Assembly (NCBI RefSeq): GCF_030409225.1
Contig: NZ_JAUFPK010000001.1
Span: 1,710,733 to 1,774,732, forward strand
Direction of reading: 5' to 3'
DNA: 64,000 bases
DNA from: Aquisalimonas lutea
Lineage (GTDB): Bacteria; Pseudomonadota; Gammaproteobacteria; Nitrococcales; Aquisalimonadaceae
Shown: positions 1 to 64,000 of the stretch, piece by piece
How the letters are laid out: each line of letters starts with the position of its first letter
How positions within the stretch are numbered: position 1 is the first letter of the stretch
Position numbers and translations under genes: made by a program
Notes under the pieces: model-generated
What the model was told of the DNA's origin: nothing
The model's input: only the letters and a program-made list of their open reading frames with translations
The model's database searches: none

Positions 1-544
1 TTGCCCTGGCAATGGCCGCCTTTTCGTCAGTGGATACCGTGCCGATCACTGTTGCGCCAAGCGAGGACGCCCACTGGCACACAAGTACGCCGACGCCGCC
101 GGCGGCGGCCTGGATCAGTACCGTGTCGGAGTCGGAGACCGAGTGGACGTCACGGACCAGGCACTTCGCTGTCATGCCGCGAAGCAGACTGGCCGCTGCC
201 GTGTGATCGTCAACGGACGGGGGCAGTTTGACCAGGCGGTCGGCGTCGATTAGGCGTGCCTGGCAGTAGCTGCCGCTTACCGATGCGTAGCCGACGCGAT
301 CGCCGGGGACGAGATGGGTAACACCATCTCCGACCTCCTCAACGACGCCGACACCTTCCCTTCCCGGAATGAACGGAAGGGGCGTGGCATACAAGCCGCT
401 CCGGTAGTAGACGTCCGCGAAGTTGCAGCCAATGGCCGTGTGGCGTACGAAGACTTCGCCCGCATCGGGGTGGCCCACGCGAATCGGCTCCCACTTCAGA
501 ACATCCGGCTCGCCCGGTTGGTGTACGCGGATCGCGTAATGCAT
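1..544 (-). CDS. NADPH:quinone oxidoreductase / zinc-independent alcohol dehydrogenase family protein, 3' part outside window
   Basis: About 181 N-terminal residues are present, beginning MHYAIRVHQPGEPDVL. The GroES-like fold is followed by the start of a Rossmann domain: IPGREGVGVVEEVGDGV near residue 60 and the AAAGGVGV nucleotide-binding turn near residue 155. The region lacks the GHE zinc-ligand pattern of zinc alcohol dehydrogenases (here GRE), as in QorA-type quinone reductases, which reduce quinones or enones with NADPH. The gene follows the TRAP binding protein on the same strand after 83 bp that hold a strong hairpin, so it is probably the last gene of that leftward unit. Its exact substrate cannot be read from sequence. 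It is cut by the window edge, not visibly broken. Confidence 0.85.
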   Translation of the reverse strand, partial: MHYAIRVHQPGEPDVLKWEPIRVGHPDAGEVFVRHTAIGCNFADVYYRSGLYATPLPFIPGREGVGVVEEVGDGVTHLVPGDRVGYASVSGSYCQARLIDADRLVKLPPSVDDHTAAASLLRGMTAKCLVRDVHSVSDSDTVLIQAAAGGVGVLVCQWASSLGATVIGTVSTDEKAAIARA

Positions 545-576
545 GGCGCATGGCCCTGTTTGCTCGCAAGGCGATT

Positions 577-609
577 GCCCGGAGTCCAGGAAATGCCGGG
601 ACTCCGGGC
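577..609 (-). other. Intergenic hairpin between binding-protein gene and quinone reductase gene
   Basis: An 11-bp perfect stem (577-587 with 599-609, arm GCCCGGAGTCC) encloses an 11-nt loop. No T-run follows on the minus strand, so this is more like an mRNA-stability or attenuating structure than a classical terminator. Its place right after a TRAP binding-protein gene fits the usual need to make more of that subunit. Confidence 0.6.
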
Positions 610-627
610 GTGAACGGCCGAACTGCT

Positions 628-1629
628 TTAGTCTTCCTGCATCCCCCGGATTTCCTCGACCAGACCCTCGCGCCAGAGGTCACCTTCGAATTCCTGGTAG
701 ACGTCTTTCGACAGCTCCCGGAACGCCGGACGGTTCGGGATCGTGACCTGCATTCCGGCTTCGAGCATTGTGTTCAGCTGGCGCTCTTCACGATCCTGGC
801 CTTCACGCGTGATCATCTCGCCGGCCTTCTCGACTTCATCCACGACGATGTCGCGGTGTTCCTCCGAAAGGTTCTGCCAGGTTCTTTCGGAGGCATACCA
901 GCCGTACAGGGAGCGCACGTGATTACTGAACGCGAAGTAGTCGGTTACCTCGAAGAACTTGCTGGGAACAGTGACGTCAAGGCCGTTATCCTGGCCTTCG
1001 ACGACTCCCTGGCGCAGAGACATGTAGAGCTCGTTGAACGCGATGGGCGTGGGCTCCATGCCCCAGGCCTCGAACGTGGCGATGGATACCGGGTTGGGCA
1101 GTACCCGAATCTTGATTCCTTCGGCATCCTCCGGTCCGAAAATCGGTCCTTCGGTGGTGTTGATCGAGCGCGGTGCCCGATCACCTCGGACCGCAAGAAC
1201 GCGAATCCCCTTCTCTTCACGGAGGCGTTCGTACATCGGGGCGAACACGTCGGAGTTATAGATCCTCCGGGCAGCGTCCTGCGACTCAAAGAGGTAGGGG
1301 ACTTGACCGACGAAGAACTCTTCGTGGCCGTCGACGTAGCCGAGCAGTGAGACATCGACGAAGCTCATGTCCATGGTTCCCTGGCTCAGCTCCTGCCATG
1401 TCTGTCCGACGTCGCCCAACTGACCGGCGGGATATACTTGTACGTCGATTTCGCCGTCAGTGCGTTCCCTTACCGCGTCTGCAAACTGATTGATCGCGTC
1501 GTTCTCCAGAGAGTTCTCTGCGAACACGTGGCCGAAACGCACGGTGGTCTCGGCGCTTGCGGTGAGTGGCGTGAACACCGTCGTGGCGGTCACCAGGGCA
1601 ATGCCCAGGCTCAGATTTCGTAGATGCAT
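628..1629 (-). CDS. TRAP transporter periplasmic substrate-binding protein (DctP family)
   Basis: A 333-residue protein with a Sec signal peptide (about residues 1-26, ending TASAE) and a DctP-family body starting TTVRFGHVFAENS. Family landmarks include IKIRVLPNPVSIATFEAWG, which contains the conserved arginine that usually salt-bridges the substrate carboxylate, then PIAFNELYMSLRQGVVEGQDNG. In TRAP systems this soluble protein captures an organic acid and delivers it to the QM membrane pair. It sits 39 bp downstream of the large permease gene on the same strand. The acid is unknown; the neighbouring acyl-CoA and enolase-superfamily enzymes suggest it feeds that pathway. Confidence 0.95.
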   Translation of the reverse strand: MHLRNLSLGIALVTATTVFTPLTASAETTVRFGHVFAENSLENDAINQFADAVRERTDGEIDVQVYPAGQLGDVGQTWQELSQGTMDMSFVDVSLLGYVDGHEEFFVGQVPYLFESQDAARRIYNSDVFAPMYERLREEKGIRVLAVRGDRAPRSINTTEGPIFGPEDAEGIKIRVLPNPVSIATFEAWGMEPTPIAFNELYMSLRQGVVEGQDNGLDVTVPSKFFEVTDYFAFSNHVRSLYGWYASERTWQNLSEEHRDIVVDEVEKAGEMITREGQDREERQLNTMLEAGMQVTIPNRPAFRELSKDVYQEFEGDLWREGLVEEIRGMQED

Positions 1630-1668
1630 GGTTTCTCCTCCAATTACTCGCAGTGATGTACAGGCCGG

Positions 1669-2955
1669 CTACCGTGCGAGCTGCGGCAGCCAGAGGATGA
1701 GCTTGGGAAACACGGTGCACACGAGCAGCACGCCGACCAGTGCCAGGAAGAACGGCATGACGCGACGAATGACCTGTTCGACAGGCAGGCGTGCGACCGA
1801 CGCGGTGATGAACAGATTGAGCCCCACGGGCGGGGTCAGTAGACCGATCATCAGATTGAGCACGACGATGAGGCCGAAATGCACGAGATCGATGCCGGCG
1901 GCCTCGACAATCGGCAACAGAATCGGCATGAAGATAACCATCGCGGGCAACGGCTCGAACACGCATCCCACGATGAGCAGCACGACATTGATCACGAGCA
2001 GGAGCTGTACTTGCCCCAGGCCGAGCCCTTCCACGAAATCCCCGAGCGTGGGGCCGACCTGAAGTACAGTCATTCCCCACGCGAAGGTCGCGGCGGTTGC
2101 CAGCGTGATGAGGATGACCCCTGAGGTGACGGCGGCGCTGCCGAAGACGTCGGGCAGGTCGCGCAGTGTTAGCTGGCGGTTGACGAAGAATGCGACGACT
2201 ACCGCATAGGCTGCGGCGATGGCAGCAATCTCGGTCACCGTGGCAATGCCCGTGACAATTCCCCCGATGACAAAGGCGGGCATGGCCATGGCGAGGAAGC
2301 CATCGAGCAAGACGCGCCCGCCTTTGGCAAACGGAATGGCCTCCATGGACGGCTGGCCCTCGCGCACCGCTTTCCAATAGCAGATGGCCAGCAGGGCAAT
2401 GCCCATGAACAACCCCGGAATAACGCCCGCAAGGAAGAGTTCGCCCACGGAGACGTTGGCCAGGACGCCGAAGACGATGAAGGGGATGCTCGGCGGTATG
2501 ATCGGACCGATCGTGGCAGCGCTGCCGATCAACGCGGCGGAGTAGGCCGGATCGTAGCCGTCGCGGCGCATGGCGGGCAGCAACACCGATGCCGTGCCGC
2601 TGGCGTCGGCGACGGCCGAGCCCGACACACCCGCCATCATCATGTTGATTAACACCCCGACCATGGCGAGGCCGCCCCGGAGCCCCCGGATGACCAAACG
2701 CGCAATCTCAAGGAGTTGCTGCGTGATCCCACCGCGGTTCATCAGCTCGCCGGTCAGGATGAATAGCGGGATTGCTGCGAGCTCGGTGCCGGTGATTCCC
2801 TCAAGCATGCTTCGAGGGGCCACCGAGAGCAGGGAGAAGTCGCCGTAGACCATCATGATGATGATGACGCCGACAGCCGCCATGACGAGCCAGATTTCCA
2901 GACCCAAGAGCGTGAGGGCGAAGAAGATACCGAAGCCGATGGCCGCATCGATCAT
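1669..2955 (-). CDS. TRAP transporter large permease subunit (DctM family)
   Basis: A 428-residue, highly hydrophobic protein starting MIDAAIGFGIFFALTLL. It has the length and features of the 12-13 helix DctM subunit, including FILTGELMNRGGI, GSAVADASGTASVL and PPSIPFIVFGVLANVS, seen in the ion-coupled translocation domain. The open frame extends further upstream, but the ATG at 2955 overlaps the end of the small permease gene by 4 bp and gives the family N-terminus, so I chose it. Together with the small subunit and the binding protein it forms a sodium- or proton-driven organic acid importer. Confidence 0.95.
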   Translation of the reverse strand: MIDAAIGFGIFFALTLLGLEIWLVMAAVGVIIIMMVYGDFSLLSVAPRSMLEGITGTELAAIPLFILTGELMNRGGITQQLLEIARLVIRGLRGGLAMVGVLINMMMAGVSGSAVADASGTASVLLPAMRRDGYDPAYSAALIGSAATIGPIIPPSIPFIVFGVLANVSVGELFLAGVIPGLFMGIALLAICYWKAVREGQPSMEAIPFAKGGRVLLDGFLAMAMPAFVIGGIVTGIATVTEIAAIAAAYAVVVAFFVNRQLTLRDLPDVFGSAAVTSGVILITLATAATFAWGMTVLQVGPTLGDFVEGLGLGQVQLLLVINVVLLIVGCVFEPLPAMVIFMPILLPIVEAAGIDLVHFGLIVVLNLMIGLLTPPVGLNLFITASVARLPVEQVIRRVMPFFLALVGVLLVCTVFPKLILWLPQLAR

Positions 2956-3473
2956 GACCGGGTCCTCGTCCGAATGCGGCTGTGTAGTAGCAGGCCCTCC
3001 AGTACGAGCATTGCCACGAGTGCGACGGGAAGCGCCAGGTAGACGAGCCCCTTGGTGAAGGCGACTCCTCCTATGGAAGCATCGAAGCCGGTCATGACCG
3101 CGGCCTTCGAGGCGATGAGGAAGACGACCATCGTCGCGATGCGGATCACCCAGATGCCGCTGCGCACGGCTACCCGAAGGACGCTCGGCATCCAATCGAC
3201 AAACAGGGAAAAGCGGAGATGGCTCGCACTCGCTACGGCCGCAACCGCACCCAGGAAGACCATCCACACCTGGAGCAGGATCGTGACCCCGGGGATGGAG
3301 GCCTGGAGATAGCTGGTCCCCGGCACGTACCGCATGATCGTTCCCGCAAGCATGACGAGAAAAACGCCCAACAGGCAGGTGCCGGCAAGATGGCGGAACA
3401 CTCCGCCGATCTTGTTTGCGACAGGACTTGCGGGGATGGACGTCGCCTCCTGCTGTTGCAGTGGCTCAACCAT
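2952..3473 (-). CDS. TRAP transporter small permease subunit (DctQ family)
   Basis: A 173-residue protein with four predicted membrane helices (around residues 32-50, 65-85, 105-125 and 140-163). This is the size and topology of DctQ subunits, which scaffold the large permease. The segment ASASHLRFSLFVDWMP matches the family pattern in which a conserved polar stretch follows helix 2. It is the first gene of the leftward unit and is followed by the large permease with a 4-bp overlap, implying translational coupling. The divergent promoter and operator region lies just upstream. Confidence 0.92.
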   Translation of the reverse strand: MVEPLQQQEATSIPASPVANKIGGVFRHLAGTCLLGVFLVMLAGTIMRYVPGTSYLQASIPGVTILLQVWMVFLGAVAAVASASHLRFSLFVDWMPSVLRVAVRSGIWVIRIATMVVFLIASKAAVMTGFDASIGGVAFTKGLVYLALPVALVAMLVLEGLLLHSRIRTRTRS

Positions 3474-3698
3474 GGTTCTCTCCTCCCACGATGTGCTTTG
3501 CCGTTGTCCCGCTGCTCACCCACACAGATGAACTTGTCGTACCCGAAACTTCGCAGCCATTAGATGTGTGTGCTTTCAAATGGCCTGGCTGAGCTGCATG
3601 TACCGGGCCGCCGCCCCTATCGCGCTTGGTGCCCCGTGCTACGTCATCCACGTTCGCTTGAGCTGCTCGCACGTGGTGATGGGCTTGTGCGCGAATGC

Positions 3699-3733
3699 TT
3701 CATTATGTGTGGGTAAATATTTTGAATAATGAA
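3699..3733. promoter_or_regulatory. Inverted repeat TTCATTAT-N19-ATAATGAA in divergent promoter region
   Basis: Perfect 8-bp arms (3699-3706 and 3726-3733) separated by 19 bp in the AT-rich centre of the 356-bp gap between the TRAP genes and the enolase-superfamily gene. It may be a second regulator-binding site or part of the rightward promoter. I could not place a convincing -35/-10 pair for the rightward operon. Confidence 0.4.
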
Positions 3734-3744
3734 AGTATAGTTGC

Positions 3745-3778
3745 AACATAGGCCATCTTATGTTCGACTGTCAACATA
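3745..3778. promoter_or_regulatory. Three-half-site operator and probable leftward promoter of the catabolic island
   Basis: Three copies of the same hexamer alternate in orientation with exactly 8 bp between them: AACATA (3745-3750), TATGTT (3759-3764), AACATA (3773-3778). Read leftward, TTGACA at 3774-3769 and TATGTT at 3750-3745 are 18 bp apart and make a plausible sigma-70 promoter for the TRAP genes, so the operator overlaps it. IclR-family PcaU uses a palindrome plus one further repeat, and an IclR gene lies in the rightward operon, which makes it the obvious candidate ligand. The rest of the 3474-3829 gap shows no gene. Confidence 0.6.
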
Positions 3779-3829
3779 GGATTATCGGTAGGTGGCGTAG
3801 AAAACAGGGCGGAACGAGGGGAAGCACGC

Positions 3830-4921
3830 ATGCGCGTGACGGATATGGACCTTGCAGCGGTCGACCTTCCACTGGAGCGGCCGCTACGCACCGCGATTCA
3901 CGACATTCGGAGCGTGTCGTGCTTGCTCGTGACATTGCGGACCGACGACGGGCTGACGGGCGAAGGATATGCCTTCTGTTTCGGTATGGAGCGGCTTCGG
4001 GCCATCGCTGCAGTTGTCGAGAGCCTGCGGCCTGTGGTGGTAGGGCAGGACCCGCTGCAGCCGGAAGCCCTCTGGCAGAAGCTCTTCCATTCCCTCCACT
4101 TCTTCGGTCAGAGCGGCTTGTCTGCAATCGCGATGACGCCCATCGATGTGGCGTGCTGGGACCTTGTGGGCAAGATGGCCGGGCAGCCCCTGTACCGGCT
4201 GTTTGGCGCGTATCGGGATCGTGTGCCCGCGTACGCCAGCGGAGGGCTGTGGCTGTCGTCTGATACCGACGAGCTGCAGGCGGAGTCCAAAGCGTTTGTC
4301 GAGCAAGGCTTCCACAGGGTGAAGCTGCGCCTCGGATCAGGTCGGTGGCAGGACGACATGGCCCGCATCGAGGCAGTCCGGGAGGCGATTGGCCCGCATG
4401 TAGGGTTGATGGTTGATGCAAACCAGGGGTTGACCCAGGACGCCGCCTTGCGCTTGGGCCGCGCACTGGATGACTACGAGCTGATCTGGTTCGAGGAGCC
4501 GGTTCCAACCTGGAATGATGCAGCCAGTGCCGCTGTTGCCGCCGCAATTGATACGCCGTTGGCGAGCGGCGAGAGCGAGTACCTGCGATACGGGTTGCGA
4601 CGCCAAATCGAGAACCGATCCGCTGACATCCTCATGCCGGACCTGCAGCGCATGGGGGGCTACAGCGAGTTCCTCAAGGCGGTCGGCCTCATGTCTGCCT
4701 ACGACATGCGGTTCTCACCCCACATCTTCACCGAGCACAGCCTGCACCTGGTGGCCAGTTCGCCGAACGCACTCTATGTCGAGCATATGCCCTGGTTCGG
4801 GGCGCTCTTTCAGGAAGACTTGACGCTGGACGCCCAGGGCGCCTTTGCCCTGCCGGAGCGTCCAGGTGTCGGGTTCAACTTCGACTGGGAGGGCCTCGAC
4901 TCCCACAGAGTTGCCCTTTAA
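3830..4921 (+). CDS. Mandelate racemase / muconate lactonizing enzyme family protein (enolase superfamily)
   Basis: A 363-residue enolase-superfamily enzyme with an N-terminal capping domain (about 1-125) and a TIM barrel. The mandelate-racemase-subgroup residues are visible. The second-strand motif is K165-L-R167; metal ligands are D196 (VDAN), E222 (FEEP) and E248 (GES); the His-Asp dyad is D271 and H298 (FSPH); E318 follows. These enzymes abstract a proton alpha to a carboxylate, causing racemisation or dehydration of hydroxy acids or sugar acids. The KxR rather than KxK motif leaves the specificity open. It is first in the rightward operon, with a GAGGGGAAG ribosome-binding site, 14 bp before the acyl-CoA dehydrogenase gene. 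Confidence 0.9.
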   Translation: MRVTDMDLAAVDLPLERPLRTAIHDIRSVSCLLVTLRTDDGLTGEGYAFCFGMERLRAIAAVVESLRPVVVGQDPLQPEALWQKLFHSLHFFGQSGLSAIAMTPIDVACWDLVGKMAGQPLYRLFGAYRDRVPAYASGGLWLSSDTDELQAESKAFVEQGFHRVKLRLGSGRWQDDMARIEAVREAIGPHVGLMVDANQGLTQDAALRLGRALDDYELIWFEEPVPTWNDAASAAVAAAIDTPLASGESEYLRYGLRRQIENRSADILMPDLQRMGGYSEFLKAVGLMSAYDMRFSPHIFTEHSLHLVASSPNALYVEHMPWFGALFQEDLTLDAQGAFALPERPGVGFNFDWEGLDSHRVAL

Positions 4922-4935
4922 GTGGAGACGACGCT

Positions 4936-6102
4936 ATGGATTTTCAGCTGAATCCGGATCAACGGGCGTTGCAGGATGCTGCGCGGCGATTCGCCCAGAA
5001 CGAACTGCCGGAGCTAGCCCGGGAGCTGGAACGCACCAATGAGCCCGTACCGAAGGCTTGGTTGCGACGCTACGCCGAGCAGGGGTTCCTCGGGGTCAAC
5101 CTGCCAGTGGAGCTGGGCGGGCTGGGACTAAGCAACCTGGATGCCATGATCGTGCTTGAGGAGTTCGCCAAGATCTCCGTGGCGGTTGCCTTCCCCGTCT
5201 TCGAGAGTGTCTCGGGGCCCATCCACGGGATTGCCGAGCTTGGTGAGCCGGCGTTGGCGAAACCCCTTTGCAACGCGGTTTGCCAGGGTGAAAGCGTCGT
5301 CGCGGTGAGCATGTCGGAGCCGAATGCCGGTACGGCGTTGACGGATCTCACGACACGGGGGCGTATCGAAGGCGACGAGATCGTCCTGAACGGCCAGAAG
5401 CGGTGGTGCAGTGGCGGAGGGCATGCCGATGGCTACTTCGTTTATTGTCGTCTTTCGGAGGATCGCGGGGCAAAAGGCATTGGTGCTGTCTATGTGGAGG
5501 GGGATCGGGACGGGCTGAGTTTCGGGCCGCCGGAAGAGCTTATGGGCTTTCGGGGTGTTCCGAGCGCGGATATCTTCCTCGACGATGTCCGTGTCCCGCG
5601 GGACCATCTGATCGTGCCGGCCGGCGGGTTTCGCCAGCTCATGGAAGTGTTCGACCTCGAGCGCTGCGGAAACGCCACCATGAGTGTCGGCCTGGGGGCC
5701 GCCGCGCTGGATCAGGCGCTGGCATACGTCCAGGAGCGGCAGCAGTTCGGCAAGCCCATCGCGGACTTTCAGGCGGTGCAGCTGCGGCTCGCGGAGATGG
5801 CGATGCAGGTCGAGGCGGCACGCCTTTTGGTCTGGCGGGCCCTCGCCGGCAGTGGAGGCGGGCATCAACTGCCCTCGCTTGCAGACACCAGCCTGGCCAA
5901 GTGCTTCGCCAACGAAATGGTGCGCGATGTATGCGGGCAGACGGTGCAGATCATGGGCGGCTACGGCTACCACAAGGAATACGAGGCCGAGCGCCGGTTT
6001 CGTGACTCCTGGGGATGGGGTATCGCCGGTGGCACCATCGACATACAGAAAGTCAATATTGCGTCCTCTTTGATCGGTCGGCGATTCAACCAGCGGAGTT
6101 GA
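4936..6102 (+). CDS. Acyl-CoA dehydrogenase family protein
   Basis: A 388-residue FAD enzyme of usual family length that oxidises an acyl-CoA to the 2-enoyl-CoA and passes electrons to ETF. Signatures include VVAVSMSEPNAGTALTD (flavin and substrate site), the beta domain ending FLDDVRVPRDHL, and QTVQIMGGYGY. The usual catalytic glutamate of the YEGT motif is absent: that place reads GIAGGT (residues 362-367). A DLER segment places E242 where isovaleryl-CoA dehydrogenase and long-chain enzymes carry their base instead. I infer a branched or unusual acyl-CoA substrate. The stop codon is followed after two bases by the CoA-transferase start. Confidence 0.93.
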   Translation: MDFQLNPDQRALQDAARRFAQNELPELARELERTNEPVPKAWLRRYAEQGFLGVNLPVELGGLGLSNLDAMIVLEEFAKISVAVAFPVFESVSGPIHGIAELGEPALAKPLCNAVCQGESVVAVSMSEPNAGTALTDLTTRGRIEGDEIVLNGQKRWCSGGGHADGYFVYCRLSEDRGAKGIGAVYVEGDRDGLSFGPPEELMGFRGVPSADIFLDDVRVPRDHLIVPAGGFRQLMEVFDLERCGNATMSVGLGAAALDQALAYVQERQQFGKPIADFQAVQLRLAEMAMQVEAARLLVWRALAGSGGGHQLPSLADTSLAKCFANEMVRDVCGQTVQIMGGYGYHKEYEAERRFRDSWGWGIAGGTIDIQKVNIASSLIGRRFNQRS

Positions 6103-6104
6103 GC

Positions 6105-7310
6105 ATGGGGGATGCGACGAAAACAACAACGGGCTCCGGCGGGCCGCTTGCCGGGATTCGCGTGCTCGACCTTTCCCGGGTGCTGGCCGGCCCCTGGACG
6201 ACCCAGTGCCTGGCGGATCTCGGCGCTGAGGTGCTTAAGGTCGAGCGGCCCGGAGAGGGCGACGAGACACGAAGCTGGAGTCCGCCGTACATGGACGGCC
6301 TGGCTGCTTATTACACGTGCGCCAACCGCAGCAAGAAGAGCTTGTGCCTGGATCTCAAATCGGACGAGGGCAGGCAGCGGGCCCAGGAACTCGCCCGACA
6401 CGCGGACATTCTGGTGGAGAACTACCGGGCGGGCACCCTGGAGCGGTACGGCCTCGGGGTCGAGGCACTACACGAGATCAACCCTCAGCTCATCTATTGC
6501 TCCATTTCCGGCTACGGCCGTACCGGTCCCAATGCCGACAGGGCTGGCTACGACTACGTGATCCAGGCGGAAAGCGGGCTGATGTCGGTGACCGGATTTC
6601 CCGACGGGCCCCCGACCAAGGTGGGTGTTGCCGTTTCGGATCTGTTCGCGGGGTTCTACGCTACCCAGTCGATCATCGCGGCACTGTATGAGCGCGAGCG
6701 AACAAAACAGGGCCGGTTTCTCGATGTGGCCCTGTTTGACTGCCAACTGGCCGCCCTCGCCAACGTCGCGGCCAACGCCATGGCCACGGGCGAGCCATCT
6801 CCGCGCTATGGCAATGGGCACCCCAATGTTGTGCCGTATGATGTGATTGAGGCCTCGGATGGACCGATGGTGGTGGCTGTCGGGAATGACCGCCAGTTCC
6901 AGATATTGTGCGAGGGCGTGCTCGAGGCACCGGAGTTGGCGCAAGATCCTGGGTTTCGGACCAATACGGCGCGACTGGCCAACCGCGAGCGGTTGCTGCC
7001 GGAGCTGCGGTCACGTTTCGCACAGGCGAGCCGTGCGCATTGGGAGCAACGCATGGCGGAGTATGGATTGCCGGCAGGAGCGCTGCGCAATGTCGACGAA
7101 GCCTTGAACTCGCCCCAGGTCCGCGCCCGGTCATTGATTCATACCTTTGCCAACCGCGACAGTACGCCCGGGATGAATCCCATCAAGGTGATCAAGTATC
7201 CGATCCCCATGGATGACGCCTCGAATGCGATGACGCCACCTCCGCAGTTGGGTGAGGGAGGAGAAGAGCTGGCCCGGCGGTGGATGGCAGAGAGCACCGA
7301 CGATGGATAA
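6105..7310 (+). CDS. Class III CoA-transferase (CaiB/BaiF family)
   Basis: A 401-residue protein starting MGDATKTTTGSGGPLAGIRVLD. Family hallmarks are the N-terminal GIRVLDLSRVLAGPWTTQ, the LGAEVLKVERPG-GD stretch, the KKSLCLDLKSDEGR turn, and GYDYVIQA containing D150, the expected catalytic aspartate. Such enzymes move CoA between acyl-CoA donors and carboxylic acids. The ATG at 6105 is chosen over an upstream in-frame start because it begins just after the acyl-CoA dehydrogenase stop, with the CGGAG site inside that gene's end. In context it probably activates the imported acid for the dehydrogenase. Confidence 0.93.
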   Translation: MGDATKTTTGSGGPLAGIRVLDLSRVLAGPWTTQCLADLGAEVLKVERPGEGDETRSWSPPYMDGLAAYYTCANRSKKSLCLDLKSDEGRQRAQELARHADILVENYRAGTLERYGLGVEALHEINPQLIYCSISGYGRTGPNADRAGYDYVIQAESGLMSVTGFPDGPPTKVGVAVSDLFAGFYATQSIIAALYERERTKQGRFLDVALFDCQLAALANVAANAMATGEPSPRYGNGHPNVVPYDVIEASDGPMVVAVGNDRQFQILCEGVLEAPELAQDPGFRTNTARLANRERLLPELRSRFAQASRAHWEQRMAEYGLPAGALRNVDEALNSPQVRARSLIHTFANRDSTPGMNPIKVIKYPIPMDDASNAMTPPPQLGEGGEELARRWMAESTDDG

Positions 7311-7353
7311 TGGTCATCCTGGCACGTGAACGGCGGCGGAATCAGGAGCCGAA

Positions 7354-8178
7354 ATGGCGGACAACACAAGCAGTGCGGCATTCAAGACGGAACAGCCACC
7401 GAGCGGAACGCTGGCGCGCGGCCTCGCGATTCTCAGAACGGTTCTGGATGCCGCGCAGCCGTTGGCATTGGCCGATATCGCCGCCGCAACACAGCTCGAT
7501 CTGAGCACGACACACAGGCTGGCGCGCACGCTTGAAGACAACGGGTACCTGGTGCGCATCGGCAGCTCCAAGCGCTATGCCGCGTCGCCCCAGGCGCTAG
7601 AGCCGCTGCCGGTCATGCACCCCATCCAGCAGCTTCGGCGCGAGGCCCGATCGATCATCGAGGGCCTGGCGAGCCGCCTGCGTGAGACCGTGGTTCTCGT
7701 GCTTTACCTGGACACGGAACGCATGGTCGTCGATATCGCCCAGAGCCAGGGTTCCCTTGCGCCCTATTACAACACCTGGCTGAACGGGCCCTTGCACGGG
7801 TCTGGCTCCGGGAAAGCGCTGCTGCTGAGCCTCTCGCCGAAGGAGCGCAATGAGCTTCTCGGGAAGGAGCCTTATCCTGCTGTAACGCCGTATACGCTGA
7901 CGTCACACGAGGCGCTGGAAGCGGATCTCGCTGCATCGAAAGCGAGGGGCTTCGTTTCGACCCGGGATGAGCATTACGTCGGTCTCAGCGCTGTCGCGGC
8001 AAACGTCCCGACATGGCACGGCAAGAGTACGGGGTGCCTGGTGGTGACCGGGCATACACGGGACTTGGACGCCGAACGGATCGCCAGCGTCGGTGAGGAA
8101 CTGGCCCGTGTGTCCGGGCTGATGCTGTATCAGGCTCCCAGTCTTAAGGCCGCGGCCCAGAGCCTCGGAAACTGGTGA
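7354..8178 (+). CDS. IclR family transcriptional regulator
   Basis: A 274-residue regulator with an N-terminal winged helix-turn-helix (about residues 20-80; ALADIAAATQLDLSTTHRLARTLEDNGYL) and a C-terminal IclR effector-binding domain (ETVVLVLYLDTERMVVD, then GPLHGSGSGKALLLSL). IclR proteins bind small carboxylates or aromatic acids and control catabolic genes as activators or repressors. It lies inside the rightward operon, 43 bp after the CoA-transferase. The probable target is the three-half-site operator between the two arms. Autoregulation through the operon promoter is then likely. Confidence 0.94.
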   Translation: MADNTSSAAFKTEQPPSGTLARGLAILRTVLDAAQPLALADIAAATQLDLSTTHRLARTLEDNGYLVRIGSSKRYAASPQALEPLPVMHPIQQLRREARSIIEGLASRLRETVVLVLYLDTERMVVDIAQSQGSLAPYYNTWLNGPLHGSGSGKALLLSLSPKERNELLGKEPYPAVTPYTLTSHEALEADLAASKARGFVSTRDEHYVGLSAVAANVPTWHGKSTGCLVVTGHTRDLDAERIASVGEELARVSGLMLYQAPSLKAAAQSLGNW

Positions 8179-8225
8179 AGGGGGCGGAGCGCGTACCCAT
8201 TGAGGTAACCGGAGGAAACAGAGAC

Positions 8226-8417
8226 ATGCCGATCGTGAACATTACGCTGATCAAGGGCCGCACCAGGGAACAGAAAAACAACATGTACCGCGAAGTGACC
8301 GAGGCGATACACCGCACAACCGGAGCCCCGGCGGACAAGGTCCGGATCATTGTCAATGAGGTCGAGCCCGAGCATTTCGCAGTCGGTGGTGAGGCGAAGG
8401 GCGGGCCGTCGTCATGA
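8226..8417 (+). CDS. 4-oxalocrotonate tautomerase family small enzyme
   Basis: A 63-residue protein, the typical length for the family, beginning MPIVNITLIKGRTREQK. Removal of Met1 would expose the catalytic Pro1, and the Arg of LIKGR corresponds to the conserved Arg11 of 4-oxalocrotonate tautomerase. These hexameric enzymes catalyse keto-enol tautomerisation, or decarboxylation or hydration in some relatives. A strong GGAGG site precedes the ATG. The gene overlaps the next one by 4 bp (ATGA), suggesting that its product acts directly before or after the ThDP enzyme. Confidence 0.9.
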   Translation: MPIVNITLIKGRTREQKNNMYREVTEAIHRTTGAPADKVRIIVNEVEPEHFAVGGEAKGGPSS

Positions 8418-10114
8418 CTGAGTCGCAGCAGCCGCACACCCTGGAAAGGGGTGATGTACCGGCGAAAAGCTCGGGTGGCCAGATCCTCGTGCAGGCAATG
8501 CGTCTGCACGGGGTCGATCGCATCTTCTGCGTGCCGGGCGAAAGCTACCTTGCCGTGCTCGATGCCCTAGTGGATGTTCCGGAGATCGAGATTGTCGTTT
8601 GCCGGCACGAGAGCGGCGCAGCGATGATGGCCGAGGCCTACGGGAAATATACGGGTCGACCGGGTATCTGCTTTGTCACGCGGGGGCCGGGTGCGACCAA
8701 TGCCGCATCCGGCTTGCACATTGCCCAGCAGGACTCGACGCCGATGATCCTCTTTATCGGGCAGGTCGAGCGCGGAGCTCAGGAACGCGGGGCATTCCAG
8801 GAAATCGACTACCGGCAGATGTGCGGGCCACTGAGCAAGTGGGTCGCCCAGGTGGATAGCGCCGCTCGTATTCCCGAGTTCACGAGCCGGGCCTTTTACA
8901 CGGCGACGTCGGGGCGTCCCGGCCCGGTAGTGCTCGCTCTCCCGGAAGACATTCTCACGGAGCAGGCCGTGGCGAACCCGGGCGAAGCCTGCGCGGGTGT
9001 GGAAAGCGGGATCGCAGCCGGGACACTCGATCGGGTTCGTGACCTGATGGCCTCGGCCGCACGGCCTTTCGTTGTCATCGGGGGAGGAGGCTGGAGTCAG
9101 TCCTCGTGCGATGCATTGCAGGAATTTGCGGAGGCGTGGAATCTACCGGTCGCGGTCTCCTTTCGCTGCCAGGGGTACTTCGATGCCCTGCACCCGAATT
9201 ACGCCGGTGACGCCGGGCTCGGGGTCAACCCCGAGCTTGTGACCCGTATCCGGGAATCGGACGTATTGCTCGTCGTGGGGGCCGAGCTGGGTGAGGCAAC
9301 CACTGGCGGCTACACGCTGATCGATATCCCAAGGCCGCGCCAGACACTGATTCACATTCACGCCGACCCGTCCGAGCTTGGACGTGTCTATCAGCCGGAT
9401 CTTGCGGTGAACGCATCGATGCAGGCAGCCCCCGGTGCCCTGGCGTCCCTGGAGCCGCCCGAAACCGTTCGCTGGAGCGACTGGACGCGGGCGATTAATG
9501 AAGACTATCTGGCGTGGAGCGTGCCACCGGAGAATCCCGGTCCCCTCCAGATGGGCCAAGTCCTGCGAGCCATCGACGACCGGCTGCCGAACGATGCAGT
9601 GATCGCAAATGGCGCCGGGAACTACGCCATCTGGCCGAATCGGTTCCACCGATACCGCCGTTTCCGCAGCATGATGGCGCCCACTTCAGGATCCATGGGC
9701 TATGGTGTCCCGGCGGCGATCGCCACCAAGATGATTCAGCCGGCGCGGTCGGTAGTGGCATTCACCGGTGACGGGTGCTTTCTCATGACGGGCCAGGAGC
9801 TGGCAACGGCCGTGCAGTACGAGGTCCCGATCGTCATTGTGCTGGTGAACAACAATATGTACGGGACGATCAGGATGCACCAGGAACGTGAGTATCCGGG
9901 TAGAGAGTGTGCTACCGCCTTACGCAACCCGGATTTCGTCGCTCTGGCGCAAGCATATGGTGCCTATGCCGAACGGGTCGAGACGACGGAGCAGTTTCCA
10001 GTGGCACTGGATCGGGCAATAGAAGCACAACGTCCCGCGCTCTTGGAGCTGATGCTGGATCCTGACGCGATATCGCCGACGCGAACTCTTGGCGAGCTGC
10101 GTAATCGTGCATAA
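8414..10114 (+). CDS. Thiamine diphosphate-dependent enzyme (acetolactate synthase-like large subunit fold)
   Basis: A 566-residue ThDP enzyme with the three-domain layout of acetolactate synthase relatives. An N-terminal PYR domain carries the activating glutamate E66 (CRHESGAAMMAEAYG), a central Rossmann-like domain follows, and the C-terminal PP domain has the ThDP/Mg motif GDGCFLM ending in NNN. Relatives cleave or form C-C bonds next to carbonyls: carboligases, 2-oxoacid decarboxylases, oxalyl-CoA decarboxylase, 2-hydroxyacyl-CoA lyase. The pairing with a tautomerase hints at decarboxylation of a 2-oxo acid from the same pathway. I would not call it biosynthetic IlvB, since no small regulatory subunit is present. 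Confidence 0.9.
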   Translation: MTESQQPHTLERGDVPAKSSGGQILVQAMRLHGVDRIFCVPGESYLAVLDALVDVPEIEIVVCRHESGAAMMAEAYGKYTGRPGICFVTRGPGATNAASGLHIAQQDSTPMILFIGQVERGAQERGAFQEIDYRQMCGPLSKWVAQVDSAARIPEFTSRAFYTATSGRPGPVVLALPEDILTEQAVANPGEACAGVESGIAAGTLDRVRDLMASAARPFVVIGGGGWSQSSCDALQEFAEAWNLPVAVSFRCQGYFDALHPNYAGDAGLGVNPELVTRIRESDVLLVVGAELGEATTGGYTLIDIPRPRQTLIHIHADPSELGRVYQPDLAVNASMQAAPGALASLEPPETVRWSDWTRAINEDYLAWSVPPENPGPLQMGQVLRAIDDRLPNDAVIANGAGNYAIWPNRFHRYRRFRSMMAPTSGSMGYGVPAAIATKMIQPARSVVAFTGDGCFLMTGQELATAVQYEVPIVIVLVNNNMYGTIRMHQEREYPGRECATALRNPDFVALAQAYGAYAERVETTEQFPVALDRAIEAQRPALLELMLDPDAISPTRTLGELRNRA

Positions 10115-10346
10115 CACCCAGCGCTTTGAATGCCGGGGGTACTGAGCGAACGGTTACTCGTTTACGCGAGGGCTTGGCAAGAATACGTCGATCCAAGATT
10201 GCGCTCTCACGGAGGCCCGGTCGGCCGCCTGCCGCCGCGGGTGCCCATCGACTTTGCCGAATGTCAGCTTTCGCCCGGTCCCCGACCTCGTCGCTGCCAC
10301 GTCCGTTGCTTCGGGTGCTTTCGAGCAGGTCCTCCCGGAGTGGCAC

Positions 10347-10550
10347 CTATCCGAAGGCACGCCCCGCGCCATCGCGCTCGGTGGCCAGCTCCACCGCGCC
10401 GCCGGCGGACTCCACCACTGCCTCGGAGACTGCCGCCATGGGCGCGGCAGCGCCATCGCCTTTACCACCCTGTGGAGGGGCGTACTGGATCTGGTGCCAG
10501 GCCGCCGTCAGGAACGCCACCAGCACGATCAGCAGGAAGACGATGTTCAT
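10347..10550 (-). pseudogene. 5' remnant of a spore-maturation / nucleoside-recognition (SpmA-like) membrane protein gene
   Basis: From the ATG at 10550 the frame reads MNIVFLLIVLVAFLTAAWHQ, then APMAAVSEAVVESAGGAVELA. This resembles the N-terminus of the SpmA/SpmB-type nucleoside-recognition proteins of gammaproteobacteria. After about 55 residues the similarity stops and the frame ends at 10347, whereas intact proteins run to about 400 residues or more. The gene has lost its 3' part, probably at the edge of the neighbouring catabolic island. The family call is from memory of the N-terminal pattern. Confidence 0.5.
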
Positions 10551-10834
10551 GGCCGGGACCGCTCTCGTGGGACAGGCGGCCAAGGATCCGGTCTCGGGCC
10601 CGCAGGGTCAAATGTACAACGCCACCTGCCGCGTCTGCACTCCATCTCAAGTGACCCACACTTTGAAGTCGGTCCGTGGACCGATGCCGGCCAGGTACGC
10701 CGCCGTTCGGCGGCCCGTGATTCGGGCCTCGGCATCGCCGGTTGCACGGGATGTGCGGCGTTTGCTTGGGGCATCGCATCGGAATCAGTTCATCATTTAA
10801 TAAAGTGGTTGGTTGAGAGTGGGGGCACTGCCAT

Positions 10835-10854
10835 ATTCAACTCCATGGTTGAAT
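10835..10854. promoter_or_regulatory. Palindrome ATTCAAC-N6-GTTGAAT over the start codon of the broken ArsR-type gene
   Basis: Perfect 7-bp arms (10835-10841 and 10848-10854) flank the ATG at 10845. ArsR-family repressors commonly bind AT-rich palindromes of this kind at their own promoters, so this is probably the former autoregulatory site. Confidence 0.5.
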
Positions 10855-11168
10855 TAAGAACGCCCCAACTGGATTCCGTCTTCCGCGCCCTTGGTGACCC
10901 CCACACGCCGACGGATGCTGCGCGAGATGGCCGATGGCGAGCGAACGGTTGGGCCGGCTCGGAACCCTTCGATATGCCGCTCGCGGCCGCGTCGAGGCAC
11001 GTCAAGGTGCTCAAGAGGGCCGGGCTGATCCGGCGCGAGGTGCGCTATTGCGCCCTGGTATCCAGCATGTACGCGGGCTCAAGGCGCTCGTTGTGCATCA
11101 GCATACGCCGGAGTAGCGCCGTTGCCGGGCCGGGCGCCGCGGCCGAGCATCATGATCACGCCCGGTGA
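10845..11168 (+). pseudogene. Frameshifted ArsR-family transcriptional regulator
   Basis: The frame opens MVELRTPQLDSVFRALGDP, a normal ArsR start. It then leaves frame: the expected RRRMLREMADGERTVG is readable in another frame around 10908-10957. The original frame resumes with PFDMPLAAASRHVKVLKRAGLIRREVR, the winged-helix recognition region. After about 11062 no further family similarity is visible. Two compensating frameshifts plus a lost C-terminus make a working repressor unlikely. The stretch 10115-10844 otherwise holds only the SpmA-like remnant on the other strand. Confidence 0.65.
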
Positions 11169-11184
11169 AAGGGGGGTCTGCGCA

Positions 11185-11586
11185 ATGAAGATCGTGGTGA
11201 ACATCGATGTCCCGGAGCTCGCCCCGGCGATTGCGTTCTACTGCGCCGCCTTGGGGCTGAAGCACAACCGCACGCTGGACGACGACGTGGCAGAGCTGAC
11301 GGGCGCGTCCGTGGTCATCTACCTTCTTCAGAATGCGCCCGGGTCCCGGGCGGCGGCCACGGCACCGGATGCGCGCAGGTACGTCAGGCACTGGACGCCG
11401 GTCCATGTCGATTTCGTCGTGGATGATATCGCCGCGGCGGCCAATCGCGCCCTTGAGGCGGGCGCGAGCCGCGAGAGCGAATGCATTGAGTGGCGGGGGT
11501 CAAAATGCGTGACGTTCTCGGACCCGTTCGGCCACGGGTTCTGCCTGATCGAGTTTGCAGGAGAGTCGTACAGGTCGTACAGCTAG
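11185..11586 (+). CDS. VOC (glyoxalase/bleomycin-resistance) family protein
   Basis: A 133-residue single-domain VOC protein starting MKIVVNIDVPELAPAIAFYC, with the two beta-alpha-beta-beta-beta modules expected. Candidate metal ligands are the His of VHVDFVVDD and the Glu of FCLIEF near the C-terminus; the first-strand position is Asn instead of the usual His. Members include glyoxalases, dioxygenases and antibiotic-binding proteins, so no substrate is proposed. The ATG at 11185 is preferred over an upstream in-frame start because GGGGGG lies about 10 bases ahead. The gene comes 16 bp after the broken ArsR gene. Confidence 0.85.
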   Translation: MKIVVNIDVPELAPAIAFYCAALGLKHNRTLDDDVAELTGASVVIYLLQNAPGSRAAATAPDARRYVRHWTPVHVDFVVDDIAAAANRALEAGASRESECIEWRGSKCVTFSDPFGHGFCLIEFAGESYRSYS

Positions 11587-11623
11587 AGCGCGCGTGTGGC
11601 GCTGCCCTTCGCCGGAGGTGTGT

Positions 11624-12211
11624 GTGAACGTCGGAATCTATCTGTACCCGGGAGCGGAGGTGCTCGACTTCTCGGGGCCCTTCGAGGTCTTCTCCACGGC
11701 CGCGCGCATCAGCGGCGACGCCGTGCCGCCGTTCACGGTGTTTCTCATCGGCGAGACCGCGGAGCCGGTGGCCGCGCGCGGCGGCTATCGGGTGCTGCCC
11801 GACTTCACGGTGCACGAGCACCCACCCGTCGACGTCCTTGTCATCGCCGGCGGCGTGTACACCGATGCGATCCGGAATGCGCCGGTTCTCCAGTGGATCC
11901 GTCGGCAGCGCCGGTCGGCCTCCGTCGTCGCCACCGTGTGCACCGGAATCTTTCTGCTGGCGGCGGCCGACGAGACCCTCGGCTGCCGGGTGACCACCCA
12001 CTGGGAGGATATCGGCGATCTCCGGCGAATGTTCCCGCGCCTGGAGGTGATCGAGGGGGTGCGGTGGGTGGATGCCGGCCCCGTGGTGAGCTCGGGCGGC
12101 ATTTCCGCGGGGCTGGACATGAGCCTGCACCTGGTCGCGCGCCTGCACGGTGATGATCTCGCCGAGCGCACCGCATATCAGATGGAGTACATCTGGAATC
12201 GCAGGGCCTGA
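11624..12211 (+). CDS. DJ-1/PfpI family protein
   Basis: A 195-residue protein of the class I glutamine amidotransferase-like superfamily, starting at GTG 11624 with GGAGG five bases ahead. Features are VGIYLYPGAEVLDFSGPFEVF, which includes the usual Asp/Glu-rich first loop, the nucleophile elbow VATVCTGIFLLAAA with its conserved cysteine, and SSGGISAGLDMSLHLVA near the end. Relatives include isonitrile hydratase InhA, ThiJ-like proteins and the sensory domains of AraC-type regulators. No DNA-binding domain is fused here. It follows the VOC gene by 37 bp and may be cotranscribed. Confidence 0.88.
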   Translation: MNVGIYLYPGAEVLDFSGPFEVFSTAARISGDAVPPFTVFLIGETAEPVAARGGYRVLPDFTVHEHPPVDVLVIAGGVYTDAIRNAPVLQWIRRQRRSASVVATVCTGIFLLAAADETLGCRVTTHWEDIGDLRRMFPRLEVIEGVRWVDAGPVVSSGGISAGLDMSLHLVARLHGDDLAERTAYQMEYIWNRRA

Positions 12212-12682
12212 AAGCTGCCCGGCTCAGGGCCCGCCGCATGCCGTTCGCGCGTCGACCGCCATCCCGCCGCAGGGTCGCATGGGGAATGCATCGGGTCGCT
12301 TCCCCCCTGTCGGCTGCTATTCCTTCCGGTGGTCCATACTGACCGGACAGTCGAGATCCTGCATTTCTCAGCCCGCCGCCGAATTCCTGATTCATTCTGC
12401 ATATATTACGGAAGATGGCGTCGCTGTTTTCGCCTGTTTGTTCGTTAAGTCCTCGCAGATGAAGGTATTTGCCATTTCTTTATCAGAATTGGCAATCATT
12501 CCATTGCTGCTGTCGATTGCATCCCTCGATATTCCTGTGCTTTAACCGGTTAGCGCAGAACTCGGAGGTGTTCCGCTTACATTCATTCAGCGGCCCTCGC
12601 CTTCGAGCGCCGGGCACGACCGTCGTCCCCGGCTGATCGCATCGCGAGAGTGCGTCATAAAGATAAACGGAGGAGAAGCTGC
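12212..12682. other. 471-bp non-coding gap upstream of the OFA transporter
   Basis: No credible gene is seen. The part around 12390-12545 is clearly richer in A+T than its surroundings, as expected for a promoter region of the formate transporter gene. I could not identify a convincing -35/-10 or -24/-12 pair. Confidence 0.5.
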
Positions 12683-14041
12683 ATGGCTGGTTTTCTGGAT
12701 AAGCAAAGTACCGTCGCGGAGCCCGGCTTCAACCGATGGCTCATCCCGCCCGCCGCCCTGGCCATCCACCTCTCCATCGGCCAGGTCTATGCATTCAGCG
12801 TGTTCAACGAGCCGTTGACGCGGATCATCGGGGTCACCGAGTCCGTTCCGGAGGACTGGAAGCTCACCACTCTGGGGTGGATCTTCAGCATCGCCATCGC
12901 GGTACTGGGCGTTACCGCCGCACTCGGCGGGCGCTGGGTCGAGCGGGTCGGGCCGCGCAAGACCATGGTCACGGCGGCCGCCGCCTGGGGCGGCGGATTC
13001 CTGATCTCCGCGCTGGGGGTCTGGGTGCATTCCGTATGGCTGCTCTACCTCGGGTACGGGGTGTTCGGCGGCATCGGCCTGGGTTTCGCCTATATCTCCC
13101 CGGTGAAGACGCTCATCCGTTGGTTCCCCGACAAGCCGGGCATGGCAACCGGCATGGCCATCATGGGCTTCGGCGGCGGCGCGATGATCGGCTCGCCCCT
13201 GGCCGTGAACCTGATGGAGTTCTACTCGGGCCCGAACAGCGTGGGCGTAGCCGCCACCTTCGCGACTATGGGCGTTCTCTATTTCATTCTCATGATGTTC
13301 GGCGCCCTGATCGTGCGCGTCCCGCGTGATGGCTGGGCGCCCGCGGGCTATGACCCGAGCACGGCCACCAACGGCAAGCTGCAGACGGACGGCCACGTGC
13401 ACGTGGATCAGTCCCTGAAGACGCCGCAGTTCTGGCTGGTCTGGGCCGTGCTGTGCCTGAACGTGACGGCCGGCATCGGCGTGCTCGGCCAGGCTTCGGT
13501 CATGAGCCAGGAGATGGTCGGCATCTCGGCTTCCGCCGCGGCCGGGTTCGTCGGGCTGCTCAGCATCTTCAACATGGCGGGGCGCTTCTTCTGGGCCAGC
13601 CTGTCCGACTACATCGGCCGCAAGGCGACCTACACCACGTTCTTCGTGCTGGGCATGGCGCTCTACGCCGCGGTTCCCTCGATCGCCTCCGGCGGTATCG
13701 TACTGCTGTTCGTGCTCGCCTACCTGATCATCATGAGCATGTACGGCGGCGGCTTCGCCACGGTGCCCGCCTACCTGCGCGATCTGTTCGGTACCGCCCA
13801 CGTGGGCGCGATCCACGGCCGGCTGCTCACCGCCTGGTCGGTGGCGGGCATTCTCGGGCCGGTGCTCATCAACTACCTGCGGGAATTCCAGATCCAGGCG
13901 GGCGTGGCGCCGGCGCAGGCGTACTCGCTGACCATGTACATCATGGCGGGCCTGCTGCTGGTCGGCTTGGTCTGCAACCTGGCGATCGGCGAGATGCAGA
14001 AGAAGCATCTGATGGCCGAGCACGAGCTTGCGTACGAGTAA
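12683..14041 (+). CDS. OFA (oxalate/formate antiporter) family MFS transporter
   Basis: A 452-residue MFS protein with about twelve membrane helices. OFA-type landmarks are GQVYAFSVFNEPL in helix 1, the loop LGGRWVERVGPRKTM (MFS motif A), and WFPDKPGMATGMAIMGFGGGA in helices 4-5, similar to the substrate region of oxalate/formate exchangers. A GGAGGAG site precedes the ATG. The gene is followed by a 49-residue membrane peptide and then the formate dehydrogenase operon, so import of formate or oxalate, or exchange of the two, is the likely role. The family also transports other monocarboxylates. Confidence 0.9.
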   Translation: MAGFLDKQSTVAEPGFNRWLIPPAALAIHLSIGQVYAFSVFNEPLTRIIGVTESVPEDWKLTTLGWIFSIAIAVLGVTAALGGRWVERVGPRKTMVTAAAAWGGGFLISALGVWVHSVWLLYLGYGVFGGIGLGFAYISPVKTLIRWFPDKPGMATGMAIMGFGGGAMIGSPLAVNLMEFYSGPNSVGVAATFATMGVLYFILMMFGALIVRVPRDGWAPAGYDPSTATNGKLQTDGHVHVDQSLKTPQFWLVWAVLCLNVTAGIGVLGQASVMSQEMVGISASAAAGFVGLLSIFNMAGRFFWASLSDYIGRKATYTTFFVLGMALYAAVPSIASGGIVLLFVLAYLIIMSMYGGGFATVPAYLRDLFGTAHVGAIHGRLLTAWSVAGILGPVLINYLREFQIQAGVAPAQAYSLTMYIMAGLLLVGLVCNLAIGEMQKKHLMAEHELAYE

Positions 14042-14043
14042 AA

Positions 14044-14088
14044 CCGGCAAGGGGGAGGGCCCTCTCGAGGCCTTCCCCCGAAAGCCGG
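14044..14088 (+). other. Nested hairpin between OFA transporter and its small partner
   Basis: An 11-bp stem with one G-T wobble (14051-14061 with 14069-14079, seven-base loop) sits inside an outer CCGGC/GCCGG pair (14044-14048 with 14084-14088). No T-run follows. It may set the ratio of the two products or protect the upstream message. Confidence 0.5.
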
Positions 14089-14113
14089 ACCGTTCTGAAT
14101 GAGGAGAATCGTC

Positions 14114-14263
14114 ATGTCCGAACAGAATCAGTCAGGTGCGAGCACGCAGGAGAGCGTCGATCCCGCTACCGGCAAGCTGGTGGTGTCCTGGGCGGTGGTA
14201 CTGGTGCCGCTCGCCTACGGCGTCTTCAACACGATCATGGACTCCATACCGTTGTTCACCTGA
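14114..14263 (+). CDS. Small single-helix membrane protein linked to the OFA transporter (MFS transporter small subunit-like)
   Basis: A 49-residue protein with a GAGGAG site before its ATG. The first half is polar (MSEQNQSGASTQES); the second is one membrane helix, KLVVSWAVVLVPLAYGVFN, ending DSIPLFT. Short proteins of this pattern directly after OFA-type MFS genes are annotated in other proteobacteria as MFS transporter small subunit. I recall this family but cannot check it here. Position, hydrophobicity and a good ribosome-binding site all support a real gene. It probably associates with the transporter in the inner membrane. Confidence 0.75.
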   Translation: MSEQNQSGASTQESVDPATGKLVVSWAVVLVPLAYGVFNTIMDSIPLFT

Positions 14264-14275
14264 CGGCGGACGCCT

Positions 14276-14306
14276 GCCGGCGGACGGATTCGTCTCCGCC
14301 GCCGGC
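14276..14306 (+). terminator. Terminator-like hairpin after the small OFA partner
   Basis: Arms 14276-14288 and 14295-14306 pair over 12 bp with one bulged A and are followed by ATTTC, a weak T-rich tail. The site is just before the separate promoter of the formate dehydrogenase operon. Confidence 0.5.
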
Positions 14307-14319
14307 TGCATTTCAGAAA

Positions 14320-14415
14320 GCCATTTTTCATAGAAATGGCCGATAAAACGATCGGAAATCACCATATATTTCCGGTTTGGGAGCCGGGTTAATTACTCTA
14401 TACTTTTCGAGTAAT
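14320..14415 (+). promoter_or_regulatory. Promoter and palindromes upstream of the formate dehydrogenase operon
   Basis: TTGGGA (14377-14382) and TATACT (14399-14404) are 16 bp apart and form a plausible sigma-70 promoter. Three inverted repeats surround it: GCCATTT-N7-AAATGGC (14320-14340), CGGAAAT-N8-ATTTCCG (14353-14374) and ATTACTC-N10-GAGTAAT (14392-14415). The last covers the -10 element. One or more may bind the LysR regulator encoded after the operon. Confidence 0.55.
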
Positions 14416-14455
14416 AATACAGACCGGGGCGAGGACCCTGGCCGGGAGGAGATCG

Positions 14456-14917
14456 ATGAACAATTCTTCCGAAATTTCGCCCGATACGGTGCGGGCGATT
14501 TGCGCTGCTCACGCGCATCGCCGTGGTCCCACGCTCGAGATCCTGCACGCGCTGCAGCGCGAGTTCGGCTTCGTGCCGTCCAGCGCGCTGCCGGTGATCG
14601 CCGAGGAGCTGAACGTGACCCGGGCCGAGGTCCACGGCGTGTTCAGCTTCTACCACGATCTCCGCGACCAGCCGCCGCCGCGGCACACGGTGCGGGTCTG
14701 CCGCGCCGAGGCGTGCCAGTCGATGGGTGCGCGGGCCGTGTGGGATGCCGCCCAGAGGGCCGCGTCGACCACGCCGTCGGTGGAGGTCTCCGAGGTCTTC
14801 TGCCTCGGCAACTGCGCCTGCAGCCCGGCCATCCAGGTCGACGAGCGCACCCGCGGGCGCATGGATCCCGGCCGGGTGACCGGCATCATCGAGCAGCTTG
14901 ATCGGGAGGCGTCGTAA
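14456..14917 (+). CDS. fdsG: NAD-dependent formate dehydrogenase gamma subunit (NuoE-like)
   Basis: A 153-residue thioredoxin-like [2Fe-2S] protein, related to NuoE of complex I and to FdsG of soluble NAD-dependent formate dehydrogenases. A helical N-terminal part (LEILHALQREFGFVP, VHGVFSFYHDL) leads to the four cluster cysteines: two in VCRAEACQS and two in FCLGNCAC. It relays electrons within the diaphorase unit together with FdsB. The start lies after a GGGAGGAG site. The stop overlaps the fdsB start (TAATG), so the two are translationally coupled. Confidence 0.95.
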   Translation: MNNSSEISPDTVRAICAAHAHRRGPTLEILHALQREFGFVPSSALPVIAEELNVTRAEVHGVFSFYHDLRDQPPPRHTVRVCRAEACQSMGARAVWDAAQRAASTTPSVEVSEVFCLGNCACSPAIQVDERTRGRMDPGRVTGIIEQLDREAS

Positions 14918-16464
14918 TGAGGCTTTTCGTTCCCGCGGACAGCACCGCTGTATCCATCGGCGCGGACGAGGTCGCCGCGGCGCTGGCGGCCAGGGCGCCG
15001 GACGCCGAGATCGTGCGCACGGGCTCGCGCGGCCTGTACTGGCTGGAGCCCCTGGTGGAAGTCGAGCACGAGGGGCGCCGCCTCGGCTTCGGCCCCCTGG
15101 CGCCGGCCGACGTCGACGGGCTGCTCGAGCGCCTGGCTGCCGGCCAGCTGGACGGCCCGGGTGCCGTCGGCGACGTGGATCAGCTCCTGGCCGGGCAGGG
15201 CCAGCAGCGGATCACCCTCGGGCGCTGCGGTGTGGTCGCGCCGGGGTCGGTGGCCGACTACGAGCGCCACGGCGGGCTCGCCGGCCTGCGCAATGCCCTG
15301 GCCATGACGCCCCAGGCGGTGGTCGACGCGGTCAGCAACTCGGGGCTGCGCGGGCGCGGGGGCGCCGGCTTCCCCACCGGTACCAAGTGGCAGACCGTCC
15401 ACGACACCGACGACAGCCCCAAGTTCATCGTCTGCAACGCCGACGAGGGCGACAGCGGCACGTTCGCCGACCGCATGCTGATGGAGGGCGATCCGCTCGC
15501 CCTGATCGAGGGCATGCTCATCGCCGGCGTCGCCGTCGGGGCCGAGCAGGGCTACATCTACCTGCGCTCGGAGTACCCGGACGCCCTGCGCGTGCTCCGG
15601 GCCGCGCTGGCGGACGCCCGTGAGCACGGCGTGCTCGGTGACGATGTGCTCGGCTCCGGCAAGCGCTTCGACATCGAGATCCGCGTCGGCGCCGGGGCGT
15701 ACATCTGCGGCGAGGAGACCTCCCTGCTGGAGAGCCTGGAGGGCAACCGCGGGATGATCCGCTACAAGCCCCCGCTGCCGGCCATCAAGGGCTTCTTCGA
15801 GAAGCCGACGGTGGTCAACAACGTGATCACGCTGGCCACCGTTCCCGGGGTGCTGATGGACAACGGCGAGAGCCACAAGGCGCTCGGTACGGGCAAGTCG
15901 CTGGGCACGCTGACCGCGCAGCTCTGCGGCAACGTCGCCCGCCCGGGGCTGTACGAGATCCCGTTCGGCATGCCGCTCGGGACACTCATCAATGATCTCG
16001 GCGGCGGCTCCGCCTCGGGGCGGCCGGTACGCGCCGTCCAGGTCGGCGGGCCGCTCGGGGCCTATTTCCCGGTCTCCAAGTTCGACGCCCGCCTGGACTA
16101 CGAGTCGTTCGCCGAGGCCGGCGGGATGATCGGCCACGGCGGCGTGGTCGTGTTCGACGACACCGTGGATCTCTACCAGCAGGCGCGGTTCTCCATGGAG
16201 TTCTGCGCCAAGGAATCCTGCGGCAAGTGCACCCCGTGCCGGGTTGGGTCGACCCGCGGTGTCGAGGTCATCGACCGCATCCACGCCGGCACCGACGTGG
16301 AGTCCAACATCGAGGTGCTGGACGATCTCTGCGAGACCATGGCGAGCGTGTCGCTCTGCGCGCTCGGCGGGCTCACCCCGTTCCCGGTGCGCAGCGCCCT
16401 GCGCTACTTCCCGGATGATTTCCACACGGCCGTGCGCGAGCACGTCGAGACGGCACACGAGTGA
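14917..16464 (+). CDS. fdsB: NAD-dependent formate dehydrogenase beta subunit (NuoF-like flavoprotein)
   Basis: A 515-residue diaphorase subunit with an N-terminal thioredoxin-like extension (about 1-110), as in FdsB. The NuoF core follows: GLRGRGGAGFPTGTKW (NADH/FMN site), CNADEGDSGTFADR (FMN), GAGAYICGEETSLLESLEG, and a C-terminal [4Fe-4S] motif ESCGKCTPCR with a fourth cysteine in SLCALGG. It transfers electrons from the Fe-S chain through FMN to NAD+. The product acts in the cytoplasm with FdsG and FdsA. It is 10 bp ahead of fdsA. Confidence 0.96.
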   Translation: MRLFVPADSTAVSIGADEVAAALAARAPDAEIVRTGSRGLYWLEPLVEVEHEGRRLGFGPLAPADVDGLLERLAAGQLDGPGAVGDVDQLLAGQGQQRITLGRCGVVAPGSVADYERHGGLAGLRNALAMTPQAVVDAVSNSGLRGRGGAGFPTGTKWQTVHDTDDSPKFIVCNADEGDSGTFADRMLMEGDPLALIEGMLIAGVAVGAEQGYIYLRSEYPDALRVLRAALADAREHGVLGDDVLGSGKRFDIEIRVGAGAYICGEETSLLESLEGNRGMIRYKPPLPAIKGFFEKPTVVNNVITLATVPGVLMDNGESHKALGTGKSLGTLTAQLCGNVARPGLYEIPFGMPLGTLINDLGGGSASGRPVRAVQVGGPLGAYFPVSKFDARLDYESFAEAGGMIGHGGVVVFDDTVDLYQQARFSMEFCAKESCGKCTPCRVGSTRGVEVIDRIHAGTDVESNIEVLDDLCETMASVSLCALGGLTPFPVRSALRYFPDDFHTAVREHVETAHE

Positions 16465-16474
16465 GGAGACAGGT

Positions 16475-19327
16475 ATGCCTGTAAAGTGCGAAATCGACCT
16501 CGGTACCCCGCCGAGCCGCAGCGAAGAGACGGTGACGCTCACCATCGACGACGCCCCGGTCACCGTGCCGGCCGGCACCTCGGTCCTCCGCGCCGCTGCG
16601 GAAGGGGGTATCGACATCCCCAAGCTCTGCGCCACCGACAGCCTCGACGCCTTCGGCTCCTGCCGCGTGTGCGTGGTCGAGATCGAGGGCAAGCGCGGCT
16701 TCCCGGCGGCCTGCCACACGCCGGTGGAGGAGGGCATGGTCGTCCACACCGAGACGCCGCAGGTCAACAAGCTGCGCCGCGGTGTCGTCGAGCTGTACAT
16801 GTCCGACTACCCCGTGGACGACCTGCCGGCCCGCGGCCACGAGACCAACGAGCTGGAGCGGGTGGTCCACCGGGTCGGGCTGGAGAGCGTGCGCTACGGC
16901 TTCACGGGCGCCAACCACCAGCACGCCGAGCTCGACGAGTCCAACCCGTACTTTACCTTCGACCCGAGCAAGTGCATCGTGTGCTCGCGCTGCGTGCGCG
17001 CCTGCGAGGAAATCCAGGGCACCTTCGCGCTGACCATCGAGGGCCGCGGCTTCGACTCCAAGGTCAGCGCCAGCCAGGATGAGCCCTTCCTCGACTCCGA
17101 GTGCGTCTCCTGCGGCGCCTGCGTGGATGCCTGCCCCACGCCGGCCCTCATGGAGAAGTCGGTGCTGGAGAAGGGGGAGCCGGACCGCAGCGTCATCACC
17201 ACCTGCGCGTACTGCGGCGTCGGCTGCTCGTTCAAGGCGGAGCTGCGCGGCGACGAGGTTGTGCGCATGACCCCCTACAAGGACGGGCACGCCAACCACG
17301 GCCATTCCTGCGTCAAGGGCCGGTTCGCCTGGGGCTACACGACCCATCCGGACCGCATTACCAAGCCGATGATCCGTGACGACATCCATGAGCCCTGGCG
17401 CGAGGTGAGCTGGGACGAGGCCTTCGCCTTTGCCGCGGAGCGCATCAGTAGCATCCGTGATACGCACGGCCGCGGTGCCATCGGTGCCATCACCTCCTCG
17501 CGCTGCACCAACGAGGAGACGTACCTGATGCAGAAACTGGCGCGGGCCGGTTTCGGCACCAACAACGTGGATACCTGTGCGCGGGTCTGCCACTCGCCCA
17601 CCGGCTACGGGCTGAAATCCACGTTCGGCACGTCCGCGGGCACCCAGGATTTCGACTCGGTGGAGTCGGCCGATGTCATCTTCGTCATCGGCGCCAACCC
17701 GACCGATGCCCATCCGGTGTTCGCCTCGCAGATGAAGCGCCGGCTGCGTGCCGGAGCCCGGCTGATCGTGGCCGACCCGCGGCGCATCGATCTGGTGCGC
17801 AGTCCGCACGTCGAGGCGGACTACCACCTGCAGCTCCAGCCCGGCACCAACGTCGCGCTGATCAACGCCCTGGCCCACACGGTGGTGAGCGAGGGCCTGG
17901 TGGACGAGGATTTTGTCCGCGGGCGCTGCGAGCAGGAGGAGTTCGCCGAGTGGCGCGAGTTCATCCTGCGCGAGGAGAACAGCCCGGAGGCCCTGGCGGA
18001 CGCCACCGGCGTGGCCGCGGAGACGGTCCGTGCCGCCGCGCGCCTCTATGCCACCGGCGGCAATGCAGCCATCTACTACGGCCTCGGGGTCACCGAGCAC
18101 AGCCAGGGCTCGACCATGGTCATGGGCATGGCGAACCTGGCCATGGCCACCGGCAACCTGGGCCGCGACGGCGTGGGCGTGAACCCGCTGCGCGGGCAGA
18201 ACAACGTCCAGGGATCCTGCGACATGGGCTCTTTCCCGCACGAGTTCCCGGGCTACCGCCACATCGCCAACGACGAGGTGCGCGGGCTGTTCGAGCGCGA
18301 GTGGAACGTCACCCTCGACGCCGAGCCCGGCCTGCGCATCCCCAACATGATCGATGCGGCCATCGAAGGCACGTTCAAGGGGATCTACATCCAGGGTGAG
18401 GACATCCTGCAGTCGGATCCGAACATCCAGCACATCGCTGCCGGCCTCGGCGCCATGGACTGCGTGATCGTGCAGGACCTCTTTCTCAACGAGACGGCCG
18501 GCTACGCCCACGTGTTCCTGCCCGGCTCCACGTTCCTGGAGAAGGACGGCACGTTCACCAACGCCGAGCGGCGGATCAACCGCGTGCGCAAGGCCATGGA
18601 GCCGGTGGGCGGGCTCGCGGACTGGGAGATCACCCAGCGCCTGTCCAATGAGCTCGGCTACCGCATGGACTACAGCCATCCCGCCGAGATCATGGACGAG
18701 ATCGCGCGTACGACACCGACGTTCGCGGGCGTCAACTACGACAAGCTCGACCGCCTGGGCAGCATCCAGTGGCCGTGCAACGACAAGGCCCCCGAGGGCA
18801 CGCCGGTCATGCATGTCGACGAGTTCGTGCGCGGCCGCGGCCGCTTCATGCTGACGCCCTACGTGCGCACCGAGGAGCGGGCCAACCGCAAGTTCCCGCT
18901 GCTGCTGACCACCGGTCGCATCCTTTCGCAGTACAATGTGGGGGCGCAGACCCGGCGGACCGAGAACCGCCGCTGGCACGCCGAGGACATTCTCGAGATT
19001 CATCCGCACGACGCGGAGGAGCGCGGCATCAGCGACGGCGATACGGTGGCCGTGGCCAGCCGTATCGGCCAGACGTCGCTGCGTGCGACGGTCAGCGAGC
19101 GGATGCCGCAGGGCGTGGTGTACACGACGTTCCACTTCCCGGAGACGGCGGCCAACGTGGTCACGACGGAGGAATCCGACTGGGCGACGAACTGCCCCGA
19201 GTACAAGGTGACCGCCGTTCAGGTCAGTCTTTGCACCACGGCGACCGACTGGCAGCAGCGCTACATGCAGTGGCGGCTCGAGACCACCCGTGTGGCCGGG
19301 GAAACCGAACAGCCCGAGAAGGCCTGA
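16475..19327 (+). CDS. fdsA: NAD-dependent formate dehydrogenase catalytic alpha subunit
   Basis: A 950-residue molybdoenzyme that oxidises formate to CO2. In order: a [2Fe-2S] domain (C52, C63, C66, C80); two ferredoxin clusters (C167, C170, C173, C177 and C210, C213, C216, C220); the [4Fe-4S] site of the bis-MGD domain (C244, C247, C251, C279); and the active-site pair C372-H373 in RVCHSP, so cysteine rather than selenocysteine binds Mo. The His/Cys-coordinated cluster usual between the first two domains appears missing: residues 110-135 read SDYPVDDLPARGHETNELER, with no cysteine. The ATG at 16475 follows a GAGGAG site; a longer upstream frame overlaps fdsB and is discarded. Confidence 0.96.
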   Translation: MPVKCEIDLGTPPSRSEETVTLTIDDAPVTVPAGTSVLRAAAEGGIDIPKLCATDSLDAFGSCRVCVVEIEGKRGFPAACHTPVEEGMVVHTETPQVNKLRRGVVELYMSDYPVDDLPARGHETNELERVVHRVGLESVRYGFTGANHQHAELDESNPYFTFDPSKCIVCSRCVRACEEIQGTFALTIEGRGFDSKVSASQDEPFLDSECVSCGACVDACPTPALMEKSVLEKGEPDRSVITTCAYCGVGCSFKAELRGDEVVRMTPYKDGHANHGHSCVKGRFAWGYTTHPDRITKPMIRDDIHEPWREVSWDEAFAFAAERISSIRDTHGRGAIGAITSSRCTNEETYLMQKLARAGFGTNNVDTCARVCHSPTGYGLKSTFGTSAGTQDFDSVESADVIFVIGANPTDAHPVFASQMKRRLRAGARLIVADPRRIDLVRSPHVEADYHLQLQPGTNVALINALAHTVVSEGLVDEDFVRGRCEQEEFAEWREFILREENSPEALADATGVAAETVRAAARLYATGGNAAIYYGLGVTEHSQGSTMVMGMANLAMATGNLGRDGVGVNPLRGQNNVQGSCDMGSFPHEFPGYRHIANDEVRGLFEREWNVTLDAEPGLRIPNMIDAAIEGTFKGIYIQGEDILQSDPNIQHIAAGLGAMDCVIVQDLFLNETAGYAHVFLPGSTFLEKDGTFTNAERRINRVRKAMEPVGGLADWEITQRLSNELGYRMDYSHPAEIMDEIARTTPTFAGVNYDKLDRLGSIQWPCNDKAPEGTPVMHVDEFVRGRGRFMLTPYVRTEERANRKFPLLLTTGRILSQYNVGAQTRRTENRRWHAEDILEIHPHDAEERGISDGDTVAVASRIGQTSLRATVSERMPQGVVYTTFHFPETAANVVTTEESDWATNCPEYKVTAVQVSLCTTATDWQQRYMQWRLETTRVAGETEQPEKA

Positions 19328-20190
19328 TGAGCGCGGAACCGGATCCCGCCACACCACCGACCAGCGCCGCCCCGGAGGGCGGTGCGGCGGCGCGCGCGGT
19401 CACGGCCATCGGCTACCGGAGCTGGGACGGTCAGACATTCCGCAAGGGCCTGCGCAGCATCCCGGTGGAAGCCGCGGTGGCGCTGCGCGTGGGCGGCCGG
19501 GACTACGCGGTCATGCTCGCCACGCCGCGGGATCTGGAGGATTTCGCCTACGGCCTGATGCACGGCGAGGGCCTGATCCGCGACGCCGGGGATGTCCGTG
19601 CCATCCGGCGGCCCGAGCACGATGCCGGCATCGTCGTGGAGGCGGAGCTGGACGAGCGCCGCGGGCGGCCCGGCGGCAGCGGGCGCGACCGTCGTCTGGC
19701 CGGGGTAAGCGGCTGCGGCCTCTGCGGCGTTGAGAGCCTGGACGACGCCCTGCGCCCCATACCGCCGGTGACGGCAACGCTGCGCATCGCTCCGGAGGCC
19801 GTCCGGCGGGCCATGTCCCAGCTCCGCTCGTGGCAGCCGCTGAATGCCGACAGCGGTGCCCTGCATGTCGCCGCCTTTGCTTCGCCCGACGGCGCGCTTC
19901 GGCTCAGCCGCGAGGACGTGGGTCGCCACAACGCCCTGGACAAGCTCATCGGCGCGCTCCTGCGCAGCGGTATCGAGCCGCAGGAAGGATTCATCGCCCT
20001 GAGCAGCCGGTGCAGCTACGAGCTGGTCCAGAAGGGGGCCGCGTTCGGCGTGAATCTGCTGGTGACCGCCGCGCCGCCCACGAGCCTTGCGGTGCAGAGT
20101 GCGCGCGCCGCCGGCATGACCCTGGTGACCAGTGCCCGCGACGGCGGCTTCATGATCGCCGCCGACGGCAACGGCATCGACTACGATTGA
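19327..20190 (+). CDS. fdhD: Formate dehydrogenase accessory sulfurtransferase FdhD (FdsC)
   Basis: A 287-residue FdhD-family protein. It passes sulfur to the bis-MGD cofactor of formate dehydrogenase, without which the enzyme is inactive. The sulfur-carrying cysteines are C130 and C133 in SGCGLCG, matching Cys121/Cys124 of E. coli FdhD. Other landmarks are ATPRDLEDFAYGLMHGEGLI, the EDVGRHNALDKLIG motif and SSRCSYELVQK. Its start overlaps the fdsA stop (TGATG). The N-terminal 25 residues are Ala/Pro-rich and poorly conserved, so a later start is possible. Confidence 0.95.
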   Translation: MSAEPDPATPPTSAAPEGGAAARAVTAIGYRSWDGQTFRKGLRSIPVEAAVALRVGGRDYAVMLATPRDLEDFAYGLMHGEGLIRDAGDVRAIRRPEHDAGIVVEAELDERRGRPGGSGRDRRLAGVSGCGLCGVESLDDALRPIPPVTATLRIAPEAVRRAMSQLRSWQPLNADSGALHVAAFASPDGALRLSREDVGRHNALDKLIGALLRSGIEPQEGFIALSSRCSYELVQKGAAFGVNLLVTAAPPTSLAVQSARAAGMTLVTSARDGGFMIAADGNGIDYD

Positions 20191-20205
20191 ACGCAGGAGG
20201 AATCG

Positions 20206-20451
20206 ATGCAGGACGCGAAGATGGTGCGAATGGCCAACCAGATCGCGGACTACTTCGCGGCCTATCCGGCCGAGCGCGCGGAGCGGGAGGTGACCAACCA
20301 CCTGCGCGCTTTCTGGGAGCCGCGTATGCGGCGCCAGCTCGTCGAGTACGTGCAGGCGGGCGGCGACGGGCTGCACCCGCTGGCGGTCAAGGCCGGCCGG
20401 GATCTCGCCGATCCGGAGGAGGCGCCATCCGCCTCCGGCACTACCCGGTAG
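20206..20451 (+). CDS. fdsD: Formate dehydrogenase delta subunit (FdsD family)
   Basis: An 81-residue protein with a strong GGAGG site. The sequence MVRMANQIADYFAAYP, then TNHLRAFWEPRMRRQL, matches FdsD proteins found at the end of fds operons. FdsD is needed for a fully active enzyme complex and probably acts in assembly or cofactor protection. It is the last structural gene and follows fdhD by 15 bp. The C-terminal twenty residues are rich in Ala, Glu and Ser and look disordered. Confidence 0.9.
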   Translation: MQDAKMVRMANQIADYFAAYPAERAEREVTNHLRAFWEPRMRRQLVEYVQAGGDGLHPLAVKAGRDLADPEEAPSASGTTR

Positions 20452-20580
20452 GAATGCCTGCGTGATGGCCGTGGGGTTCTTTGCACTTTAGCTGCCGCAC
20501 GGCTTGCGGTATGTTGCGGTCCGCCACGGCGGTGCCGCTGATGTCTCGTTCGCTCCGACGCTACTCCGGGGGCCAGTAAC

Positions 20581-21477
20581 TTGGATATCCGCCAGCTCGA
20601 GTATCTCGCCGCGCTCGCCGAGGAGCGCCACTTCACCCGCGCCGCCAACCGTTGCAACGTGACCCAGCCGACCCTCTCCGGGCGCATCCGGCAGCTGGAG
20701 GAGCAGCTCGGCGTGCCGATCGTCCAGCGCGGGCACCGCTATCACGGCCTGACCCGCGAGGGCGAGCACGTACTGCGCTGGGCGCGCGTGATCATCGACA
20801 ACCGTACGGCGCTCATGCAGGAGCTCTCGGGGCTCAAGGGCGGGCTGGCCGGCCGCCTCACGCTGGGCGTCATCCCCTCGGCCCTGCCGATGGTGAGCAG
20901 CGTCACCACGGCGGTGCGCGACAAGCACCCCGGGATCACCTTCACGGTCTGCTCCCAGGCATCCCAGGATCTCCTTCGCGATATCGGCGAGTTCCGGATC
21001 GATGCCGGCATCACGTATCTGGACAACGAGCCGCTGGGGCACAGCGACGAGCTCGTTACCGAGCCGCTCTACGTCGAGTCCTACCGGCTGTTCATTCCCA
21101 GCGACCACCCCTGGGCGGGACGCGAGAGCGTGAGCTGGCACGATGCCAGCAGCCTGCCGCTGATCCTGCTCACCCCGGATATGCAGAACCGCCGGATCGT
21201 GGACGGCGCGTTCCTGCACGCGAACTCGCTCCCCATCTCGGAGATCGAGACGAATTCCGTGATCACGCTGTGGTCGCACGTACGCTTCCGCGGCTGGGCG
21301 AGCGTCATGCCGGCGTATTTCGAGGGGCTTTTCGGGGCCGACAGCGGCGTCGTCGGCCTGCCGCTGGTAGAGCCGGAGGTGGAGCAGCAGGTCGGCCTGG
21401 TGACGCTCCAGCGCGATCCGATCCCGCCGCTGATCGAGGCACTGCGCGAGGCCTGCCACCATCGGCTGGAGTGGTAG
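20581..21477 (+). CDS. LysR family regulator, probable regulator of the formate dehydrogenase operon
   Basis: A 298-residue LysR protein starting at TTG with MDIRQLEYLAALAEERHFTRAA. It has an N-terminal winged helix (1-60) and an effector-binding domain with GRLTLGVIPSALPMV at the hinge to the first subdomain. It lies 129 bp after fdsD on the same strand. LysR-type FdsR regulators are known beside fds operons in other proteobacteria, normally upstream; here the gene is downstream. Its targets may be the palindromes at 14320-14415. No other start with a better ribosome-binding site is visible. Confidence 0.88.
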   Translation: MDIRQLEYLAALAEERHFTRAANRCNVTQPTLSGRIRQLEEQLGVPIVQRGHRYHGLTREGEHVLRWARVIIDNRTALMQELSGLKGGLAGRLTLGVIPSALPMVSSVTTAVRDKHPGITFTVCSQASQDLLRDIGEFRIDAGITYLDNEPLGHSDELVTEPLYVESYRLFIPSDHPWAGRESVSWHDASSLPLILLTPDMQNRRIVDGAFLHANSLPISEIETNSVITLWSHVRFRGWASVMPAYFEGLFGADSGVVGLPLVEPEVEQQVGLVTLQRDPIPPLIEALREACHHRLEW

Positions 21478-21725
21478 CCGCTCGATACCTCCGGCGGCGT
21501 CCGGCCATGGCGGGCGCTGCACGCAGGGCCGTGTGCTGGTACCGTTGTTCTGGAATTATCGGTCCCTTACTGGGCTGATCCCGCGGAAGTGCAGGGGCCG
21601 GCGCCGGCGGGCCGGTTGAAAAACCGACCCCGCCACCCCCATGCCAGTGCGGGACGCCACTGGGCCCGGCCGTGCGGGCGAGGCCCGAGATGCCATCGCG
21701 CACCATCAACCCTGGAGAGACCCTG

Positions 21726-22592
21726 ATGACCGACGGAACCTATACGCCACCCCGGGTGTGGACCTGGGAGAAGCCGAGCGGCGGCAAGTTCGCGAGCATC
21801 AACCGCCCCGTCGCCGGGCCCACGCACGACAAGGCGCTGCCCCTGGGGAAGCATCCGTTCCAGCTCTACTCCCTGGCGACGCCCAACGGCGTGAAGGTCA
21901 CCATCCTGTTCGAGGAGCTCCTGGCCATGGGGTTCCAGGGGGCGGAGTACGACGCGCACCTGATCCGGATCGGCGAGGGCGAGCAGTTCAGCAGCGGGTT
22001 CGTGGAGGTCAATCCCAACTCCAAGATCCCGGCCATGCTGGATCGGACCACCACGCCGCCGACGCGGGTGTTCGAGTCGGGCTCGATCCTGCTCTACCTG
22101 GCCGAGAAGTTCGGCGCCTTCCTGCCGGACAACCACACGGCCCGCACCGAGTGCCTGAACTGGCTGTTCTGGCAGATGGGCAGTGCGCCGCTGCTGGGCG
22201 GCGGTTTCGGCCATTTCTACGCGTATGCGCCGGAGTCCTACGAGTATCCCATCAACCGCTTCACCATGGAGGTGAAGCGCCAGCTCGACGTGCTCGACCG
22301 CGAGCTGGCCGAGCGCCGCTATATCGCCGGTGACGAGTACACCATCGCCGACATGGCGATCTGGCCCTGGTACGGCCAGCTCGTGAAGGGCCGCCTCTAC
22401 GACGCCGGCGAGTTCCTCCAGGTGCACACCTACGAGAACGTGCTCCGCTGGGCGGACGAGATCGACCAGCGGCCGGCCGTGCAGCGCGGGCGGATGGTGA
22501 ACCGCGTCTGGGGCGAGCCGCACAGGCAGCTGCCGGAGCGGCACGACGCCAGCGACTTCGAGCACCGGACGCAGGACAAGATGCAGGCATAG
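21726..22592 (+). CDS. yghU: Glutathione-dependent disulfide-bond oxidoreductase (YghU-type GST)
   Basis: A 288-residue GST-fold protein with the long YghU-type N-terminal extension (YTPPRVWTWEKPSGGKFASINRP). The thioredoxin-like domain follows (PFQLYSLATPNGVKVTILFEEL, NPNSKIPAMLD, ESGSILLYLAEKFG) and then the helical domain with YTIADMAIWPWYG. YghU-type enzymes bind two glutathione molecules and reduce disulfides or organic hydroperoxides. The ATG at 21726 gives the family's N-terminus. It lies 248 bp after the LysR gene and appears to be a single-gene unit. Confidence 0.93.
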   Translation: MTDGTYTPPRVWTWEKPSGGKFASINRPVAGPTHDKALPLGKHPFQLYSLATPNGVKVTILFEELLAMGFQGAEYDAHLIRIGEGEQFSSGFVEVNPNSKIPAMLDRTTTPPTRVFESGSILLYLAEKFGAFLPDNHTARTECLNWLFWQMGSAPLLGGGFGHFYAYAPESYEYPINRFTMEVKRQLDVLDRELAERRYIAGDEYTIADMAIWPWYGQLVKGRLYDAGEFLQVHTYENVLRWADEIDQRPAVQRGRMVNRVWGEPHRQLPERHDASDFEHRTQDKMQA

Positions 22593-22898
22593 CCCGGCGC
22601 CGGAAAGCGGAGGGCGGGAGCCGAAGCCGGCCCCGCCGTCTCCGGTGAAGCGCGAACGCTCGCGGCGCTCGCGAGCGCCGCATCATTGCCAAGCCCGTCC
22701 CGTTTCATTAGTTTGCCAAGTTGGGGAAATGGGCTGTGGTATCTGGCCCGCATCCAGGGACGGTTCCCCGAACCCCTCTCCTGGAGCGCGCCGGTGCCCG
22801 TCAGTCCGCTACGGCGGGCGTTGTCCGGGGTCAGCCTTCAGCTGCGGCTCCGGGCGCCGATCACCCCGGCATAACCAGAGAATCGTGAGGGGCAAATC
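22593..22898. other. 306-bp gap with a 20-bp perfect palindrome
   Basis: No gene is seen. The self-complementary 20-mer GCGGCGCTCGCGAGCGCCGC occupies 22662-22681, shortly after the yghU stop; it has no loop or T-tail. A TTGCCA at 22713-22718 could be the -35 of the next gene, but the matching -10 is weak. Confidence 0.5.
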
Positions 22899-24239
22899 GT
22901 GAAACGGGCACTGATCATTACGGCGCTGATCGTCGTCGTGGGGGGCATCGCCGGGCATACCTACGCCACCTGGCGGATCGAGAGTCACCTGGATGACCTG
23001 GCCATGCAGACCCGCCCCATGGGCACGTTCGAGTACGGGGATGTCTCCATTACCCCGTGGGGGGAGGTGGAGATCGAGGATCTGGCCTTCAGCCCGCGGG
23101 GGCCGGGCGAGGAAGCGCGGGTGGACAAGGTGATCCTGCGCACGGGCAGCCTGTGGGCCCTGTATCGCCTGTCCGGCCAGTTCGAGGACCGTCGCCTGCC
23201 GGCGCAGCTGGGGCTGACCCTGGAGGGCGTGCCGCTGGATCTCTACGCCATGGATGACCGCCAGTGGCAGATGATGCAGCCCGCGGCGCGGCTGGACGTG
23301 GCGGGCTGCGGCGAGTCCGGGGAGCTCACCCCGGAGGAGCTGGCCGATCTGCTGGGCGCGTCCGGCGGCGAGCTCGCCATGGACATGGACATGGACTACC
23401 GCTTCGAGGACCGCTCCCTGCAGCTGTCCTTCGCGTCGCGGGTCCAGGACATGGCGGACCTCACCGCTGACATACGCATCGGCGTGACCGCGCGGTCGCG
23501 CAGTGTCGCGGAGCTCGCCGCGGCAGCCTCCACGGCGGAGCTGGAGGCGATCGATCTGCGCTACCAGGATCACGGGTACTACCGCCGGCTGCTGGATCAC
23601 TGCCAGCAGGAGAGCGATCTCGGCCGGGAGGCGTACCTGGAGCGTCATGCACAGGCCTGGGAGGCGCGGCTGCTGGAGGCCGGGATCCAGCCCGGCCCGA
23701 ACATGCTGGCGGCCTACCGCCGGTTCATCGATGAGCCGGACCGCGTCACTGTCGAGATCCGGACACGGCACAGCCTGCCGGTGATGCGGATGGGGGAGAT
23801 GCGGCCGCAGACCTTGCGCCAGTACCTGCAGGGCCAGATCTACGTCAACGATGACTCCATCGGCCGGCTCGACATCGCCCGGGCGGAAGGCCGGCAAGGG
23901 CAGGCGAGCGGCCCGTCGGCCGCCGGGAAAGGCGGCGACGGCGAGGGTGAGACCGGGGCCGGGCGGGCGCCGGCTGACCAGGGCGGGCAGGCGGCCCGGA
24001 GCGATGACGCGGGCGACGAGCCGTCCGCCCCGGATGACGGCTATACGCCCGTCCCGGTCGCCGAGCTCGGCAGCCACGAGGGTGCCTATATCCGCGTCCG
24101 CACCGATGACGGCGAGACCTCGTTCGGCTACCTGGATGCCGTCGAGTCCCGGCGGCTCCAGCTCCGGCAGCGGTTCAGCGGCGGCCACATGGTCTCGCCG
24201 GTGTACTTCGATGCCATCGAGGAAGTGGCGGTGCGCTAG
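22899..24239 (+). CDS. Unrecognised membrane-anchored protein
   Basis: I do not recognise a family. The 446-residue product starts at GTG with KRALIITALIVVVGGIAGH, an uncleaved signal anchor or signal peptide, so the bulk is periplasmic. Residues about 45-230 alternate short beta-like stretches (FEYGDVSITPWGEVEIEDLAF), reminiscent of AsmA/DUF945-like envelope proteins. A helical part follows (about 210-290). Residues about 330-385 are a low-complexity Gly/Ala/Asp linker. The C-terminal 60 residues (GAYIRVRTDDGETSFGYLDA) resemble a small beta-barrel. A GAGGGG site precedes the GTG. It ends 243 bp before the diguanylate cyclase gene. Confidence 0.7.
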   Translation: MKRALIITALIVVVGGIAGHTYATWRIESHLDDLAMQTRPMGTFEYGDVSITPWGEVEIEDLAFSPRGPGEEARVDKVILRTGSLWALYRLSGQFEDRRLPAQLGLTLEGVPLDLYAMDDRQWQMMQPAARLDVAGCGESGELTPEELADLLGASGGELAMDMDMDYRFEDRSLQLSFASRVQDMADLTADIRIGVTARSRSVAELAAAASTAELEAIDLRYQDHGYYRRLLDHCQQESDLGREAYLERHAQAWEARLLEAGIQPGPNMLAAYRRFIDEPDRVTVEIRTRHSLPVMRMGEMRPQTLRQYLQGQIYVNDDSIGRLDIARAEGRQGQASGPSAAGKGGDGEGETGAGRAPADQGGQAARSDDAGDEPSAPDDGYTPVPVAELGSHEGAYIRVRTDDGETSFGYLDAVESRRLQLRQRFSGGHMVSPVYFDAIEEVAVR

Positions 24240-24482
24240 TCCGGGGGCGCGTCCGCCCCGGGCGGGAGGCGCGACGCGACGCCGGGGCATGCTCGACAAG
24301 CGCCGTTTTCGTGCCATGCTGATGCTGTTCCAGGCACTGTTGCAGGCTTCACCCGGCCGGCGGAACGAGCATCGCCGCTTCGCCGGGGCAGGGAAAACCA
24401 CCAAACAGTACCGGGCGCTGACGGCTCGAGCGGTCGCGCGGACGACGACCGGCCAACGGCGGCGTCGTGGCGGAGGGACGCA

Positions 24483-25841
24483 TTGCCCATGGACGACGAT
24501 CTCCTCAGCAACCTGGCGCAGGCCTCCGGCGTCGACCTGACGGTGCTGTCGCTGCGGCTCGTCGCGCTCAGCGTGAGCGTTACCTTTGTCATCCTGGTGG
24601 CGGCGTTCACGGTCGCCCATCGCGGTGATCGTAGCCGCCAGGCCCGGATTGCGCAGTGTTTCGCGCTGGCGAACCTGTTCGCCGTGCTGTACATCGGCGC
24701 CGACACGGCCGTGCGCCTGGACGCCCTGCACGGCGACCTGAGCGGGACGCTGCCGAAGATCCGTGTCGCCATAGCCACGGTGATCTTCGCCATTGCCGCC
24801 TATATCAATCTGTACTGGGCCCTGGCGTCCCGCGGCATTCTGTCCTGGGCGCGCATGGCCCTGCTCTATGCGGTAGCCGCGATCGTCTCGACGGTTCTCT
24901 GGGTGGACCACCCGGCCCTGGTGATCGCCGGCGGGGAACTCACCCGGCGGGGCATGTCGGTGTTCGCCGACTACGGCGCACTGGCGCCGTGGTTCTTCGG
25001 CTTCGCCCTGGCGCTGTCGGCGCTCATCTTCCCGCTGCTTGCGCGCTCGCCGCTGCGCCGCAGTGACCGGCTGGGCTGGTGGCTCAATGTCGCGGGTATC
25101 ACGGCCCTCTATGCGGCGGGGCTCCACGACGTCCTGCGGGAGCTGCGCGTGCACCTGTCGCCGATCAACATGCTGCCGCTGGGGTTCGCCTGCTTCCAGG
25201 TGGGTGCGTTCGCGTTCCTGGCCCTGCACTACTCCCGCACGTTGCGCGAGGAGCGCCACCAGCACATGGTGCTCCAGCGCCTGTCCGACGAGGTGGACCG
25301 CGATCCGGCCACGGGGCTGTTCACCAAGCAGTATCTCCAGAAGGTGCTGGGTGAGCGGGACGGTGCCCGGGACGGCGGCCTGCTGTTCGTCGATCTGGAT
25401 GATTTCAAGGCGATCAATGACGCCTACGGCCACCTGGTCGGCGATGCCGTGCTGCGGCACGTCGCCGTCGCCCTGCGCACCCAGTTGCGCGGCGATGACG
25501 TGCCGTGCCGGTGGGGCGGGGACGAGTTCCTGGTCTACCTGGCGGATACCGGGCCGGCGCAGGTCGAGGAGGTGGCTTCGCGTCTGCGGGCGGCGGCGGG
25601 GCGCATGTATTTCGACGAAGCCCCCGGCCTGCGCCTGGGCATGAGCATGGGGTACGCGGCACTGACGGGCGATCATTGGCAGATCAGCGTCGCCCGGGCC
25701 GACCGCGCACTGTATGTCTCCAAGCAGAACGGCAAGAACCGGCTGACCGTGATCACCGACGGCCGCGAGGCGGCGGCACATGATGGTCCCCCAGAGAGCG
25801 AGCGGCGTTCGCACATGGAAGTGGTTGAAGGAGGGGGATGA
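24483..25841 (+). CDS. Membrane-bound diguanylate cyclase (GGDEF domain)
   Basis: A 452-residue protein with six or seven N-terminal membrane helices (about residues 20-245) and a C-terminal GGDEF domain (about 275-430) that makes cyclic di-GMP. The active-site motif is intact (WGGDEF), and RGDD lies five residues before it, the RxxD inhibitory site, so product feedback is expected. LFVDLDDFKAINDAYGHLVGD is the GTP/metal region. No EAL domain is present. The start is uncertain: TTG 24483 has GGAGGG five bases ahead, ATG 24489 eleven. The membrane sensor's signal is unknown. Confidence 0.92.
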   Translation: MPMDDDLLSNLAQASGVDLTVLSLRLVALSVSVTFVILVAAFTVAHRGDRSRQARIAQCFALANLFAVLYIGADTAVRLDALHGDLSGTLPKIRVAIATVIFAIAAYINLYWALASRGILSWARMALLYAVAAIVSTVLWVDHPALVIAGGELTRRGMSVFADYGALAPWFFGFALALSALIFPLLARSPLRRSDRLGWWLNVAGITALYAAGLHDVLRELRVHLSPINMLPLGFACFQVGAFAFLALHYSRTLREERHQHMVLQRLSDEVDRDPATGLFTKQYLQKVLGERDGARDGGLLFVDLDDFKAINDAYGHLVGDAVLRHVAVALRTQLRGDDVPCRWGGDEFLVYLADTGPAQVEEVASRLRAAAGRMYFDEAPGLRLGMSMGYAALTGDHWQISVARADRALYVSKQNGKNRLTVITDGREAAAHDGPPESERRSHMEVVEGGG

Positions 25842-26023
25842 ATGCAGGATGCGTTACCCTGCGCTTGATGCGGCGGGATCAACCGGTCTCGATTGCATGC
25901 GGTGGGACGGTGCGGATACAGTCCAGCACTCGGCGTTCCGTGCGCCATCGGGCCTGCCCGGTAAGGGCGGTATTGCCGGAGCCGCGGATACAAGAGAAGC
26001 AACGTCAGGGAAAGGGGGGATGC

Positions 26024-29000
26024 ATGCCTACAGGGAATCGTGCATGGGCGGTTCTGGCCGTACTGTTCCTGGCTGCCGCCGGATGGTGGTCTCCGGGCGC
26101 CGTGGATGCCGCTGAGGCGCCGGCTTCAGCACGGGGCGAAAGCCTGCATTGGGCGCAGTATCTACGGCATCACACGGCGGGAACCGTCTCCCGGGATGCC
26201 GATATCCGGCTCGTGTTCCAGCACGACGTGCTGCCCCCCGGTGTGGACAGCAGCGATCTCGAAGGCGTGTTCCGCATCGAACCCTCGGTTGCCGGCAGCG
26301 TCCAGCGCGTCTCGGGCAGTGAGCTGGTTTTCCGGCCTGCAGAGGGCCTGGACCCCGGAACGGAATACAGTGTCCGCGTCGACCCCGCACGGCTGGGTGG
26401 GCTGCCCGACGGGCTTGAGCCCTACGCCTTCCGGTTTGCCGTCATCACGCCGGAGCTCCGTGTACGCATCGATCCGCCCTCGCTGGGCGGCGACGAAGGT
26501 GTCCGCGTTGCGGGGCGGCTGTCCACCTCCGATCGGGTGAAGCCGGCGACGGCCCGCGAGATCGTCACGGCACGCTATCGCGGCCGCGACGTCGACCTGG
26601 ACTGGCGCCACGCCGAATCCGGGCGGTCCCACGTATTCACGGCCTCGGGGCTGGACCGGCCGGATGAGCCGGCGTCGCTGACGTTCCGCTGGGCCGGCGA
26701 GGCCATCGGCGCGGAAACGGAAGGTGCCCGCGATGTGCCCATCCCCGTGCGGGGCACGCTCCAGGTCGCGGATGTCCGGGTCGAGCGCGAGCCCAGCCGC
26801 CGGGTGCAGATCACCTTCACCGAACGCCTGGACCCCGGCCAGGACGCCAGCGGCCTGTTCGCCCTGGAGGGGGCGTCGTTCGATACCCGCGTCTCCGGCA
26901 ACACGGCGACGCTGTTCGTTACGGACCTGGCCAGCGGACAGGCACAGAGGCGGGCATCGCTGCGGGTGAATCCCGGCCTGCGAAGCGTCTCGGGCGAGCG
27001 TCTCGACGCCGCCTTCGAAACGGAGCTGGTGTTCGATCACGAAGACCCGCAGGTGCGCTTCGCCGGCAGCGGCGTCATCCTGCCTGCCGGTGAGCACCTG
27101 GAAATCCCCATCGAGACCATGAACGTGGATTCGCTGCAGGTCCAGGCCATGCGGATCTACGAGGACAATATCGGCCAGTTCCTGCAGGTGAATGATCTGG
27201 ATGAACGGCGCGAGCTGCGTCGTGTCGGCCGCAACCTGTGGCGCCGCACCATCGAGCTGCCCGACAACCAGCGCAACCAGTGGCAGCGCTACTCGCTGGA
27301 TGTCTCCGAGCTGGCGAGCAGCCACCCCAACGCGCTGTTCCGGCTCGAGCTTTCCATCAATCGCGGCAATGCGACCTACCCCTGCGGCGACAGCGAGAGC
27401 CGCGCCCCCGTGTGGCGGGAGGGGCCGCCGGAGAACTACGACGGCTCGGACAGCGTCGCCGAGGACAGCAACTGGGACTACGCCGAGGCGTACTACGGCG
27501 CCGACTCCGGCGGGAGCTCGCGCGCCGACCGGCGCGACCCGTGCAGGAACGCGTATTACCGCCACTCCGATCAGGTCAGGGACCAGCGCAACTTCCTGGC
27601 GTCGAACATCGGCCTGATCGCCAAGCGCGGCAATGACGGCTCGTTCGTGGTCGTGTCCACCGACCTGCGGACCGGGGAGCCGCTGCCGGACACCCGGATC
27701 GAGCTGCGCAACTATCAGGATCAGCCCGTCGACACGCTGCATACGGATGCTCAGGGCATGGCACGGGTGCAGCTGGAATCCGTGCCGTACTACCTGGTCG
27801 CCCGGCACGGGGGCCGTCAGGGCTACCTCAAGGTCGATCGCGGCTCGGCCCTGCCGACCAGCCACCTGGATACCGGCGGGCAGACCGTCGAGCAGGGCGT
27901 CAAGGGCACCATTTACGGCGAGCGTGGCGTCTGGCGACCCGGCGACACCATGCACCTGACGTTCGTGCTGCACGACCCGGACGACGCGGTGCCGGCCGGG
28001 CACCCGGCCACCCTCCACCTGCTGGGGCCGCGGGGACAGATCCGTCGGACCAGCACCAACCGGAATCCGCTCGACGGCTTCTACCGGTTCAGCGTCGCCA
28101 CGGCGAACGACGCCCCCACGGGCCGCTGGACGGCGCGGGTGCTCGTGGGAGACAAGCAGTACGACCGCACCGTGCGGGTGGAGACGGTCAAGCCCAATCG
28201 CCTCGACATGAATCTGGAGCCGGGTGCCGAGCCCCTGCTTCTCGGCGAGGAGCCGGTGCCGTTCGACTTCCGGGCCCGCTGGCTGCACGGTGCCACCGCG
28301 TCGCAGCTCGAGGCGGACGTCGAGGTCCGGTACGCACCCGTGGATACCACGTTCAACCGGTTCAGCGGCTACGAGTTCGACGACCCGGTCCGGGCGTTCG
28401 ACGGCGAGCCCGCCACCATCTGGGAAGGGCGGCTCGATGACGAGGGCCGGGCCCGGTTCGAGACGCCGCTGCGCGTGCCGGGCCAGCCCGCCGGAACCCT
28501 GCGCGCGGCGTTCACCTCCCGGGTGTTCGAGCCCGGCGGGGAATTCAGTGTCGGTACGCAGTCGCTCACCGCCCATCCCTACCACCGTTACGTCGGCGTG
28601 CGCATGCCCGAGGGCGACGCGTCCCGCGGCATGCTGCTGACGGACAAGACCCACGAAGTGGCCATCGGCACGCTCACCCACGACGGCGAGCCCGCCGACG
28701 TCGACGCCGTCGAGGTCAGGCTCTACGAGCTCGACTGGAAGTGGTGGTGGGACAGCTCGGCGGAGAGCGTGACCGCCTTTTCCAGCGCGGAACACCGTAC
28801 GCCGGTCGATCGCGCGACGGTGAGCACCACGGATGGTCGCGGCGTATACCGGTTCGAGATCCAGCGGCCCGCGTGGGGGCGCTACCTACTGCGCGCGTGT
28901 GACAGCGACGGCGGCCATTGCACCGGCGAGGTGTTCTACATCGACTGGCCGGGCTGGGCGGGACAGCCCCAGGAGCAGGCCGAAGCCGCCAGCGTGCTCA

Positions 29001-31597
29001 CGTTCAGCGCCGACAAGGACGACTACCGGGTGGGCGAGACGGCGGTGCTGACCATGCCGTCGGGACTGCGGGGCCGCGGCCTGCTCACCATCGAGGACGG
29101 CTCCGGGATCCTGTCGCAGCGCTGGCTGACCTTCGACGGCGAAGGGCGGCGCCGGGTCCGAGTCCCCATCCGCCAGGGCATGGCCCCCAATGTCTATGCG
29201 GCCGTTACGGTGATCCAGCCGCATTCCGGGCGCGACAACGATCGGCCGATGCGGCTTCAGGGGATCGTTCCGCTGAAGGTCACGGACCCCGACACGGAGC
29301 TGCAGCCGGAGATCGAAACCGACGGGCCCTGGCCGCCGCAGTCACGGCAGACCATCCGGGTCGCCGAGGCGCGCGACCGGCCCATGACGTATACCCTGGC
29401 CGTGGTGGACGAGGGCCTGCTGGGGCTGACCAGCTTCGCGACGCCGGCGCTCCATGACCGGTTCTACCAGCGTGAGGCGCTCGGGGTGATGACCTGGGAT
29501 CTGTTCGATCAGGTCGTCGGCGCCTATGATGCGGACCTCCAGCGCCTGCTCGCCGTGGGCGGAAGCGACAGCGGCAAGGAGGACAGTGGCAGCCGCAGGG
29601 AGCGGCGCTTCCCGCCGGTGGTGCGGTTCCTCGGGCCGTTCCGTCTCGATGCCGGGGCGCAGCGCTCCCATCCCGTGGATCTGCCGCAGTACATCGGGGC
29701 CGTGCGGGTGATGGCAGTCGCCGGTCACGACGGCTCGTACGGCTCGGCGGAGCGGACGGTGCCGGTGCGGGACGCCGTGTCCGGGCTGATCACGCTTCCC
29801 AGGGTGCTCGGCCCCGGCGAGACGGTGACGGTGCCGGTGCGCGTGTTTGCCCACGAGGAGGGCGTAGCGGAGGCGTCCGTGGCGCTGGAGCCGGGCGACG
29901 GCCTGAGCCTCGCGGGGGCGTCGACCCGGGAGGTTTCGTTCGAGCAGGGCGCGGAACAGATGGTGCGCTTCCGGCTCCGTGTGGCCGAGCGCATCGGGGA
30001 GACCAGTGTCACTACCGTGGTGCGGAGCAGCGAGGGCGGCAGCCGCACGACCACCAACCTCGAGATCCGGTCCGCGTCACTGCCCGAGGCGCGAACCGTG
30101 CGCCGCCGCCTGGAGCCCGGCGAGACGTGGCGGCAACCGGTGAATCTCCACGGACTCAAGGGCACCAACGAGGTGACCCTGGAGGCCAGCGCGGTCCCGC
30201 CGTTCGGGCTCGGCCAGCGGCTCGGCTACCTGATCCGCTATCCCTACGGGTGTATCGAGCAGACCACCTCCGCGGCCTATCCCCAGGTCTATCTGCCCCG
30301 GCTTGCGGAGCTGCCGCCGGAGCGCATCCAGGCGACGGAAGACAATGTCCATGCCGCCCTGGAGCGCCTGCGCAGCTTCCAGCGCGGCGACGGCGGTTTC
30401 TCGTACTGGCCCGGCGGTAGCCGCTACAACGGCTGGGCGGACGTCTATGCGGGCAACTTCATGGTCGCCGCCGAGCGGGTGGGTTACGACGTACCCGAGG
30501 CGCTGCTGTCCGACTGGCTGGACCATGCCGCCACCGTGAGCCAGGAGTGGACCGCGGGCGGCGACGGGGAGGCCATGACCCAGGCGTTCCGCCTGCTGGT
30601 CCTGGCCCGGGCGGATCGCCCCCAGATCGGTGCCATGAACCGGCTGCGTGCCGGCAACACGCTGCCGGCACCGGGCCGCTGGCTGCTGGCGACAGCGTAT
30701 GCCCGGCTGGGGCTCGACAAGGCGGCGGGCGCATTGATGGGCCGGGCGCCCTCCGTTTCCCGCGAGTATGACCGGCCGGGGGCCACCTTCGGCTCGGCCA
30801 TGCGGGACCGGGCCATCCTGCTGACGGCGCTGCACACCCTCGGCAGGCACGAGGAAGCAGCCGCCGTGGCCCGTACGCTCGCCGAGGGGCTCCGCGGCGG
30901 CGAGTGGCACAGTACCCAGAGCGTCGGTTTCGGCCTGGCCGCCCTGGGCGGCTACGTCGTCGATCAGCAGGAGGCTGGCACGGGCGTCGCGTTCGCGTAC
31001 GGGCGCGGCGACTCGGCTACCCGGCAGCGGCAGGTGGACAAGCCGGTGGTGGCCGTACCCCTGGCCACCGACGAGGGCGCCGGGCCCGTCGTGGTGCGCA
31101 ACGATGGCAGCCGCCCCCTGTATCTCACCCTGACCACCGAGGGCACGCCGCCGCCGGGCGCGGAGGAGGCCCGCCAGGAGGGTCTCGACGTGGCCGTCAC
31201 GTACTACGGCCGTGACGGCGAATCGCTGGACATCGCCGACCTGGCATCGGGCACCGATGTTCGTGCCCGGGTCGAGGTGGCCAACCGCAGCGGCCAGGAT
31301 GTCGAGCAGCTGGCGCTGCGCCACGTCGTCCCTTCGGGCTGGGAGATCAGCAACGAGCGGCTCCGGGGCGCCGGAGACGGGGCCACCGGCGAGTACGTGT
31401 ATCGCGACATCCGGGATGATCGCGTGCATACGCACTTCGGGCTGGCCGACGGTGAGAGCCGGACCTTCGAGCTGCGCTTCACGGCCGCGTACCCCGGGCG
31501 GTACTACGCCCCGGGCGTGGTCCTCGAAGCCATGTACGACGACACCCTGAAGGCGCGTACGGCGGGACAATGGATCGAGGTAAGCGGCGGCGACTAG
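26024..31597 (+). CDS. Bacterial alpha-2-macroglobulin family protein with thioester motif
   Basis: A 1857-residue periplasmic protein of the YfhM type. It has a Sec signal peptide (about 1-30, WWSPGAVDAAEAP), an array of macroglobulin-like beta domains including GERGVWRPGDTMHL, then the thioester domain with C1410-I-E-Q1413 (YPYGCIEQTTS). Such proteins trap proteases by covalent reaction of the thioester. E. coli YfhM is a lipoprotein of about 1650 residues; here no lipobox cysteine follows the signal peptide and the protein is longer. It overlaps pbpC by 28 bp, the known genetic partner. The ATG at 26024 is chosen for its GGGGGG site and signal peptide. Confidence 0.93.
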   Translation: MPTGNRAWAVLAVLFLAAAGWWSPGAVDAAEAPASARGESLHWAQYLRHHTAGTVSRDADIRLVFQHDVLPPGVDSSDLEGVFRIEPSVAGSVQRVSGSELVFRPAEGLDPGTEYSVRVDPARLGGLPDGLEPYAFRFAVITPELRVRIDPPSLGGDEGVRVAGRLSTSDRVKPATAREIVTARYRGRDVDLDWRHAESGRSHVFTASGLDRPDEPASLTFRWAGEAIGAETEGARDVPIPVRGTLQVADVRVEREPSRRVQITFTERLDPGQDASGLFALEGASFDTRVSGNTATLFVTDLASGQAQRRASLRVNPGLRSVSGERLDAAFETELVFDHEDPQVRFAGSGVILPAGEHLEIPIETMNVDSLQVQAMRIYEDNIGQFLQVNDLDERRELRRVGRNLWRRTIELPDNQRNQWQRYSLDVSELASSHPNALFRLELSINRGNATYPCGDSESRAPVWREGPPENYDGSDSVAEDSNWDYAEAYYGADSGGSSRADRRDPCRNAYYRHSDQVRDQRNFLASNIGLIAKRGNDGSFVVVSTDLRTGEPLPDTRIELRNYQDQPVDTLHTDAQGMARVQLESVPYYLVARHGGRQGYLKVDRGSALPTSHLDTGGQTVEQGVKGTIYGERGVWRPGDTMHLTFVLHDPDDAVPAGHPATLHLLGPRGQIRRTSTNRNPLDGFYRFSVATANDAPTGRWTARVLVGDKQYDRTVRVETVKPNRLDMNLEPGAEPLLLGEEPVPFDFRARWLHGATASQLEADVEVRYAPVDTTFNRFSGYEFDDPVRAFDGEPATIWEGRLDDEGRARFETPLRVPGQPAGTLRAAFTSRVFEPGGEFSVGTQSLTAHPYHRYVGVRMPEGDASRGMLLTDKTHEVAIGTLTHDGEPADVDAVEVRLYELDWKWWWDSSAESVTAFSSAEHRTPVDRATVSTTDGRGVYRFEIQRPAWGRYLLRACDSDGGHCTGEVFYIDWPGWAGQPQEQAEAASVLTFSADKDDYRVGETAVLTMPSGLRGRGLLTIEDGSGILSQRWLTFDGEGRRRVRVPIRQGMAPNVYAAVTVIQPHSGRDNDRPMRLQGIVPLKVTDPDTELQPEIETDGPWPPQSRQTIRVAEARDRPMTYTLAVVDEGLLGLTSFATPALHDRFYQREALGVMTWDLFDQVVGAYDADLQRLLAVGGSDSGKEDSGSRRERRFPPVVRFLGPFRLDAGAQRSHPVDLPQYIGAVRVMAVAGHDGSYGSAERTVPVRDAVSGLITLPRVLGPGETVTVPVRVFAHEEGVAEASVALEPGDGLSLAGASTREVSFEQGAEQMVRFRLRVAERIGETSVTTVVRSSEGGSRTTTNLEIRSASLPEARTVRRRLEPGETWRQPVNLHGLKGTNEVTLEASAVPPFGLGQRLGYLIRYPYGCIEQTTSAAYPQVYLPRLAELPPERIQATEDNVHAALERLRSFQRGDGGFSYWPGGSRYNGWADVYAGNFMVAAERVGYDVPEALLSDWLDHAATVSQEWTAGGDGEAMTQAFRLLVLARADRPQIGAMNRLRAGNTLPAPGRWLLATAYARLGLDKAAGALMGRAPSVSREYDRPGATFGSAMRDRAILLTALHTLGRHEEAAAVARTLAEGLRGGEWHSTQSVGFGLAALGGYVVDQQEAGTGVAFAYGRGDSATRQRQVDKPVVAVPLATDEGAGPVVVRNDGSRPLYLTLTTEGTPPPGAEEARQEGLDVAVTYYGRDGESLDIADLASGTDVRARVEVANRSGQDVEQLALRHVVPSGWEISNERLRGAGDGATGEYVYRDIRDDRVHTHFGLADGESRTFELRFTAAYPGRYYAPGVVLEAMYDDTLKARTAGQWIEVSGGD

Positions 31598-33945
31598 GGC
31601 GTCGGGCCGTCCTGCCGGCGGTCCTGCTGTCCGCCCTGGCGGTCGCCTGGGCGGCCTGGCCGCGCTTACCCGAGCCGCTGTTCGGAACGGACTACTCGGC
31701 GGTGCTCCTGGACCGCAACCAGGAGCTGCTGAGCGCCCGGGTCGCCCCCGACGGCCAGTGGCGATTCCCGCCCCGCGAAGAGGTGCCCGAGCGCTTCGCC
31801 ACCGCCCTCATTGCCTTCGAGGACGAGCGCTTCCGCCACCACCCGGGGGTCGACCCCGTGGCGGTAGCCCGGGCGAGCTGGGAGAACCTCGCCGCCGGGC
31901 GCATCGTCAGCGGCGCGAGCACGTTGAGCATGCAGGTCGTCCGGCTGGCGCTGGATGACCCGCCCCGGACTCTGCCGCAGAAGGTCTACGAGACCCTCCT
32001 GGCGCTGCGCCTCGAGACCCGCTACAGCAAGGATGCGATCCTGTCCCTTTATGCTGCGCATGCACCGTTCGGGGGCAACGTCGTGGGGCTGCGGGCGGCA
32101 GCCTGGCGGTATTTCGGCCGCAGCCCGGCGTACCTGTCCTGGGCCGAAGCCGCCACGCTGGCGGTTCTGCCCAATGCGCCCGGGTTGATCCACCCCGGTC
32201 GTGGCCGGGAGCGCCTGCGTGCAAAGCGTGACGCGCTCCTGCGCAAGCTTCACGGCGCCGGCGAGCTCACCGCCCAGGATCTGGAGCTGGCGTTGCTCGA
32301 GCCCGTGCCCGACGGCCCCCGGGCGTTGCCGCGCCACGCCGGCCACTTGCTGGACCGCCTGCGCGTCGGCAGTGAGCGGGCCCGCTTCACCTCGACGCTG
32401 GACGCCGATGTCCAGGCGCGGGTGGAGGGGATCGTGCAGGAGCACGGTGCGCGTCTGCGCCGCAGCGGCATTCACAACGCGGCCGCGCTGGTCGTGGATA
32501 ACCGCACCTTCGAGGTGGTCGCGTACGCGGGCAACACGCGTCGGGTCGGGCACGCTGGCCACGGCTACGCCATGGACCTGGTCCAGCGGCCGCGCAGCTC
32601 CGGCAGCATTCTCAAGCCCTTCCTGTTCGCGAACATGGTCGAGCACGGCATGCTCCAGCCGGGCATGCTGGTTCCCGACGTTCCCGCGCATTTCAGCAGC
32701 TTCAGCCCGGAGAACTACGACCAGCGCTTCCGCGGCGCGGTGCGTGCGCGCGCGGCCCTGGCGGACTCGCTGAACGTGCCGGCGGTGTTCATGCTGCGCC
32801 GCCACGGCATCGCCCGGTTCCACGACCTCCTCGAACAGCTGGGGATGACCACCCTGCACCGGTCACCGCAGGACTACGGGCTGACCCTGGTGCTCGGGGG
32901 CGCCGAGGCAACGCTGTGGGATCTCACCGGCATGTATGCCAACCTCGCGGGCACGCTCGCCAGCGGTGGCCGCGCCGGCGCCTATCGCCTGCGCAACCCG
33001 CGCGTCCTGGCCGGCACTGCCCGTGAACCGGGGCCGCCGTCGCCCCTGGGCGCCGGCAGTGCCTGGGTAACGCTGAACACGCTCCTCGAGGTGGACCGGC
33101 CCGGCGTCGATCGTCACTGGCGTGACCACACGGGCGGGCGCCGCATCGCCTGGAAGACCGGTACCAGCTACGGCCTGCGGGACGGATGGGCCGTGGGGAC
33201 GACACCGCGGTACACCGTCGGCGTCTGGGCGGGGAATGCGGCCGGCGAGGGCCGGAGCGAGCTCACCGGGACGACCACGGCGGGACCGCTGCTGTTTGCC
33301 ATATTCGACCAGCTGGAAACCGGCGGCTGGTTCGACAAGCCCCGGTCGCGACTGAAGACCATCCGCGTCTGCAGGGCGGACGGGCATCTGCCGAACAACG
33401 GTTGCCCGACCCGCCGGGCCGAGGTCCCGGTGGACAGTCACTACCACCGGGTCAGCAGGAATCATCGCTGGATCCACCTGGATGAAAGCGGCCAGTGGCG
33501 CGTCAACGCGGATTGCGAATCGGTGACTGCCATGCGGAACGAGAGCTGGTTCGTTCTGCCGCCGGTGCAGGCGCACTATTACCGTCGCCGCAATGCCGAC
33601 TACCGGGTTCTGCCCCCGGTGCGCCCCGACTGCCGCGAGTCGGCTCCGACGCAGTCGTTCGCCATCCTCTATCCGGACCCGGGGGCGAGGGTCTACATAC
33701 CCACGGACTTCGGCGGCCGCCGCAGCCGGCTGGTTCTCAAGGCGATCCACCGGGTGGACGACGCTACCCTGTACTGGCACCTGGACGGGCGCTTCGTGGG
33801 GGAGACCGAGGTGTTCCACGAGGTTCCCGTGGATCTGACGCCGGGGGCGCATACCCTGACCGTGGTCGACGAGACCGGTGCACGACGCGTACGGCGCTTC
33901 CGTGTTGCGGCCCCGGACGCGGACCGGCGCCTTCCCACCAACTGA
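31570..33945 (+). CDS. pbpC: Penicillin-binding protein 1C
   Basis: A 791-residue class A PBP. It has an N-terminal membrane anchor (about 12-30); a glycosyltransferase domain with E84 of FEDERFRHHPGVDP and GASTLSMQ; a transpeptidase domain with the acyl-enzyme serine in S346-I-L-K349, the SLN triad and KTGTSYG; and a C-terminal PBP1C-specific beta domain (last 90 residues). It polymerises and possibly crosslinks peptidoglycan at the periplasmic face. Its start lies within the end of the macroglobulin gene, so the two are made together. This supports the view that the macroglobulin guards the wall when the barrier is breached. Confidence 0.96.
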   Translation: MDRGKRRRLGRRAVLPAVLLSALAVAWAAWPRLPEPLFGTDYSAVLLDRNQELLSARVAPDGQWRFPPREEVPERFATALIAFEDERFRHHPGVDPVAVARASWENLAAGRIVSGASTLSMQVVRLALDDPPRTLPQKVYETLLALRLETRYSKDAILSLYAAHAPFGGNVVGLRAAAWRYFGRSPAYLSWAEAATLAVLPNAPGLIHPGRGRERLRAKRDALLRKLHGAGELTAQDLELALLEPVPDGPRALPRHAGHLLDRLRVGSERARFTSTLDADVQARVEGIVQEHGARLRRSGIHNAAALVVDNRTFEVVAYAGNTRRVGHAGHGYAMDLVQRPRSSGSILKPFLFANMVEHGMLQPGMLVPDVPAHFSSFSPENYDQRFRGAVRARAALADSLNVPAVFMLRRHGIARFHDLLEQLGMTTLHRSPQDYGLTLVLGGAEATLWDLTGMYANLAGTLASGGRAGAYRLRNPRVLAGTAREPGPPSPLGAGSAWVTLNTLLEVDRPGVDRHWRDHTGGRRIAWKTGTSYGLRDGWAVGTTPRYTVGVWAGNAAGEGRSELTGTTTAGPLLFAIFDQLETGGWFDKPRSRLKTIRVCRADGHLPNNGCPTRRAEVPVDSHYHRVSRNHRWIHLDESGQWRVNADCESVTAMRNESWFVLPPVQAHYYRRRNADYRVLPPVRPDCRESAPTQSFAILYPDPGARVYIPTDFGGRRSRLVLKAIHRVDDATLYWHLDGRFVGETEVFHEVPVDLTPGAHTLTVVDETGARRVRRFRVAAPDADRRLPTN

Positions 33946-33960
33946 GGGATCCGTGCAGTC

Positions 33961-35445
33961 ATGACACGGCAAGGGCTTTTGGGGATCCGGCGGCGACGGC
34001 CTTTCGGGCGTCATGCGCTTACCGCGTGCGGGCTTCTGGTGCTCGCCTGCGTCGCCGTTGCCGCCTATCACAGCTTCAAGCCCTTGCCCGAGGGGCTGAG
34101 CGCCGCCATGCCGGTACGCGAGCAGGGCGAGGTCCGCTTCCTGGCCGACGACACCTGGGTCGACGCCTCGGGGCAGCGCCGCACCGAGCACCACATCTTC
34201 GACCGCGTGCTGGCACTCATCGGCGGGGCCGAGCGCCTGATCGTGCTCGACATGTTCCTGCTCAACGACTTCGCCGGCGAGGCCGACGGCGACGACATGC
34301 GGTCCCTGTCCGACGAGGTGACCGCCGCCCTTGTCGACAGGAAGCGGGCGCGGCCGGAGATGTCGATCATCCTGATTACCGACCCCATCAACACCCTCTA
34401 CGGCGGGGTCGTGAACGATAATCTGGAACGCCTTGAGCGGGCCGGGGTCGACGTGGTCATCACCCGGCTCGGCGCGCTGCGGGACCCGAACCCGGCGTGG
34501 TCCGGCCTGTGGCGCATCTGCTGCCAGTGGCTCGGCGACGCTCCGGAAAGCGGCTGGCTCCCGAACCCGGTCGGGGATCAGGCCGTTCCGTTGCGCAGCC
34601 TCCTGGCCATGCTCAACTTCAAGGCAAACCACCGCAAGACACTCGTCGCCGACACGCCCGGGGGCTGGGTCGGCCTGGTGACGTCCGGCAACCCCCATGA
34701 TGCCTCCAGTGCGCACGGCAATGTCGCCGTGGAGTTCACCGGCCCGGCCGCCCTGGATCTGCTGGAGACCGAGCGTGCCGTCGTGCGCTTCTCCCGCCCC
34801 GGGCTGGTCTGGCCGGAGCCGCCGGAGCCGCGCCCGTCCGGCGCGGAGCGCCATGACGGTACCCGCATCCAGGTGCTGACGGAGGCGGCCATCCTCGAGC
34901 AGGTCCTCGCCCTGCTGGGCCGCGCCGACTCCGGCGACTCCATCGACCTGGCCATGTTCTACCTTTCCCACCGCGGCGTCGTCGGCGCCTTGAAGGCCGC
35001 GCACCGGCGCGGCGTGCAGGTGCGCGTGCTGCTCGATCCCAACCAGGGTGCGTTCGGCCGCCGCAAGAACGGCGTGCCGAATCAGCCGGTCGCCGATGAG
35101 CTGGTTGCCGCCGGTATTCCCGTCCGCTGGTGCACCACCCGCGGCGAGCAGTGCCACAGCAAGTTCATGCTGTATCGCTCCGCCGTCGGTTCCGCCGCAT
35201 TCATTGCCGGCTCGGCGAACTATACACGGCGCAACCTGGACGACCTGAACCTGGAGACCAGTGTCCTCGTTGAGGGGAGCCGGCAGACCCCGGTGATGCG
35301 TGACGCCGCCGTCTTCTTCGACCGGCGCTGGAGCAATCGTGGTGACCGGCGGTACAGCCTGCCGTACACCGAGCACGGTGATGCCGGCCGGCTGCGGTAC
35401 TGGCAGTACCGGATCACGGAGGCGACCGGCCTGTCGACGTTCTGA
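33961..35445 (+). CDS. Phospholipase D-like / cardiolipin synthase family protein
   Basis: A 494-residue protein with one N-terminal membrane helix (about 20-37) and two PLD repeats. The first HKD motif is complete (H224-R-K226 ... D231, HRKTLVAD). In the second (H399-S-K401-F-M-L-Y-R406) the final aspartate is replaced by arginine. PLD-family enzymes exchange or hydrolyse phosphodiester bonds of phospholipids through a histidine intermediate. It lies 15 bp after pbpC on the same strand and 161 bp before a glycerophosphodiesterase gene, suggesting a role in envelope phospholipid turnover. Cardiolipin synthesis and plain phospholipase activity cannot be told apart here. Confidence 0.85.
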   Translation: MTRQGLLGIRRRRPFGRHALTACGLLVLACVAVAAYHSFKPLPEGLSAAMPVREQGEVRFLADDTWVDASGQRRTEHHIFDRVLALIGGAERLIVLDMFLLNDFAGEADGDDMRSLSDEVTAALVDRKRARPEMSIILITDPINTLYGGVVNDNLERLERAGVDVVITRLGALRDPNPAWSGLWRICCQWLGDAPESGWLPNPVGDQAVPLRSLLAMLNFKANHRKTLVADTPGGWVGLVTSGNPHDASSAHGNVAVEFTGPAALDLLETERAVVRFSRPGLVWPEPPEPRPSGAERHDGTRIQVLTEAAILEQVLALLGRADSGDSIDLAMFYLSHRGVVGALKAAHRRGVQVRVLLDPNQGAFGRRKNGVPNQPVADELVAAGIPVRWCTTRGEQCHSKFMLYRSAVGSAAFIAGSANYTRRNLDDLNLETSVLVEGSRQTPVMRDAAVFFDRRWSNRGDRRYSLPYTEHGDAGRLRYWQYRITEATGLSTF

Positions 35446-35606
35446 GCCGCGCAGAGCGCACCGTGCCGGTGCCCTGGGCAATGCCGGGCTGTCATCGCGG
35501 GATCATCATGCTGACATCGATGGTCGGGTAAATTGCTCAAAAGACATGATGCCGGAAAGCCGGGCAACGCCCCGGGCAGTGGACGAAACGGACAATGGAG
35601 CACGCC

Positions 35607-36902
35607 ATGAAAAGGACGGTCTTTTTCGCGATCGCCTTCGCATTGCTGTCGCTGACGGCCGCCGCGCCCGGGGTGCTGGCGGCCCAGGCCGTGGCGGCCG
35701 GAGGCGACATCACCCTCGGCCCGCGGCCGTTGTTCCTGGCCCGGGACATGGGCGAAGACTTCCCGCGCGAGCGCGAGCTCAAGGATGAGCTCCTGCACTG
35801 TGCCAGCAGCGGGCGCAACTGGCAGCGGACCGAGTTCTCCATCGGCCATCGCGGCGCGGCCCTGCAGTTCCCCGAGCATACCCGCGAGTCGTACATTGCC
35901 GGCGCGCAGATGGGCGCGGGCATTCTCGAGTGCGATGTCACCTTCACCGCCGACAAGGAACTGGTCTGCCGGCACTCCCAGTGTGACCTGCACTCCACCA
36001 CCAACATCCTGGAAACCGATCTGGCGGATCGATGCGCCGTGCCCCCGGCGTTCGATCCGGACACCGGTGCACTGACCAATGCAGAAGACATCCGGTGCTG
36101 CACCAGCGACATTACCCTGGCCGAGTACCGCACGCTGGAAGGCCGTATGGAAGGCGTCGATACCGAGGCCGATACCATCGAGGGCTACCTGGACGGGACA
36201 CCCCGATGGCGCACGGATCTCTACGCCTCCAGCGGTACGCTCATGACCCATGCCGAGAGCATCGAGCTGTTCCGGTCACTGGGCGTGAAGATGACCCCCG
36301 AGCTCAAGGCCCCCGCGGTGGACATGCCGTTCAACGGCATGAGCCAGGCGGACTATGCGCAGAAGATGATCGACGAGTACAAGGCAGCCGGCGTCGCTCC
36401 CGCCGATGTCTATCCGCAGTCGTTCAACCTGGATGACGTGCAGTACTGGATCGACAACGAGCCCGCCTTCGCCGAGCAGGCCGTGTATCTCGACGGTCGC
36501 TATGCCCGGGACGATTTCGACCATGCCGACCCGGGCACGTGGACGCCGGACATGGGCGAGCTGGCGGACCGGGGAGTGAACATCCTGGCCCCGCCGATGT
36601 GGATGCTGCTGGCGACCGATGCTGCCGGTGGCGGGGGCGGCAGCCCCGTGGTGCCGTCCACCTACGCCGAGCATGCCCGGGATGCCGGCCTCGATCTCAT
36701 CGCCTGGACGTTCGAGCGTTCCGCTCCACTGGGCCAGGACGGCGCGTGGTACCACCAGACCACGGACGACGTGATCGACACCGATGGCGACAAGCTGCTC
36801 AGCCTCGACGTCCTCGCCCGGGATGTCGGCGTCATCGGTGTGTTCTCCGATTGGCCGGCGACGGTGACCTTCTACGACAATTGCGTGGATCCGGATGCCT
36901 GA
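35607..36902 (+). CDS. Periplasmic glycerophosphodiester phosphodiesterase
   Basis: A 431-residue protein with a Sec signal peptide (about 1-26) and a GDPD TIM barrel. The catalytic GHRG motif (H81) is followed by FPEHTRESY (E90), LECDV (E108, D110) and H123 of VCRHS, the usual metal and acid-base set. It hydrolyses glycerophosphodiesters left after phospholipid deacylation to glycerol-3-phosphate and an alcohol. Extra cysteines (RCCTSD, CDLHS) suggest disulfides in the periplasm. The ATG at 35607 is preferred over 35595 because GGAG sits six bases ahead. The 161-bp gap before it could hold its own promoter. Confidence 0.92.
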
Positions 36903-37117
36903 GCGTGCGGAGCTCGGCATCGTACGTAGTCCTGGGTCGGGCGTGGCGAAGCAGCGCCGAAGGGCCTTCAACCGTCTGGATCTATAGGGCGCTGACTTGC
37001 ACGGAAAAGAGTACTGGACGGGGTGCCGGGGGAAGCGTATCCATGCAGTTGCGCCGAAGGCCTCGGCGCTGGGCCGGACCGTACTCCGGATGCCTCTCCT
37101 TCTGGATGATTCTTCCA

Positions 37118-37384
37118 ATGAAGACGACCAAGTGGTTGACGGCGGGCGGTCTCGCGATCGCCCTGGTGGTACCCGGTGCGGTGCTCGCCGCGGACGCCGT
37201 TGCGTTCAACAAGACGGACGCCAACGGCGACTCCATGATCAGCATGGATGAGCTGGTCTCGAATCCGGAACTGCACGCTCAGTTCCGGACCCTCGACCGC
37301 GACGGCAATGGCACGCTGGATCGGGCCGAGTTCGAACGCGGCCTGGCCAATGCGACCTCGACGCGGGCAAGGGAAGCCGGGTAG
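37118..37384 (+). CDS. Small secreted EF-hand calcium-binding protein
   Basis: An 88-residue protein with a cleavable signal peptide (about 1-25, VLAADA) and two EF-hand loops with all coordinating positions filled: D34-N36-D38-M40-S42-E45 and D60-D62-N64-T66-D68-E71. It is therefore likely a periplasmic calcium sensor or buffer. Related short EF-hand proteins are common in gammaproteobacteria but have no settled function. Its 215-bp upstream gap could hold a separate promoter. A strong terminator follows directly. Confidence 0.85.
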   Translation: MKTTKWLTAGGLAIALVVPGAVLAADAVAFNKTDANGDSMISMDELVSNPELHAQFRTLDRDGNGTLDRAEFERGLANATSTRAREAG

Positions 37385-37419
37385 AGACGACGGACTCGCA
37401 AGGGGGGCAGGGATGCCGG

Positions 37420-37443
37420 GGGCGCGCTACGGCGCGCCCTTTT
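37420..37443 (+). terminator. Rho-independent terminator with UACG tetraloop
   Basis: Perfect 8-bp stem GGGCGCGC/GCGCGCCC (37420-37427 with 37432-37439) closed by a TACG loop on a C-G pair, the very stable UNCG type, followed by TTTT. It ends the EF-hand gene. The RND pump gene, on the other strand, stops about 100 bp further right. Confidence 0.85.
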
Positions 37444-37542
37444 CGTGTTTCGCCGCCGTCCCGTCGCCCGCTGTTTTCGCGGCCGCGCCGCGGTCAGCGG
37501 GCCTCGTGACGCACGGCCACCAGCAGCACAACCCGCGGCAGG

Positions 37543-40500
37543 TCAGCGCGCTTGCCGGGCATTGTCGGCCTCCGGGGTGGTTGCGCGGGCACGCTCGGCG
37601 AGCTTGCGCAGGGCAACGTAGAACACGGGTGTCAGGAGGAGCCCGAATACGGTGACGCCGATCATGCCGGCGAACACGGCGACCCCCAGGGCGTGGCGGA
37701 CCTCGCTGCCGGCACCCGTAGCCAGCACCAGCGGGACCACCGCCGCCGTGAACGTGATCGAGGTCATGATGATCGGGCGCAGGCGCAGGCGGCAGGCCTC
37801 CAGGGCGGCCGCCACGATGCCGCGGCCCTGGTGCTCCAGGTCGCGGGCGAACTCCACGATCAGGATGGCGTTCTTGCACGCCAGGCCCATGAGCACCACC
37901 AGGCCGATCTGGACGAAGATGTTGTTGTCGCCGCCCGCCAGCCACACCCCGGCCAGGGCGGAGAGCACGCACAGCGGAACGATCAGGATCACCGCCAGGG
38001 GCAGCACCCAGCTCTCGTACAGCGCCGCCAGGACCAGGAAGACCAGGAGCACTGCCAGCGGGAAAATGACCAGGGAGGCCCGGCCCTCGTTGACCTGCTG
38101 GAAGCTGAGGTCGGTCCACTCGAAGGTCATGCCGTTGGGCAGGACCTGCGCCGCCACCTCTTCGACCACGGCCAGTGCCTGGTTCGATGACAGCACGGCC
38201 GGGTCCGCCTCCCCCATGACGTCGGCCGCGGGATAGCCGTTGTAGCGGATCACCGGATCCGGCCCGAAGGTAGGCTCGATCCGGACCATGGTTCCGATGG
38301 GCACCATCTCGCCGTCGCGGTTGCGCGTCCTGAGGTTGGCGATGTCCTCCGCCTGCATGCGGAAGGGCGCATCCGCCTGGGCGATCACCTGGTAGGTGCG
38401 GCCGAAGCGGTTGAAGTCGTTGATGTACGCCGACCCGAGGTAGACCTGCAGGGTCTCGAAGACATCGGTGATCGCCACGCCCTGCGCCTTGGCCCGGTCC
38501 CGGTCCACGTGGGCGTCGAGCTGGGGCACGTTGGCCTGGTAGGAAGAGATCGGGTAGCCCATGCCCGGTACCTGGCTGAGTGCCCCGGAGAGGTTGGTCA
38601 GGGCGTCGTTGAGGGCGCCGTGGCCGAGGCCGGCACGGTCCTGGATGTAGAACGAGAATCCGGAGCCGGTGCCGATGCCGAGAATCGCCGGCGGCATGAT
38701 GGCGAAGCCGAAGCCCTCGCGGATGCCGGCGAACTTCTGGTTGAGCTCCCCGGAGATGGCCGCGGCGGTGCGCTCGCGGTCGGCGAACGCGTCCAGCCCG
38801 AAGAACACGGTGCCGGTGTTCGGCGTGTTGGTGAACTGCAGCGGATTGAGCCCCGGGAACGCCACGGCGCTGGACACGCCCTCGGTGGCCAGGGCGAGGT
38901 CGGTCATGGTCTCCACCACCGTTTCGGTGCGGTCCAGGGACGCGCCTTCCGGCAGCTTGACGCCGCCGATGAGGTAGAGCTTGTCCTGGGTGGGGATGAA
39001 TCCGCCCGGCACGCTCTGGAACATGACGCCGGTGGCGGCCAGCAGCACCGCGTAGACGACGAACACGGCACCGCGGTGGCGCAGGCTGTGGCCCACCGCG
39101 GTCTGGTAGCCCTCGGAGCTGCGCCGGAAGAACCGGTTGAACGGCCGGAAGATCCATCCGAACAGGAAGTTGATTCCCCGGGTGAGCCTGTCCGGCGGCG
39201 CGTCGTGGGGCCGGAGGAGCATGGCCGCGAGGGCCGGGGACAGGGTCAGCGAGTTGATCCCGGAGATGACCGCCGAGATGGCGATGGTGACGGCGAACTG
39301 CCGATAGAACTGGCCGGTGACCCCTTCCAGGAAGGCCATGGGCACGAAGACGGCGCAGAGCACGATGGAGATGGCGATGATCGGCCCGCTGACCTCGCGC
39401 ATGGCCTGGTGCGCGGCGGCCAGGGGATGCCGCCCCTCGGCGATGTTTCGCTCCACGTTCTCCACCACCACGATGGCGTCGTCCACCACGATGCCGATGG
39501 CGAGCACCAGGCCGAACAGCGTCAGCGTGTTGATGGTGAACCCGAGCAGGTAGAGCACGGCAAACGTGCCCACGATGGAGACGGGAACCGCCAGGAGCGG
39601 GATGAGGGACGCGCGCCAGGTCTGCAGGAACAGCACCACCACCAGCACGACCAGGAGAACGGCCTCCAGCAGGGTGCTGATGACGGCGCTGATGGAATCG
39701 CGCACGAACACCGTGGGGTCGTAGACGACGTCGTGCTCCAGGCCCGGCGGGAACCGCGTGGCGAGCTCGTCCATGGTGGAGCGCACGGCGTTGGACAGCG
39801 CGATGGCGTTCGAGCCCGGTGCCTGGAAGATGCCGATGGCCACGGCCTGCTGGTTGTCGAGCTGCGAGCGCAGCGCGTACTCGGACGCGCCTAGCTCCAG
39901 GCGGGCGATGTCCGCGAGGCGGGTGATCTCGCCGTCGCTGCCGGTGCGCACGATGATGGCGCCGAACTCCTCCTCGGTGACCAGGCGCCCCTGCGCGTTG
40001 ACAGAGACTAGGAAGTCCGCTGCCTCCGGGGTCGGCGGAGCGCCGAGCTGTCCCGCGGAGACCTGCACGTTCTGCTCGCGCACGGCGCGCACCACGTCGC
40101 CGGCGGTCAGCCCGCGCGCGGCGGCCCGGTCCGGGTCGATCCAGATGCGCATGGCGTAGTCGCCGGCGCCGAAGACCAGGGTCTGTCCCACTCCCGGCAG
40201 CCGGGCGATCTCGTCCTTGATGTGCAGGGTGGCGTAGTTGCGCAGGTAGACCGCGTCGTACTCGTCCCCGGGCGAGAGCAGGTGGACCACCATGGTCAGG
40301 TCCGGGGACTGCTTCTGCGTGGTCACCCCCTGGCGCCGGACTTCCTCCGGCAGCCGCGGCAGGGCCTGGTTGACGCGGTTCTGCACCTGGACCTGCGCCT
40401 GGTCCGGGTCGGTGCCCGGCTGGAAGGTGATCGTCATGGCGAGCACACCGTCGCTGCCGGCGACGGACTTCATGTACATCATCCGCTCGACCCCGGTGAT

Positions 40501-40710
40501 GGCGTCTTCCAGGGGCGTGGCCACCGTCTCGGCAATCGTGTCCGGGTTGGCGCCGGGGAATACGGCGCGCACCTGGACGCTGGGCGGGACGACGTCGGGG
40601 TACTCGCTCACCGGCAGCAGCGGGATGGCGATGGCGCCGGCCAGGAAGATGCACACGGACAGCACGGCGGCGAATACCGGCCTGTCGACAAAGAATTTCG
40701 CGAAGTTCAT
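37543..40710 (-). CDS. RND family multidrug efflux transporter (HAE-1 type)
   Basis: A 1055-residue inner-membrane pump of the AcrB/MexB class, the usual length. The N-terminus FFVDRPVFAAVLSVCIFLAG is followed by a periplasmic porter domain, and membrane helix 4 carries the proton-relay aspartates in GIVVDDAIVVVENVE. The second half repeats the layout (PLCVLSALAGVWLAGGDNN, GLACKNAILIVEFARD). It exports toxic compounds using the proton gradient. It is downstream of its adaptor gene on the same strand. No outer-membrane channel gene is in the window, so a TolC-like protein from elsewhere must complete the complex. Confidence 0.96.
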   Translation of the reverse strand: MNFAKFFVDRPVFAAVLSVCIFLAGAIAIPLLPVSEYPDVVPPSVQVRAVFPGANPDTIAETVATPLEDAITGVERMMYMKSVAGSDGVLAMTITFQPGTDPDQAQVQVQNRVNQALPRLPEEVRRQGVTTQKQSPDLTMVVHLLSPGDEYDAVYLRNYATLHIKDEIARLPGVGQTLVFGAGDYAMRIWIDPDRAAARGLTAGDVVRAVREQNVQVSAGQLGAPPTPEAADFLVSVNAQGRLVTEEEFGAIIVRTGSDGEITRLADIARLELGASEYALRSQLDNQQAVAIGIFQAPGSNAIALSNAVRSTMDELATRFPPGLEHDVVYDPTVFVRDSISAVISTLLEAVLLVVLVVVLFLQTWRASLIPLLAVPVSIVGTFAVLYLLGFTINTLTLFGLVLAIGIVVDDAIVVVENVERNIAEGRHPLAAAHQAMREVSGPIIAISIVLCAVFVPMAFLEGVTGQFYRQFAVTIAISAVISGINSLTLSPALAAMLLRPHDAPPDRLTRGINFLFGWIFRPFNRFFRRSSEGYQTAVGHSLRHRGAVFVVYAVLLAATGVMFQSVPGGFIPTQDKLYLIGGVKLPEGASLDRTETVVETMTDLALATEGVSSAVAFPGLNPLQFTNTPNTGTVFFGLDAFADRERTAAAISGELNQKFAGIREGFGFAIMPPAILGIGTGSGFSFYIQDRAGLGHGALNDALTNLSGALSQVPGMGYPISSYQANVPQLDAHVDRDRAKAQGVAITDVFETLQVYLGSAYINDFNRFGRTYQVIAQADAPFRMQAEDIANLRTRNRDGEMVPIGTMVRIEPTFGPDPVIRYNGYPAADVMGEADPAVLSSNQALAVVEEVAAQVLPNGMTFEWTDLSFQQVNEGRASLVIFPLAVLLVFLVLAALYESWVLPLAVILIVPLCVLSALAGVWLAGGDNNIFVQIGLVVLMGLACKNAILIVEFARDLEHQGRGIVAAALEACRLRLRPIIMTSITFTAAVVPLVLATGAGSEVRHALGVAVFAGMIGVTVFGLLLTPVFYVALRKLAERARATTPEADNARQAR

Positions 40711-40777
40711 GACATGCGTCCGTCCGTGTAATCCGCCGGGAAGGGGACCGCCGGGTAGCGTTGCGGCTGCACGGTGC

Positions 40778-41980
40778 CTACGGCGGGCTCGCCGCTGCAG
40801 TGGCCCCCGTGGCGGCGTCCATGGAGACGATCTCTGCGTCCACCGGCATGCCGGGGAAGAAGATCCGCTGGGTGCCGCTGATCACGACCCGGTCGCCCGG
40901 AGCGAGCCCGTCGGTGATCACGCGCAGGCCGTCCACCAGACGCCCGGGGACCACGTCCTTGCGAACGGCGTGCCCGTCGCCGTCGACGACATAGACGTAC
41001 TTGCGGTCCTGGTCCGTGAGTATCGCCTTGTCGTCGACGAGAAGGGCGGTGAACGAGCCGCTGCCCGGCATCTGCACCCGGGCGAACATGCCGGGGACGA
41101 ACCTGCGTTCCCGGTTGTCGATCACCGCGCGCATGAGGATCGTGCCCGTGTCGGGATTGATCCGGTTGTCCACGAAGTCCACCCGTCCCTGGTGCGGGTA
41201 GCCGGGCTCGATGGCCAGCCCGACGCGGACCGGCGTGCCGTTGTCCCTGGAGCTCGGCCGCTCGCCGCTACGGGCCATGGCGTCGTAGCGCTGGTAGGCC
41301 TGCTCGTCGCTGTGGAAGTGGACGTGAACCCGATCCAGGGAGACGATGGTGGTCAGCGGTGTGCCGTTGCCCTGGCCGGAGACCAGGTTGCCCACGGTCA
41401 CGCGGGCGCGTCCGGCGCGCCCGGCGATGGGAGCGCGCACCTCGGTGAACTCCAGCTGCAGGCGGGCGATCTCCACCGAGGCGCGTGCCGCATGCACGGC
41501 CGCTTGCGCCTCGGCTGCCGCGGCGCGGCGCTGATCCAGCTCTTCCGCGGATATGGCGCTGGAGCCGGCGAGCTTCTCCGCGCGCTCGGCTTCCGTGCGG
41601 GCCAGCTCGGCCCGGGCCAGGGCCCGGGCGTGCTCGGCTTCCGCCCGGCTCAGCTCGGCCCGGTAGGGGCGGGCATCGATGACGAACAGCACGTCGCCGC
41701 GCTCGACCTCCTGGCCTTCGTCGTAGTTGATCCGCTCGATGTAGCCGTCGACCCGCGGGCGCAGCGCCACGGTCTCGACCGCCTCGATGCGCCCGGTGAA
41801 CGTGTCCCAGAGCTGGACCTCGCGGACCACTACTTCCGCCGCGCTGACCTGCGGGGGCGCGGGCGGCTCGCTGCCGTCCTGGGCCTGCGTGTTGCAGCCG
41901 GCCAGCGTCAGCGCTGCCAGGGCCACGGCGGCGACACGCACCAGGACGGGTGATACGACAGACCTGCGGTTCCTATCCAT
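40778..41980 (-). CDS. RND efflux periplasmic adaptor lipoprotein (membrane fusion protein)
   Basis: A 400-residue adaptor with a lipoprotein signal (LTLAGC, cysteine near residue 29). It has a biotinyl-lipoyl domain split by an alpha-hairpin (VDGYIERINYDEGQEVERGD, then an Ala/Glu/Arg-rich coiled coil at about residues 105-180), a beta-barrel domain and a membrane-proximal domain. It links the RND pump to an outer-membrane channel. The ATG at 41980 gives a proper lipoprotein signal; the longer upstream frame runs into the divergent promoter region. The pump gene follows by 67 bp. Confidence 0.94.
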   Translation of the reverse strand: MDRNRRSVVSPVLVRVAAVALAALTLAGCNTQAQDGSEPPAPPQVSAAEVVVREVQLWDTFTGRIEAVETVALRPRVDGYIERINYDEGQEVERGDVLFVIDARPYRAELSRAEAEHARALARAELARTEAERAEKLAGSSAISAEELDQRRAAAAEAQAAVHAARASVEIARLQLEFTEVRAPIAGRAGRARVTVGNLVSGQGNGTPLTTIVSLDRVHVHFHSDEQAYQRYDAMARSGERPSSRDNGTPVRVGLAIEPGYPHQGRVDFVDNRINPDTGTILMRAVIDNRERRFVPGMFARVQMPGSGSFTALLVDDKAILTDQDRKYVYVVDGDGHAVRKDVVPGRLVDGLRVITDGLAPGDRVVISGTQRIFFPGMPVDAEIVSMDAATGATAAASPP

Positions 41981-42216
41981 TGTCTTCCCCTTGCGTGCGC
42001 GGGCGCCCGCTTGCCCCGGGGGCCGGGGCGCATGATCTGGTCGGCTGGGGTGGTCCCGTTTCGACAGGAACCGGCCCGCATCTGCGGTTTCGGTCGCGAT
42101 GAACCATACGCCGCGATTGCGCGATTGATTAGTGGGGCATTCAGGGAAATACTGTTCCATGGACGGGACAACACGGGCCGGTGCCGCGCGGCGGCCCTGA
42201 CGGAAGGAATCGTTCG

Positions 42217-43182
42217 ATGCAGGACCTCAACGATGCGTTGATCTTTGCCAAGGTGGTGGAGAAGGGCAGCTTTACCGGGGCGGGGCGGGTGCTGGGCATC
42301 CCCAAGACGACGGTCAGCCGCAAGATCCAGGAGCTGGAGGAGCGCCTCGGTGCGAAGCTGCTGCACCGCACGACCCGCAATCTCGGGCTGACCGAGGCGG
42401 GTTCCGTGTACTTCAACTACAGCAGCCGTATTGCCCGGGAGCTGGACGAGGCGGCAAGCGCCGTGCAGCAGCTCGAGGAGCGTCCACGGGGATGGCTGCG
42501 CGTGACCGCGCCGTTCACCATGTGCTCCGAGGTGATGGCGGTGCTGATCCACGGTTACCGGGAGCTCTACCCGGACGTGCGCATCGATCTCGTGCTCGAC
42601 AACGATCGCCTGGATCTGGTCGCCAACCAGATCGATGTGGCCCTGCGCGTCGGGCCGCTGCCCGATTCCCGGCTTGTTGCCCGGACCCTGGCGCGCTACC
42701 GGTCGTTCGTCTACGCCAGCGACGACTATCTGCGACAGCGCGGTGAACCCCGCGAGCCCGGTGAGCTGGCCGATCACCCGGTGCTGGGCAAGCGCACCGA
42801 CCGCAGGGGCAACCGCTACACCTGGCTGCTGAGCAACGGGGAGCGCACCGAGGAGGTCACGGTCCATCCCGTGGCGGTGGCCAACGATCCGTACGCGTTG
42901 CGCATGCTGCTGGCGGGCGGGCACGGCATGATGCTGGTCAGCGAGATCGTCATTGCCTGCAGCGATGCCCGGCAGGGCCGGGTGCGCCGCGTCCTGCCCG
43001 ACTGGAGCGGGCCCGAGACCGTGCTCTCCGCGGTGTTCCCCGGGGGAGGGCTGGTGTCCCCGAAGGTCCGTACCTTCGTGGATTTCGTCGCCCGGCGCCT
43101 CAACGAGGATCCGTTCATGTGCTCATCGGTCGCGGTCGCGGCGGCTCAGGCGTCCGCCGAGACCGACGAGGCCCTCGCATGA
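42217..43182 (+). CDS. LysR family regulator, divergent from the RND efflux genes
   Basis: A 321-residue LysR protein starting MQDLNDALIFAKVVEKGSF. It has a winged helix (PKTTVSRKIQELEERLGAKLLHRTTRNLGLT) and an effector domain of the CrgA/AaeR-like group (RGWLRVTAPFTMCSEVM). It is transcribed away from the efflux adaptor gene across 236 bp, the normal arrangement for a regulator of the pump. An AAGGAA site precedes the ATG. The inducing compound is unknown. Confidence 0.92.
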   Translation: MQDLNDALIFAKVVEKGSFTGAGRVLGIPKTTVSRKIQELEERLGAKLLHRTTRNLGLTEAGSVYFNYSSRIARELDEAASAVQQLEERPRGWLRVTAPFTMCSEVMAVLIHGYRELYPDVRIDLVLDNDRLDLVANQIDVALRVGPLPDSRLVARTLARYRSFVYASDDYLRQRGEPREPGELADHPVLGKRTDRRGNRYTWLLSNGERTEEVTVHPVAVANDPYALRMLLAGGHGMMLVSEIVIACSDARQGRVRRVLPDWSGPETVLSAVFPGGGLVSPKVRTFVDFVARRLNEDPFMCSSVAVAAAQASAETDEALA

Positions 43183-43383
43183 GCTGCAGGGGGCCGTGCC
43201 GCGGTGTTCGGTGCCCGCGTGCCGCGCGGGATGCCGCTGGCCGCGGCGGTTTTCACGCGAACGATCGGTCAGCCCTGTGAGAACTGCGTCACAACTACAG
43301 GAGGAAAACGGCGCCGTGCGCTGGCTGCGGCGGCGCTACGCTGGTACAAGGAACGGGCTACCCATTGCTACGGAGGAGGTCCC

Positions 43384-43674
43384 ATGACCACGGAACTGAA
43401 GAAGAGCGAGCTCATCGACAAGATCGCGGAGCGCGTCGACGGCGTAACCAAGAAGCAGATCGATGATGTCCTGAAGGCACTGGCGGATACGGTCACCACG
43501 CACGTCCAGGACGGCGTCAAGGCCCCGCTGCCGGGCCTGGGCAAGTTCGTGCGCACCGAGCGCAGCGCCCGCCAGGGGCGCAATCCCCGCACCGGGCAGA
43601 CCGTGCAGATTCCGGCGGCGAAAACGCCGAAATTCCAGCCCGCGAAGGGATTCAAGGACGCGGTCAACGGCTGA
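43384..43674 (+). CDS. HU-family DNA-binding protein
   Basis: A 96-residue histone-like protein with GGAGG ahead of the ATG. KKSELIDKIAERVDGVTKKQIDDVL is the helical dimer part; GLGKFVRTERSARQGRNPRTGQTVQIPA is the beta-arm with the Asn-Pro DNA-intercalating tip, as in HU and IHF. It bends and compacts DNA without strong sequence preference. It is a monocistronic gene with its own terminator-like hairpin downstream. The 200 bp before it appear non-coding. Confidence 0.93.
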   Translation: MTTELKKSELIDKIAERVDGVTKKQIDDVLKALADTVTTHVQDGVKAPLPGLGKFVRTERSARQGRNPRTGQTVQIPAAKTPKFQPAKGFKDAVNG

Positions 43675-43683
43675 CCCGGTCCG

Positions 43684-43717
43684 GGATGGCCGGCGCTTGT
43701 CCGGTGGCCGGCCATCC
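43684..43717 (+). terminator. Strong hairpin after the HU gene
   Basis: A perfect 11-bp stem, GGATGGCCGGC/GCCGGCCATCC (43684-43694 with 43707-43717), around a 12-nt loop. The tail is only TTC, so termination is likely but not ideal. It can also serve azlD transcription from the other strand. Confidence 0.6.
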
Positions 43718-43755
43718 TTCGCACCCTCCCGGCAAGCGGCGCAACGGCCGCGGAC

Positions 43756-44082
43756 TCACGTGAGCCCCTGCATCGCCGCGTAGACCGCCACGCCGCCGGT
43801 GACGGTCAGGGCGATGCTGCGGCTGGCCACGGCGATGAGCAGCGCCGCGGCCCCGGCGACGACGTGGGGCAGCGACCACGTGATGCCGGGGCGCTCGCCC
43901 ACCAGCAGGATCTGGTCCACCAGCAGTGCCGCGATCACGGCGATGGGAACGTAGGTCAGCCACTCCTGCACGACAGCGGGGAGGCTCAGCCGCCGGGCGA
44001 GAAGCAGCGGCAGCACGCGGGGCACCAGGGTGACCGCCATGCAGGCGCTGATCAGGACCACGGTCTCCGGGCGTATCGTCAT
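43756..44082 (-). CDS. azlD: AzlD family branched-chain amino acid exporter small subunit
   Basis: A 108-residue, four-helix membrane protein of the AzlD family (VLISACMAVTLVPRVLPLLLA near the start, WLTYVPIAVIAALLVDQ in the middle). AzlC and AzlD together export branched-chain amino acids or analogues, as BrnFE does in corynebacteria. It overlaps azlC by 4 bp (ATGA). It is the last gene of the leftward group beginning with the AraC gene. Confidence 0.92.
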   Translation of the reverse strand: MTIRPETVVLISACMAVTLVPRVLPLLLARRLSLPAVVQEWLTYVPIAVIAALLVDQILLVGERPGITWSLPHVVAGAAALLIAVASRSIALTVTGGVAVYAAMQGLT

Positions 44083-44807
44083 GCAGCCTCCTCCCGCACA
44101 GCGCGCCGGCGCACGGCTCTTGCGCCGACACCTGCCGTGGCGGCGACCGCGGTGGCGATCATCAGGTTCAGCGGGTGCGGCTGCCAGTAGTCCAGCAGCA
44201 CCATCACGGCGCCGGCGAGCAGCGCCACGAACACGCGCATCGGCACACGAGCCCGCTGCGCCCGGATCTGCGTGACCAGCAACGCCGCGAACATCCCGGC
44301 GAGAGCGAACTCCAGTCCCAGTGCGTCAACGGTGCCGGCGATTTCTCCCAGCAGGGCCCCGGTGACATTGCCGCCGATCCAGGCCAGGTAGGCCCCCGTG
44401 TTCAGCCCGATCATCCAGGCGCCGTGATGCAGGCGCGTGCCGATCAGGCTGCTCGCCAGCGCGAAGGTCTCGTCGGTGAGCTGCGCGCCGATGAGAAAGC
44501 GGGCGCCGGGCGGCAGGTGCTGTACCCGCGGCGACAGGGCCGTGGCGTAGAGCAGGTGGCGCAGGTTGACCAGGAACACGGTCGCGACCAGGACCGTCGC
44601 CGCACCCGTATAGAGATCGGCGAAGACGAACTGCGCCGAGCCGGCGAAAAGCAGCACCGACAGGAGCCCGACCTCCGCGGCGCTCAGCCCCGCCTCGGCG
44701 CCGACGACACCGGCGGCGAGGCCGATTCCTGCGTAGGCGACCGCCACCGGCGCCGCCGCTCGCATGCCCAGGGATGCCGCTTGAAATGTTGTCGGGGAGT
44801 GCTGCAT
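44079..44807 (-). CDS. azlC: AzlC family branched-chain amino acid exporter large subunit
   Basis: A 242-residue membrane protein with the AzlC pattern: GLAAGVVGAEAGLSAAEVGLLSVLLFAGSAQFV, the signature VFLVNLRHLLYATALSP, and LTDETFALASS. It forms the export channel with AzlD. The gene is 63 bp after the AraC-type regulator on the same strand, which suggests cotranscription or direct control by it. The substrate could be valine, leucine, isoleucine or a related compound. Confidence 0.93.
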   Translation of the reverse strand: MQHSPTTFQAASLGMRAAAPVAVAYAGIGLAAGVVGAEAGLSAAEVGLLSVLLFAGSAQFVFADLYTGAATVLVATVFLVNLRHLLYATALSPRVQHLPPGARFLIGAQLTDETFALASSLIGTRLHHGAWMIGLNTGAYLAWIGGNVTGALLGEIAGTVDALGLEFALAGMFAALLVTQIRAQRARVPMRVFVALLAGAVMVLLDYWQPHPLNLMIATAVAATAGVGARAVRRRAVREEAA

Positions 44808-44870
44808 GGCGGCTCCGGGTTCCGTCGCGGAGGTCTGTTGCGGGCAGCAACGCGGCGACCATGGGAAATG

Positions 44871-45749
44871 TTAACCGGCCCCGGGGTCTTGGACGTTCTT
44901 GCACGCCCGCTGGTACTGGCCGGGCGTGACCCCGGTCCGGGCCCGGAAGCAGCGGTTCAGGTGCGCCTGATCGGTGAAGCCGAGCGCCAGGGCAACAGCG
45001 GCGATCGGCTCCTGTGACGCCAGCCGGGCCCGCGCCTGCTCGACCCGGCGATTGACCTGGTAGGCATGGGGCGGCAGGCCGTAGGTCTGCCGGAAGGCCC
45101 GGCACAGGGTGTGCGGCGGCAGTCCCGCAATGCGGGAGAGCTCCCCGAGCGAGACGCCTTCACCAAGGTTTGCCTCGAGGTAGTCGCGGGTCTGCCGGAG
45201 CCCGGCGGGCACGCCGTTTCCGCGCGAGGGGGACGTGCGCGGGGAGTGGGCGTGCCGTTGCACCAGCTGCTGCACGGCCGTGTAGAATGCGCTCTCGCCT
45301 TCCAGGGTGGTGCCTTGTTCCAGCCGCTCGTGGGCGCGGACGAGCGCACGCGCCAGCCCGGGGTCGTGGATGACCCCGCTCGGGAAATGCGGCGTCCCCG
45401 GCCCGGTGGTCCCCGCCGCCCGGCGTAGCAGGTCGACGGTGGGGTAGATCATCCGGTAGCGGAAATGCCCGCCGACGGGAAAGCCGTCGTGGGGCTCCTG
45501 CGGGTTGATCACCACGATCCGGCCGGCACCCGCGGCGTGGCGGGCACCGCGGTAATGGAAGCCCTCGATGCCGCTTTCCACCACGCCGATGGCATAGGTT
45601 GCGTGGCAGTGCCGCGCGTAGCGCTGGCCGTCGACAAAGCGTGCGTGCAGCCACTCCAGGTGGTCGAGACCGGGAAAGATGCGCAGGTGCGCCGTTACGC
45701 CGCGCTCGGGCGGGTTGGCGTGTTCCGGTGTAGCACCCCCCGGATTCAT
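44871..45749 (-). CDS. AraC family regulator, probable control of azlCD
   Basis: A 292-residue protein with an N-terminal cupin-like ligand domain (HCHATYAIGVVESGIEGFHYRG, GRIVVINPQEPHDG) and a C-terminal double helix-turn-helix (LGELSRIAGLPPHTLCRAFRQTYGLPPHAYQ, then IAAVALALGFTDQAHLNRCFRARTG). This group often sits beside azlCD or LysE-type exporters and senses amino acids. The ATG at 45749 has GGAGG and AAGGA ahead; a longer frame starting at 45869 overlaps a tandem repeat and lacks such a site. Confidence 0.92.
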   Translation of the reverse strand: MNPGGATPEHANPPERGVTAHLRIFPGLDHLEWLHARFVDGQRYARHCHATYAIGVVESGIEGFHYRGARHAAGAGRIVVINPQEPHDGFPVGGHFRYRMIYPTVDLLRRAAGTTGPGTPHFPSGVIHDPGLARALVRAHERLEQGTTLEGESAFYTAVQQLVQRHAHSPRTSPSRGNGVPAGLRQTRDYLEANLGEGVSLGELSRIAGLPPHTLCRAFRQTYGLPPHAYQVNRRVEQARARLASQEPIAAVALALGFTDQAHLNRCFRARTGVTPGQYQRACKNVQDPGAG

Positions 45750-45764
45750 TTCCTTTATCCTCCG

Positions 45765-45788
45765 TGCCGGTGCCGGTGCCGGTGCCGG
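45765..45788. repeat. Four tandem copies of TGCCGG in the araC-type leader
   Basis: Perfect 6-bp repeat, four units, 16-39 bp upstream of the AraC-type start codon. Copy-number change by slippage would alter leader length (or keep frame in the longer reading), so it could tune expression. Confidence 0.6.
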
Positions 45789-45828
45789 CCAGGCCCGCTG
45801 AAGCTGTTCGAGGAGCAACTCCGGGGCT

Positions 45829-46401
45829 TCAGGGGTCAACCCATTTGCTCGTCCGGGGGACTTCCGCATTCAGCAGGCGATCAATGAGCGGTTCCGGCGC
45901 TTGCTCGACCACGAGAACGTCGCGATGCTCCTGCTTCACGAATCGTTCGCTGATCAGGTGATCGAGAAAACCGAGCAGGCCGTCGTAGAAGCCATCGACG
46001 TTGAGGATACCGATTGGCTTCCCGTGAATGCCGAGCTGCGACCAGGTCCATGCCTCGAACGTCTCCTCGAGGCTGCCGATACCCCCTGGCAGCAGGATGA
46101 ACGCGTCCGACAGCTCCGCCATCTGCGCCTTGCGATCGTGCATGGATTCGGCGATGCGGAGCTCCGTCAGGTGCTGGTGGGCGATCTCGACGTCCAGCAG
46201 AGCCCGGGGCAGCACGCCGGTGACGTCACCGCCCTGTTGCAATACGGACTCGGCGATGGTTCCCATGAGTCCGACGGACGCACCGCCGTAAACCAGACCG
46301 ATCCCCCGTCCGGCAAGATGGTTCCCGAGCCTTCGGGCCGCGTCGCGATAGGAGGGCCTGAGCCCGTGGCTTGAGCCGGCGAATACACAGATGTTCGTCA
46401 T
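45829..46401 (-). CDS. LOG family protein (nucleotide 5'-monophosphate phosphoribohydrolase-like)
   Basis: A 190-residue Rossmann-fold protein. ICVFAGSSHG at the start and the motif LPGGIGSLEETFEAW (PGGxGTxxE, with Ser for Thr) are typical of LOG proteins, which cleave ribose 5-phosphate from nucleotides such as cytokinin riboside monophosphate or AMP. The conserved Arg-Lys pair lies in HDRKAQM. It precedes the AraC gene on the same strand by 79 bp; a link to azlCD is not evident. In bacteria without cytokinins its physiological substrate is unsettled. Confidence 0.92.
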   Translation of the reverse strand: MTNICVFAGSSHGLRPSYRDAARRLGNHLAGRGIGLVYGGASVGLMGTIAESVLQQGGDVTGVLPRALLDVEIAHQHLTELRIAESMHDRKAQMAELSDAFILLPGGIGSLEETFEAWTWSQLGIHGKPIGILNVDGFYDGLLGFLDHLISERFVKQEHRDVLVVEQAPEPLIDRLLNAEVPRTSKWVDP

Positions 46402-46708
46402 CCCTAACCCTCTGCATTGGACGTGGAGGTACCAGCAGTGAACCCGTGCGACGTAGTGGTCGAGCAGGACACTAGCAAGCCGCCCGGCGTTTCGGCCACC
46501 GACGGCGTCGGCCTTGGACCGGCGCTGTCACGGTCGCGCGGATGCCGGCAGCACCTCGCCGGCGGCGGTTGCACCTCGACGCTCAGGACCTCGGCGGGAA
46601 GCGATGCCGAAGCACGGCAACGCCGACCCGACGCCATCGCCGTGGCGGTGTCGCGCGTGTCCGGGGTCCATTGTCCGTCGTGCTGACCGTATGCTGTGTT
46701 GCATCGCC
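46402..46708. other. 307-bp gap between LOG and soxR genes
   Basis: Short open frames exist on both strands but none has a good ribosome-binding site or recognisable product. I see nothing I can name here apart from the presumed promoter of the LOG gene. Confidence 0.5.
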
Positions 46709-47164
46709 TCAGTCGGGGTCCAGCAGCCGCGGGCCGGAGCCCTGCTCCGCAAGCTCGTCGTAGGGGTTGCGCAGCGGGCAGCTGTCGATGGACAGGCAGC
46801 CGCAGCCGATACAGCCGGTGAGCTGGTCCCGCAGCCGGGTGAGGCGATCGATGCGTGCGTCCAGCTCGCTCTTCCAGTGGGCGGACAGCCGGCGCCAGTC
46901 CTCCGTGGTGGGCGTGCGCCCTTCCGGCAGGGTGCTCAGGGCCTCGCGAATGGCATCCAGCGGGATGCCCGTTCGCTGGGCCACCTTGATGATGGCCAGC
47001 CGGCGCAGGACGTCACGGGAGAAGCGGCGCTGATTGCCGGCGTTGCGGCGGCTGGTGATAAGCCCCTTGGCCTCGTAGAAATGGATGGCCGACACGGCCA
47101 GTCCGCTGCGCGCGGCCACCTGGCCGACGCTGAGCTCGCGCTGGATGCGGGCGGTTTCGGTCAT
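46709..47164 (-). CDS. soxR: Redox-sensitive transcriptional activator SoxR
   Basis: A 151-residue MerR-family protein with the SoxR hallmarks. The N-terminal winged helix is [21 protein letters not shown], a dimerisation helix follows, and the [2Fe-2S] site has cysteines 118, 121, 123 and 129 ([12 protein letters not shown]), matching E. coli 119/122/124/130. It activates promoters with long spacers when its cluster is oxidised by redox-cycling drugs or superoxide. The ATG at 47164 gives the family's N-terminus; the longer frame crosses the soxbox. Its target is the divergent promoter next to it. Confidence 0.96.
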
Positions 47165-47240
47165 GGCGCCTAGTGTCCTGTAACCCAAGTGTGCGTCATT
47201 GCCGCGCCCCAAAGGGCCGGTCTTGCGGCATTGGCGTCGC

Positions 47241-47271
47241 TTGACCTCAATATAACTTGAGGTTCTACACT
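47241..47271 (+). promoter_or_regulatory. SoxR-activated promoter with soxbox and 19-bp spacer
   Basis: TTGACC (-35, 47241-47246) and TACACT (-10, 47266-47271) are 19 bp apart, the overlong spacer typical of MerR-type promoters. Between them is the palindrome CCTCAA-N6-TTGAGG (47245-47262), nearly identical to the known soxbox. It drives the ABC exporter gene 110 bp to the right. Confidence 0.9.
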
Positions 47272-47381
47272 CCTGCGCCGTTGTACGCAATACCCGCTCT
47301 CGGCCGCCACGGCGGGTGCGGAAGAAGAACCGATGCAGCGCCGGATGATCCGGCCTGCCCGCAACCAGTGAGATTCGTTCC

Positions 47382-49265
47382 ATGTACCGATTCTTCGAGA
47401 ACCTGGTCGACCCGTTTCCCCGCGGGGAGCCGTCGCAGCCGCCGCGGGGCCTCGCCGCCTTCCTGTATCACTACTCGCGACCGCTGCTGCCGTGGCTGGT
47501 GCTCATGTCCGTGGTCACGGCGCTGATCTCCGTGGTCGAGCTGTCCTTTCTGAGCTTCCTGGGCTCGCTGGTGGACTGGCTGGCGGACGCCGACCGTGCC
47601 GGCTTCTTCCGTGAGCACGGCTGGATGCTCCTGGGCATCGGCGTGCTCATCGTGGCGGGGTTCCCGCTGCTGGTCCTGCTGCAGTCGCTGCTCACGCACC
47701 AGACCATCTTCGGCAACTATCCCATGCTCGTGCGCTGGCTGGCGCACCGCTACGTGCTGCGGCAGAGCATGGCGTTCTTCCAGGACGAGTTCGCCGGCCG
47801 CGTGTCGCAGAAAGTGATGCAGACGGCGCTGTCCATCCGCGAGACCGTTCTCAAGCTCACGGACGTGTTCGTCTACGTGGTGGTGTACTTCACCGGGGCC
47901 ATGTTCCTGGTGGGCCGGGCGGATCCGTGGCTGATGCTGCCGCTGGTCCTCTGGCTGGCGGCGTACATCGGCATCCTGGTGCACTTCGTGCCCCGCCTGC
48001 GCCGGATCTCCATGGCCCAGGCCGACGCCCGGGCGCAGATGACCGGGCGGGTGGTGGACAGCTACACCAACATCCAGACCATCAAGCTCTTCGCCCATAC
48101 CCTGCGGGAGCAGGACTACGCCCGGGAGGCGATGACCGGGTTCATGGATACGGTCTACCGCCAGATGCGCCTGGTGACTGCGCTGACCGTCACGCTCCAG
48201 ACGACCAACGCGCTGCTGCTGGTGGGCGTCGCGGGCATTGCGGTGTTCGCCTGGCAGCAGGCGCTGATCAGCCTGGGCGCCATCGCCGTGGCCGTCTCCC
48301 TGGTGCTGCGCATCCGCTCCATGTCGGACTGGATCCTCTGGGAGGTGGCCGGGCTGTTCGAGAACATCGGCACCGTGCAGGACGGCATCAATACCATCGC
48401 CCGGCCCCCGGCGGTGCGGGACGCGTCCGGCGCGGCCGAGCTGGCGGTGCCGCGCGGCGCGATCCGGTTCGAGGACGTACGTTTCGGCTACGACCGGTAC
48501 GCCCCGGTCATCCGGGACCTGGCACTGTCCATCGGCCCCGGCGAGAAGGTGGGCCTGGTCGGCCGCTCCGGCGCCGGCAAGTCCACGCTGGTGAATCTCC
48601 TGCTGCGCTTCCACGACGTGGACGGCGGGCGGATCCTGGTGGACGGGCAGGATGTCGCGACGGTGACCCAGGAGTCCCTGCGCCGGAACGTGGGCCTGGT
48701 CACCCAGGACACCTCGCTGCTGCACCGGTCCATCCGCGACAACATCCGCTACGGCCGGCCGGACGCCACCGAGGAGGAAGTCATTGCCGCCGCCGAGCAG
48801 GCGCGGGCCCACGAGTTCATCGCGGGTCTATCGGATCCGCAGGGGCGTACCGGCTACGACGCCCACGTGGGCGAGCGGGGCGTGAAGCTCTCCGGCGGCC
48901 AGCGGCAGCGCATCGCCATCGCCCGGGTGCTGCTCAAGAACGCGCCGATCCTCATCCTCGACGAGGCCACCGCGGCGCTGGACTCCGAGGTCGAGGCCGC
49001 CATCCAGGAGCAGCTCTACACGCTCATGGAAGGCAAGACGGTGATCGCCATCGCCCATCGCCTGTCCACCATCGCCGCGCTCGACCGGCTGGTGGTGATC
49101 GATGGCGGGCGCGTGGCGGAGAGCGGCAGCCACCACGAGCTGCTGGCCCGGGGCGGCCTGTACGCGGCGCTGTGGCAGCGCCAGTCGGGAGGCTTTCTCG
49201 GCCTGGAGCCCGCGGAGGGCGGATACGCAGAGTCGCGTGCGACCGCGGTGGAGGCGGGAGGCTAG
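47382..49265 (+). CDS. ABC transporter, fused permease and ATP-binding (exporter, MsbA/MdlB-like)
   Basis: A 627-residue half-transporter. Six membrane helices (about residues 30-325) are followed by an ATPase domain with Walker A GRSGAGKS, signature LSGGQ, Walker B ILILDEAT and the switch His of IAHRLST. It works as a homodimer and exports lipophilic compounds or drugs from the inner membrane. The soxbox promoter upstream makes it a direct SoxR target, so redox-active toxins or pigments are the likely cargo. The ribosome-binding site is weak. Confidence 0.94.
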
Positions 49266-49292
49266 CTATCGCGGCGCAAGCACTGGCGGGCC

Positions 49293-50192
49293 TCAGTGTT
49301 TCCTCAGGTCCCGGAACGCCTCGACCACGTGGCCGGCCAGGGCGTCGCCGGCGCTGCCCGTGGCGCTGCGGCGAACCAGCGCCACCTGGTAGTCCCCCAG
49401 CGGCGGCAGTGCGTCCTGGTCGAGCTTGCGCAGGGGCGGCTTGACCAGGCTCACCGGGAACGGCGCCACGGCCAGGTCGGCGAGCATGGCGGCTTCCTGC
49501 CCGGCGCAGTGCTCGCAGGTATAGGCGACGCGGTAGGCGATGCCGGCGCGGTCCAGGGCATCCAGCGCCGCCGCGCGCCATGCGCACCCGCGGTTGGCCA
49601 GCGCCACGGGCAAGGGCGAGCGCTGGGTGGCGATGCCGCCTTCACGCCCCGCCCACACCAGCGGCTCGCTGTGGACGATCTCGCCCTGCGGCTCCTGGCC
49701 GTCGTTGCCGGCGGTGACCAGCACCAAATCCAGCTCGCCGGCCTCCAGGCGCTTGAGCATCGCGCTGCTGTTGCCGACGACCACGTCCACCTGCACCGCC
49801 GGGTGCGAGCGGGCGAACTGCGCCAGCACGCCGGGCAGGATGCGGGAGCCGACATCGTCGGTGGTGCCGAATCCCACGCGCCCCTCCAGTGACGGCGCCA
49901 GGAACTGCGTCACCGCTTCCTCGTTGAGCTGGAGCAGGCGGCGTCCGTATCCCAGCAGCATCTCGCCCTCCGGGGTCAGGCGCACCCGCCGCGCCTCGCG
50001 CACGAACAGGGGCTGGCCCAGGGTCTCTTCCAGGCGCTTGATCTGCATGCTCAGCGCCGAGGGCGTGCGGAAGACCTGCCGTGCGGCCCGGGTGAAACTG
50101 CCGCTCTCGGCGATGGTCACGAAGGTGCGCAGCACCTCGGTATCCAGCAAGGGCAGGGCGCCGTGGTTCAGCGGTGTGGCGGGTTGGTTCAT
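49293..50192 (-). CDS. LysR family regulator divergent from the DUF1127 gene
   Basis: A 299-residue LysR protein with a winged helix (LRTFVTIAESGSFTRAARQVFRTPSALSMQIKRLEETLG) and an effector domain containing CAWRAAALDAL and several cysteines (YTCEHCAGQ) that might sense redox or metal; this is a guess. An AAAGG site seven bases ahead favours the ATG at 50192 over an upstream one. LysR genes next to DUF1127 genes recur in gammaproteobacteria. An AT-rich palindrome lies between the two. Confidence 0.9.
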   Translation of the reverse strand: MNQPATPLNHGALPLLDTEVLRTFVTIAESGSFTRAARQVFRTPSALSMQIKRLEETLGQPLFVREARRVRLTPEGEMLLGYGRRLLQLNEEAVTQFLAPSLEGRVGFGTTDDVGSRILPGVLAQFARSHPAVQVDVVVGNSSAMLKRLEAGELDLVLVTAGNDGQEPQGEIVHSEPLVWAGREGGIATQRSPLPVALANRGCAWRAAALDALDRAGIAYRVAYTCEHCAGQEAAMLADLAVAPFPVSLVKPPLRKLDQDALPPLGDYQVALVRRSATGSAGDALAGHVVEAFRDLRKH

Positions 50193-50208
50193 GACGAGAC
50201 CTTTCAAT

Positions 50209-50230
50209 TTTACTTAAAGTTAAATGTAAA
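50209..50230. promoter_or_regulatory. AT-rich palindrome TTTAC-N12-GTAAA between lysR-type and DUF1127 genes
   Basis: Perfect 5-bp ends (50209-50213, 50226-50230) with an inner ACTTAAAGT dyad, in a sharply AT-rich patch just upstream of the LysR start. Spacing fits a LysR-type operator, so this is the likely shared control site. Confidence 0.5.
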
Positions 50231-50365
50231 TCTTTTCGTTTGTCTAATCAATGCGCCGCCGCCATGATCCTTCCCAGAGATCGCGTCAGGGATCGCGGTC
50301 TCCGATCACTGCAAGGCAATTACCGGCAGGCGCGTACCGCGCGGCTGCCCCGAGGGAGGTGCGAC

Positions 50366-50710
50366 ATGAGCAATGCCAATCCGATCCGCCGTTGCGAGGT
50401 TCCACAGAACCGTCCGGCGTCCATGCCCGACTTCTACATGCCGGCCATGCCGCCGCTCGGCCTGATCCGCGCCATCGAGCGCTGGGTGGCGCTGTACCGG
50501 CAGCGCCGCCGGTTCCGGCGGCGCTTCCTGCCGCTGCTGGCCCAGAGTGACCGGATCCTGGAGGATATGGGATACCGCCGCGAGGACATCCTCTGGGCCC
50601 TGCGGCTGCCCCTGCGGGTCGACGCCCGGCGGGCGCTGCAGGAGCGCCGTCGACGCGGCGACGCGGCAGGGCGTGTGGGACCGCCATGCGGTGAATGCGC
50701 GATGTGTTAA
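50366..50710 (+). CDS. DUF1127 (YjiS-like) domain protein
   Basis: A 114-residue basic protein with a GGGAGG site. The DUF1127 core is RAIERWVALYRQRRRFRRRFLPLLAQSDRILEDMGYRREDIL (about 35-76): an Arg-rich helix followed by the LxDIGLxRxDI-like motif. Small DUF1127 proteins are thought to act in RNA or phosphate-related regulation in alphaproteobacteria. Here a longer, cysteine-containing tail (CGECAMC) is added, which could bind metal. It converges with the hydrolase gene, the stops being six bases apart. Confidence 0.85.
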   Translation: MSNANPIRRCEVPQNRPASMPDFYMPAMPPLGLIRAIERWVALYRQRRRFRRRFLPLLAQSDRILEDMGYRREDILWALRLPLRVDARRALQERRRRGDAAGRVGPPCGECAMC

Positions 50711-50716
50711 CAGGCC

Positions 50717-52204
50717 CTATTGCCAGTGGCGGGGCTCGATGCGGAGCCTCGCCCTGAACCCCTTGCGCGAGCGCAGCGGAATGACGAATCCGGCGTCCGT
50801 TCGCTCCGCCGGGCGGCCCCGCCCCTCGCCCCAGTCCTCGTCGCTGAGGATGTAGCGCAGGTTCCAGTCGTCGCCGGCCGGGCGCGCGCGCAGGGTGATG
50901 GTGTCCCGGAACAGGTATTCCGACGGGATTTTCCGGTCGAGGAACAGGAAGCCGTCCACGGTATAGTCCGTGGTGGAGACGGCCAGCTCCACGCTGAAGA
51001 CCAGGGTCTCCCCCCGGGTGATCCGCCGCCGGTCGAGGAAGACCGAGAACAGCACCGGCCAGCGGGGCGACGCGCCGCCTTCCGTCTGCCAGCGCATCAT
51101 CTCGTCGAACTGGCGCAGAATGGCGGAGAACGTGTCCCGGCGGCGCTCGCTGAGCATGTAGCCGCTGGCGGCGCGCGGCGCTACGCCGGCCTCGAAGTAG
51201 TACGAGGCGCGCACCTCGCGGCCCTCCGCGCGGGCCTTGCGCACGGACGGGGGCAGCGGCAGGGCTTCGACCTCCAGGATGCCGCGGACCTGTACGTCGC
51301 CGAAGAGAAAGCGCGTGAGGTTCTGGTAGCCCTCCTCGGAGTTGACGATGCCGAAGGCACCGCCGTGGCTGCGGTGGACATGGGCGCGGGGTGCGCCCTG
51401 CACGGCGGCGTTGTCGATGCGCACCAGGCCGTCGCTCATCTCGCCGGCCAGCTTGCTCGACCACCCGCCGGCGGCCTCGTAGTCCGGGGCGTTGGTGCCG
51501 ATGAGGCAGAAGAAACGCCGGGGATCGAACCGGCCGTCGAGCGTATCCACGCGCTCGGCATCGGCGGGCAGCTGCAGGTAGCGGGCCATCTCGCTGCGGT
51601 TGAAGTTGTTGATGTGCCAGGTGTCGAGGAACTGCGGCACGTTGATGCCGGCGAGCTCGATGCCGTTGTGGGGCGTGGCGTAGGTGAAGACCTTGTCCAC
51701 CAGGGCGCGGTCGGCCTCGGTGCTGACCTGGTCGTTCTGCAGGAAGCACCGGCACACCAGCCCGCCCATGGAGTGGGCGACCAGGTAGACCCGGAACTGC
51801 TCGCGCATCGCCGCGTCGTCGCCGCAGACCTGATCCCGGAGACGGTGGATGGCGTCGCGCAGGCCGCGGGCGGCGTCGATGATCGTGGGCCGCTCGCCGG
51901 TGCCGAGGTGCTCGTCCGCCTGCTCGTAGTAGCGGTGGATGACGACGCTCTTCGCCGGCAGGCGTCCCGCGCGCTCGACGCCCCCGGCGTAGATGTCCGT
52001 GTAGCCGTAGTCCTTCATGAGCCGCACCAGGGGCGACTCGAAGACATGCCGGTGCACGGAGCCGTCCCAGCTCTGGCGGATCTTGGTCGAGCCCAGGTTG
52101 AAGCCCATGTAGGGGGTCGCCACCGTGGCGGCGATCTCCCCCGGCGTCATGGCATAGCCGCGCACGTAAATGATCGGGAAAAACGGACGCATTGTCTCGG
52201 CCAT
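50717..52204 (-). CDS. Alpha/beta hydrolase, PGAP1/lipase-like
   Basis: A 495-residue cytoplasmic protein (no signal peptide). The N-terminal half is an alpha/beta hydrolase with the nucleophile elbow VAHSMGGLVCR, as in PGAP1-like and lipase class proteins, preceded by FFPIIYVRGYAMTP, the oxyanion region. The C-terminal 180 residues contain beta-rich segments (LFSVELAVSTTDYTVDGFLFLD) of unknown role. Substrate is unknown; an esterase or lipase is likely. The ATG at 52204 has GGAGGA close ahead. It is not obviously linked to the next gene. Confidence 0.8.
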   Translation of the reverse strand: MAETMRPFFPIIYVRGYAMTPGEIAATVATPYMGFNLGSTKIRQSWDGSVHRHVFESPLVRLMKDYGYTDIYAGGVERAGRLPAKSVVIHRYYEQADEHLGTGERPTIIDAARGLRDAIHRLRDQVCGDDAAMREQFRVYLVAHSMGGLVCRCFLQNDQVSTEADRALVDKVFTYATPHNGIELAGINVPQFLDTWHINNFNRSEMARYLQLPADAERVDTLDGRFDPRRFFCLIGTNAPDYEAAGGWSSKLAGEMSDGLVRIDNAAVQGAPRAHVHRSHGGAFGIVNSEEGYQNLTRFLFGDVQVRGILEVEALPLPPSVRKARAEGREVRASYYFEAGVAPRAASGYMLSERRRDTFSAILRQFDEMMRWQTEGGASPRWPVLFSVFLDRRRITRGETLVFSVELAVSTTDYTVDGFLFLDRKIPSEYLFRDTITLRARPAGDDWNLRYILSDEDWGEGRGRPAERTDAGFVIPLRSRKGFRARLRIEPRHWQ

Positions 52205-52318
52205 GGCTCCTCCTTGCCGGCCCAATACTTCCGGGAAGGTTAGTACCTCCCTGTATAGCCCATTGTCCGGGTGCCGGGAAGCACCGCGGGAAGGCGCCTG
52301 TGGCGCCCCCGGGGCCGG

Positions 52319-52954
52319 TCAGCCGTGTCCGGGGCGGGCTTCGTCGCCCCAGACCTCGTCCAGGCGGCCGTAGCGCCCGCAGCTGGAGACGTAGAACTTG
52401 TAGCGCAGGGGGCGCTTCTTGAAGTAGTCCTGGTGGTACTCCTCCGCCGCGTAGAACGTGTCGTCGGCGATGATCTCCGTGGCGATGGGCCTGTCGAAGC
52501 GTCCCGATTGCTCCAGCTCTTCCCGGGAGCGTTCCGCCGCCCGGCGCTGGTCCTCGTTCTGGACGAAGATCACCGTGCGGTAGGTGCTGCCCCGGTCGCA
52601 GAACTGCCCGCCGTCGTCCAGCGGGTCGATGTTGCGCCAGAATACGTGCAGCAGCCGCTCGTAGGAGACGTCCGCGGGGTCGTACTCGACGCGCACGGCC
52701 TCCACGTGGCCCGTGCCGCCGGCGACCACCTGATCGTAGCTGGGGTTCTCGACGTGGCCGCCCGCGAAGCCGGCGGTATGGTCGATGACCCCGTCGACGC
52801 CGTCGAACGCCTCCTCGACGCACCAGAAGCAGCCCCCGGCGAAGACCGCCGTGGCGGTGTCCTCGGCGGCGCCCGCCCGGGGGCCCAGGACAGTCGACAG
52901 GGTGACCGCCAGGGCGACGAGCAGCCCCGGCACCGACATCATGATCCGTTCCAC
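52319..52954 (-). CDS. msrA: Peptide-methionine (S)-S-oxide reductase, exported
   Basis: A 211-residue MsrA with the active-site motif GCFWC (C42 nucleophile), the family segment FAGGHVENPSYDQVV and the H-V-E-A-V-R-V-E-Y strand. It has an N-terminal signal peptide (about 1-29), so the enzyme probably repairs oxidised methionine in periplasmic proteins, unlike cytoplasmic E. coli MsrA. Another cysteine near the end (VSSCGRYG) could resolve the disulfide. Together with SoxR and YghU it adds to the oxidative-defence genes here. It is divergent from the ATP-grasp gene. Confidence 0.93.
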   Translation of the reverse strand: MERIMMSVPGLLVALAVTLSTVLGPRAGAAEDTATAVFAGGCFWCVEEAFDGVDGVIDHTAGFAGGHVENPSYDQVVAGGTGHVEAVRVEYDPADVSYERLLHVFWRNIDPLDDGGQFCDRGSTYRTVIFVQNEDQRRAAERSREELEQSGRFDRPIATEIIADDTFYAAEEYHQDYFKKRPLRYKFYVSSCGRYGRLDEVWGDEARPGHG

Positions 52955-53186
52955 GGGGTACCTCCGCGTTTGCAGTGACTGACGGGACCATTATCACGCC
53001 GGCGCGGGACCACCGCATGAGGGCTAGTACGTACACCCGGGCCCGCACCCGCCGGAGCGGCGACGACGCCGGCCTGTGCTGGCCAACGCGCCTGCCGTCC
53101 CTCATGATGGGCCGGAGCGGCACCGGCCGGCGATCGCCGCTGCAAGCGTGCCCGGCCTGCTACTACGCTCAAGGAGGGTGCGCATC

Positions 53187-54377
53187 ATGAAACTGGCCAT
53201 TCTCTCCTGCGGCCCGAGGTCCTACAGCACGCGCCGCCTCAGGGAAGCCGCGAAGGAGCGCGGTTACGAGGTCAGGGTGCTCAATACCCTGAAGTTCGCC
53301 ATCGACCTCCAGCGGGGCGTGCCGGACCTCTACTACCGGCAGAAACCGCTCAGCGACTACGACGCGGTGCTGCCGCGCATCGGCGCGTCGATCACCTACT
53401 ACGGCACGGCCGTGGTCCGGCAGTTCCAGGAAATGGACGTGTTCTGCGCCAACACGGCGCACGGCATTCTCAACTCCCGGGACAAGCTGCGCAGCCTGCA
53501 GATCCTGAGCCGGCACCACATCGGCATCCCGCGGACGACCTTCGTCCGCGACAAGAAGGACGTGCTTCCGGCCATCGAGCGCGTCGGCGGCGCGCCGGTG
53601 ATCATCAAGCTGATCGAGGGGACCCAGGGTATCGGGGTGCTGCTGGCGGAATCCGTCAAGGCCGCCGAGTCCATCGTGGAGCTGCTGCAGAGCCAGAAGC
53701 AGAACGTCCTGATCCAGAAGTTCGTGGCCGAGAGCAAGGGGCGGGACATCCGTGCCTTCGTGGTCGGCGACCGGGTCGTGGCGGCCATGCGGCGAGTGGC
53801 GCAGGGCCAGGAGTTCCGCAGCAACGTGCATCGTGGCGGCGTCGCCGAGGCCGTGGAGCTGCCGGAGTCGTTCCGCGAGACCGCCGTGCGCGCGGCGCAG
53901 ATCATGGGGCTGCGCGTGGCGGGGGTGGACATGCTGGAGAGCCGCAGCGGCCCGCAGATCATGGAGGTCAACTCGTCGCCGGGCCTGGAGGGCATCGAGT
54001 ACTGCACGCAGCTCGACGTCGCCGGCGCGGTGATCGAGTACATCGCCGCGCAGGTGGATTTCCCGGAGATCGACATCCGCCAGCGCCTCACCGTAAGCAA
54101 GGGCTACGGGGTGAGCGAGATCTATATTCCGGAAGGATCGGATTTCGTCGGCCTGACCATCAAGGACACCGGCCTCTGGGAGCAGGACATCAATGTCCTG
54201 ACCCTCTACCGGGGGGCCAAGGTGATTCCCAATCCCAAGGTCGACCGCGTGCTGGAGGCCGGCGACAAGCTGCTGTGCTATGGCAGGATGGAGTCCATGC
54301 GCCGTATGGTACCGGCGAAGGCGCGGCGCCGCCGGCGCCCGAAGGTCAGGACCCTGGAGTCCGGCCCGGCGGAGTAG
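53187..54377 (+). CDS. RimK-like ATP-grasp ligase with C-terminal TrkA-C (RCK_C) domain
   Basis: A 396-residue protein. Residues 1-290 match RimK: MKLAILSCGPRSYSTRRL, DYDAVLPRIGASITYYG, the ATP-grasp stretch APVIIKLIEGTQGIGVLL, and IMEVNSSPGLEGIEYCTQ. RimK adds glutamates to the C-terminus of ribosomal protein S6. The last 100 residues are extra: SDFVGLTIKDTGLWEQDINVL then GDKLLCYGRMESM resembles the TrkA-C ligand-binding domain of potassium channels, which often bind nucleotides. A basic tail ends the protein. The ATG at 53187 has AAGGAGGG ahead. Confidence 0.9.
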   Translation: MKLAILSCGPRSYSTRRLREAAKERGYEVRVLNTLKFAIDLQRGVPDLYYRQKPLSDYDAVLPRIGASITYYGTAVVRQFQEMDVFCANTAHGILNSRDKLRSLQILSRHHIGIPRTTFVRDKKDVLPAIERVGGAPVIIKLIEGTQGIGVLLAESVKAAESIVELLQSQKQNVLIQKFVAESKGRDIRAFVVGDRVVAAMRRVAQGQEFRSNVHRGGVAEAVELPESFRETAVRAAQIMGLRVAGVDMLESRSGPQIMEVNSSPGLEGIEYCTQLDVAGAVIEYIAAQVDFPEIDIRQRLTVSKGYGVSEIYIPEGSDFVGLTIKDTGLWEQDINVLTLYRGAKVIPNPKVDRVLEAGDKLLCYGRMESMRRMVPAKARRRRRPKVRTLESGPAE

Positions 54378-54419
54378 CCCGCCGCTGTTCGGCCGTCCAC
54401 GATGCCGGGAGAATGCCGC

Positions 54420-54899
54420 ATGCCCACTGAAGCCGACCTGCCGTATCTCCGCCGTTGCGTCGAGCTGGCCACCCAGGCGCTGGAAGCCGGTGACGAGCCG
54501 TTCGGCTCCGTGCTCGTGTCCGCCGACGGGGCCGTGCTCGCCGAGGACCACAACCACGTCGCCTCCGGCGATCACACCCAGCACCCCGAGCTCGCCCTGG
54601 CGCGGTGGGCCGCGGCGCACATGAGCGCCGACGAGCGGGCCGCGGCCACGGTGTACACCTCCGGCGAGCACTGCCCCATGTGCGCGGCGGCGCACGCCTG
54701 GGTGGGGCTGGGCCGGATCGTCTACGTCAGCTCCTCGGAGCAGCTGGTGGCGTGGCTCGCCGAGCTCGGCGTGCCCGAGCCGCCCGTGCGGCCGCTGCCG
54801 ATCCGGACGGTCGCGCCCGGCGTTCCGGTGGAGGGGCCGGTGCCCGGCCTGGCGGAGCAGGTGCGCGAGCTGCACCGGCGCTTTCACGCCGGCACCTGA
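54420..54899 (+). CDS. Nucleoside/cytidine deaminase family protein
   Basis: A 159-residue CDA-fold protein with zinc-site motifs slightly altered from the usual: QHPELALARW (HPE in place of HAE, with the catalytic Glu) and GEHCPMCAAA (two cysteines). Relatives include guanine deaminase and cytosine deaminases. The N-terminal DEPFGSVLVSADGAVLAEDHNHV is typical of the guanine deaminase/TadA group. The ATG at 54420 has GGGAG eight bases ahead. It follows the ATP-grasp gene by 42 bp and may share its promoter. Confidence 0.88.
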   Translation: MPTEADLPYLRRCVELATQALEAGDEPFGSVLVSADGAVLAEDHNHVASGDHTQHPELALARWAAAHMSADERAAATVYTSGEHCPMCAAAHAWVGLGRIVYVSSSEQLVAWLAELGVPEPPVRPLPIRTVAPGVPVEGPVPGLAEQVRELHRRFHAGT

Positions 54900-54919
54900 C
54901 ACTAGGCAAACGCGGGCAT

Positions 54920-54955
54920 AAAAAAAGCCGCCACCCCGGCAGGGGATGGCGGCTT
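54920..54955 (-). terminator. Rho-independent terminator of the phasin gene
   Basis: Read on the minus strand, AAGCCGCCA/TGGCGGCTT (54955-54947 with 54933-54925) forms a 9-bp stem, extended inward by a CCCC/GGGG pair, and is followed by a run of T. Very convincing for the minus strand, weak for the plus strand. Confidence 0.9.
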
Positions 54956-54978
54956 CACGTCAGGCGTTGCCCGGGTGG

Positions 54979-55344
54979 TTACTTGCTCTGGCCGGCGGCC
55001 TTGGACGCGCTCTTGGCGGTGTCCTCAGTCACCTTCTGGGCCTTCTGCGCGAAGTCCTGGTTCAGGGACACGACCTTCTCGGCGTCGCCCTTGAAGCGCT
55101 CGCCCAGGTCCTTGGCGATCTTCTGCTGGTTCTCGACGTAGGCGCGGACGTCGGAGGCATCCTTCACGTCCAGGGCGGCGCGGGCCTGCTGGACGCCGGT
55201 CTCGGCGTAGGCCTTGACCGCATCGAACTGCAGGCTGGCGAGCTGCTCGAAGTGATCCAGGACCAGGCTGGCATAGGTGCGGGCCGGGCCGGCGATGGTG
55301 CTGTCGAACTGCTTCTGCATCTGGGTAACGGCTTCGTTGCTCAT
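54979..55344 (-). CDS. Phasin family protein
   Basis: A 121-residue, mostly helical protein (MSNEAVTQMQKQFDSTIAGPARTY, then heptad-like AYVENQQKIAKDLGERFK) ending in an Ala/Lys/Ser tail, typical of granule-associated phasins of the PhaP type. Phasins coat polyhydroxyalkanoate granules and control their size. No PHA synthase gene is in the window. GAGGA eight bases ahead supports the ATG at 55344. Monocistronic, ending at an excellent terminator. Confidence 0.88.
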   Translation of the reverse strand: MSNEAVTQMQKQFDSTIAGPARTYASLVLDHFEQLASLQFDAVKAYAETGVQQARAALDVKDASDVRAYVENQQKIAKDLGERFKGDAEKVVSLNQDFAQKAQKVTEDTAKSASKAAGQSK

Positions 55345-55562
55345 CTCGATGATCCTCTGTTGGCTCGTTCTGCAAAGGCGGCCTGCCTTTGATGCGATGC
55401 AATATAGCAAGGTGGATGCTGCGATGCAACATCTTTTCGATTGTCGCCCCGGATTGTTGTCCGGTGCTGGCTTTCCCGGCGTTTGCAGGTACCCTGTCGG
55501 GCGGTAGTCCCATGTACAATGACCGGTTCGGACGCGCGCCGGCAGAGAAGAAGGCCCGACTC

Positions 55563-56522
55563 GTGCTCAACATCCTGTTTCTCGTTATCGGCATCGCCCT
55601 GCTCACCGTCGGCGGCGAGACACTGATCCGCGGTTCCCTGGCGGCCGCCCGCCGGCTCGGTGTCTCCCCTTTGCTGAGCGGGCTGGTCATCGTCGGCTTC
55701 GGCACCTCGGCGCCGGAGCTGGTGGTGTCCGTGGATGCGGCGCTGAGCCAGCGGCCGGACATCGCCGTCGGCAACGTGGTGGGCAGCAACATCGGCAACA
55801 TCCTGCTCATTCTCGGCGTATGCGCGGTGATCGCGCCGCTGGCGGTGCGCCCGCTCGCGCTGCAGCGGGATGCCGTCACCGTGATCGCCGCCAGCGTGCT
55901 GTTCGTGGTCCTGGTCGGCGGCAGCGCCCTGGCGCGGTTCGACGCCGTCATCCTGCTGGTGGCACTGGCTGCCTACCTGGTCTGGGCGTACACGACGGAA
56001 CGTTCCAGTGCGGCGCCCTCCGCGGAAATGCACGCGGCGGAGGGCAACGAGGTATCCCCGGTGCCGCGGTCGGTGCCGTGGACCATCGGCGCCGTCGTCC
56101 TCGGTCTCGCGCTGCTCATCGGCGGCTCCCGGGTCCTGCTGACGGGGGCGGTGGGGATCGCCGAGTACTTCGGCCTGTCCGAGGCGGTGATCGGCCTGAC
56201 CCTGGTGGCGGTGGGCACCTCGCTGCCGGAGCTCTCGGTGTCGGTGCTTGCGACCCTCCGCCGGCACGCGGACGTTGCCGTGGGCAACATTCTCGGCAGC
56301 AACATCTTCAACGTGCTGGGGATTCTGGGTCTTTCCGCGATCCTGCAACCGCTTCCGGTGGCCGGGCGCATCCTGCAGTTCGACCAGTGGGTGATGCTGG
56401 CCACCGCGGTGGTGCTGCTGGGGCTGCTGTACACTGGGCGCCGCCTCAGCCGCCCGGAGGGCGGGCTGCTTCTGGCGGCGTACGGGGTCTACGTGGCCCT
56501 GAGCTTTACGCTGTTCGCCTGA
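55563..56522 (+). CDS. Sodium/calcium exchanger family cation antiporter (YrbG-like)
   Basis: A 319-residue membrane protein of ten helices with the two inverted alpha-repeats of the CaCA family: GFGTSAPELVVSVDA with GNVVGSNIGNILLILG, and AVGTSLPELSVSVLA with GNILGSNIFNVLGILG. The conserved glutamates bind the cation. It likely exports Ca2+ against Na+ or H+. I chose the GTG at 55563, which gives the 319-325-residue length of YrbG and has AAGAAGG ahead; an in-frame ATG at 55512 would add 17 residues. Confidence 0.92.
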   Translation: MLNILFLVIGIALLTVGGETLIRGSLAAARRLGVSPLLSGLVIVGFGTSAPELVVSVDAALSQRPDIAVGNVVGSNIGNILLILGVCAVIAPLAVRPLALQRDAVTVIAASVLFVVLVGGSALARFDAVILLVALAAYLVWAYTTERSSAAPSAEMHAAEGNEVSPVPRSVPWTIGAVVLGLALLIGGSRVLLTGAVGIAEYFGLSEAVIGLTLVAVGTSLPELSVSVLATLRRHADVAVGNILGSNIFNVLGILGLSAILQPLPVAGRILQFDQWVMLATAVVLLGLLYTGRRLSRPEGGLLLAAYGVYVALSFTLFA

Positions 56523-56569
56523 AACCGGCTTCGGTAACGGCGTTCAGCAACGGCTCCGAGGATGAAACC

Positions 56570-56983
56570 ATGCTGCGGCTTTCCAACACCGTGACCCTGC
56601 CGGAGCGCGACATCGAGATCACCCAGGTGCGCGCCCAGGGCGCCGGCGGCCAGAACGTGAACAAGGTGTCCACGGCCGTGCACCTGCGCTTCGATATCCC
56701 GGGCTCCAGCCTGCCGCCGGCCTATAAGGAGCGGCTGCTGGCCCTGCCGGACCAGCGCATCAACAAGGACGGCGTCGTCGTCATCAAGGCGCAGCAGTAC
56801 CGGACGCTGGAGGACAACCGCGCCGATGCCCTGGAGCGGCTGCGCACCCTGATCCGGGACGCCATGCGGCCGGTGAAGACCCGGCGGCCGACGCGGCCGA
56901 AGAAGGCGGCCAAGCAGCGCCGGATGGACGAGAAAACCCGCCGCGGGCGTACCAAGGCCCTGCGGGGCAAGCCCGTGGATTGA
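56570..56983 (+). CDS. arfB: Alternative ribosome-rescue factor ArfB (YaeJ)
   Basis: A 137-residue protein with the GGQ peptidyl-hydrolase motif (RAQGAGGQNVNKVSTAVHLRFD) and a basic C-terminal tail (KTRRPTRPKKAAKQRRMDEKTRR), which in ArfB enters the empty mRNA channel of stalled ribosomes. It releases nascent chains from non-stop complexes. The length matches E. coli ArfB (about 140). It follows the exchanger gene by 47 bp. Convergent with the sulfurtransferase gene 15 bp away. Confidence 0.95.
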   Translation: MLRLSNTVTLPERDIEITQVRAQGAGGQNVNKVSTAVHLRFDIPGSSLPPAYKERLLALPDQRINKDGVVVIKAQQYRTLEDNRADALERLRTLIRDAMRPVKTRRPTRPKKAAKQRRMDEKTRRGRTKALRGKPVD

Positions 56984-56998
56984 GCGGAACCGGCCCCC

Positions 56999-57847
56999 TC
57001 AGGTCCCGTTGCGTCGGCACCACTCGCTCCAGCCGCCCACGTACAGGCGGGAGGGAGAGCGGCCGGCGGCCTCCTGGGAGAGCACGTTGACACAGGCGGT
57101 CACCCCGGAGCCACAGAAGGCGACGGTCTCCTCGGCCGCATCCAGGCTGCGCCAGTACTCGGCAAGCTGTTCCGGTGCCTTCATGCGCCCGTCGTCGTCC
57201 ACCACGTTGTTGCTGAAGTAGTTGACGGCGCCCGGGATCGTGCCGGCGACGGGGTCGATGGGCTCGCTGCGGCCCTGGTGGCGCTCCGGGGAGCGGGCGT
57301 CGATCAGGGTCACCTCGGGGCGCCCGACCAGGCCGGCCACCGTCTCGAAGTCCACCGCCCACTCCGGATGCGGGTGCGCGGTGAAGCGGCCCGGGCGCGG
57401 CTGCGGGACCTCGCTGCTGACGGGCAGGCCGGCGTTGCACCAGCCCGACCAGCCGCCGTTGAGCACTGCCACGTGCCGGTGCCCGAAATAGCGCAGCAGC
57501 CACCACAGGCGGGCGGCGAACGACATCCGCGCGTCGTCGTAGGCGACCACGAACGTGGGGCTGCCGGTGTCGTCGCTGTTGATCCCCCAGGAGGCCAGGC
57601 GCCGGCCGAAGACCTCCGTCTCGGGCAGCGGGTGGCGCCCGGTGGCGGGCCCGGTGGGGCCCGACAGGTCATCGTCCAGGTGGGCGTACACGGCCCCGGG
57701 GATGTGGCTGGCGGTATACTGCTGCCGCCCCGCCTCGGGCTCCATCAGGCTGAACCGGCAGTCCACGACGCGGACATCGGGGTCGTCGACGTGCAGCGCG
57801 AGCCACTCCGGCTCGACCAGGGGCGTGTTTCCGGTGCGCATGGTCAT
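56999..57847 (-). CDS. sseA: 3-mercaptopyruvate/thiosulfate sulfurtransferase (two rhodanese domains)
   Basis: A 282-residue protein with an inactive N-terminal rhodanese domain (VVDCRFSLMEPEAGRQQYTASHIPGA) and an active C-terminal one. The catalytic loop is FCGSGVTACVN, the CG(S/T)GV pattern of mercaptopyruvate sulfurtransferases, which transfer sulfur to thiols or cyanide. The start at 57847 has AAGG six bases ahead; a further ATG 6 bp inside is possible. It lies 20 bp after the STAND regulator on the same strand, so readthrough is likely. Confidence 0.93.
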   Translation of the reverse strand: MTMRTGNTPLVEPEWLALHVDDPDVRVVDCRFSLMEPEAGRQQYTASHIPGAVYAHLDDDLSGPTGPATGRHPLPETEVFGRRLASWGINSDDTGSPTFVVAYDDARMSFAARLWWLLRYFGHRHVAVLNGGWSGWCNAGLPVSSEVPQPRPGRFTAHPHPEWAVDFETVAGLVGRPEVTLIDARSPERHQGRSEPIDPVAGTIPGAVNYFSNNVVDDDGRMKAPEQLAEYWRSLDAAEETVAFCGSGVTACVNVLSQEAAGRSPSRLYVGGWSEWCRRNGT

Positions 57848-57867
57848 CACCAACCTTCTAGGGCCTG

Positions 57868-59814
57868 TTAACACTTCCCGCGGTAGCGATAGCCGACGCC
57901 GGTCACCGTCTCGATGCAGTCGGCGTGCCGGCCCATCTTGCGCCGCAGGGCGGCGACCACGGCGTCCACCTTGTTGCTCCAGCCAGTGTACGTGCTGCCC
58001 CAGACATCATGCAGCAGGGTTTGCCGTGACACCGCCCGTCCGGCTTGATCCTGCAGGTGGACCAGCACGCCGTACTCCAGGGGCGTGAGGGGGACACGCC
58101 CCTCATCCAGGACGAGCTCGCGGGCGTCGCGGTCGAGAATGTCGGCGGGCGGCGCGAGACCGAGCTCGCGCGCGGCCAGAGTCGCCAGCCAGCCGTCCAC
58201 CGAGTCGGCGCCGAACTCGAGAACGGCGGTATGGTAGGTATGGCCGTCCATGGTCACCGCCAGCTCCGGGTGGACCTGGAAGCCGAGCTCGGCGGCGATG
58301 GCGGCATACGGTGCCAGGTCGGTCACGGTCAGGTAGACGCGGGACAGGGCCGGGCGCATCTCCATGTAGGTGCGTTTCAGGTCCAGCCATGCCGCTGCCT
58401 GCACCCCGCCGGGCCGCTCACCCTCGCTGCGCGCCAGCCACCGGCGGATGAACAGGACGCTGTTGCCCGCCGGTACCGGGTGGGTCCGGAGATGATCCCG
58501 CCAGGCGGCCGTAACGGCGTCATCGGCCAGGGCCCGGACCGGCACCCGGGCCGGGTCGAGCCGGCAGCAGAAGCCCTCGCAGCCCCCGCCGGGGCCGCGC
58601 ACGACCGCGAACGCCCCGGGGGCGGTGTCCATCCACATGCGCAGGCACTCCACGGCGCGCGGCCCTTCGTGCCCACGCGCGATCGCCTGCATGGTGGGCC
58701 GGTCGTCGGCGCGGGGGTGCTCGACCACTAGCCGGGCGGCCGCGGTGGGAAAGAAGGCCTCCCGGCAGACCGGGTTCTCGATGAGGTAGAGCATGTCCGC
58801 CGTGTAGCGCCACAGGTCCGGCCGGCCGGCGGTGCCCGCTTCCGCGGTCAGGGCACGCCAGGCCCGCCGCCGATGCTCGAGGTACTGGTGCGGGTTGCGC
58901 GCGTGCAGGGTCCGGGCGAGGGGCGTACGAACGGCCTCGTGGATGCGCAGCCCGTCGCTGGCGCTCTCGGTGAAGGGCAGGCGTTCGAGGGCGCTGTAGG
59001 CGGCTTCGGCATCGGATCCGGGGAACAGCGCCGCCAGCAGTGATACCGTCACCCGGCGGACCACCGCGGCGCCCTCGATGATCCGGCGCAGCAGCGGGTC
59101 GTCGATGTCTTCCAGGTAGACGGCGGTCAGACGGTCCATGACGCCCTGCAGGGAAGTGTCGTCGAGGCTCACGTCCGGGCGCTCGCGGAGCGTCGTCGCC
59201 GCCAGGCGCAGTGCCAGCGGATGCCCGTGCAGGCGACCCGCCATGAGGGCGCACTGCTCCGGCCGCAGGCCCTCGCCTTTGAGGAGAGCGGAGGCATCGT
59301 CCGGCTGGAGAGGCCCCAGCGGCAGGTCCAGGGTCAGGTCTTCCCAGCCCTCGCTCAACCACCCGGTGGCCGGTGGGTGGCGTCCGGCCAGGACGATACG
59401 CACGTTCTCGGTCATCTCCGGGATGAAATGCAGCCGTAGCCATGGGTCCAGCAGCCGGAAATGCTCGAAGGCATCCAGCCCCAGGACCAGCGTTTCCCCG
59501 GAATCGGGCAGGCAGTCCGCGATGCGCGCAGAACCGGGGCGCGGACTGCCGGCGAGCTCCCCGAGGGTAGCCAGAAAGGCGTCCGGCGTGGGCTCGATGC
59601 CGCGGCAGTCCAGCAGGATGACGCGCGCGCCCTGCGCTGCGGCCGCTGACAGGAAGCCGCGCAGCAGCGTGGACTTGCCGATGCCGGGCAGGCCGTGGAC
59701 GTGCGCGATCCGCGGGCCCTGCCGTTCCAGCAGGGTCCGCAGCTGCCCGAGCTCGGTTTCGCGGCCGAGCATCGCCGCAGCCGCGCGCTGTCCCAGACGA
59801 TCCGCGACGCGCAT
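57868..59814 (-). CDS. STAND-type ATPase regulator with GNAT-like middle and OmpR/PhoB-type winged helix
   Basis: A 648-residue protein with an unusual layout. Residues 1-330: an AAA/STAND ATPase with Walker A G41-LPGIGKS48, Walker B LVLGLDAFEHF (D114) and a sensor-like LAGRHPP. About 330-540: no clear family, but YLTVTDLAPYAAIAAELGF resembles the end of a GNAT acetyltransferase. About 560-648: a PhoB/OmpR-type DNA-binding domain (LTPLEYGVLVHL, SRQTLLHDVWG, VDAVVAALRRKMG, ETVTGVGYRYRG). It therefore looks like a MalT-style signal-dependent activator. Divergent from the DUF1326/DUF2182 genes, its likely targets. Confidence 0.8.
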   Translation of the reverse strand: MRVADRLGQRAAAAMLGRETELGQLRTLLERQGPRIAHVHGLPGIGKSTLLRGFLSAAAAQGARVILLDCRGIEPTPDAFLATLGELAGSPRPGSARIADCLPDSGETLVLGLDAFEHFRLLDPWLRLHFIPEMTENVRIVLAGRHPPATGWLSEGWEDLTLDLPLGPLQPDDASALLKGEGLRPEQCALMAGRLHGHPLALRLAATTLRERPDVSLDDTSLQGVMDRLTAVYLEDIDDPLLRRIIEGAAVVRRVTVSLLAALFPGSDAEAAYSALERLPFTESASDGLRIHEAVRTPLARTLHARNPHQYLEHRRRAWRALTAEAGTAGRPDLWRYTADMLYLIENPVCREAFFPTAAARLVVEHPRADDRPTMQAIARGHEGPRAVECLRMWMDTAPGAFAVVRGPGGGCEGFCCRLDPARVPVRALADDAVTAAWRDHLRTHPVPAGNSVLFIRRWLARSEGERPGGVQAAAWLDLKRTYMEMRPALSRVYLTVTDLAPYAAIAAELGFQVHPELAVTMDGHTYHTAVLEFGADSVDGWLATLAARELGLAPPADILDRDARELVLDEGRVPLTPLEYGVLVHLQDQAGRAVSRQTLLHDVWGSTYTGWSNKVDAVVAALRRKMGRHADCIETVTGVGYRYRGKC

Positions 59815-59964
59815 GGCCTACCCCCGATCATCCGATCCCTGGTGCTCCGGTGCCGTCGACTCGCCCTGTGCCGGCTGTCGCAGTGATTCCGGGAACGCCT
59901 CTTCCATGAAAGCTTAACCGTTCCGGCGCCCGCCGCCACGTCACCGTTCGACCGGAGCGGGGCG

Positions 59965-59984
59965 ATTCTCATGAAATTCTCATG
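59965..59984 (+). promoter_or_regulatory. Direct repeat ATTCTCATG with 11-bp period upstream of the DUF1326 gene
   Basis: Two perfect 9-bp copies (59965-59973 and 59976-59984) repeat every 11 bp, one helical turn, the standard arrangement for PhoB/OmpR-type winged helices. A TATACC element (60016-60021) with no good -35 lies downstream at a distance suited to activation. The neighbouring STAND regulator carries exactly such a DNA-binding domain. Confidence 0.6.
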
Positions 59985-60080
59985 GCGCCCTCACGCTGGC
60001 GGGCGCGGCGCGGGCTATACCTGCAGTACCGCGGCGCCGGATACGGCCCGGGGTCAATCCGCATCGAGGGAGGAGTCATC

Positions 60081-60686
60081 ATGGGTGTCGAATGGCGAGT
60101 GGATGGTACGTACTTCGAGGCATGCACGTGCAAGGGCGCGTGCCCCTGCCTGTTCGGCGGGGACCCGACGGAGGGGACCTGTGACGCCCTGGTGGGGTGG
60201 CACGTGGAACGCGGCCACTTCGGGGAGACCCGCCTGGACGGGCTCAACCTGGCCATGATGGTGCACGCACCGGGGAACCTGACCGCCGGCGGCTGGAGCG
60301 TGGTCGTGTACGTGGATGCGGAGGCGGACGAGGCCCAGCGGGACGCGCTGGTACAGATCTACGGCGGCCAGGCGGGCGGCCATCCGGCAACGCTGGCGTC
60401 GTTCGTCGGTGAAATCCTGGGCATCGAGACAGCGCCCATGACGTTCACCGTCGAGGGCCGTCGGGTCGGGTTGCGCATCGGCAACCACGGCGCCGCCGCG
60501 CTGGAGGGCATCGAGGGGCAGGACGGCGCGAGCGTGCGTATTACCGGGCACCCGGTCGCCATCGCGCCGGGGAACGACCTGATGGTGGCCCAGTCGCGGG
60601 AGGTGAGTCACCGCGGGCACGGCATCGACCTGAGCGTGGAACAGCGCACCGCGTACTACGGCCCGTTCCGCTACCAGGCGGGCTGA
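60081..60686 (+). CDS. DUF1326 domain protein
   Basis: A 201-residue soluble protein with the DUF1326 opening WRVDGTYFEACTCKGACPC, whose cysteines (five within the first 40 residues) look like a metal or redox site. The rest is beta-rich (GWSVVVYVDAEADEAQRDALVQIYGGQAGG). The function is unknown, but DUF1326 genes are regularly followed by DUF2182 genes, as here (29 bp gap). A GGGAGGAG site precedes the ATG at 60081. I infer a common role in the membrane, possibly metal handling. Confidence 0.88.
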   Translation: MGVEWRVDGTYFEACTCKGACPCLFGGDPTEGTCDALVGWHVERGHFGETRLDGLNLAMMVHAPGNLTAGGWSVVVYVDAEADEAQRDALVQIYGGQAGGHPATLASFVGEILGIETAPMTFTVEGRRVGLRIGNHGAAALEGIEGQDGASVRITGHPVAIAPGNDLMVAQSREVSHRGHGIDLSVEQRTAYYGPFRYQAG

Positions 60687-60715
60687 CCGGCGACAGCAGC
60701 CAGGGAGGAAAGGGC

Positions 60716-61447
60716 ATGAGTGCGCTCGGTTACTCGAAAGGGCACGCCCACGAGCTGGTGCTCGTTGCCAGCATTACGGCGGCCGCTGCGTTCGCCTGGT
60801 GGTACATGATCCGCATGGCCGGCATGATGCCGGCCATGCCCGCCGACGCTGCGCCCTTCGCCGCCATGGTCACCATGTGGGCGGTGATGATGGTGGCGAT
60901 GATGCTCCCCGGGGCCATGCCGAGCCTGCTGTCCATGGCGGCGCTGGCGCGGCGTCGCCCGGGAGCGGCGCCGGTGCTTCCGTATCTTTTCGCGACGGGC
61001 TACCTGCTGGCCTGGACGGGATACGCTGCCGCCGCTGCCGGGGCGCAGTATGCGCTGGACGCCATGTCGCTGTTTGCCGCCGGCTCCAGGGTGGAGAGCT
61101 CCGTGCTTGCGGGGGGATTGCTGGTGGCCGCCGGCGCATTCCAGCTGACGCCGCTGAAGGACGTCTGCCTGCGGTACTGCCGCAGTCCCTTCGGACTGCT
61201 GGCGGCCGGTCCCCCGGAAGGCATACGGGCGACCGTCGGCCTGGGCCTGCGCCAGGGGCTGTATTGCATCGGCTGCTGCTGGGCGCTGATGCTGCTCATG
61301 TTCGTCTTCGGCGTCATGAACCTGGCCTGGATGGCCCTGCTTACGCTGCTGATCCTGGTGGAGAAGCTCGCGGGCGGGCGCTGGCACCTGGTCCGCTGGG
61401 TGGGGGTGGCGCTGATGATCGGCGGCGTCTGGCTCATGCTCGCCTGA
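60716..61447 (+). CDS. DUF2182 family integral membrane protein (predicted metal-binding)
   Basis: A 243-residue protein of about seven membrane helices. The methionine-rich segments MIRMAGMMPAMP and MWAVMMVAMMLPGAMPSLLSM are typical of DUF2182, as is GLRQGLYCIGCCWALMLLMFVFGVMN with its cysteine pair. Methionine and cysteine in membranes suggest copper or another soft metal, but this is inference. It is the second gene after DUF1326; a GGGAGG site precedes it. It ends 8 bp from the convergent DUF488 stop. Confidence 0.9.
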   Translation: MSALGYSKGHAHELVLVASITAAAAFAWWYMIRMAGMMPAMPADAAPFAAMVTMWAVMMVAMMLPGAMPSLLSMAALARRRPGAAPVLPYLFATGYLLAWTGYAAAAAGAQYALDAMSLFAAGSRVESSVLAGGLLVAAGAFQLTPLKDVCLRYCRSPFGLLAAGPPEGIRATVGLGLRQGLYCIGCCWALMLLMFVFGVMNLAWMALLTLLILVEKLAGGRWHLVRWVGVALMIGGVWLMLA

Positions 61448-61455
61448 CCGGATCT

Positions 61456-61914
61456 TCATGCCGCTGCGTCCAGGTGAACGGGCTCCAGCCCGGTGCGGGC
61501 GGCCAGCGCTTCGGCAACGGACTGCCGGTGGCAAACGGCGACATCGCGCTCGTAGCACATGAGGGCGACGCGGCCGTGCAGCGCCTCGGCCAGGGCGTGG
61601 AGCCGGTCGCCATGCGCGCGCAGGTGCTCATCGTAGGCGCGGAAGAAGCGGGCGTAGTCGCCGTCCTCGCGCACCTGGTCCCGCAGCCACTTCGGCGCGC
61701 CGAGGGCGCCCTCGTGGCGGTATCCGATGCCGCTGTCCGCCAGCGTCTCCGCCAGGGCCTTCCTGGAGAAACCCGGGCGCCGGGATACGGGGGCCTGCCG
61801 GACATCCACCAGGAGGTCCACCGCGTGATGCCGGAGAGTACCCGTGAATGCCTCCATGGAGGCGCCTTCATAGCCGATGGTGAACAGCCCGTCGATGCCC
61901 GTGTCGTCGGCCAT
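61456..61914 (-). CDS. DUF488 family protein
   Basis: A 152-residue protein starting MADDTGIDGLFTIGYEGASME. The DUF488 marks are FTIGYEGASMEAF, LLVDVRQAPVSRRPGFS and, near the end, ALMCYERDVAVCHRQSVAEAL with two cysteines and a histidine that recur in the family. Function is unknown. GAGGA four bases ahead of the ATG at 61914 is preferred; an in-frame ATG lies 30 bp upstream at 61944. The gene faces the DUF2182 gene and is divergent from the zinc-ribbon gene. Confidence 0.88.
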   Translation of the reverse strand: MADDTGIDGLFTIGYEGASMEAFTGTLRHHAVDLLVDVRQAPVSRRPGFSRKALAETLADSGIGYRHEGALGAPKWLRDQVREDGDYARFFRAYDEHLRAHGDRLHALAEALHGRVALMCYERDVAVCHRQSVAEALAARTGLEPVHLDAAA

Positions 61915-62081
61915 GGGATCCTCGCCATGTGGCTTCAGGCTCATTGTCGGACAGCCTTCGCGGTACGGCTACCCCGGCCCCGCCCGGGTTCAGGGAATTG
62001 AAGCGGTGGCTCCGGCCGGGGCACAGTACCCTCAGCCACCCTACTCCGGCGCGTCCGTCGGGGCCCGGCGAGGGAGTGTCC

Positions 62082-62819
62082 ATGGAGTGCCCGAAATGCG
62101 GTCATCCCCGGGAAGCCGGGGAGATTGCCTGCAGCAGCTGCGGGCTGGTGTTCCACAAGTACGAAGCCTACCTGGAGCGCCTGGAGGCAGTGGAGGCAAG
62201 CGCCCGGGACACGGACGCCGGCGAGGGCGGCCGGTGGTCTTCCCTGGGGCGCGAGCTGCTGGCTCCGCCCGTGGCGGCCCGGCAGTTCTTCTGGCCTTGT
62301 CTCGGTCTCTGGCTCGTCTTCGTGGTCTGGGGCTGGAGCTACATGCTGCAGGATATCGATGCCCTGGGGCATCGGCCCGGCTTCCTGCACAGCGTGAACC
62401 TGCCCTTCCACGAGGCCGGGCACGTGATCTTCGGTCTCTTCGGCCAGTTCATCGGGTCGCTGGGCGGGACCCTGGCGCAGCTCCTGATGCCGGTGATCTG
62501 CGGCGTCGCGCTGCTGTGGCAGCGCCAGGATACCTTCGGCGCCAGTCTCTGCCTGTGGTGGTTCGGCCAGAACTTCCTCGACATCGCCCCCTACATGGCG
62601 GATGCCCGGGCCGGCGAGCTCCCCCTGCTGGGCGGCAACTACGGCAAGTCGTCGCCCTACGGTTTCCACGACTGGGAGTTCATCCTCGGCGAGACGGGCC
62701 TTCTCGCCTACGACACGACGCTGGCCGCCGTCACCCTGAACGCCGGGCGGGCGATCATGCTGGCCGCCATGGCGTGGGGCCTGCTGCTGCTGTGGCGGGC
62801 GCGACCGGCACGAGCGTGA
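62082..62819 (+). CDS. Zinc-ribbon membrane protein with HEAGH motif (M50-like)
   Basis: A 245-residue protein. An N-terminal zinc ribbon (ECPKCG, then CSSCG; residues 2-24) and a short linker are followed by about five membrane helices. The motif PFHEAGHVIFGLFGQ (about residue 110) contains HExxH, the zinc site of membrane metallopeptidases; no LDG-type second motif of site-2 proteases is clear, so activity is uncertain. Sequence GRE-LLAPPVAARQFFWPCLGLW begins the membrane part. The ATG at 62082 follows an AGGGAG site. Confidence 0.8.
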   Translation: MECPKCGHPREAGEIACSSCGLVFHKYEAYLERLEAVEASARDTDAGEGGRWSSLGRELLAPPVAARQFFWPCLGLWLVFVVWGWSYMLQDIDALGHRPGFLHSVNLPFHEAGHVIFGLFGQFIGSLGGTLAQLLMPVICGVALLWQRQDTFGASLCLWWFGQNFLDIAPYMADARAGELPLLGGNYGKSSPYGFHDWEFILGETGLLAYDTTLAAVTLNAGRAIMLAAMAWGLLLLWRARPARA

Positions 62820-62948
62820 GCGGCGCGGCGGATCCTCCGCCTGCGGCGTGCGCGGACCGTGGAATGGGTCGCATTTTGAGACACTGGGCCTTTACCCCGG
62901 GTTCCGGGCAGGTACGCTTGTACCCGGAGTCGTCACAAGGGCCCAGGC

Positions 62949-63602
62949 ATGAAGGATACTGCCCAGCCGGACAAGGAATCCGTCAGCGATCCGCTGTATG
63001 TCGTCGCGCCGGGGTTGTTCCGCAGCCCCTTCCGGCGGGACGGCCGCTCCATTGCGATCACCCGCGGCGAGGAGACGCTGGCCTCCATCGAGGAGCCCGG
63101 GCTGTGGTCGGGGCGGCCGGAGCAGCTGCGCTTCCGCGGCCGTCGCTATCGGCTGGCACGGCCCGATGACGCCACCGTGGGCGAGGCGGTGGCGAACATG
63201 GCCCGCTCGGTATTCGGAGTGCCCCGGCGACGGCGTGTGTGGCGGGCCGGGGCCGGCATCGTCACCGAGATCCGCGAGACCACGGAGACGACCCGCGAAG
63301 CCGCCGGCCGGTTCGTGATCGATGATCAACCCTACCAGGTGCAGTGCACCGCGTACGGTTCTGCGCGGCGCGACATCCAGCGGCTGCTTTTCGGCCCCAG
63401 GGGGCTGACGGCCGAGCTGGAGCCCAGCGAATTCTCCCGGCAAGCCTTTTTCCTGACGCCGCGCCTGCCGACGCGGCTGGACGTTCTGGCCATCGGCCTC
63501 CACATGATGTTCTGGCTCAATACCGGGATCTCCAGCGGCGGTGGTGCCGTGGGTGCCGGTGGCGCAGGAGGCGGAGGCGGTGACGGGGGCGGCGGCTGCT
63601 GA
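62949..63602 (+). CDS. Unrecognised protein with C-terminal Gly-rich tail
   Basis: I do not recognise a family. The 217-residue product has no signal peptide, a basic body with several short strands (YVVAPGLFRSPFRRDGRSIAI, EQLRFRGRRYRLARP), one possible membrane helix near the end (LDVLAIGLHMMFWLNTG) and a tail made almost only of Gly and Ala ending in Cys. Such tails recur in small membrane proteins with poorly known roles. It lies between the HEAGH protein and the YbjQ gene on the same strand, 63 bp before the latter, and could form an operon with it. Confidence 0.7.
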   Translation: MKDTAQPDKESVSDPLYVVAPGLFRSPFRRDGRSIAITRGEETLASIEEPGLWSGRPEQLRFRGRRYRLARPDDATVGEAVANMARSVFGVPRRRRVWRAGAGIVTEIRETTETTREAAGRFVIDDQPYQVQCTAYGSARRDIQRLLFGPRGLTAELEPSEFSRQAFFLTPRLPTRLDVLAIGLHMMFWLNTGISSGGGAVGAGGAGGGGGDGGGGC

Positions 63603-63665
63603 TGGCGGGGGCCCCCGGCGGCCGGGAGAGCGTGGACAACAACGATTGGAGACAGAGGAGGTTGC

Positions 63666-63986
63666 ATGCTGATCAGCAACATGGAAATCGTACCCGGCAA
63701 GCGTGTCCGGGAGCACTTCGGCATCGTCCAGGGCAGTACGGTGCAGTCGAAGCACGTCGGCCGGGACTTCATGGCCAGCCTGAAGAACCTGGTGGGCGGC
63801 GAGCTCACCGGGTACACGGAGCTGCTGGAGGATGCCCGCGAGTACGCACTGGAGCGGATGACCAGCCAGGCCGAGGCCATCGGCGCCAATGCCGTGGTCA
63901 ACGTCCGCTTCTCCACCTCCGCCATCTCGGCCGGGGCCTCGGAGATTCTCGCCTACGGAACGGCGGTCGTCCTCGACGACATGTAG
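63666..63986 (+). CDS. YbjQ family protein (putative heavy-metal-binding, UPF0145)
   Basis: A 106-residue protein, the normal YbjQ length: MEIVPGKRVREHFGIVQGSTVQSKHVGRDFM, GELTGYTELLEDAREYALERM and the ending ANAVVNVRFSTSAISAGASEILAYGTAV match the family throughout. YbjQ proteins form beta-barrel pentamers; metal binding is proposed but not established. A GAGG site sits before the ATG. The next gene begins 10 bp after its stop, so it belongs to an operon continuing out of the window. Confidence 0.93.
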   Translation: MLISNMEIVPGKRVREHFGIVQGSTVQSKHVGRDFMASLKNLVGGELTGYTELLEDAREYALERMTSQAEAIGANAVVNVRFSTSAISAGASEILAYGTAVVLDDM

Positions 63987-63995
63987 GAGGGCATC

Positions 63996-64000
63996 ATGGA
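63996..64000 (+). CDS. Start of a further gene, cut by window edge
   Basis: ATG at 63996 is preceded by GGAGG that overlaps the YbjQ stop, a strong ribosome-binding site. Only the first codon is visible, so no product can be named; tandem YbjQ paralogues are common and would fit. Confidence 0.5.

Follow-up and report, generated by a model that had tools for sequence, protein, structure and literature searches.

Genes and features of the locus

The window, that is, the whole 64-kb stretch of Aquisalimonas lutea DNA that was analysed, harbors a gene for a STAND regulator, a sensor protein akin to the ATPases of immune receptors, that faces, across a divergent gap, the genes of a DUF1326 and a DUF2182 protein (Table 1). 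The positions assigned to the three genes in the initial annotation were confirmed, as were both protein families.

Table 1. Coordinates of the features at the regulator-DUF1326-DUF2182 locus
Feature	Position	Strand	Remarks
STAND regulator, 648 aa	57868..59814	-	Pfam, AlphaFold2 model, fold matches
Regulator, NOD/STAND core	residues about 10-360		MalT/Apaf-1-like
Regulator, GNAT-fold domain	residues about 362-550		domain model
Regulator, OmpR/PhoB-type winged helix	residues about 560-646		C-terminal
Operator, three tandem 11-bp direct repeats ATTCTCATGAA ATTCTCATGGC GCCCTCACGCT	59965..59997	+	
-10-like TATACC	60016..60021	+	18 bp 3' of third repeat
DUF1326 protein (PF07040), 201 aa	60081..60686	+	Pfam 8e-54
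DUF2182/PpoB2-like membrane protein (PF09948), 243 aa	60716..61447	+	Pfam 3e-57

Domain architecture of the regulator

The domains and folds of the regulator were established computationally. Pfam placed AAA_16 at residues 16-80 and Trans_reg_C (PF00486) at residues 573-643 (5.5e-17), and an AlphaFold2 model was obtained with a pLDDT of 85.5. The best fold match of the core is MalT, the maltose activator of E. coli (8bob_C; Z 24.6, rmsd 5.3, 341 residues), and further NOD-fold matches are Apaf-1 (Z 22.2) and a TPR-STAND (Z 20.8). Residues 556-648 match PhoB bound to DNA (1gxp; Z 14.2, 1.9 Å, 93 residues); the fold matches of this winged helix comprise CovR, ArlR and PhoB, and profile matches were found as well. 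The assignment as a STAND ATPase with a PhoB-type DNA-binding end is thus borne out, and the GNAT-like middle, initially put forward as a possibility only, is upheld by fold: the model of this domain has a pLDDT of 94.0 and acetyltransferases make up the majority of its 50 best PDB matches (top E 1.9e-6, TM about 0.5-0.6). The usual GNAT acetyl-CoA motif, [QR]xxGx[GA], is absent from the A. lutea protein and occurs in this region in only 2 of 48 aligned sequences. The key letters of the Walker A, Walker B and GxP-type (GHPLAL) motifs and the winged-helix His are present in at least 90% of the same alignment.

No receiver, BTA or TPR domain was matched in the regulator by Pfam up to E 1, the C-terminal domain found there is Trans_reg_C and not of LuxR type, and the NCBIfam response-regulator models among the matches listed cover the C-terminal end alone. 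MalT is likewise a STAND transcription factor, but it carries a TPR-like sensor and ends in a LuxR-type helix-turn-helix. PhoB and the other OmpR-type response regulators share the winged-helix fold, whereas the core of the A. lutea protein is a STAND ATPase without a receiver match. A precedent in design is AfsR, a large SARP of Streptomyces, which joins a STAND/NOD module to an OmpR-type DNA-binding domain and whose box consists of two 11-bp direct repeats, one of them over the -35 element (PMC10936776); in AfsR, however, the DNA-binding domain is N-terminal and is followed by BTA, NOD and TPR, while in A. lutea it is C-terminal, behind the GNAT-fold domain.

An anti-phage role was also considered for the regulator; PADLOC gave a single weak P-loop match (18.8 bits). 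A single plasmid relative appeared at E 1e-30, a Nostoc 'ATP-binding protein' with 28% identity.

The DUF1326 and DUF2182 proteins

The Cys/Met-rich character attributed to the DUF pair held in three aligned sequences, in which Cys15, Cys17, Cys21, Cys23 and Cys34 of DUF1326 do not vary and the Met- and Cys-rich segments of the DUF2182 protein are kept. Solved structures, searched with a three-row DUF1326 profile up to E 0.1, yielded nothing related. The DUF2182 protein scores 193.9 bits with PF09948 (cut-off 28.7), a family now named 'PpoB2, copper chaperone' in Pfam, to which PpoB2 of Marinomonas mediterranea (COG5486) belongs. PpoB2 is reported to take part in copper transfer to a tyrosinase (PMC2855505) and shares an operon with the tyrosinase PpoB1, whereas in A. 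lutea the DUF2182 protein has DUF1326 as its partner, opposite a STAND regulator gene. By inference, the soluble DUF1326 and the membrane DUF2182 protein probably handle copper together. The unit, described at first as apparently unreported, is not without antecedents, DUF2182 being not wholly unknown and AfsR offering a precedent for the regulator and its repeats.

The operator and its conservation in divergent loci

The pair ATTCTCATG-AA-ATTCTCATG lies at 59965-59984; even when 3 mismatches are allowed it occurs nowhere else in the window, and 100 shuffles gave none. The initial annotation had reported two copies at 11-bp spacing; the pair is there, but the count was short by a third, weaker unit (GCCCTCACGCT, 59987-59997) that is conserved in relatives. 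Within 3 mismatches the A. lutea genome has a single copy of the three-unit pattern.

A search of the genome collection with the A. lutea regulator alone returned no relative; a scan with an alignment of the sensor part gave 53 loci. This list was drawn from two peptide patterns and 80 candidate stretches and is therefore not a census. The 48-row alignment, its model and the tree comprise the A. lutea protein and 47 of these loci, with L055 and L091 (split frames), L088 (truncated) and L057, L077 and L079 (no winged helix) omitted; L037 was not added. Neighboring genes were called with a frame-composition filter on open reading frames, since an all-against-all BLAST of raw frames was swamped by shadow frames.

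The regulator, the repeat and the DUF1326-DUF2182 pair were observed together in 25 divergent loci, so the proposal passes the check on co-occurrence, the absence of which would have refuted it. The repeat is present in all 25, with an invariant CTCA in repeats 1 and 2, at sensor-part identities to the A. lutea regulator down to about 47%. CTCA pairs spaced by 11 bp occur in 24/24 divergent loci (A. lutea not counted); among the other spacings between 6 and 24, none is seen in more than 7. The best template scores of 27 upstream regions were 14-22 out of 22 against a maximum of 16 in 2700 shuffles; five of them (14-16) overlap the top range of the shuffles. In 21 of the 25 divergent loci a TATA begins downstream of the third repeat, at a distance of 18 bp in 20 of them and of 19 bp in one.

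The operator follows the regulator

Within the order, all three DUF1326 loci linked to the regulator score 37.7-43.4 (their sites helped to build the matrix), while the operator is absent from the 12 of 15 loci that lack the regulator (scores of 4.1 or less). The repeat follows the regulator rather than the DUFs. The coherent unit proposed at the outset is supported, with the qualification that DUF1326 occurs in those 12 loci without this regulator. Across genomes, sites within 2 mismatches were found in 18 of 23 that carry the regulator, themselves the source of the motif, and in 6 of 368 other genomes of the class; the reversed pattern gave 0/23 with 3 mismatches in the former and one in the latter. 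Four sites, those of G037, G422, G439 and G440, are not matched by the pattern even with 3 mismatches.

These controls bear on whether another winged-helix protein, such as the classical response regulator PhoB, binds the repeats and the STAND gene is a mere neighbor. The sites of PhoB and other OmpR-family regulators are also 11-bp direct repeats, and at least one match to the regulator occurs in 14/14 genomes of the family, many of them to the winged-helix end only, as expected of such proteins. Against this stand both the locus and the genome counts above and nine loci with the core but without the winged helix, none of which has an intergenic exact pair (3.4-13.7 kb examined per locus), and we find this explanation very unlikely.

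Remote operators, found because the signature is searchable, lie 5' of a truncated globin gene in one genome and upstream of a secreted cupin. The secreted protein has the operator in four genomes and lacks it in three others, which hold distant homologues only (43-57%; L151-L153). A further site, L125, is a poor match with no credible gene downstream; it looks like chance and was excluded from the regulon.

Relatives in other phyla

The genes beside the relatives in other phyla encode a YdhR monooxygenase, a truncated globin (the family adjoining the regulator in Planctomycetes), SnoaL or a tautomerase. Exact CTCA pairs at 11 bp lie nearby in 18 of 28 such loci and one-mismatch pairs in five more (L061, L062, L064, L065 and L091, within which similar pairs also occur elsewhere). 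Over all winged-helix members, exact pairs occur in five phyla, or seven with the one-mismatch loci. Among 30 loci with no role in defining the motif, CTCA pairs are spaced by 11 bp in 18 and by 22 bp, two periods, in nine; any other spacing occurs in at most three. The repeat was not found at L088, where the gene is truncated. In two distant relatives (L093, L096) the C-terminal sequence is of LuxR type, as judged by eye. The observation is thus larger than first described, in its three repeat units and in its relatives across several phyla.

Recent horizontal transfer, in which the pieces merely travel together and their conservation says little on function, would fit the presence of the regulator in only one of five genomes of the genus (A. 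lutea alone), and therefore its patchy gain or loss; yet in several phyla CTCA and the 11-bp spacing are retained beside homologues that are only some 38-57% identical, while flanking bases and neighboring genes differ, which leaves this reading scarcely tenable.

Proposed mechanism

The regulator is with high likelihood a STAND activator that acts on the tandem repeats and turns on DUF1326-DUF2182, both its binding and the direction of control being inferred. Without binding data, it very probably binds the CTCAT repeats, 11 bases apart. The resting protein would be ADP-bound and an unidentified signal would trigger nucleotide exchange, followed by head-to-tail assembly, itself inferred. One protomer after another could then dock, through its C-terminal winged helix, on the three direct repeats. 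These by inference span about -63 to -31, so that the third would reach over the -35 position, and the -10 would be the element by which the promoter can be recognised. The docked regulator may recruit RNA polymerase to transcribe the DUF pair.

Activation is preferred on the position of the site alone. The site abuts the promoter and there are no data on the direction of control, so that a resting regulator could instead occupy the repeats until a signal frees the DNA; but the repeats lie 5' of the -10, the third of them at -35, which resembles the placement of the upstream afs-box repeat for the activator AfsR (PMC10936776), and repression seems unlikely.

Significance

The proposed control by the STAND regulator places DUF1326, and some proteins of the DUF2182 family, in a regulatory setting. 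An uncharacterised regulator family is now linked to a readable DNA signature, and the regulon is therefore predictable in genomes that carry the regulator. Opinion could fall evenly on either side of a broader reading, an undescribed cross-phylum sensor family in which the STAND ATPase and a pseudo-GNAT domain form a portable receptor with one operator grammar, targets swapped between clades and one shared stress signal. If so, winged-helix members would keep CTCAT-type repeats every 11 bp; the controlled gene would be, by clade, DUF1326-DUF2182, YdhR, truncated globin, SnoaL/cupin or tautomerase; other branches would couple the core to a LuxR-type domain, a protein kinase or a nucleotide cyclase; and the signal would perhaps be sensed through the GNAT pocket. 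The system offers an example of an operator conserved while target and output are swapped and, as a STAND system from bacteria whose DNA site probably takes three protomers head to tail, a handle on how STAND/NLR oligomers are read out.

Architecture of the regulator and of the DUF pair

Pfam identified an AAA/STAND P-loop domain and a C-terminal Trans_reg_C domain in the regulator, whose gene is separated from the divergent DUF1326 gene by a gap of 266 bp. An AlphaFold2 model built from 48 sequences (pLDDT 85.5, pTM 0.78) was closest in structure to MalT (8bob_C, Z 24.6), followed by Apaf-1 and plant NB-ARC/NLR proteins, and its residues 556–648 resemble CovR, ArlR and PhoB on pho-box DNA, in agreement with the STAND ATPase and the OmpR/PhoB-like winged-helix end proposed in the initial annotation. 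The middle part, suspected there to be GNAT-like, matches mainly GNAT acetyltransferases when modelled on its own (pLDDT 94.0). Since the acetyl-CoA motif [QR]xxGx[GA] is present in just two of the 48 regulator sequences, this modelled domain has a GNAT fold that has probably lost its usual chemistry; by inference, it may act as a sensor.

The products of the DUF pair belong to DUF1326 and to PF09948, currently named PpoB2 'copper chaperone' in Pfam. The predicted Cys/Met-rich segments were found in both (three sequences compared for each): Cys 15, 17, 21, 23 and 34 are invariant in DUF1326, and DUF2182 carries Met/Cys segments. Because PpoB2 has a role in copper transfer to a tyrosinase (PMC2855505), copper handling by the DUF pair is likely by analogy, if unproven. 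A literature search with most subscription journals outside its scope returned no paper on DUF1326, DUF2182, COG5588, PF09948 or PF07040. Among the matches listed, titles and abstract openings do not describe the architecture of this regulator, an absence that is not proof.

Coordinates of the genes discussed (window positions for the first three rows)
Feature	Location	Strand	Remarks
Regulator gene	57868-59814	minus	648 aa
DUF1326 gene	60081-60686	plus	faces regulator gene
DUF2182 gene	60716-61447	plus	behind DUF1326, same side of gap
Truncated globin, G052	L101 1019-1390	minus	remote operator copy
Secreted-looking family members	L039 8116, L040 8079, L045 7198, L053 3499		motif EALSAAPPQVA
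Second PpoB2/DUF2182 gene, own genome	L002, C1:1693745-1694308		~17 kb before window
Second DUF1326-DUF2182 pair, G052	L138, C103:65810-66340		no regulator or operator
Regulator frame in two pieces	L055 5977-7728 and 7542-7967

Conservation of the operator at divergent loci

The 11-bp direct repeat reported earlier in the divergent gap was recovered with its period, but it consists of three units, not two: ATTCTCATGAA ATTCTCATGGC GCCCTCACGCT, with TATACC standing 18 bp beyond. The window has one match to the two-unit pattern, and 100 shuffles gave none; the three-unit pattern, at up to three mismatches, is likewise unique in the whole genome (4.2 Mb, 16 contigs).

Within the order, the sensor part of the regulator is present in 4 of 54 genomes, that of A. 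lutea included. Two of these, G037 (57%) and G052 (52%), show the divergent layout and triple repeat of the window. The relative in G006 (30%) terminates in another domain; in the 4.6 kb examined at its locus, inspection revealed no DUF pair and an exact repeat pair is absent, though a DUF pair lies elsewhere in that genome. The sensor-part alignment, run against the species-genome collection, gave 53 loci, 50 with the winged helix. DUF1326-DUF2182 is divergent from the regulator in 23 of them (G052 recurring as L040) and downstream on the regulator's strand in two (L070, L072).

With the window and L037 added to the 23, regulator, DUF pair and repeat, whose joint occurrence in other genomes had been proposed as a check, are kept together at 25 divergent loci. 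At every one of them units 1 and 2 keep CTCA without exception; unit 3 is marked by TCA, then mostly C, in 24, the exception (L042) being out of register; and CTATA follows the repeats in 21, its TATA offset being 18 bp at 20 loci and 19 bp at one. The best template score per upstream region was 14–22 of 22 (27 regions), and 2700 dinucleotide-preserving shuffles never exceeded 16; the five lowest scores (14–16) are therefore not significant alone. In a motif-free test, 17 of 27 loci showed a lag of 11, and any other lag from 6 to 24 was seen in 0–4.

The operator accompanies the regulator

DUF1326 gave 15 matches in 12 of the order's 54 genomes; DUF2182 adjoins 14 of them and the regulator only three. 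The three linked loci have operator scores of 37.7–43.4 (from a matrix partly built on their own sites), the 12 unlinked ones 4.1 or less. An operator site was found in 20 of 23 further regulator genomes at up to three mismatches (18 at up to two), and the reversed pattern, at up to three, in none; the motif set already contained most of these sites, and 2 of the 24 are distant from the regulator. Across 369 genomes of the class, A. lutea included, a site at up to two mismatches occurs in seven, i.e. in 6 of the 368 others, and the reversed pattern gave one. Around the second PpoB2/DUF2182 gene of A. lutea, no STAND regulator is present in the 3.6 kb examined; its neighbours are presumably a DUF899-like protein and VOC-like small proteins (no domain scan).

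The 28 remaining loci of the 53 lack the DUF pair and adjoin other genes, named from between-locus similarity and Pfam on L091, L066 and L083: a YdhR-like monooxygenase at 11 (L062, L065–L069, L073, L074, L076, L089, L091) and a truncated globin at seven (L075, L080, L082–L086). SnoaL adjoins the L078 and L090 regulators, and a tautomerase that of L061. An exact CTCA pair at 11 bp lies near the regulator in 18 of the 28, mostly with the neighbour gene start downstream; one-mismatch pairs at fitting positions in five more (L061, L062, L064, L065, L091) are weaker evidence. The triple operator of L053 stands 2.6 kb away. No repeat pair was seen at L088 (truncated regulator), and L057, L077 and L079 have neither winged helix nor exact CTCA pair. 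Spacings of 6–24 bp counted in 30 loci outside the motif set (these 28 plus L070 and L072) gave 11 bp in 18, 22 bp in nine and any other in at most three; the 18 take in L070 and omit L068, with its pair farther out. The regulator frame is split in L055 and L091, by frameshift or sequencing error.

The control set comprised nine loci whose core relatives have other outputs: a protein kinase in L057 (Pfam) and, read by eye, LuxR-type ends (L093, L096), a class III cyclase (L079), another short HTH-like end (L006, L094, L095) or none (L077), together with the partial match L097. A GNAT-like domain accompanies the core in some of L057, L079 and L093–L096. Exact CTCA pairs at 11 bp are absent from the intergenic DNA of the stretches examined, the sole match lying inside the L093 gene.

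In a tree of 48 regulators, neighbour type (labels assigned by us) clusters by clade: it needs 8 changes, the minimum possible, and the mean after shuffling is 23.2. Support for the globin clade is 100/100. The regulators of L080 and L082, from metagenome bins titled Bordetella parapertussis, fall inside a clade whose other members come from Planctomycetes and from an uncultured beta proteobacterium, and these bin names look doubtful.

Predicted regulon and proposed mode of action

G052 carries a third, remote operator upstream of a truncated globin (PF01152), a predicted regulon member whose family neighbours the regulator in Planctomycetes. Another remote site, in Halomonas jincaotanensis, lies ahead of a cupin that begins with a signal-peptide-like stretch. 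In L090 the gene behind an operator is again a cupin (at the Pfam cut-off), and in L071 a cupin is the second gene after it. One secreted-looking family, without Pfam match for the two members scanned (L039, L040), stands behind the operator in L039, L040, L045 and L053. Seven of the 21 genomes searched carry it, as four close copies with the operator and three distant ones (43–57%) without; A. lutea has no copy. The remote match L125 looks like chance and was rejected.

Judged by position, the repeats would span about -63 to -31, placing the third unit at the -35 position, much where the upstream repeat of AfsR's afs box lies (-40 to -30; PMC10936776). STAND proteins multimerise once the NOD switches from its ADP form to the ATP form (PMC4381067, PMC6468293); a head-to-tail assembly of the regulator would, by inference, fit three tandem direct repeats.

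G052 has both kinds of DUF1326, with and without the regulator, and its second, unlinked DUF1326-DUF2182 pair is a natural counterpart against which to compare what the regulated pair does.
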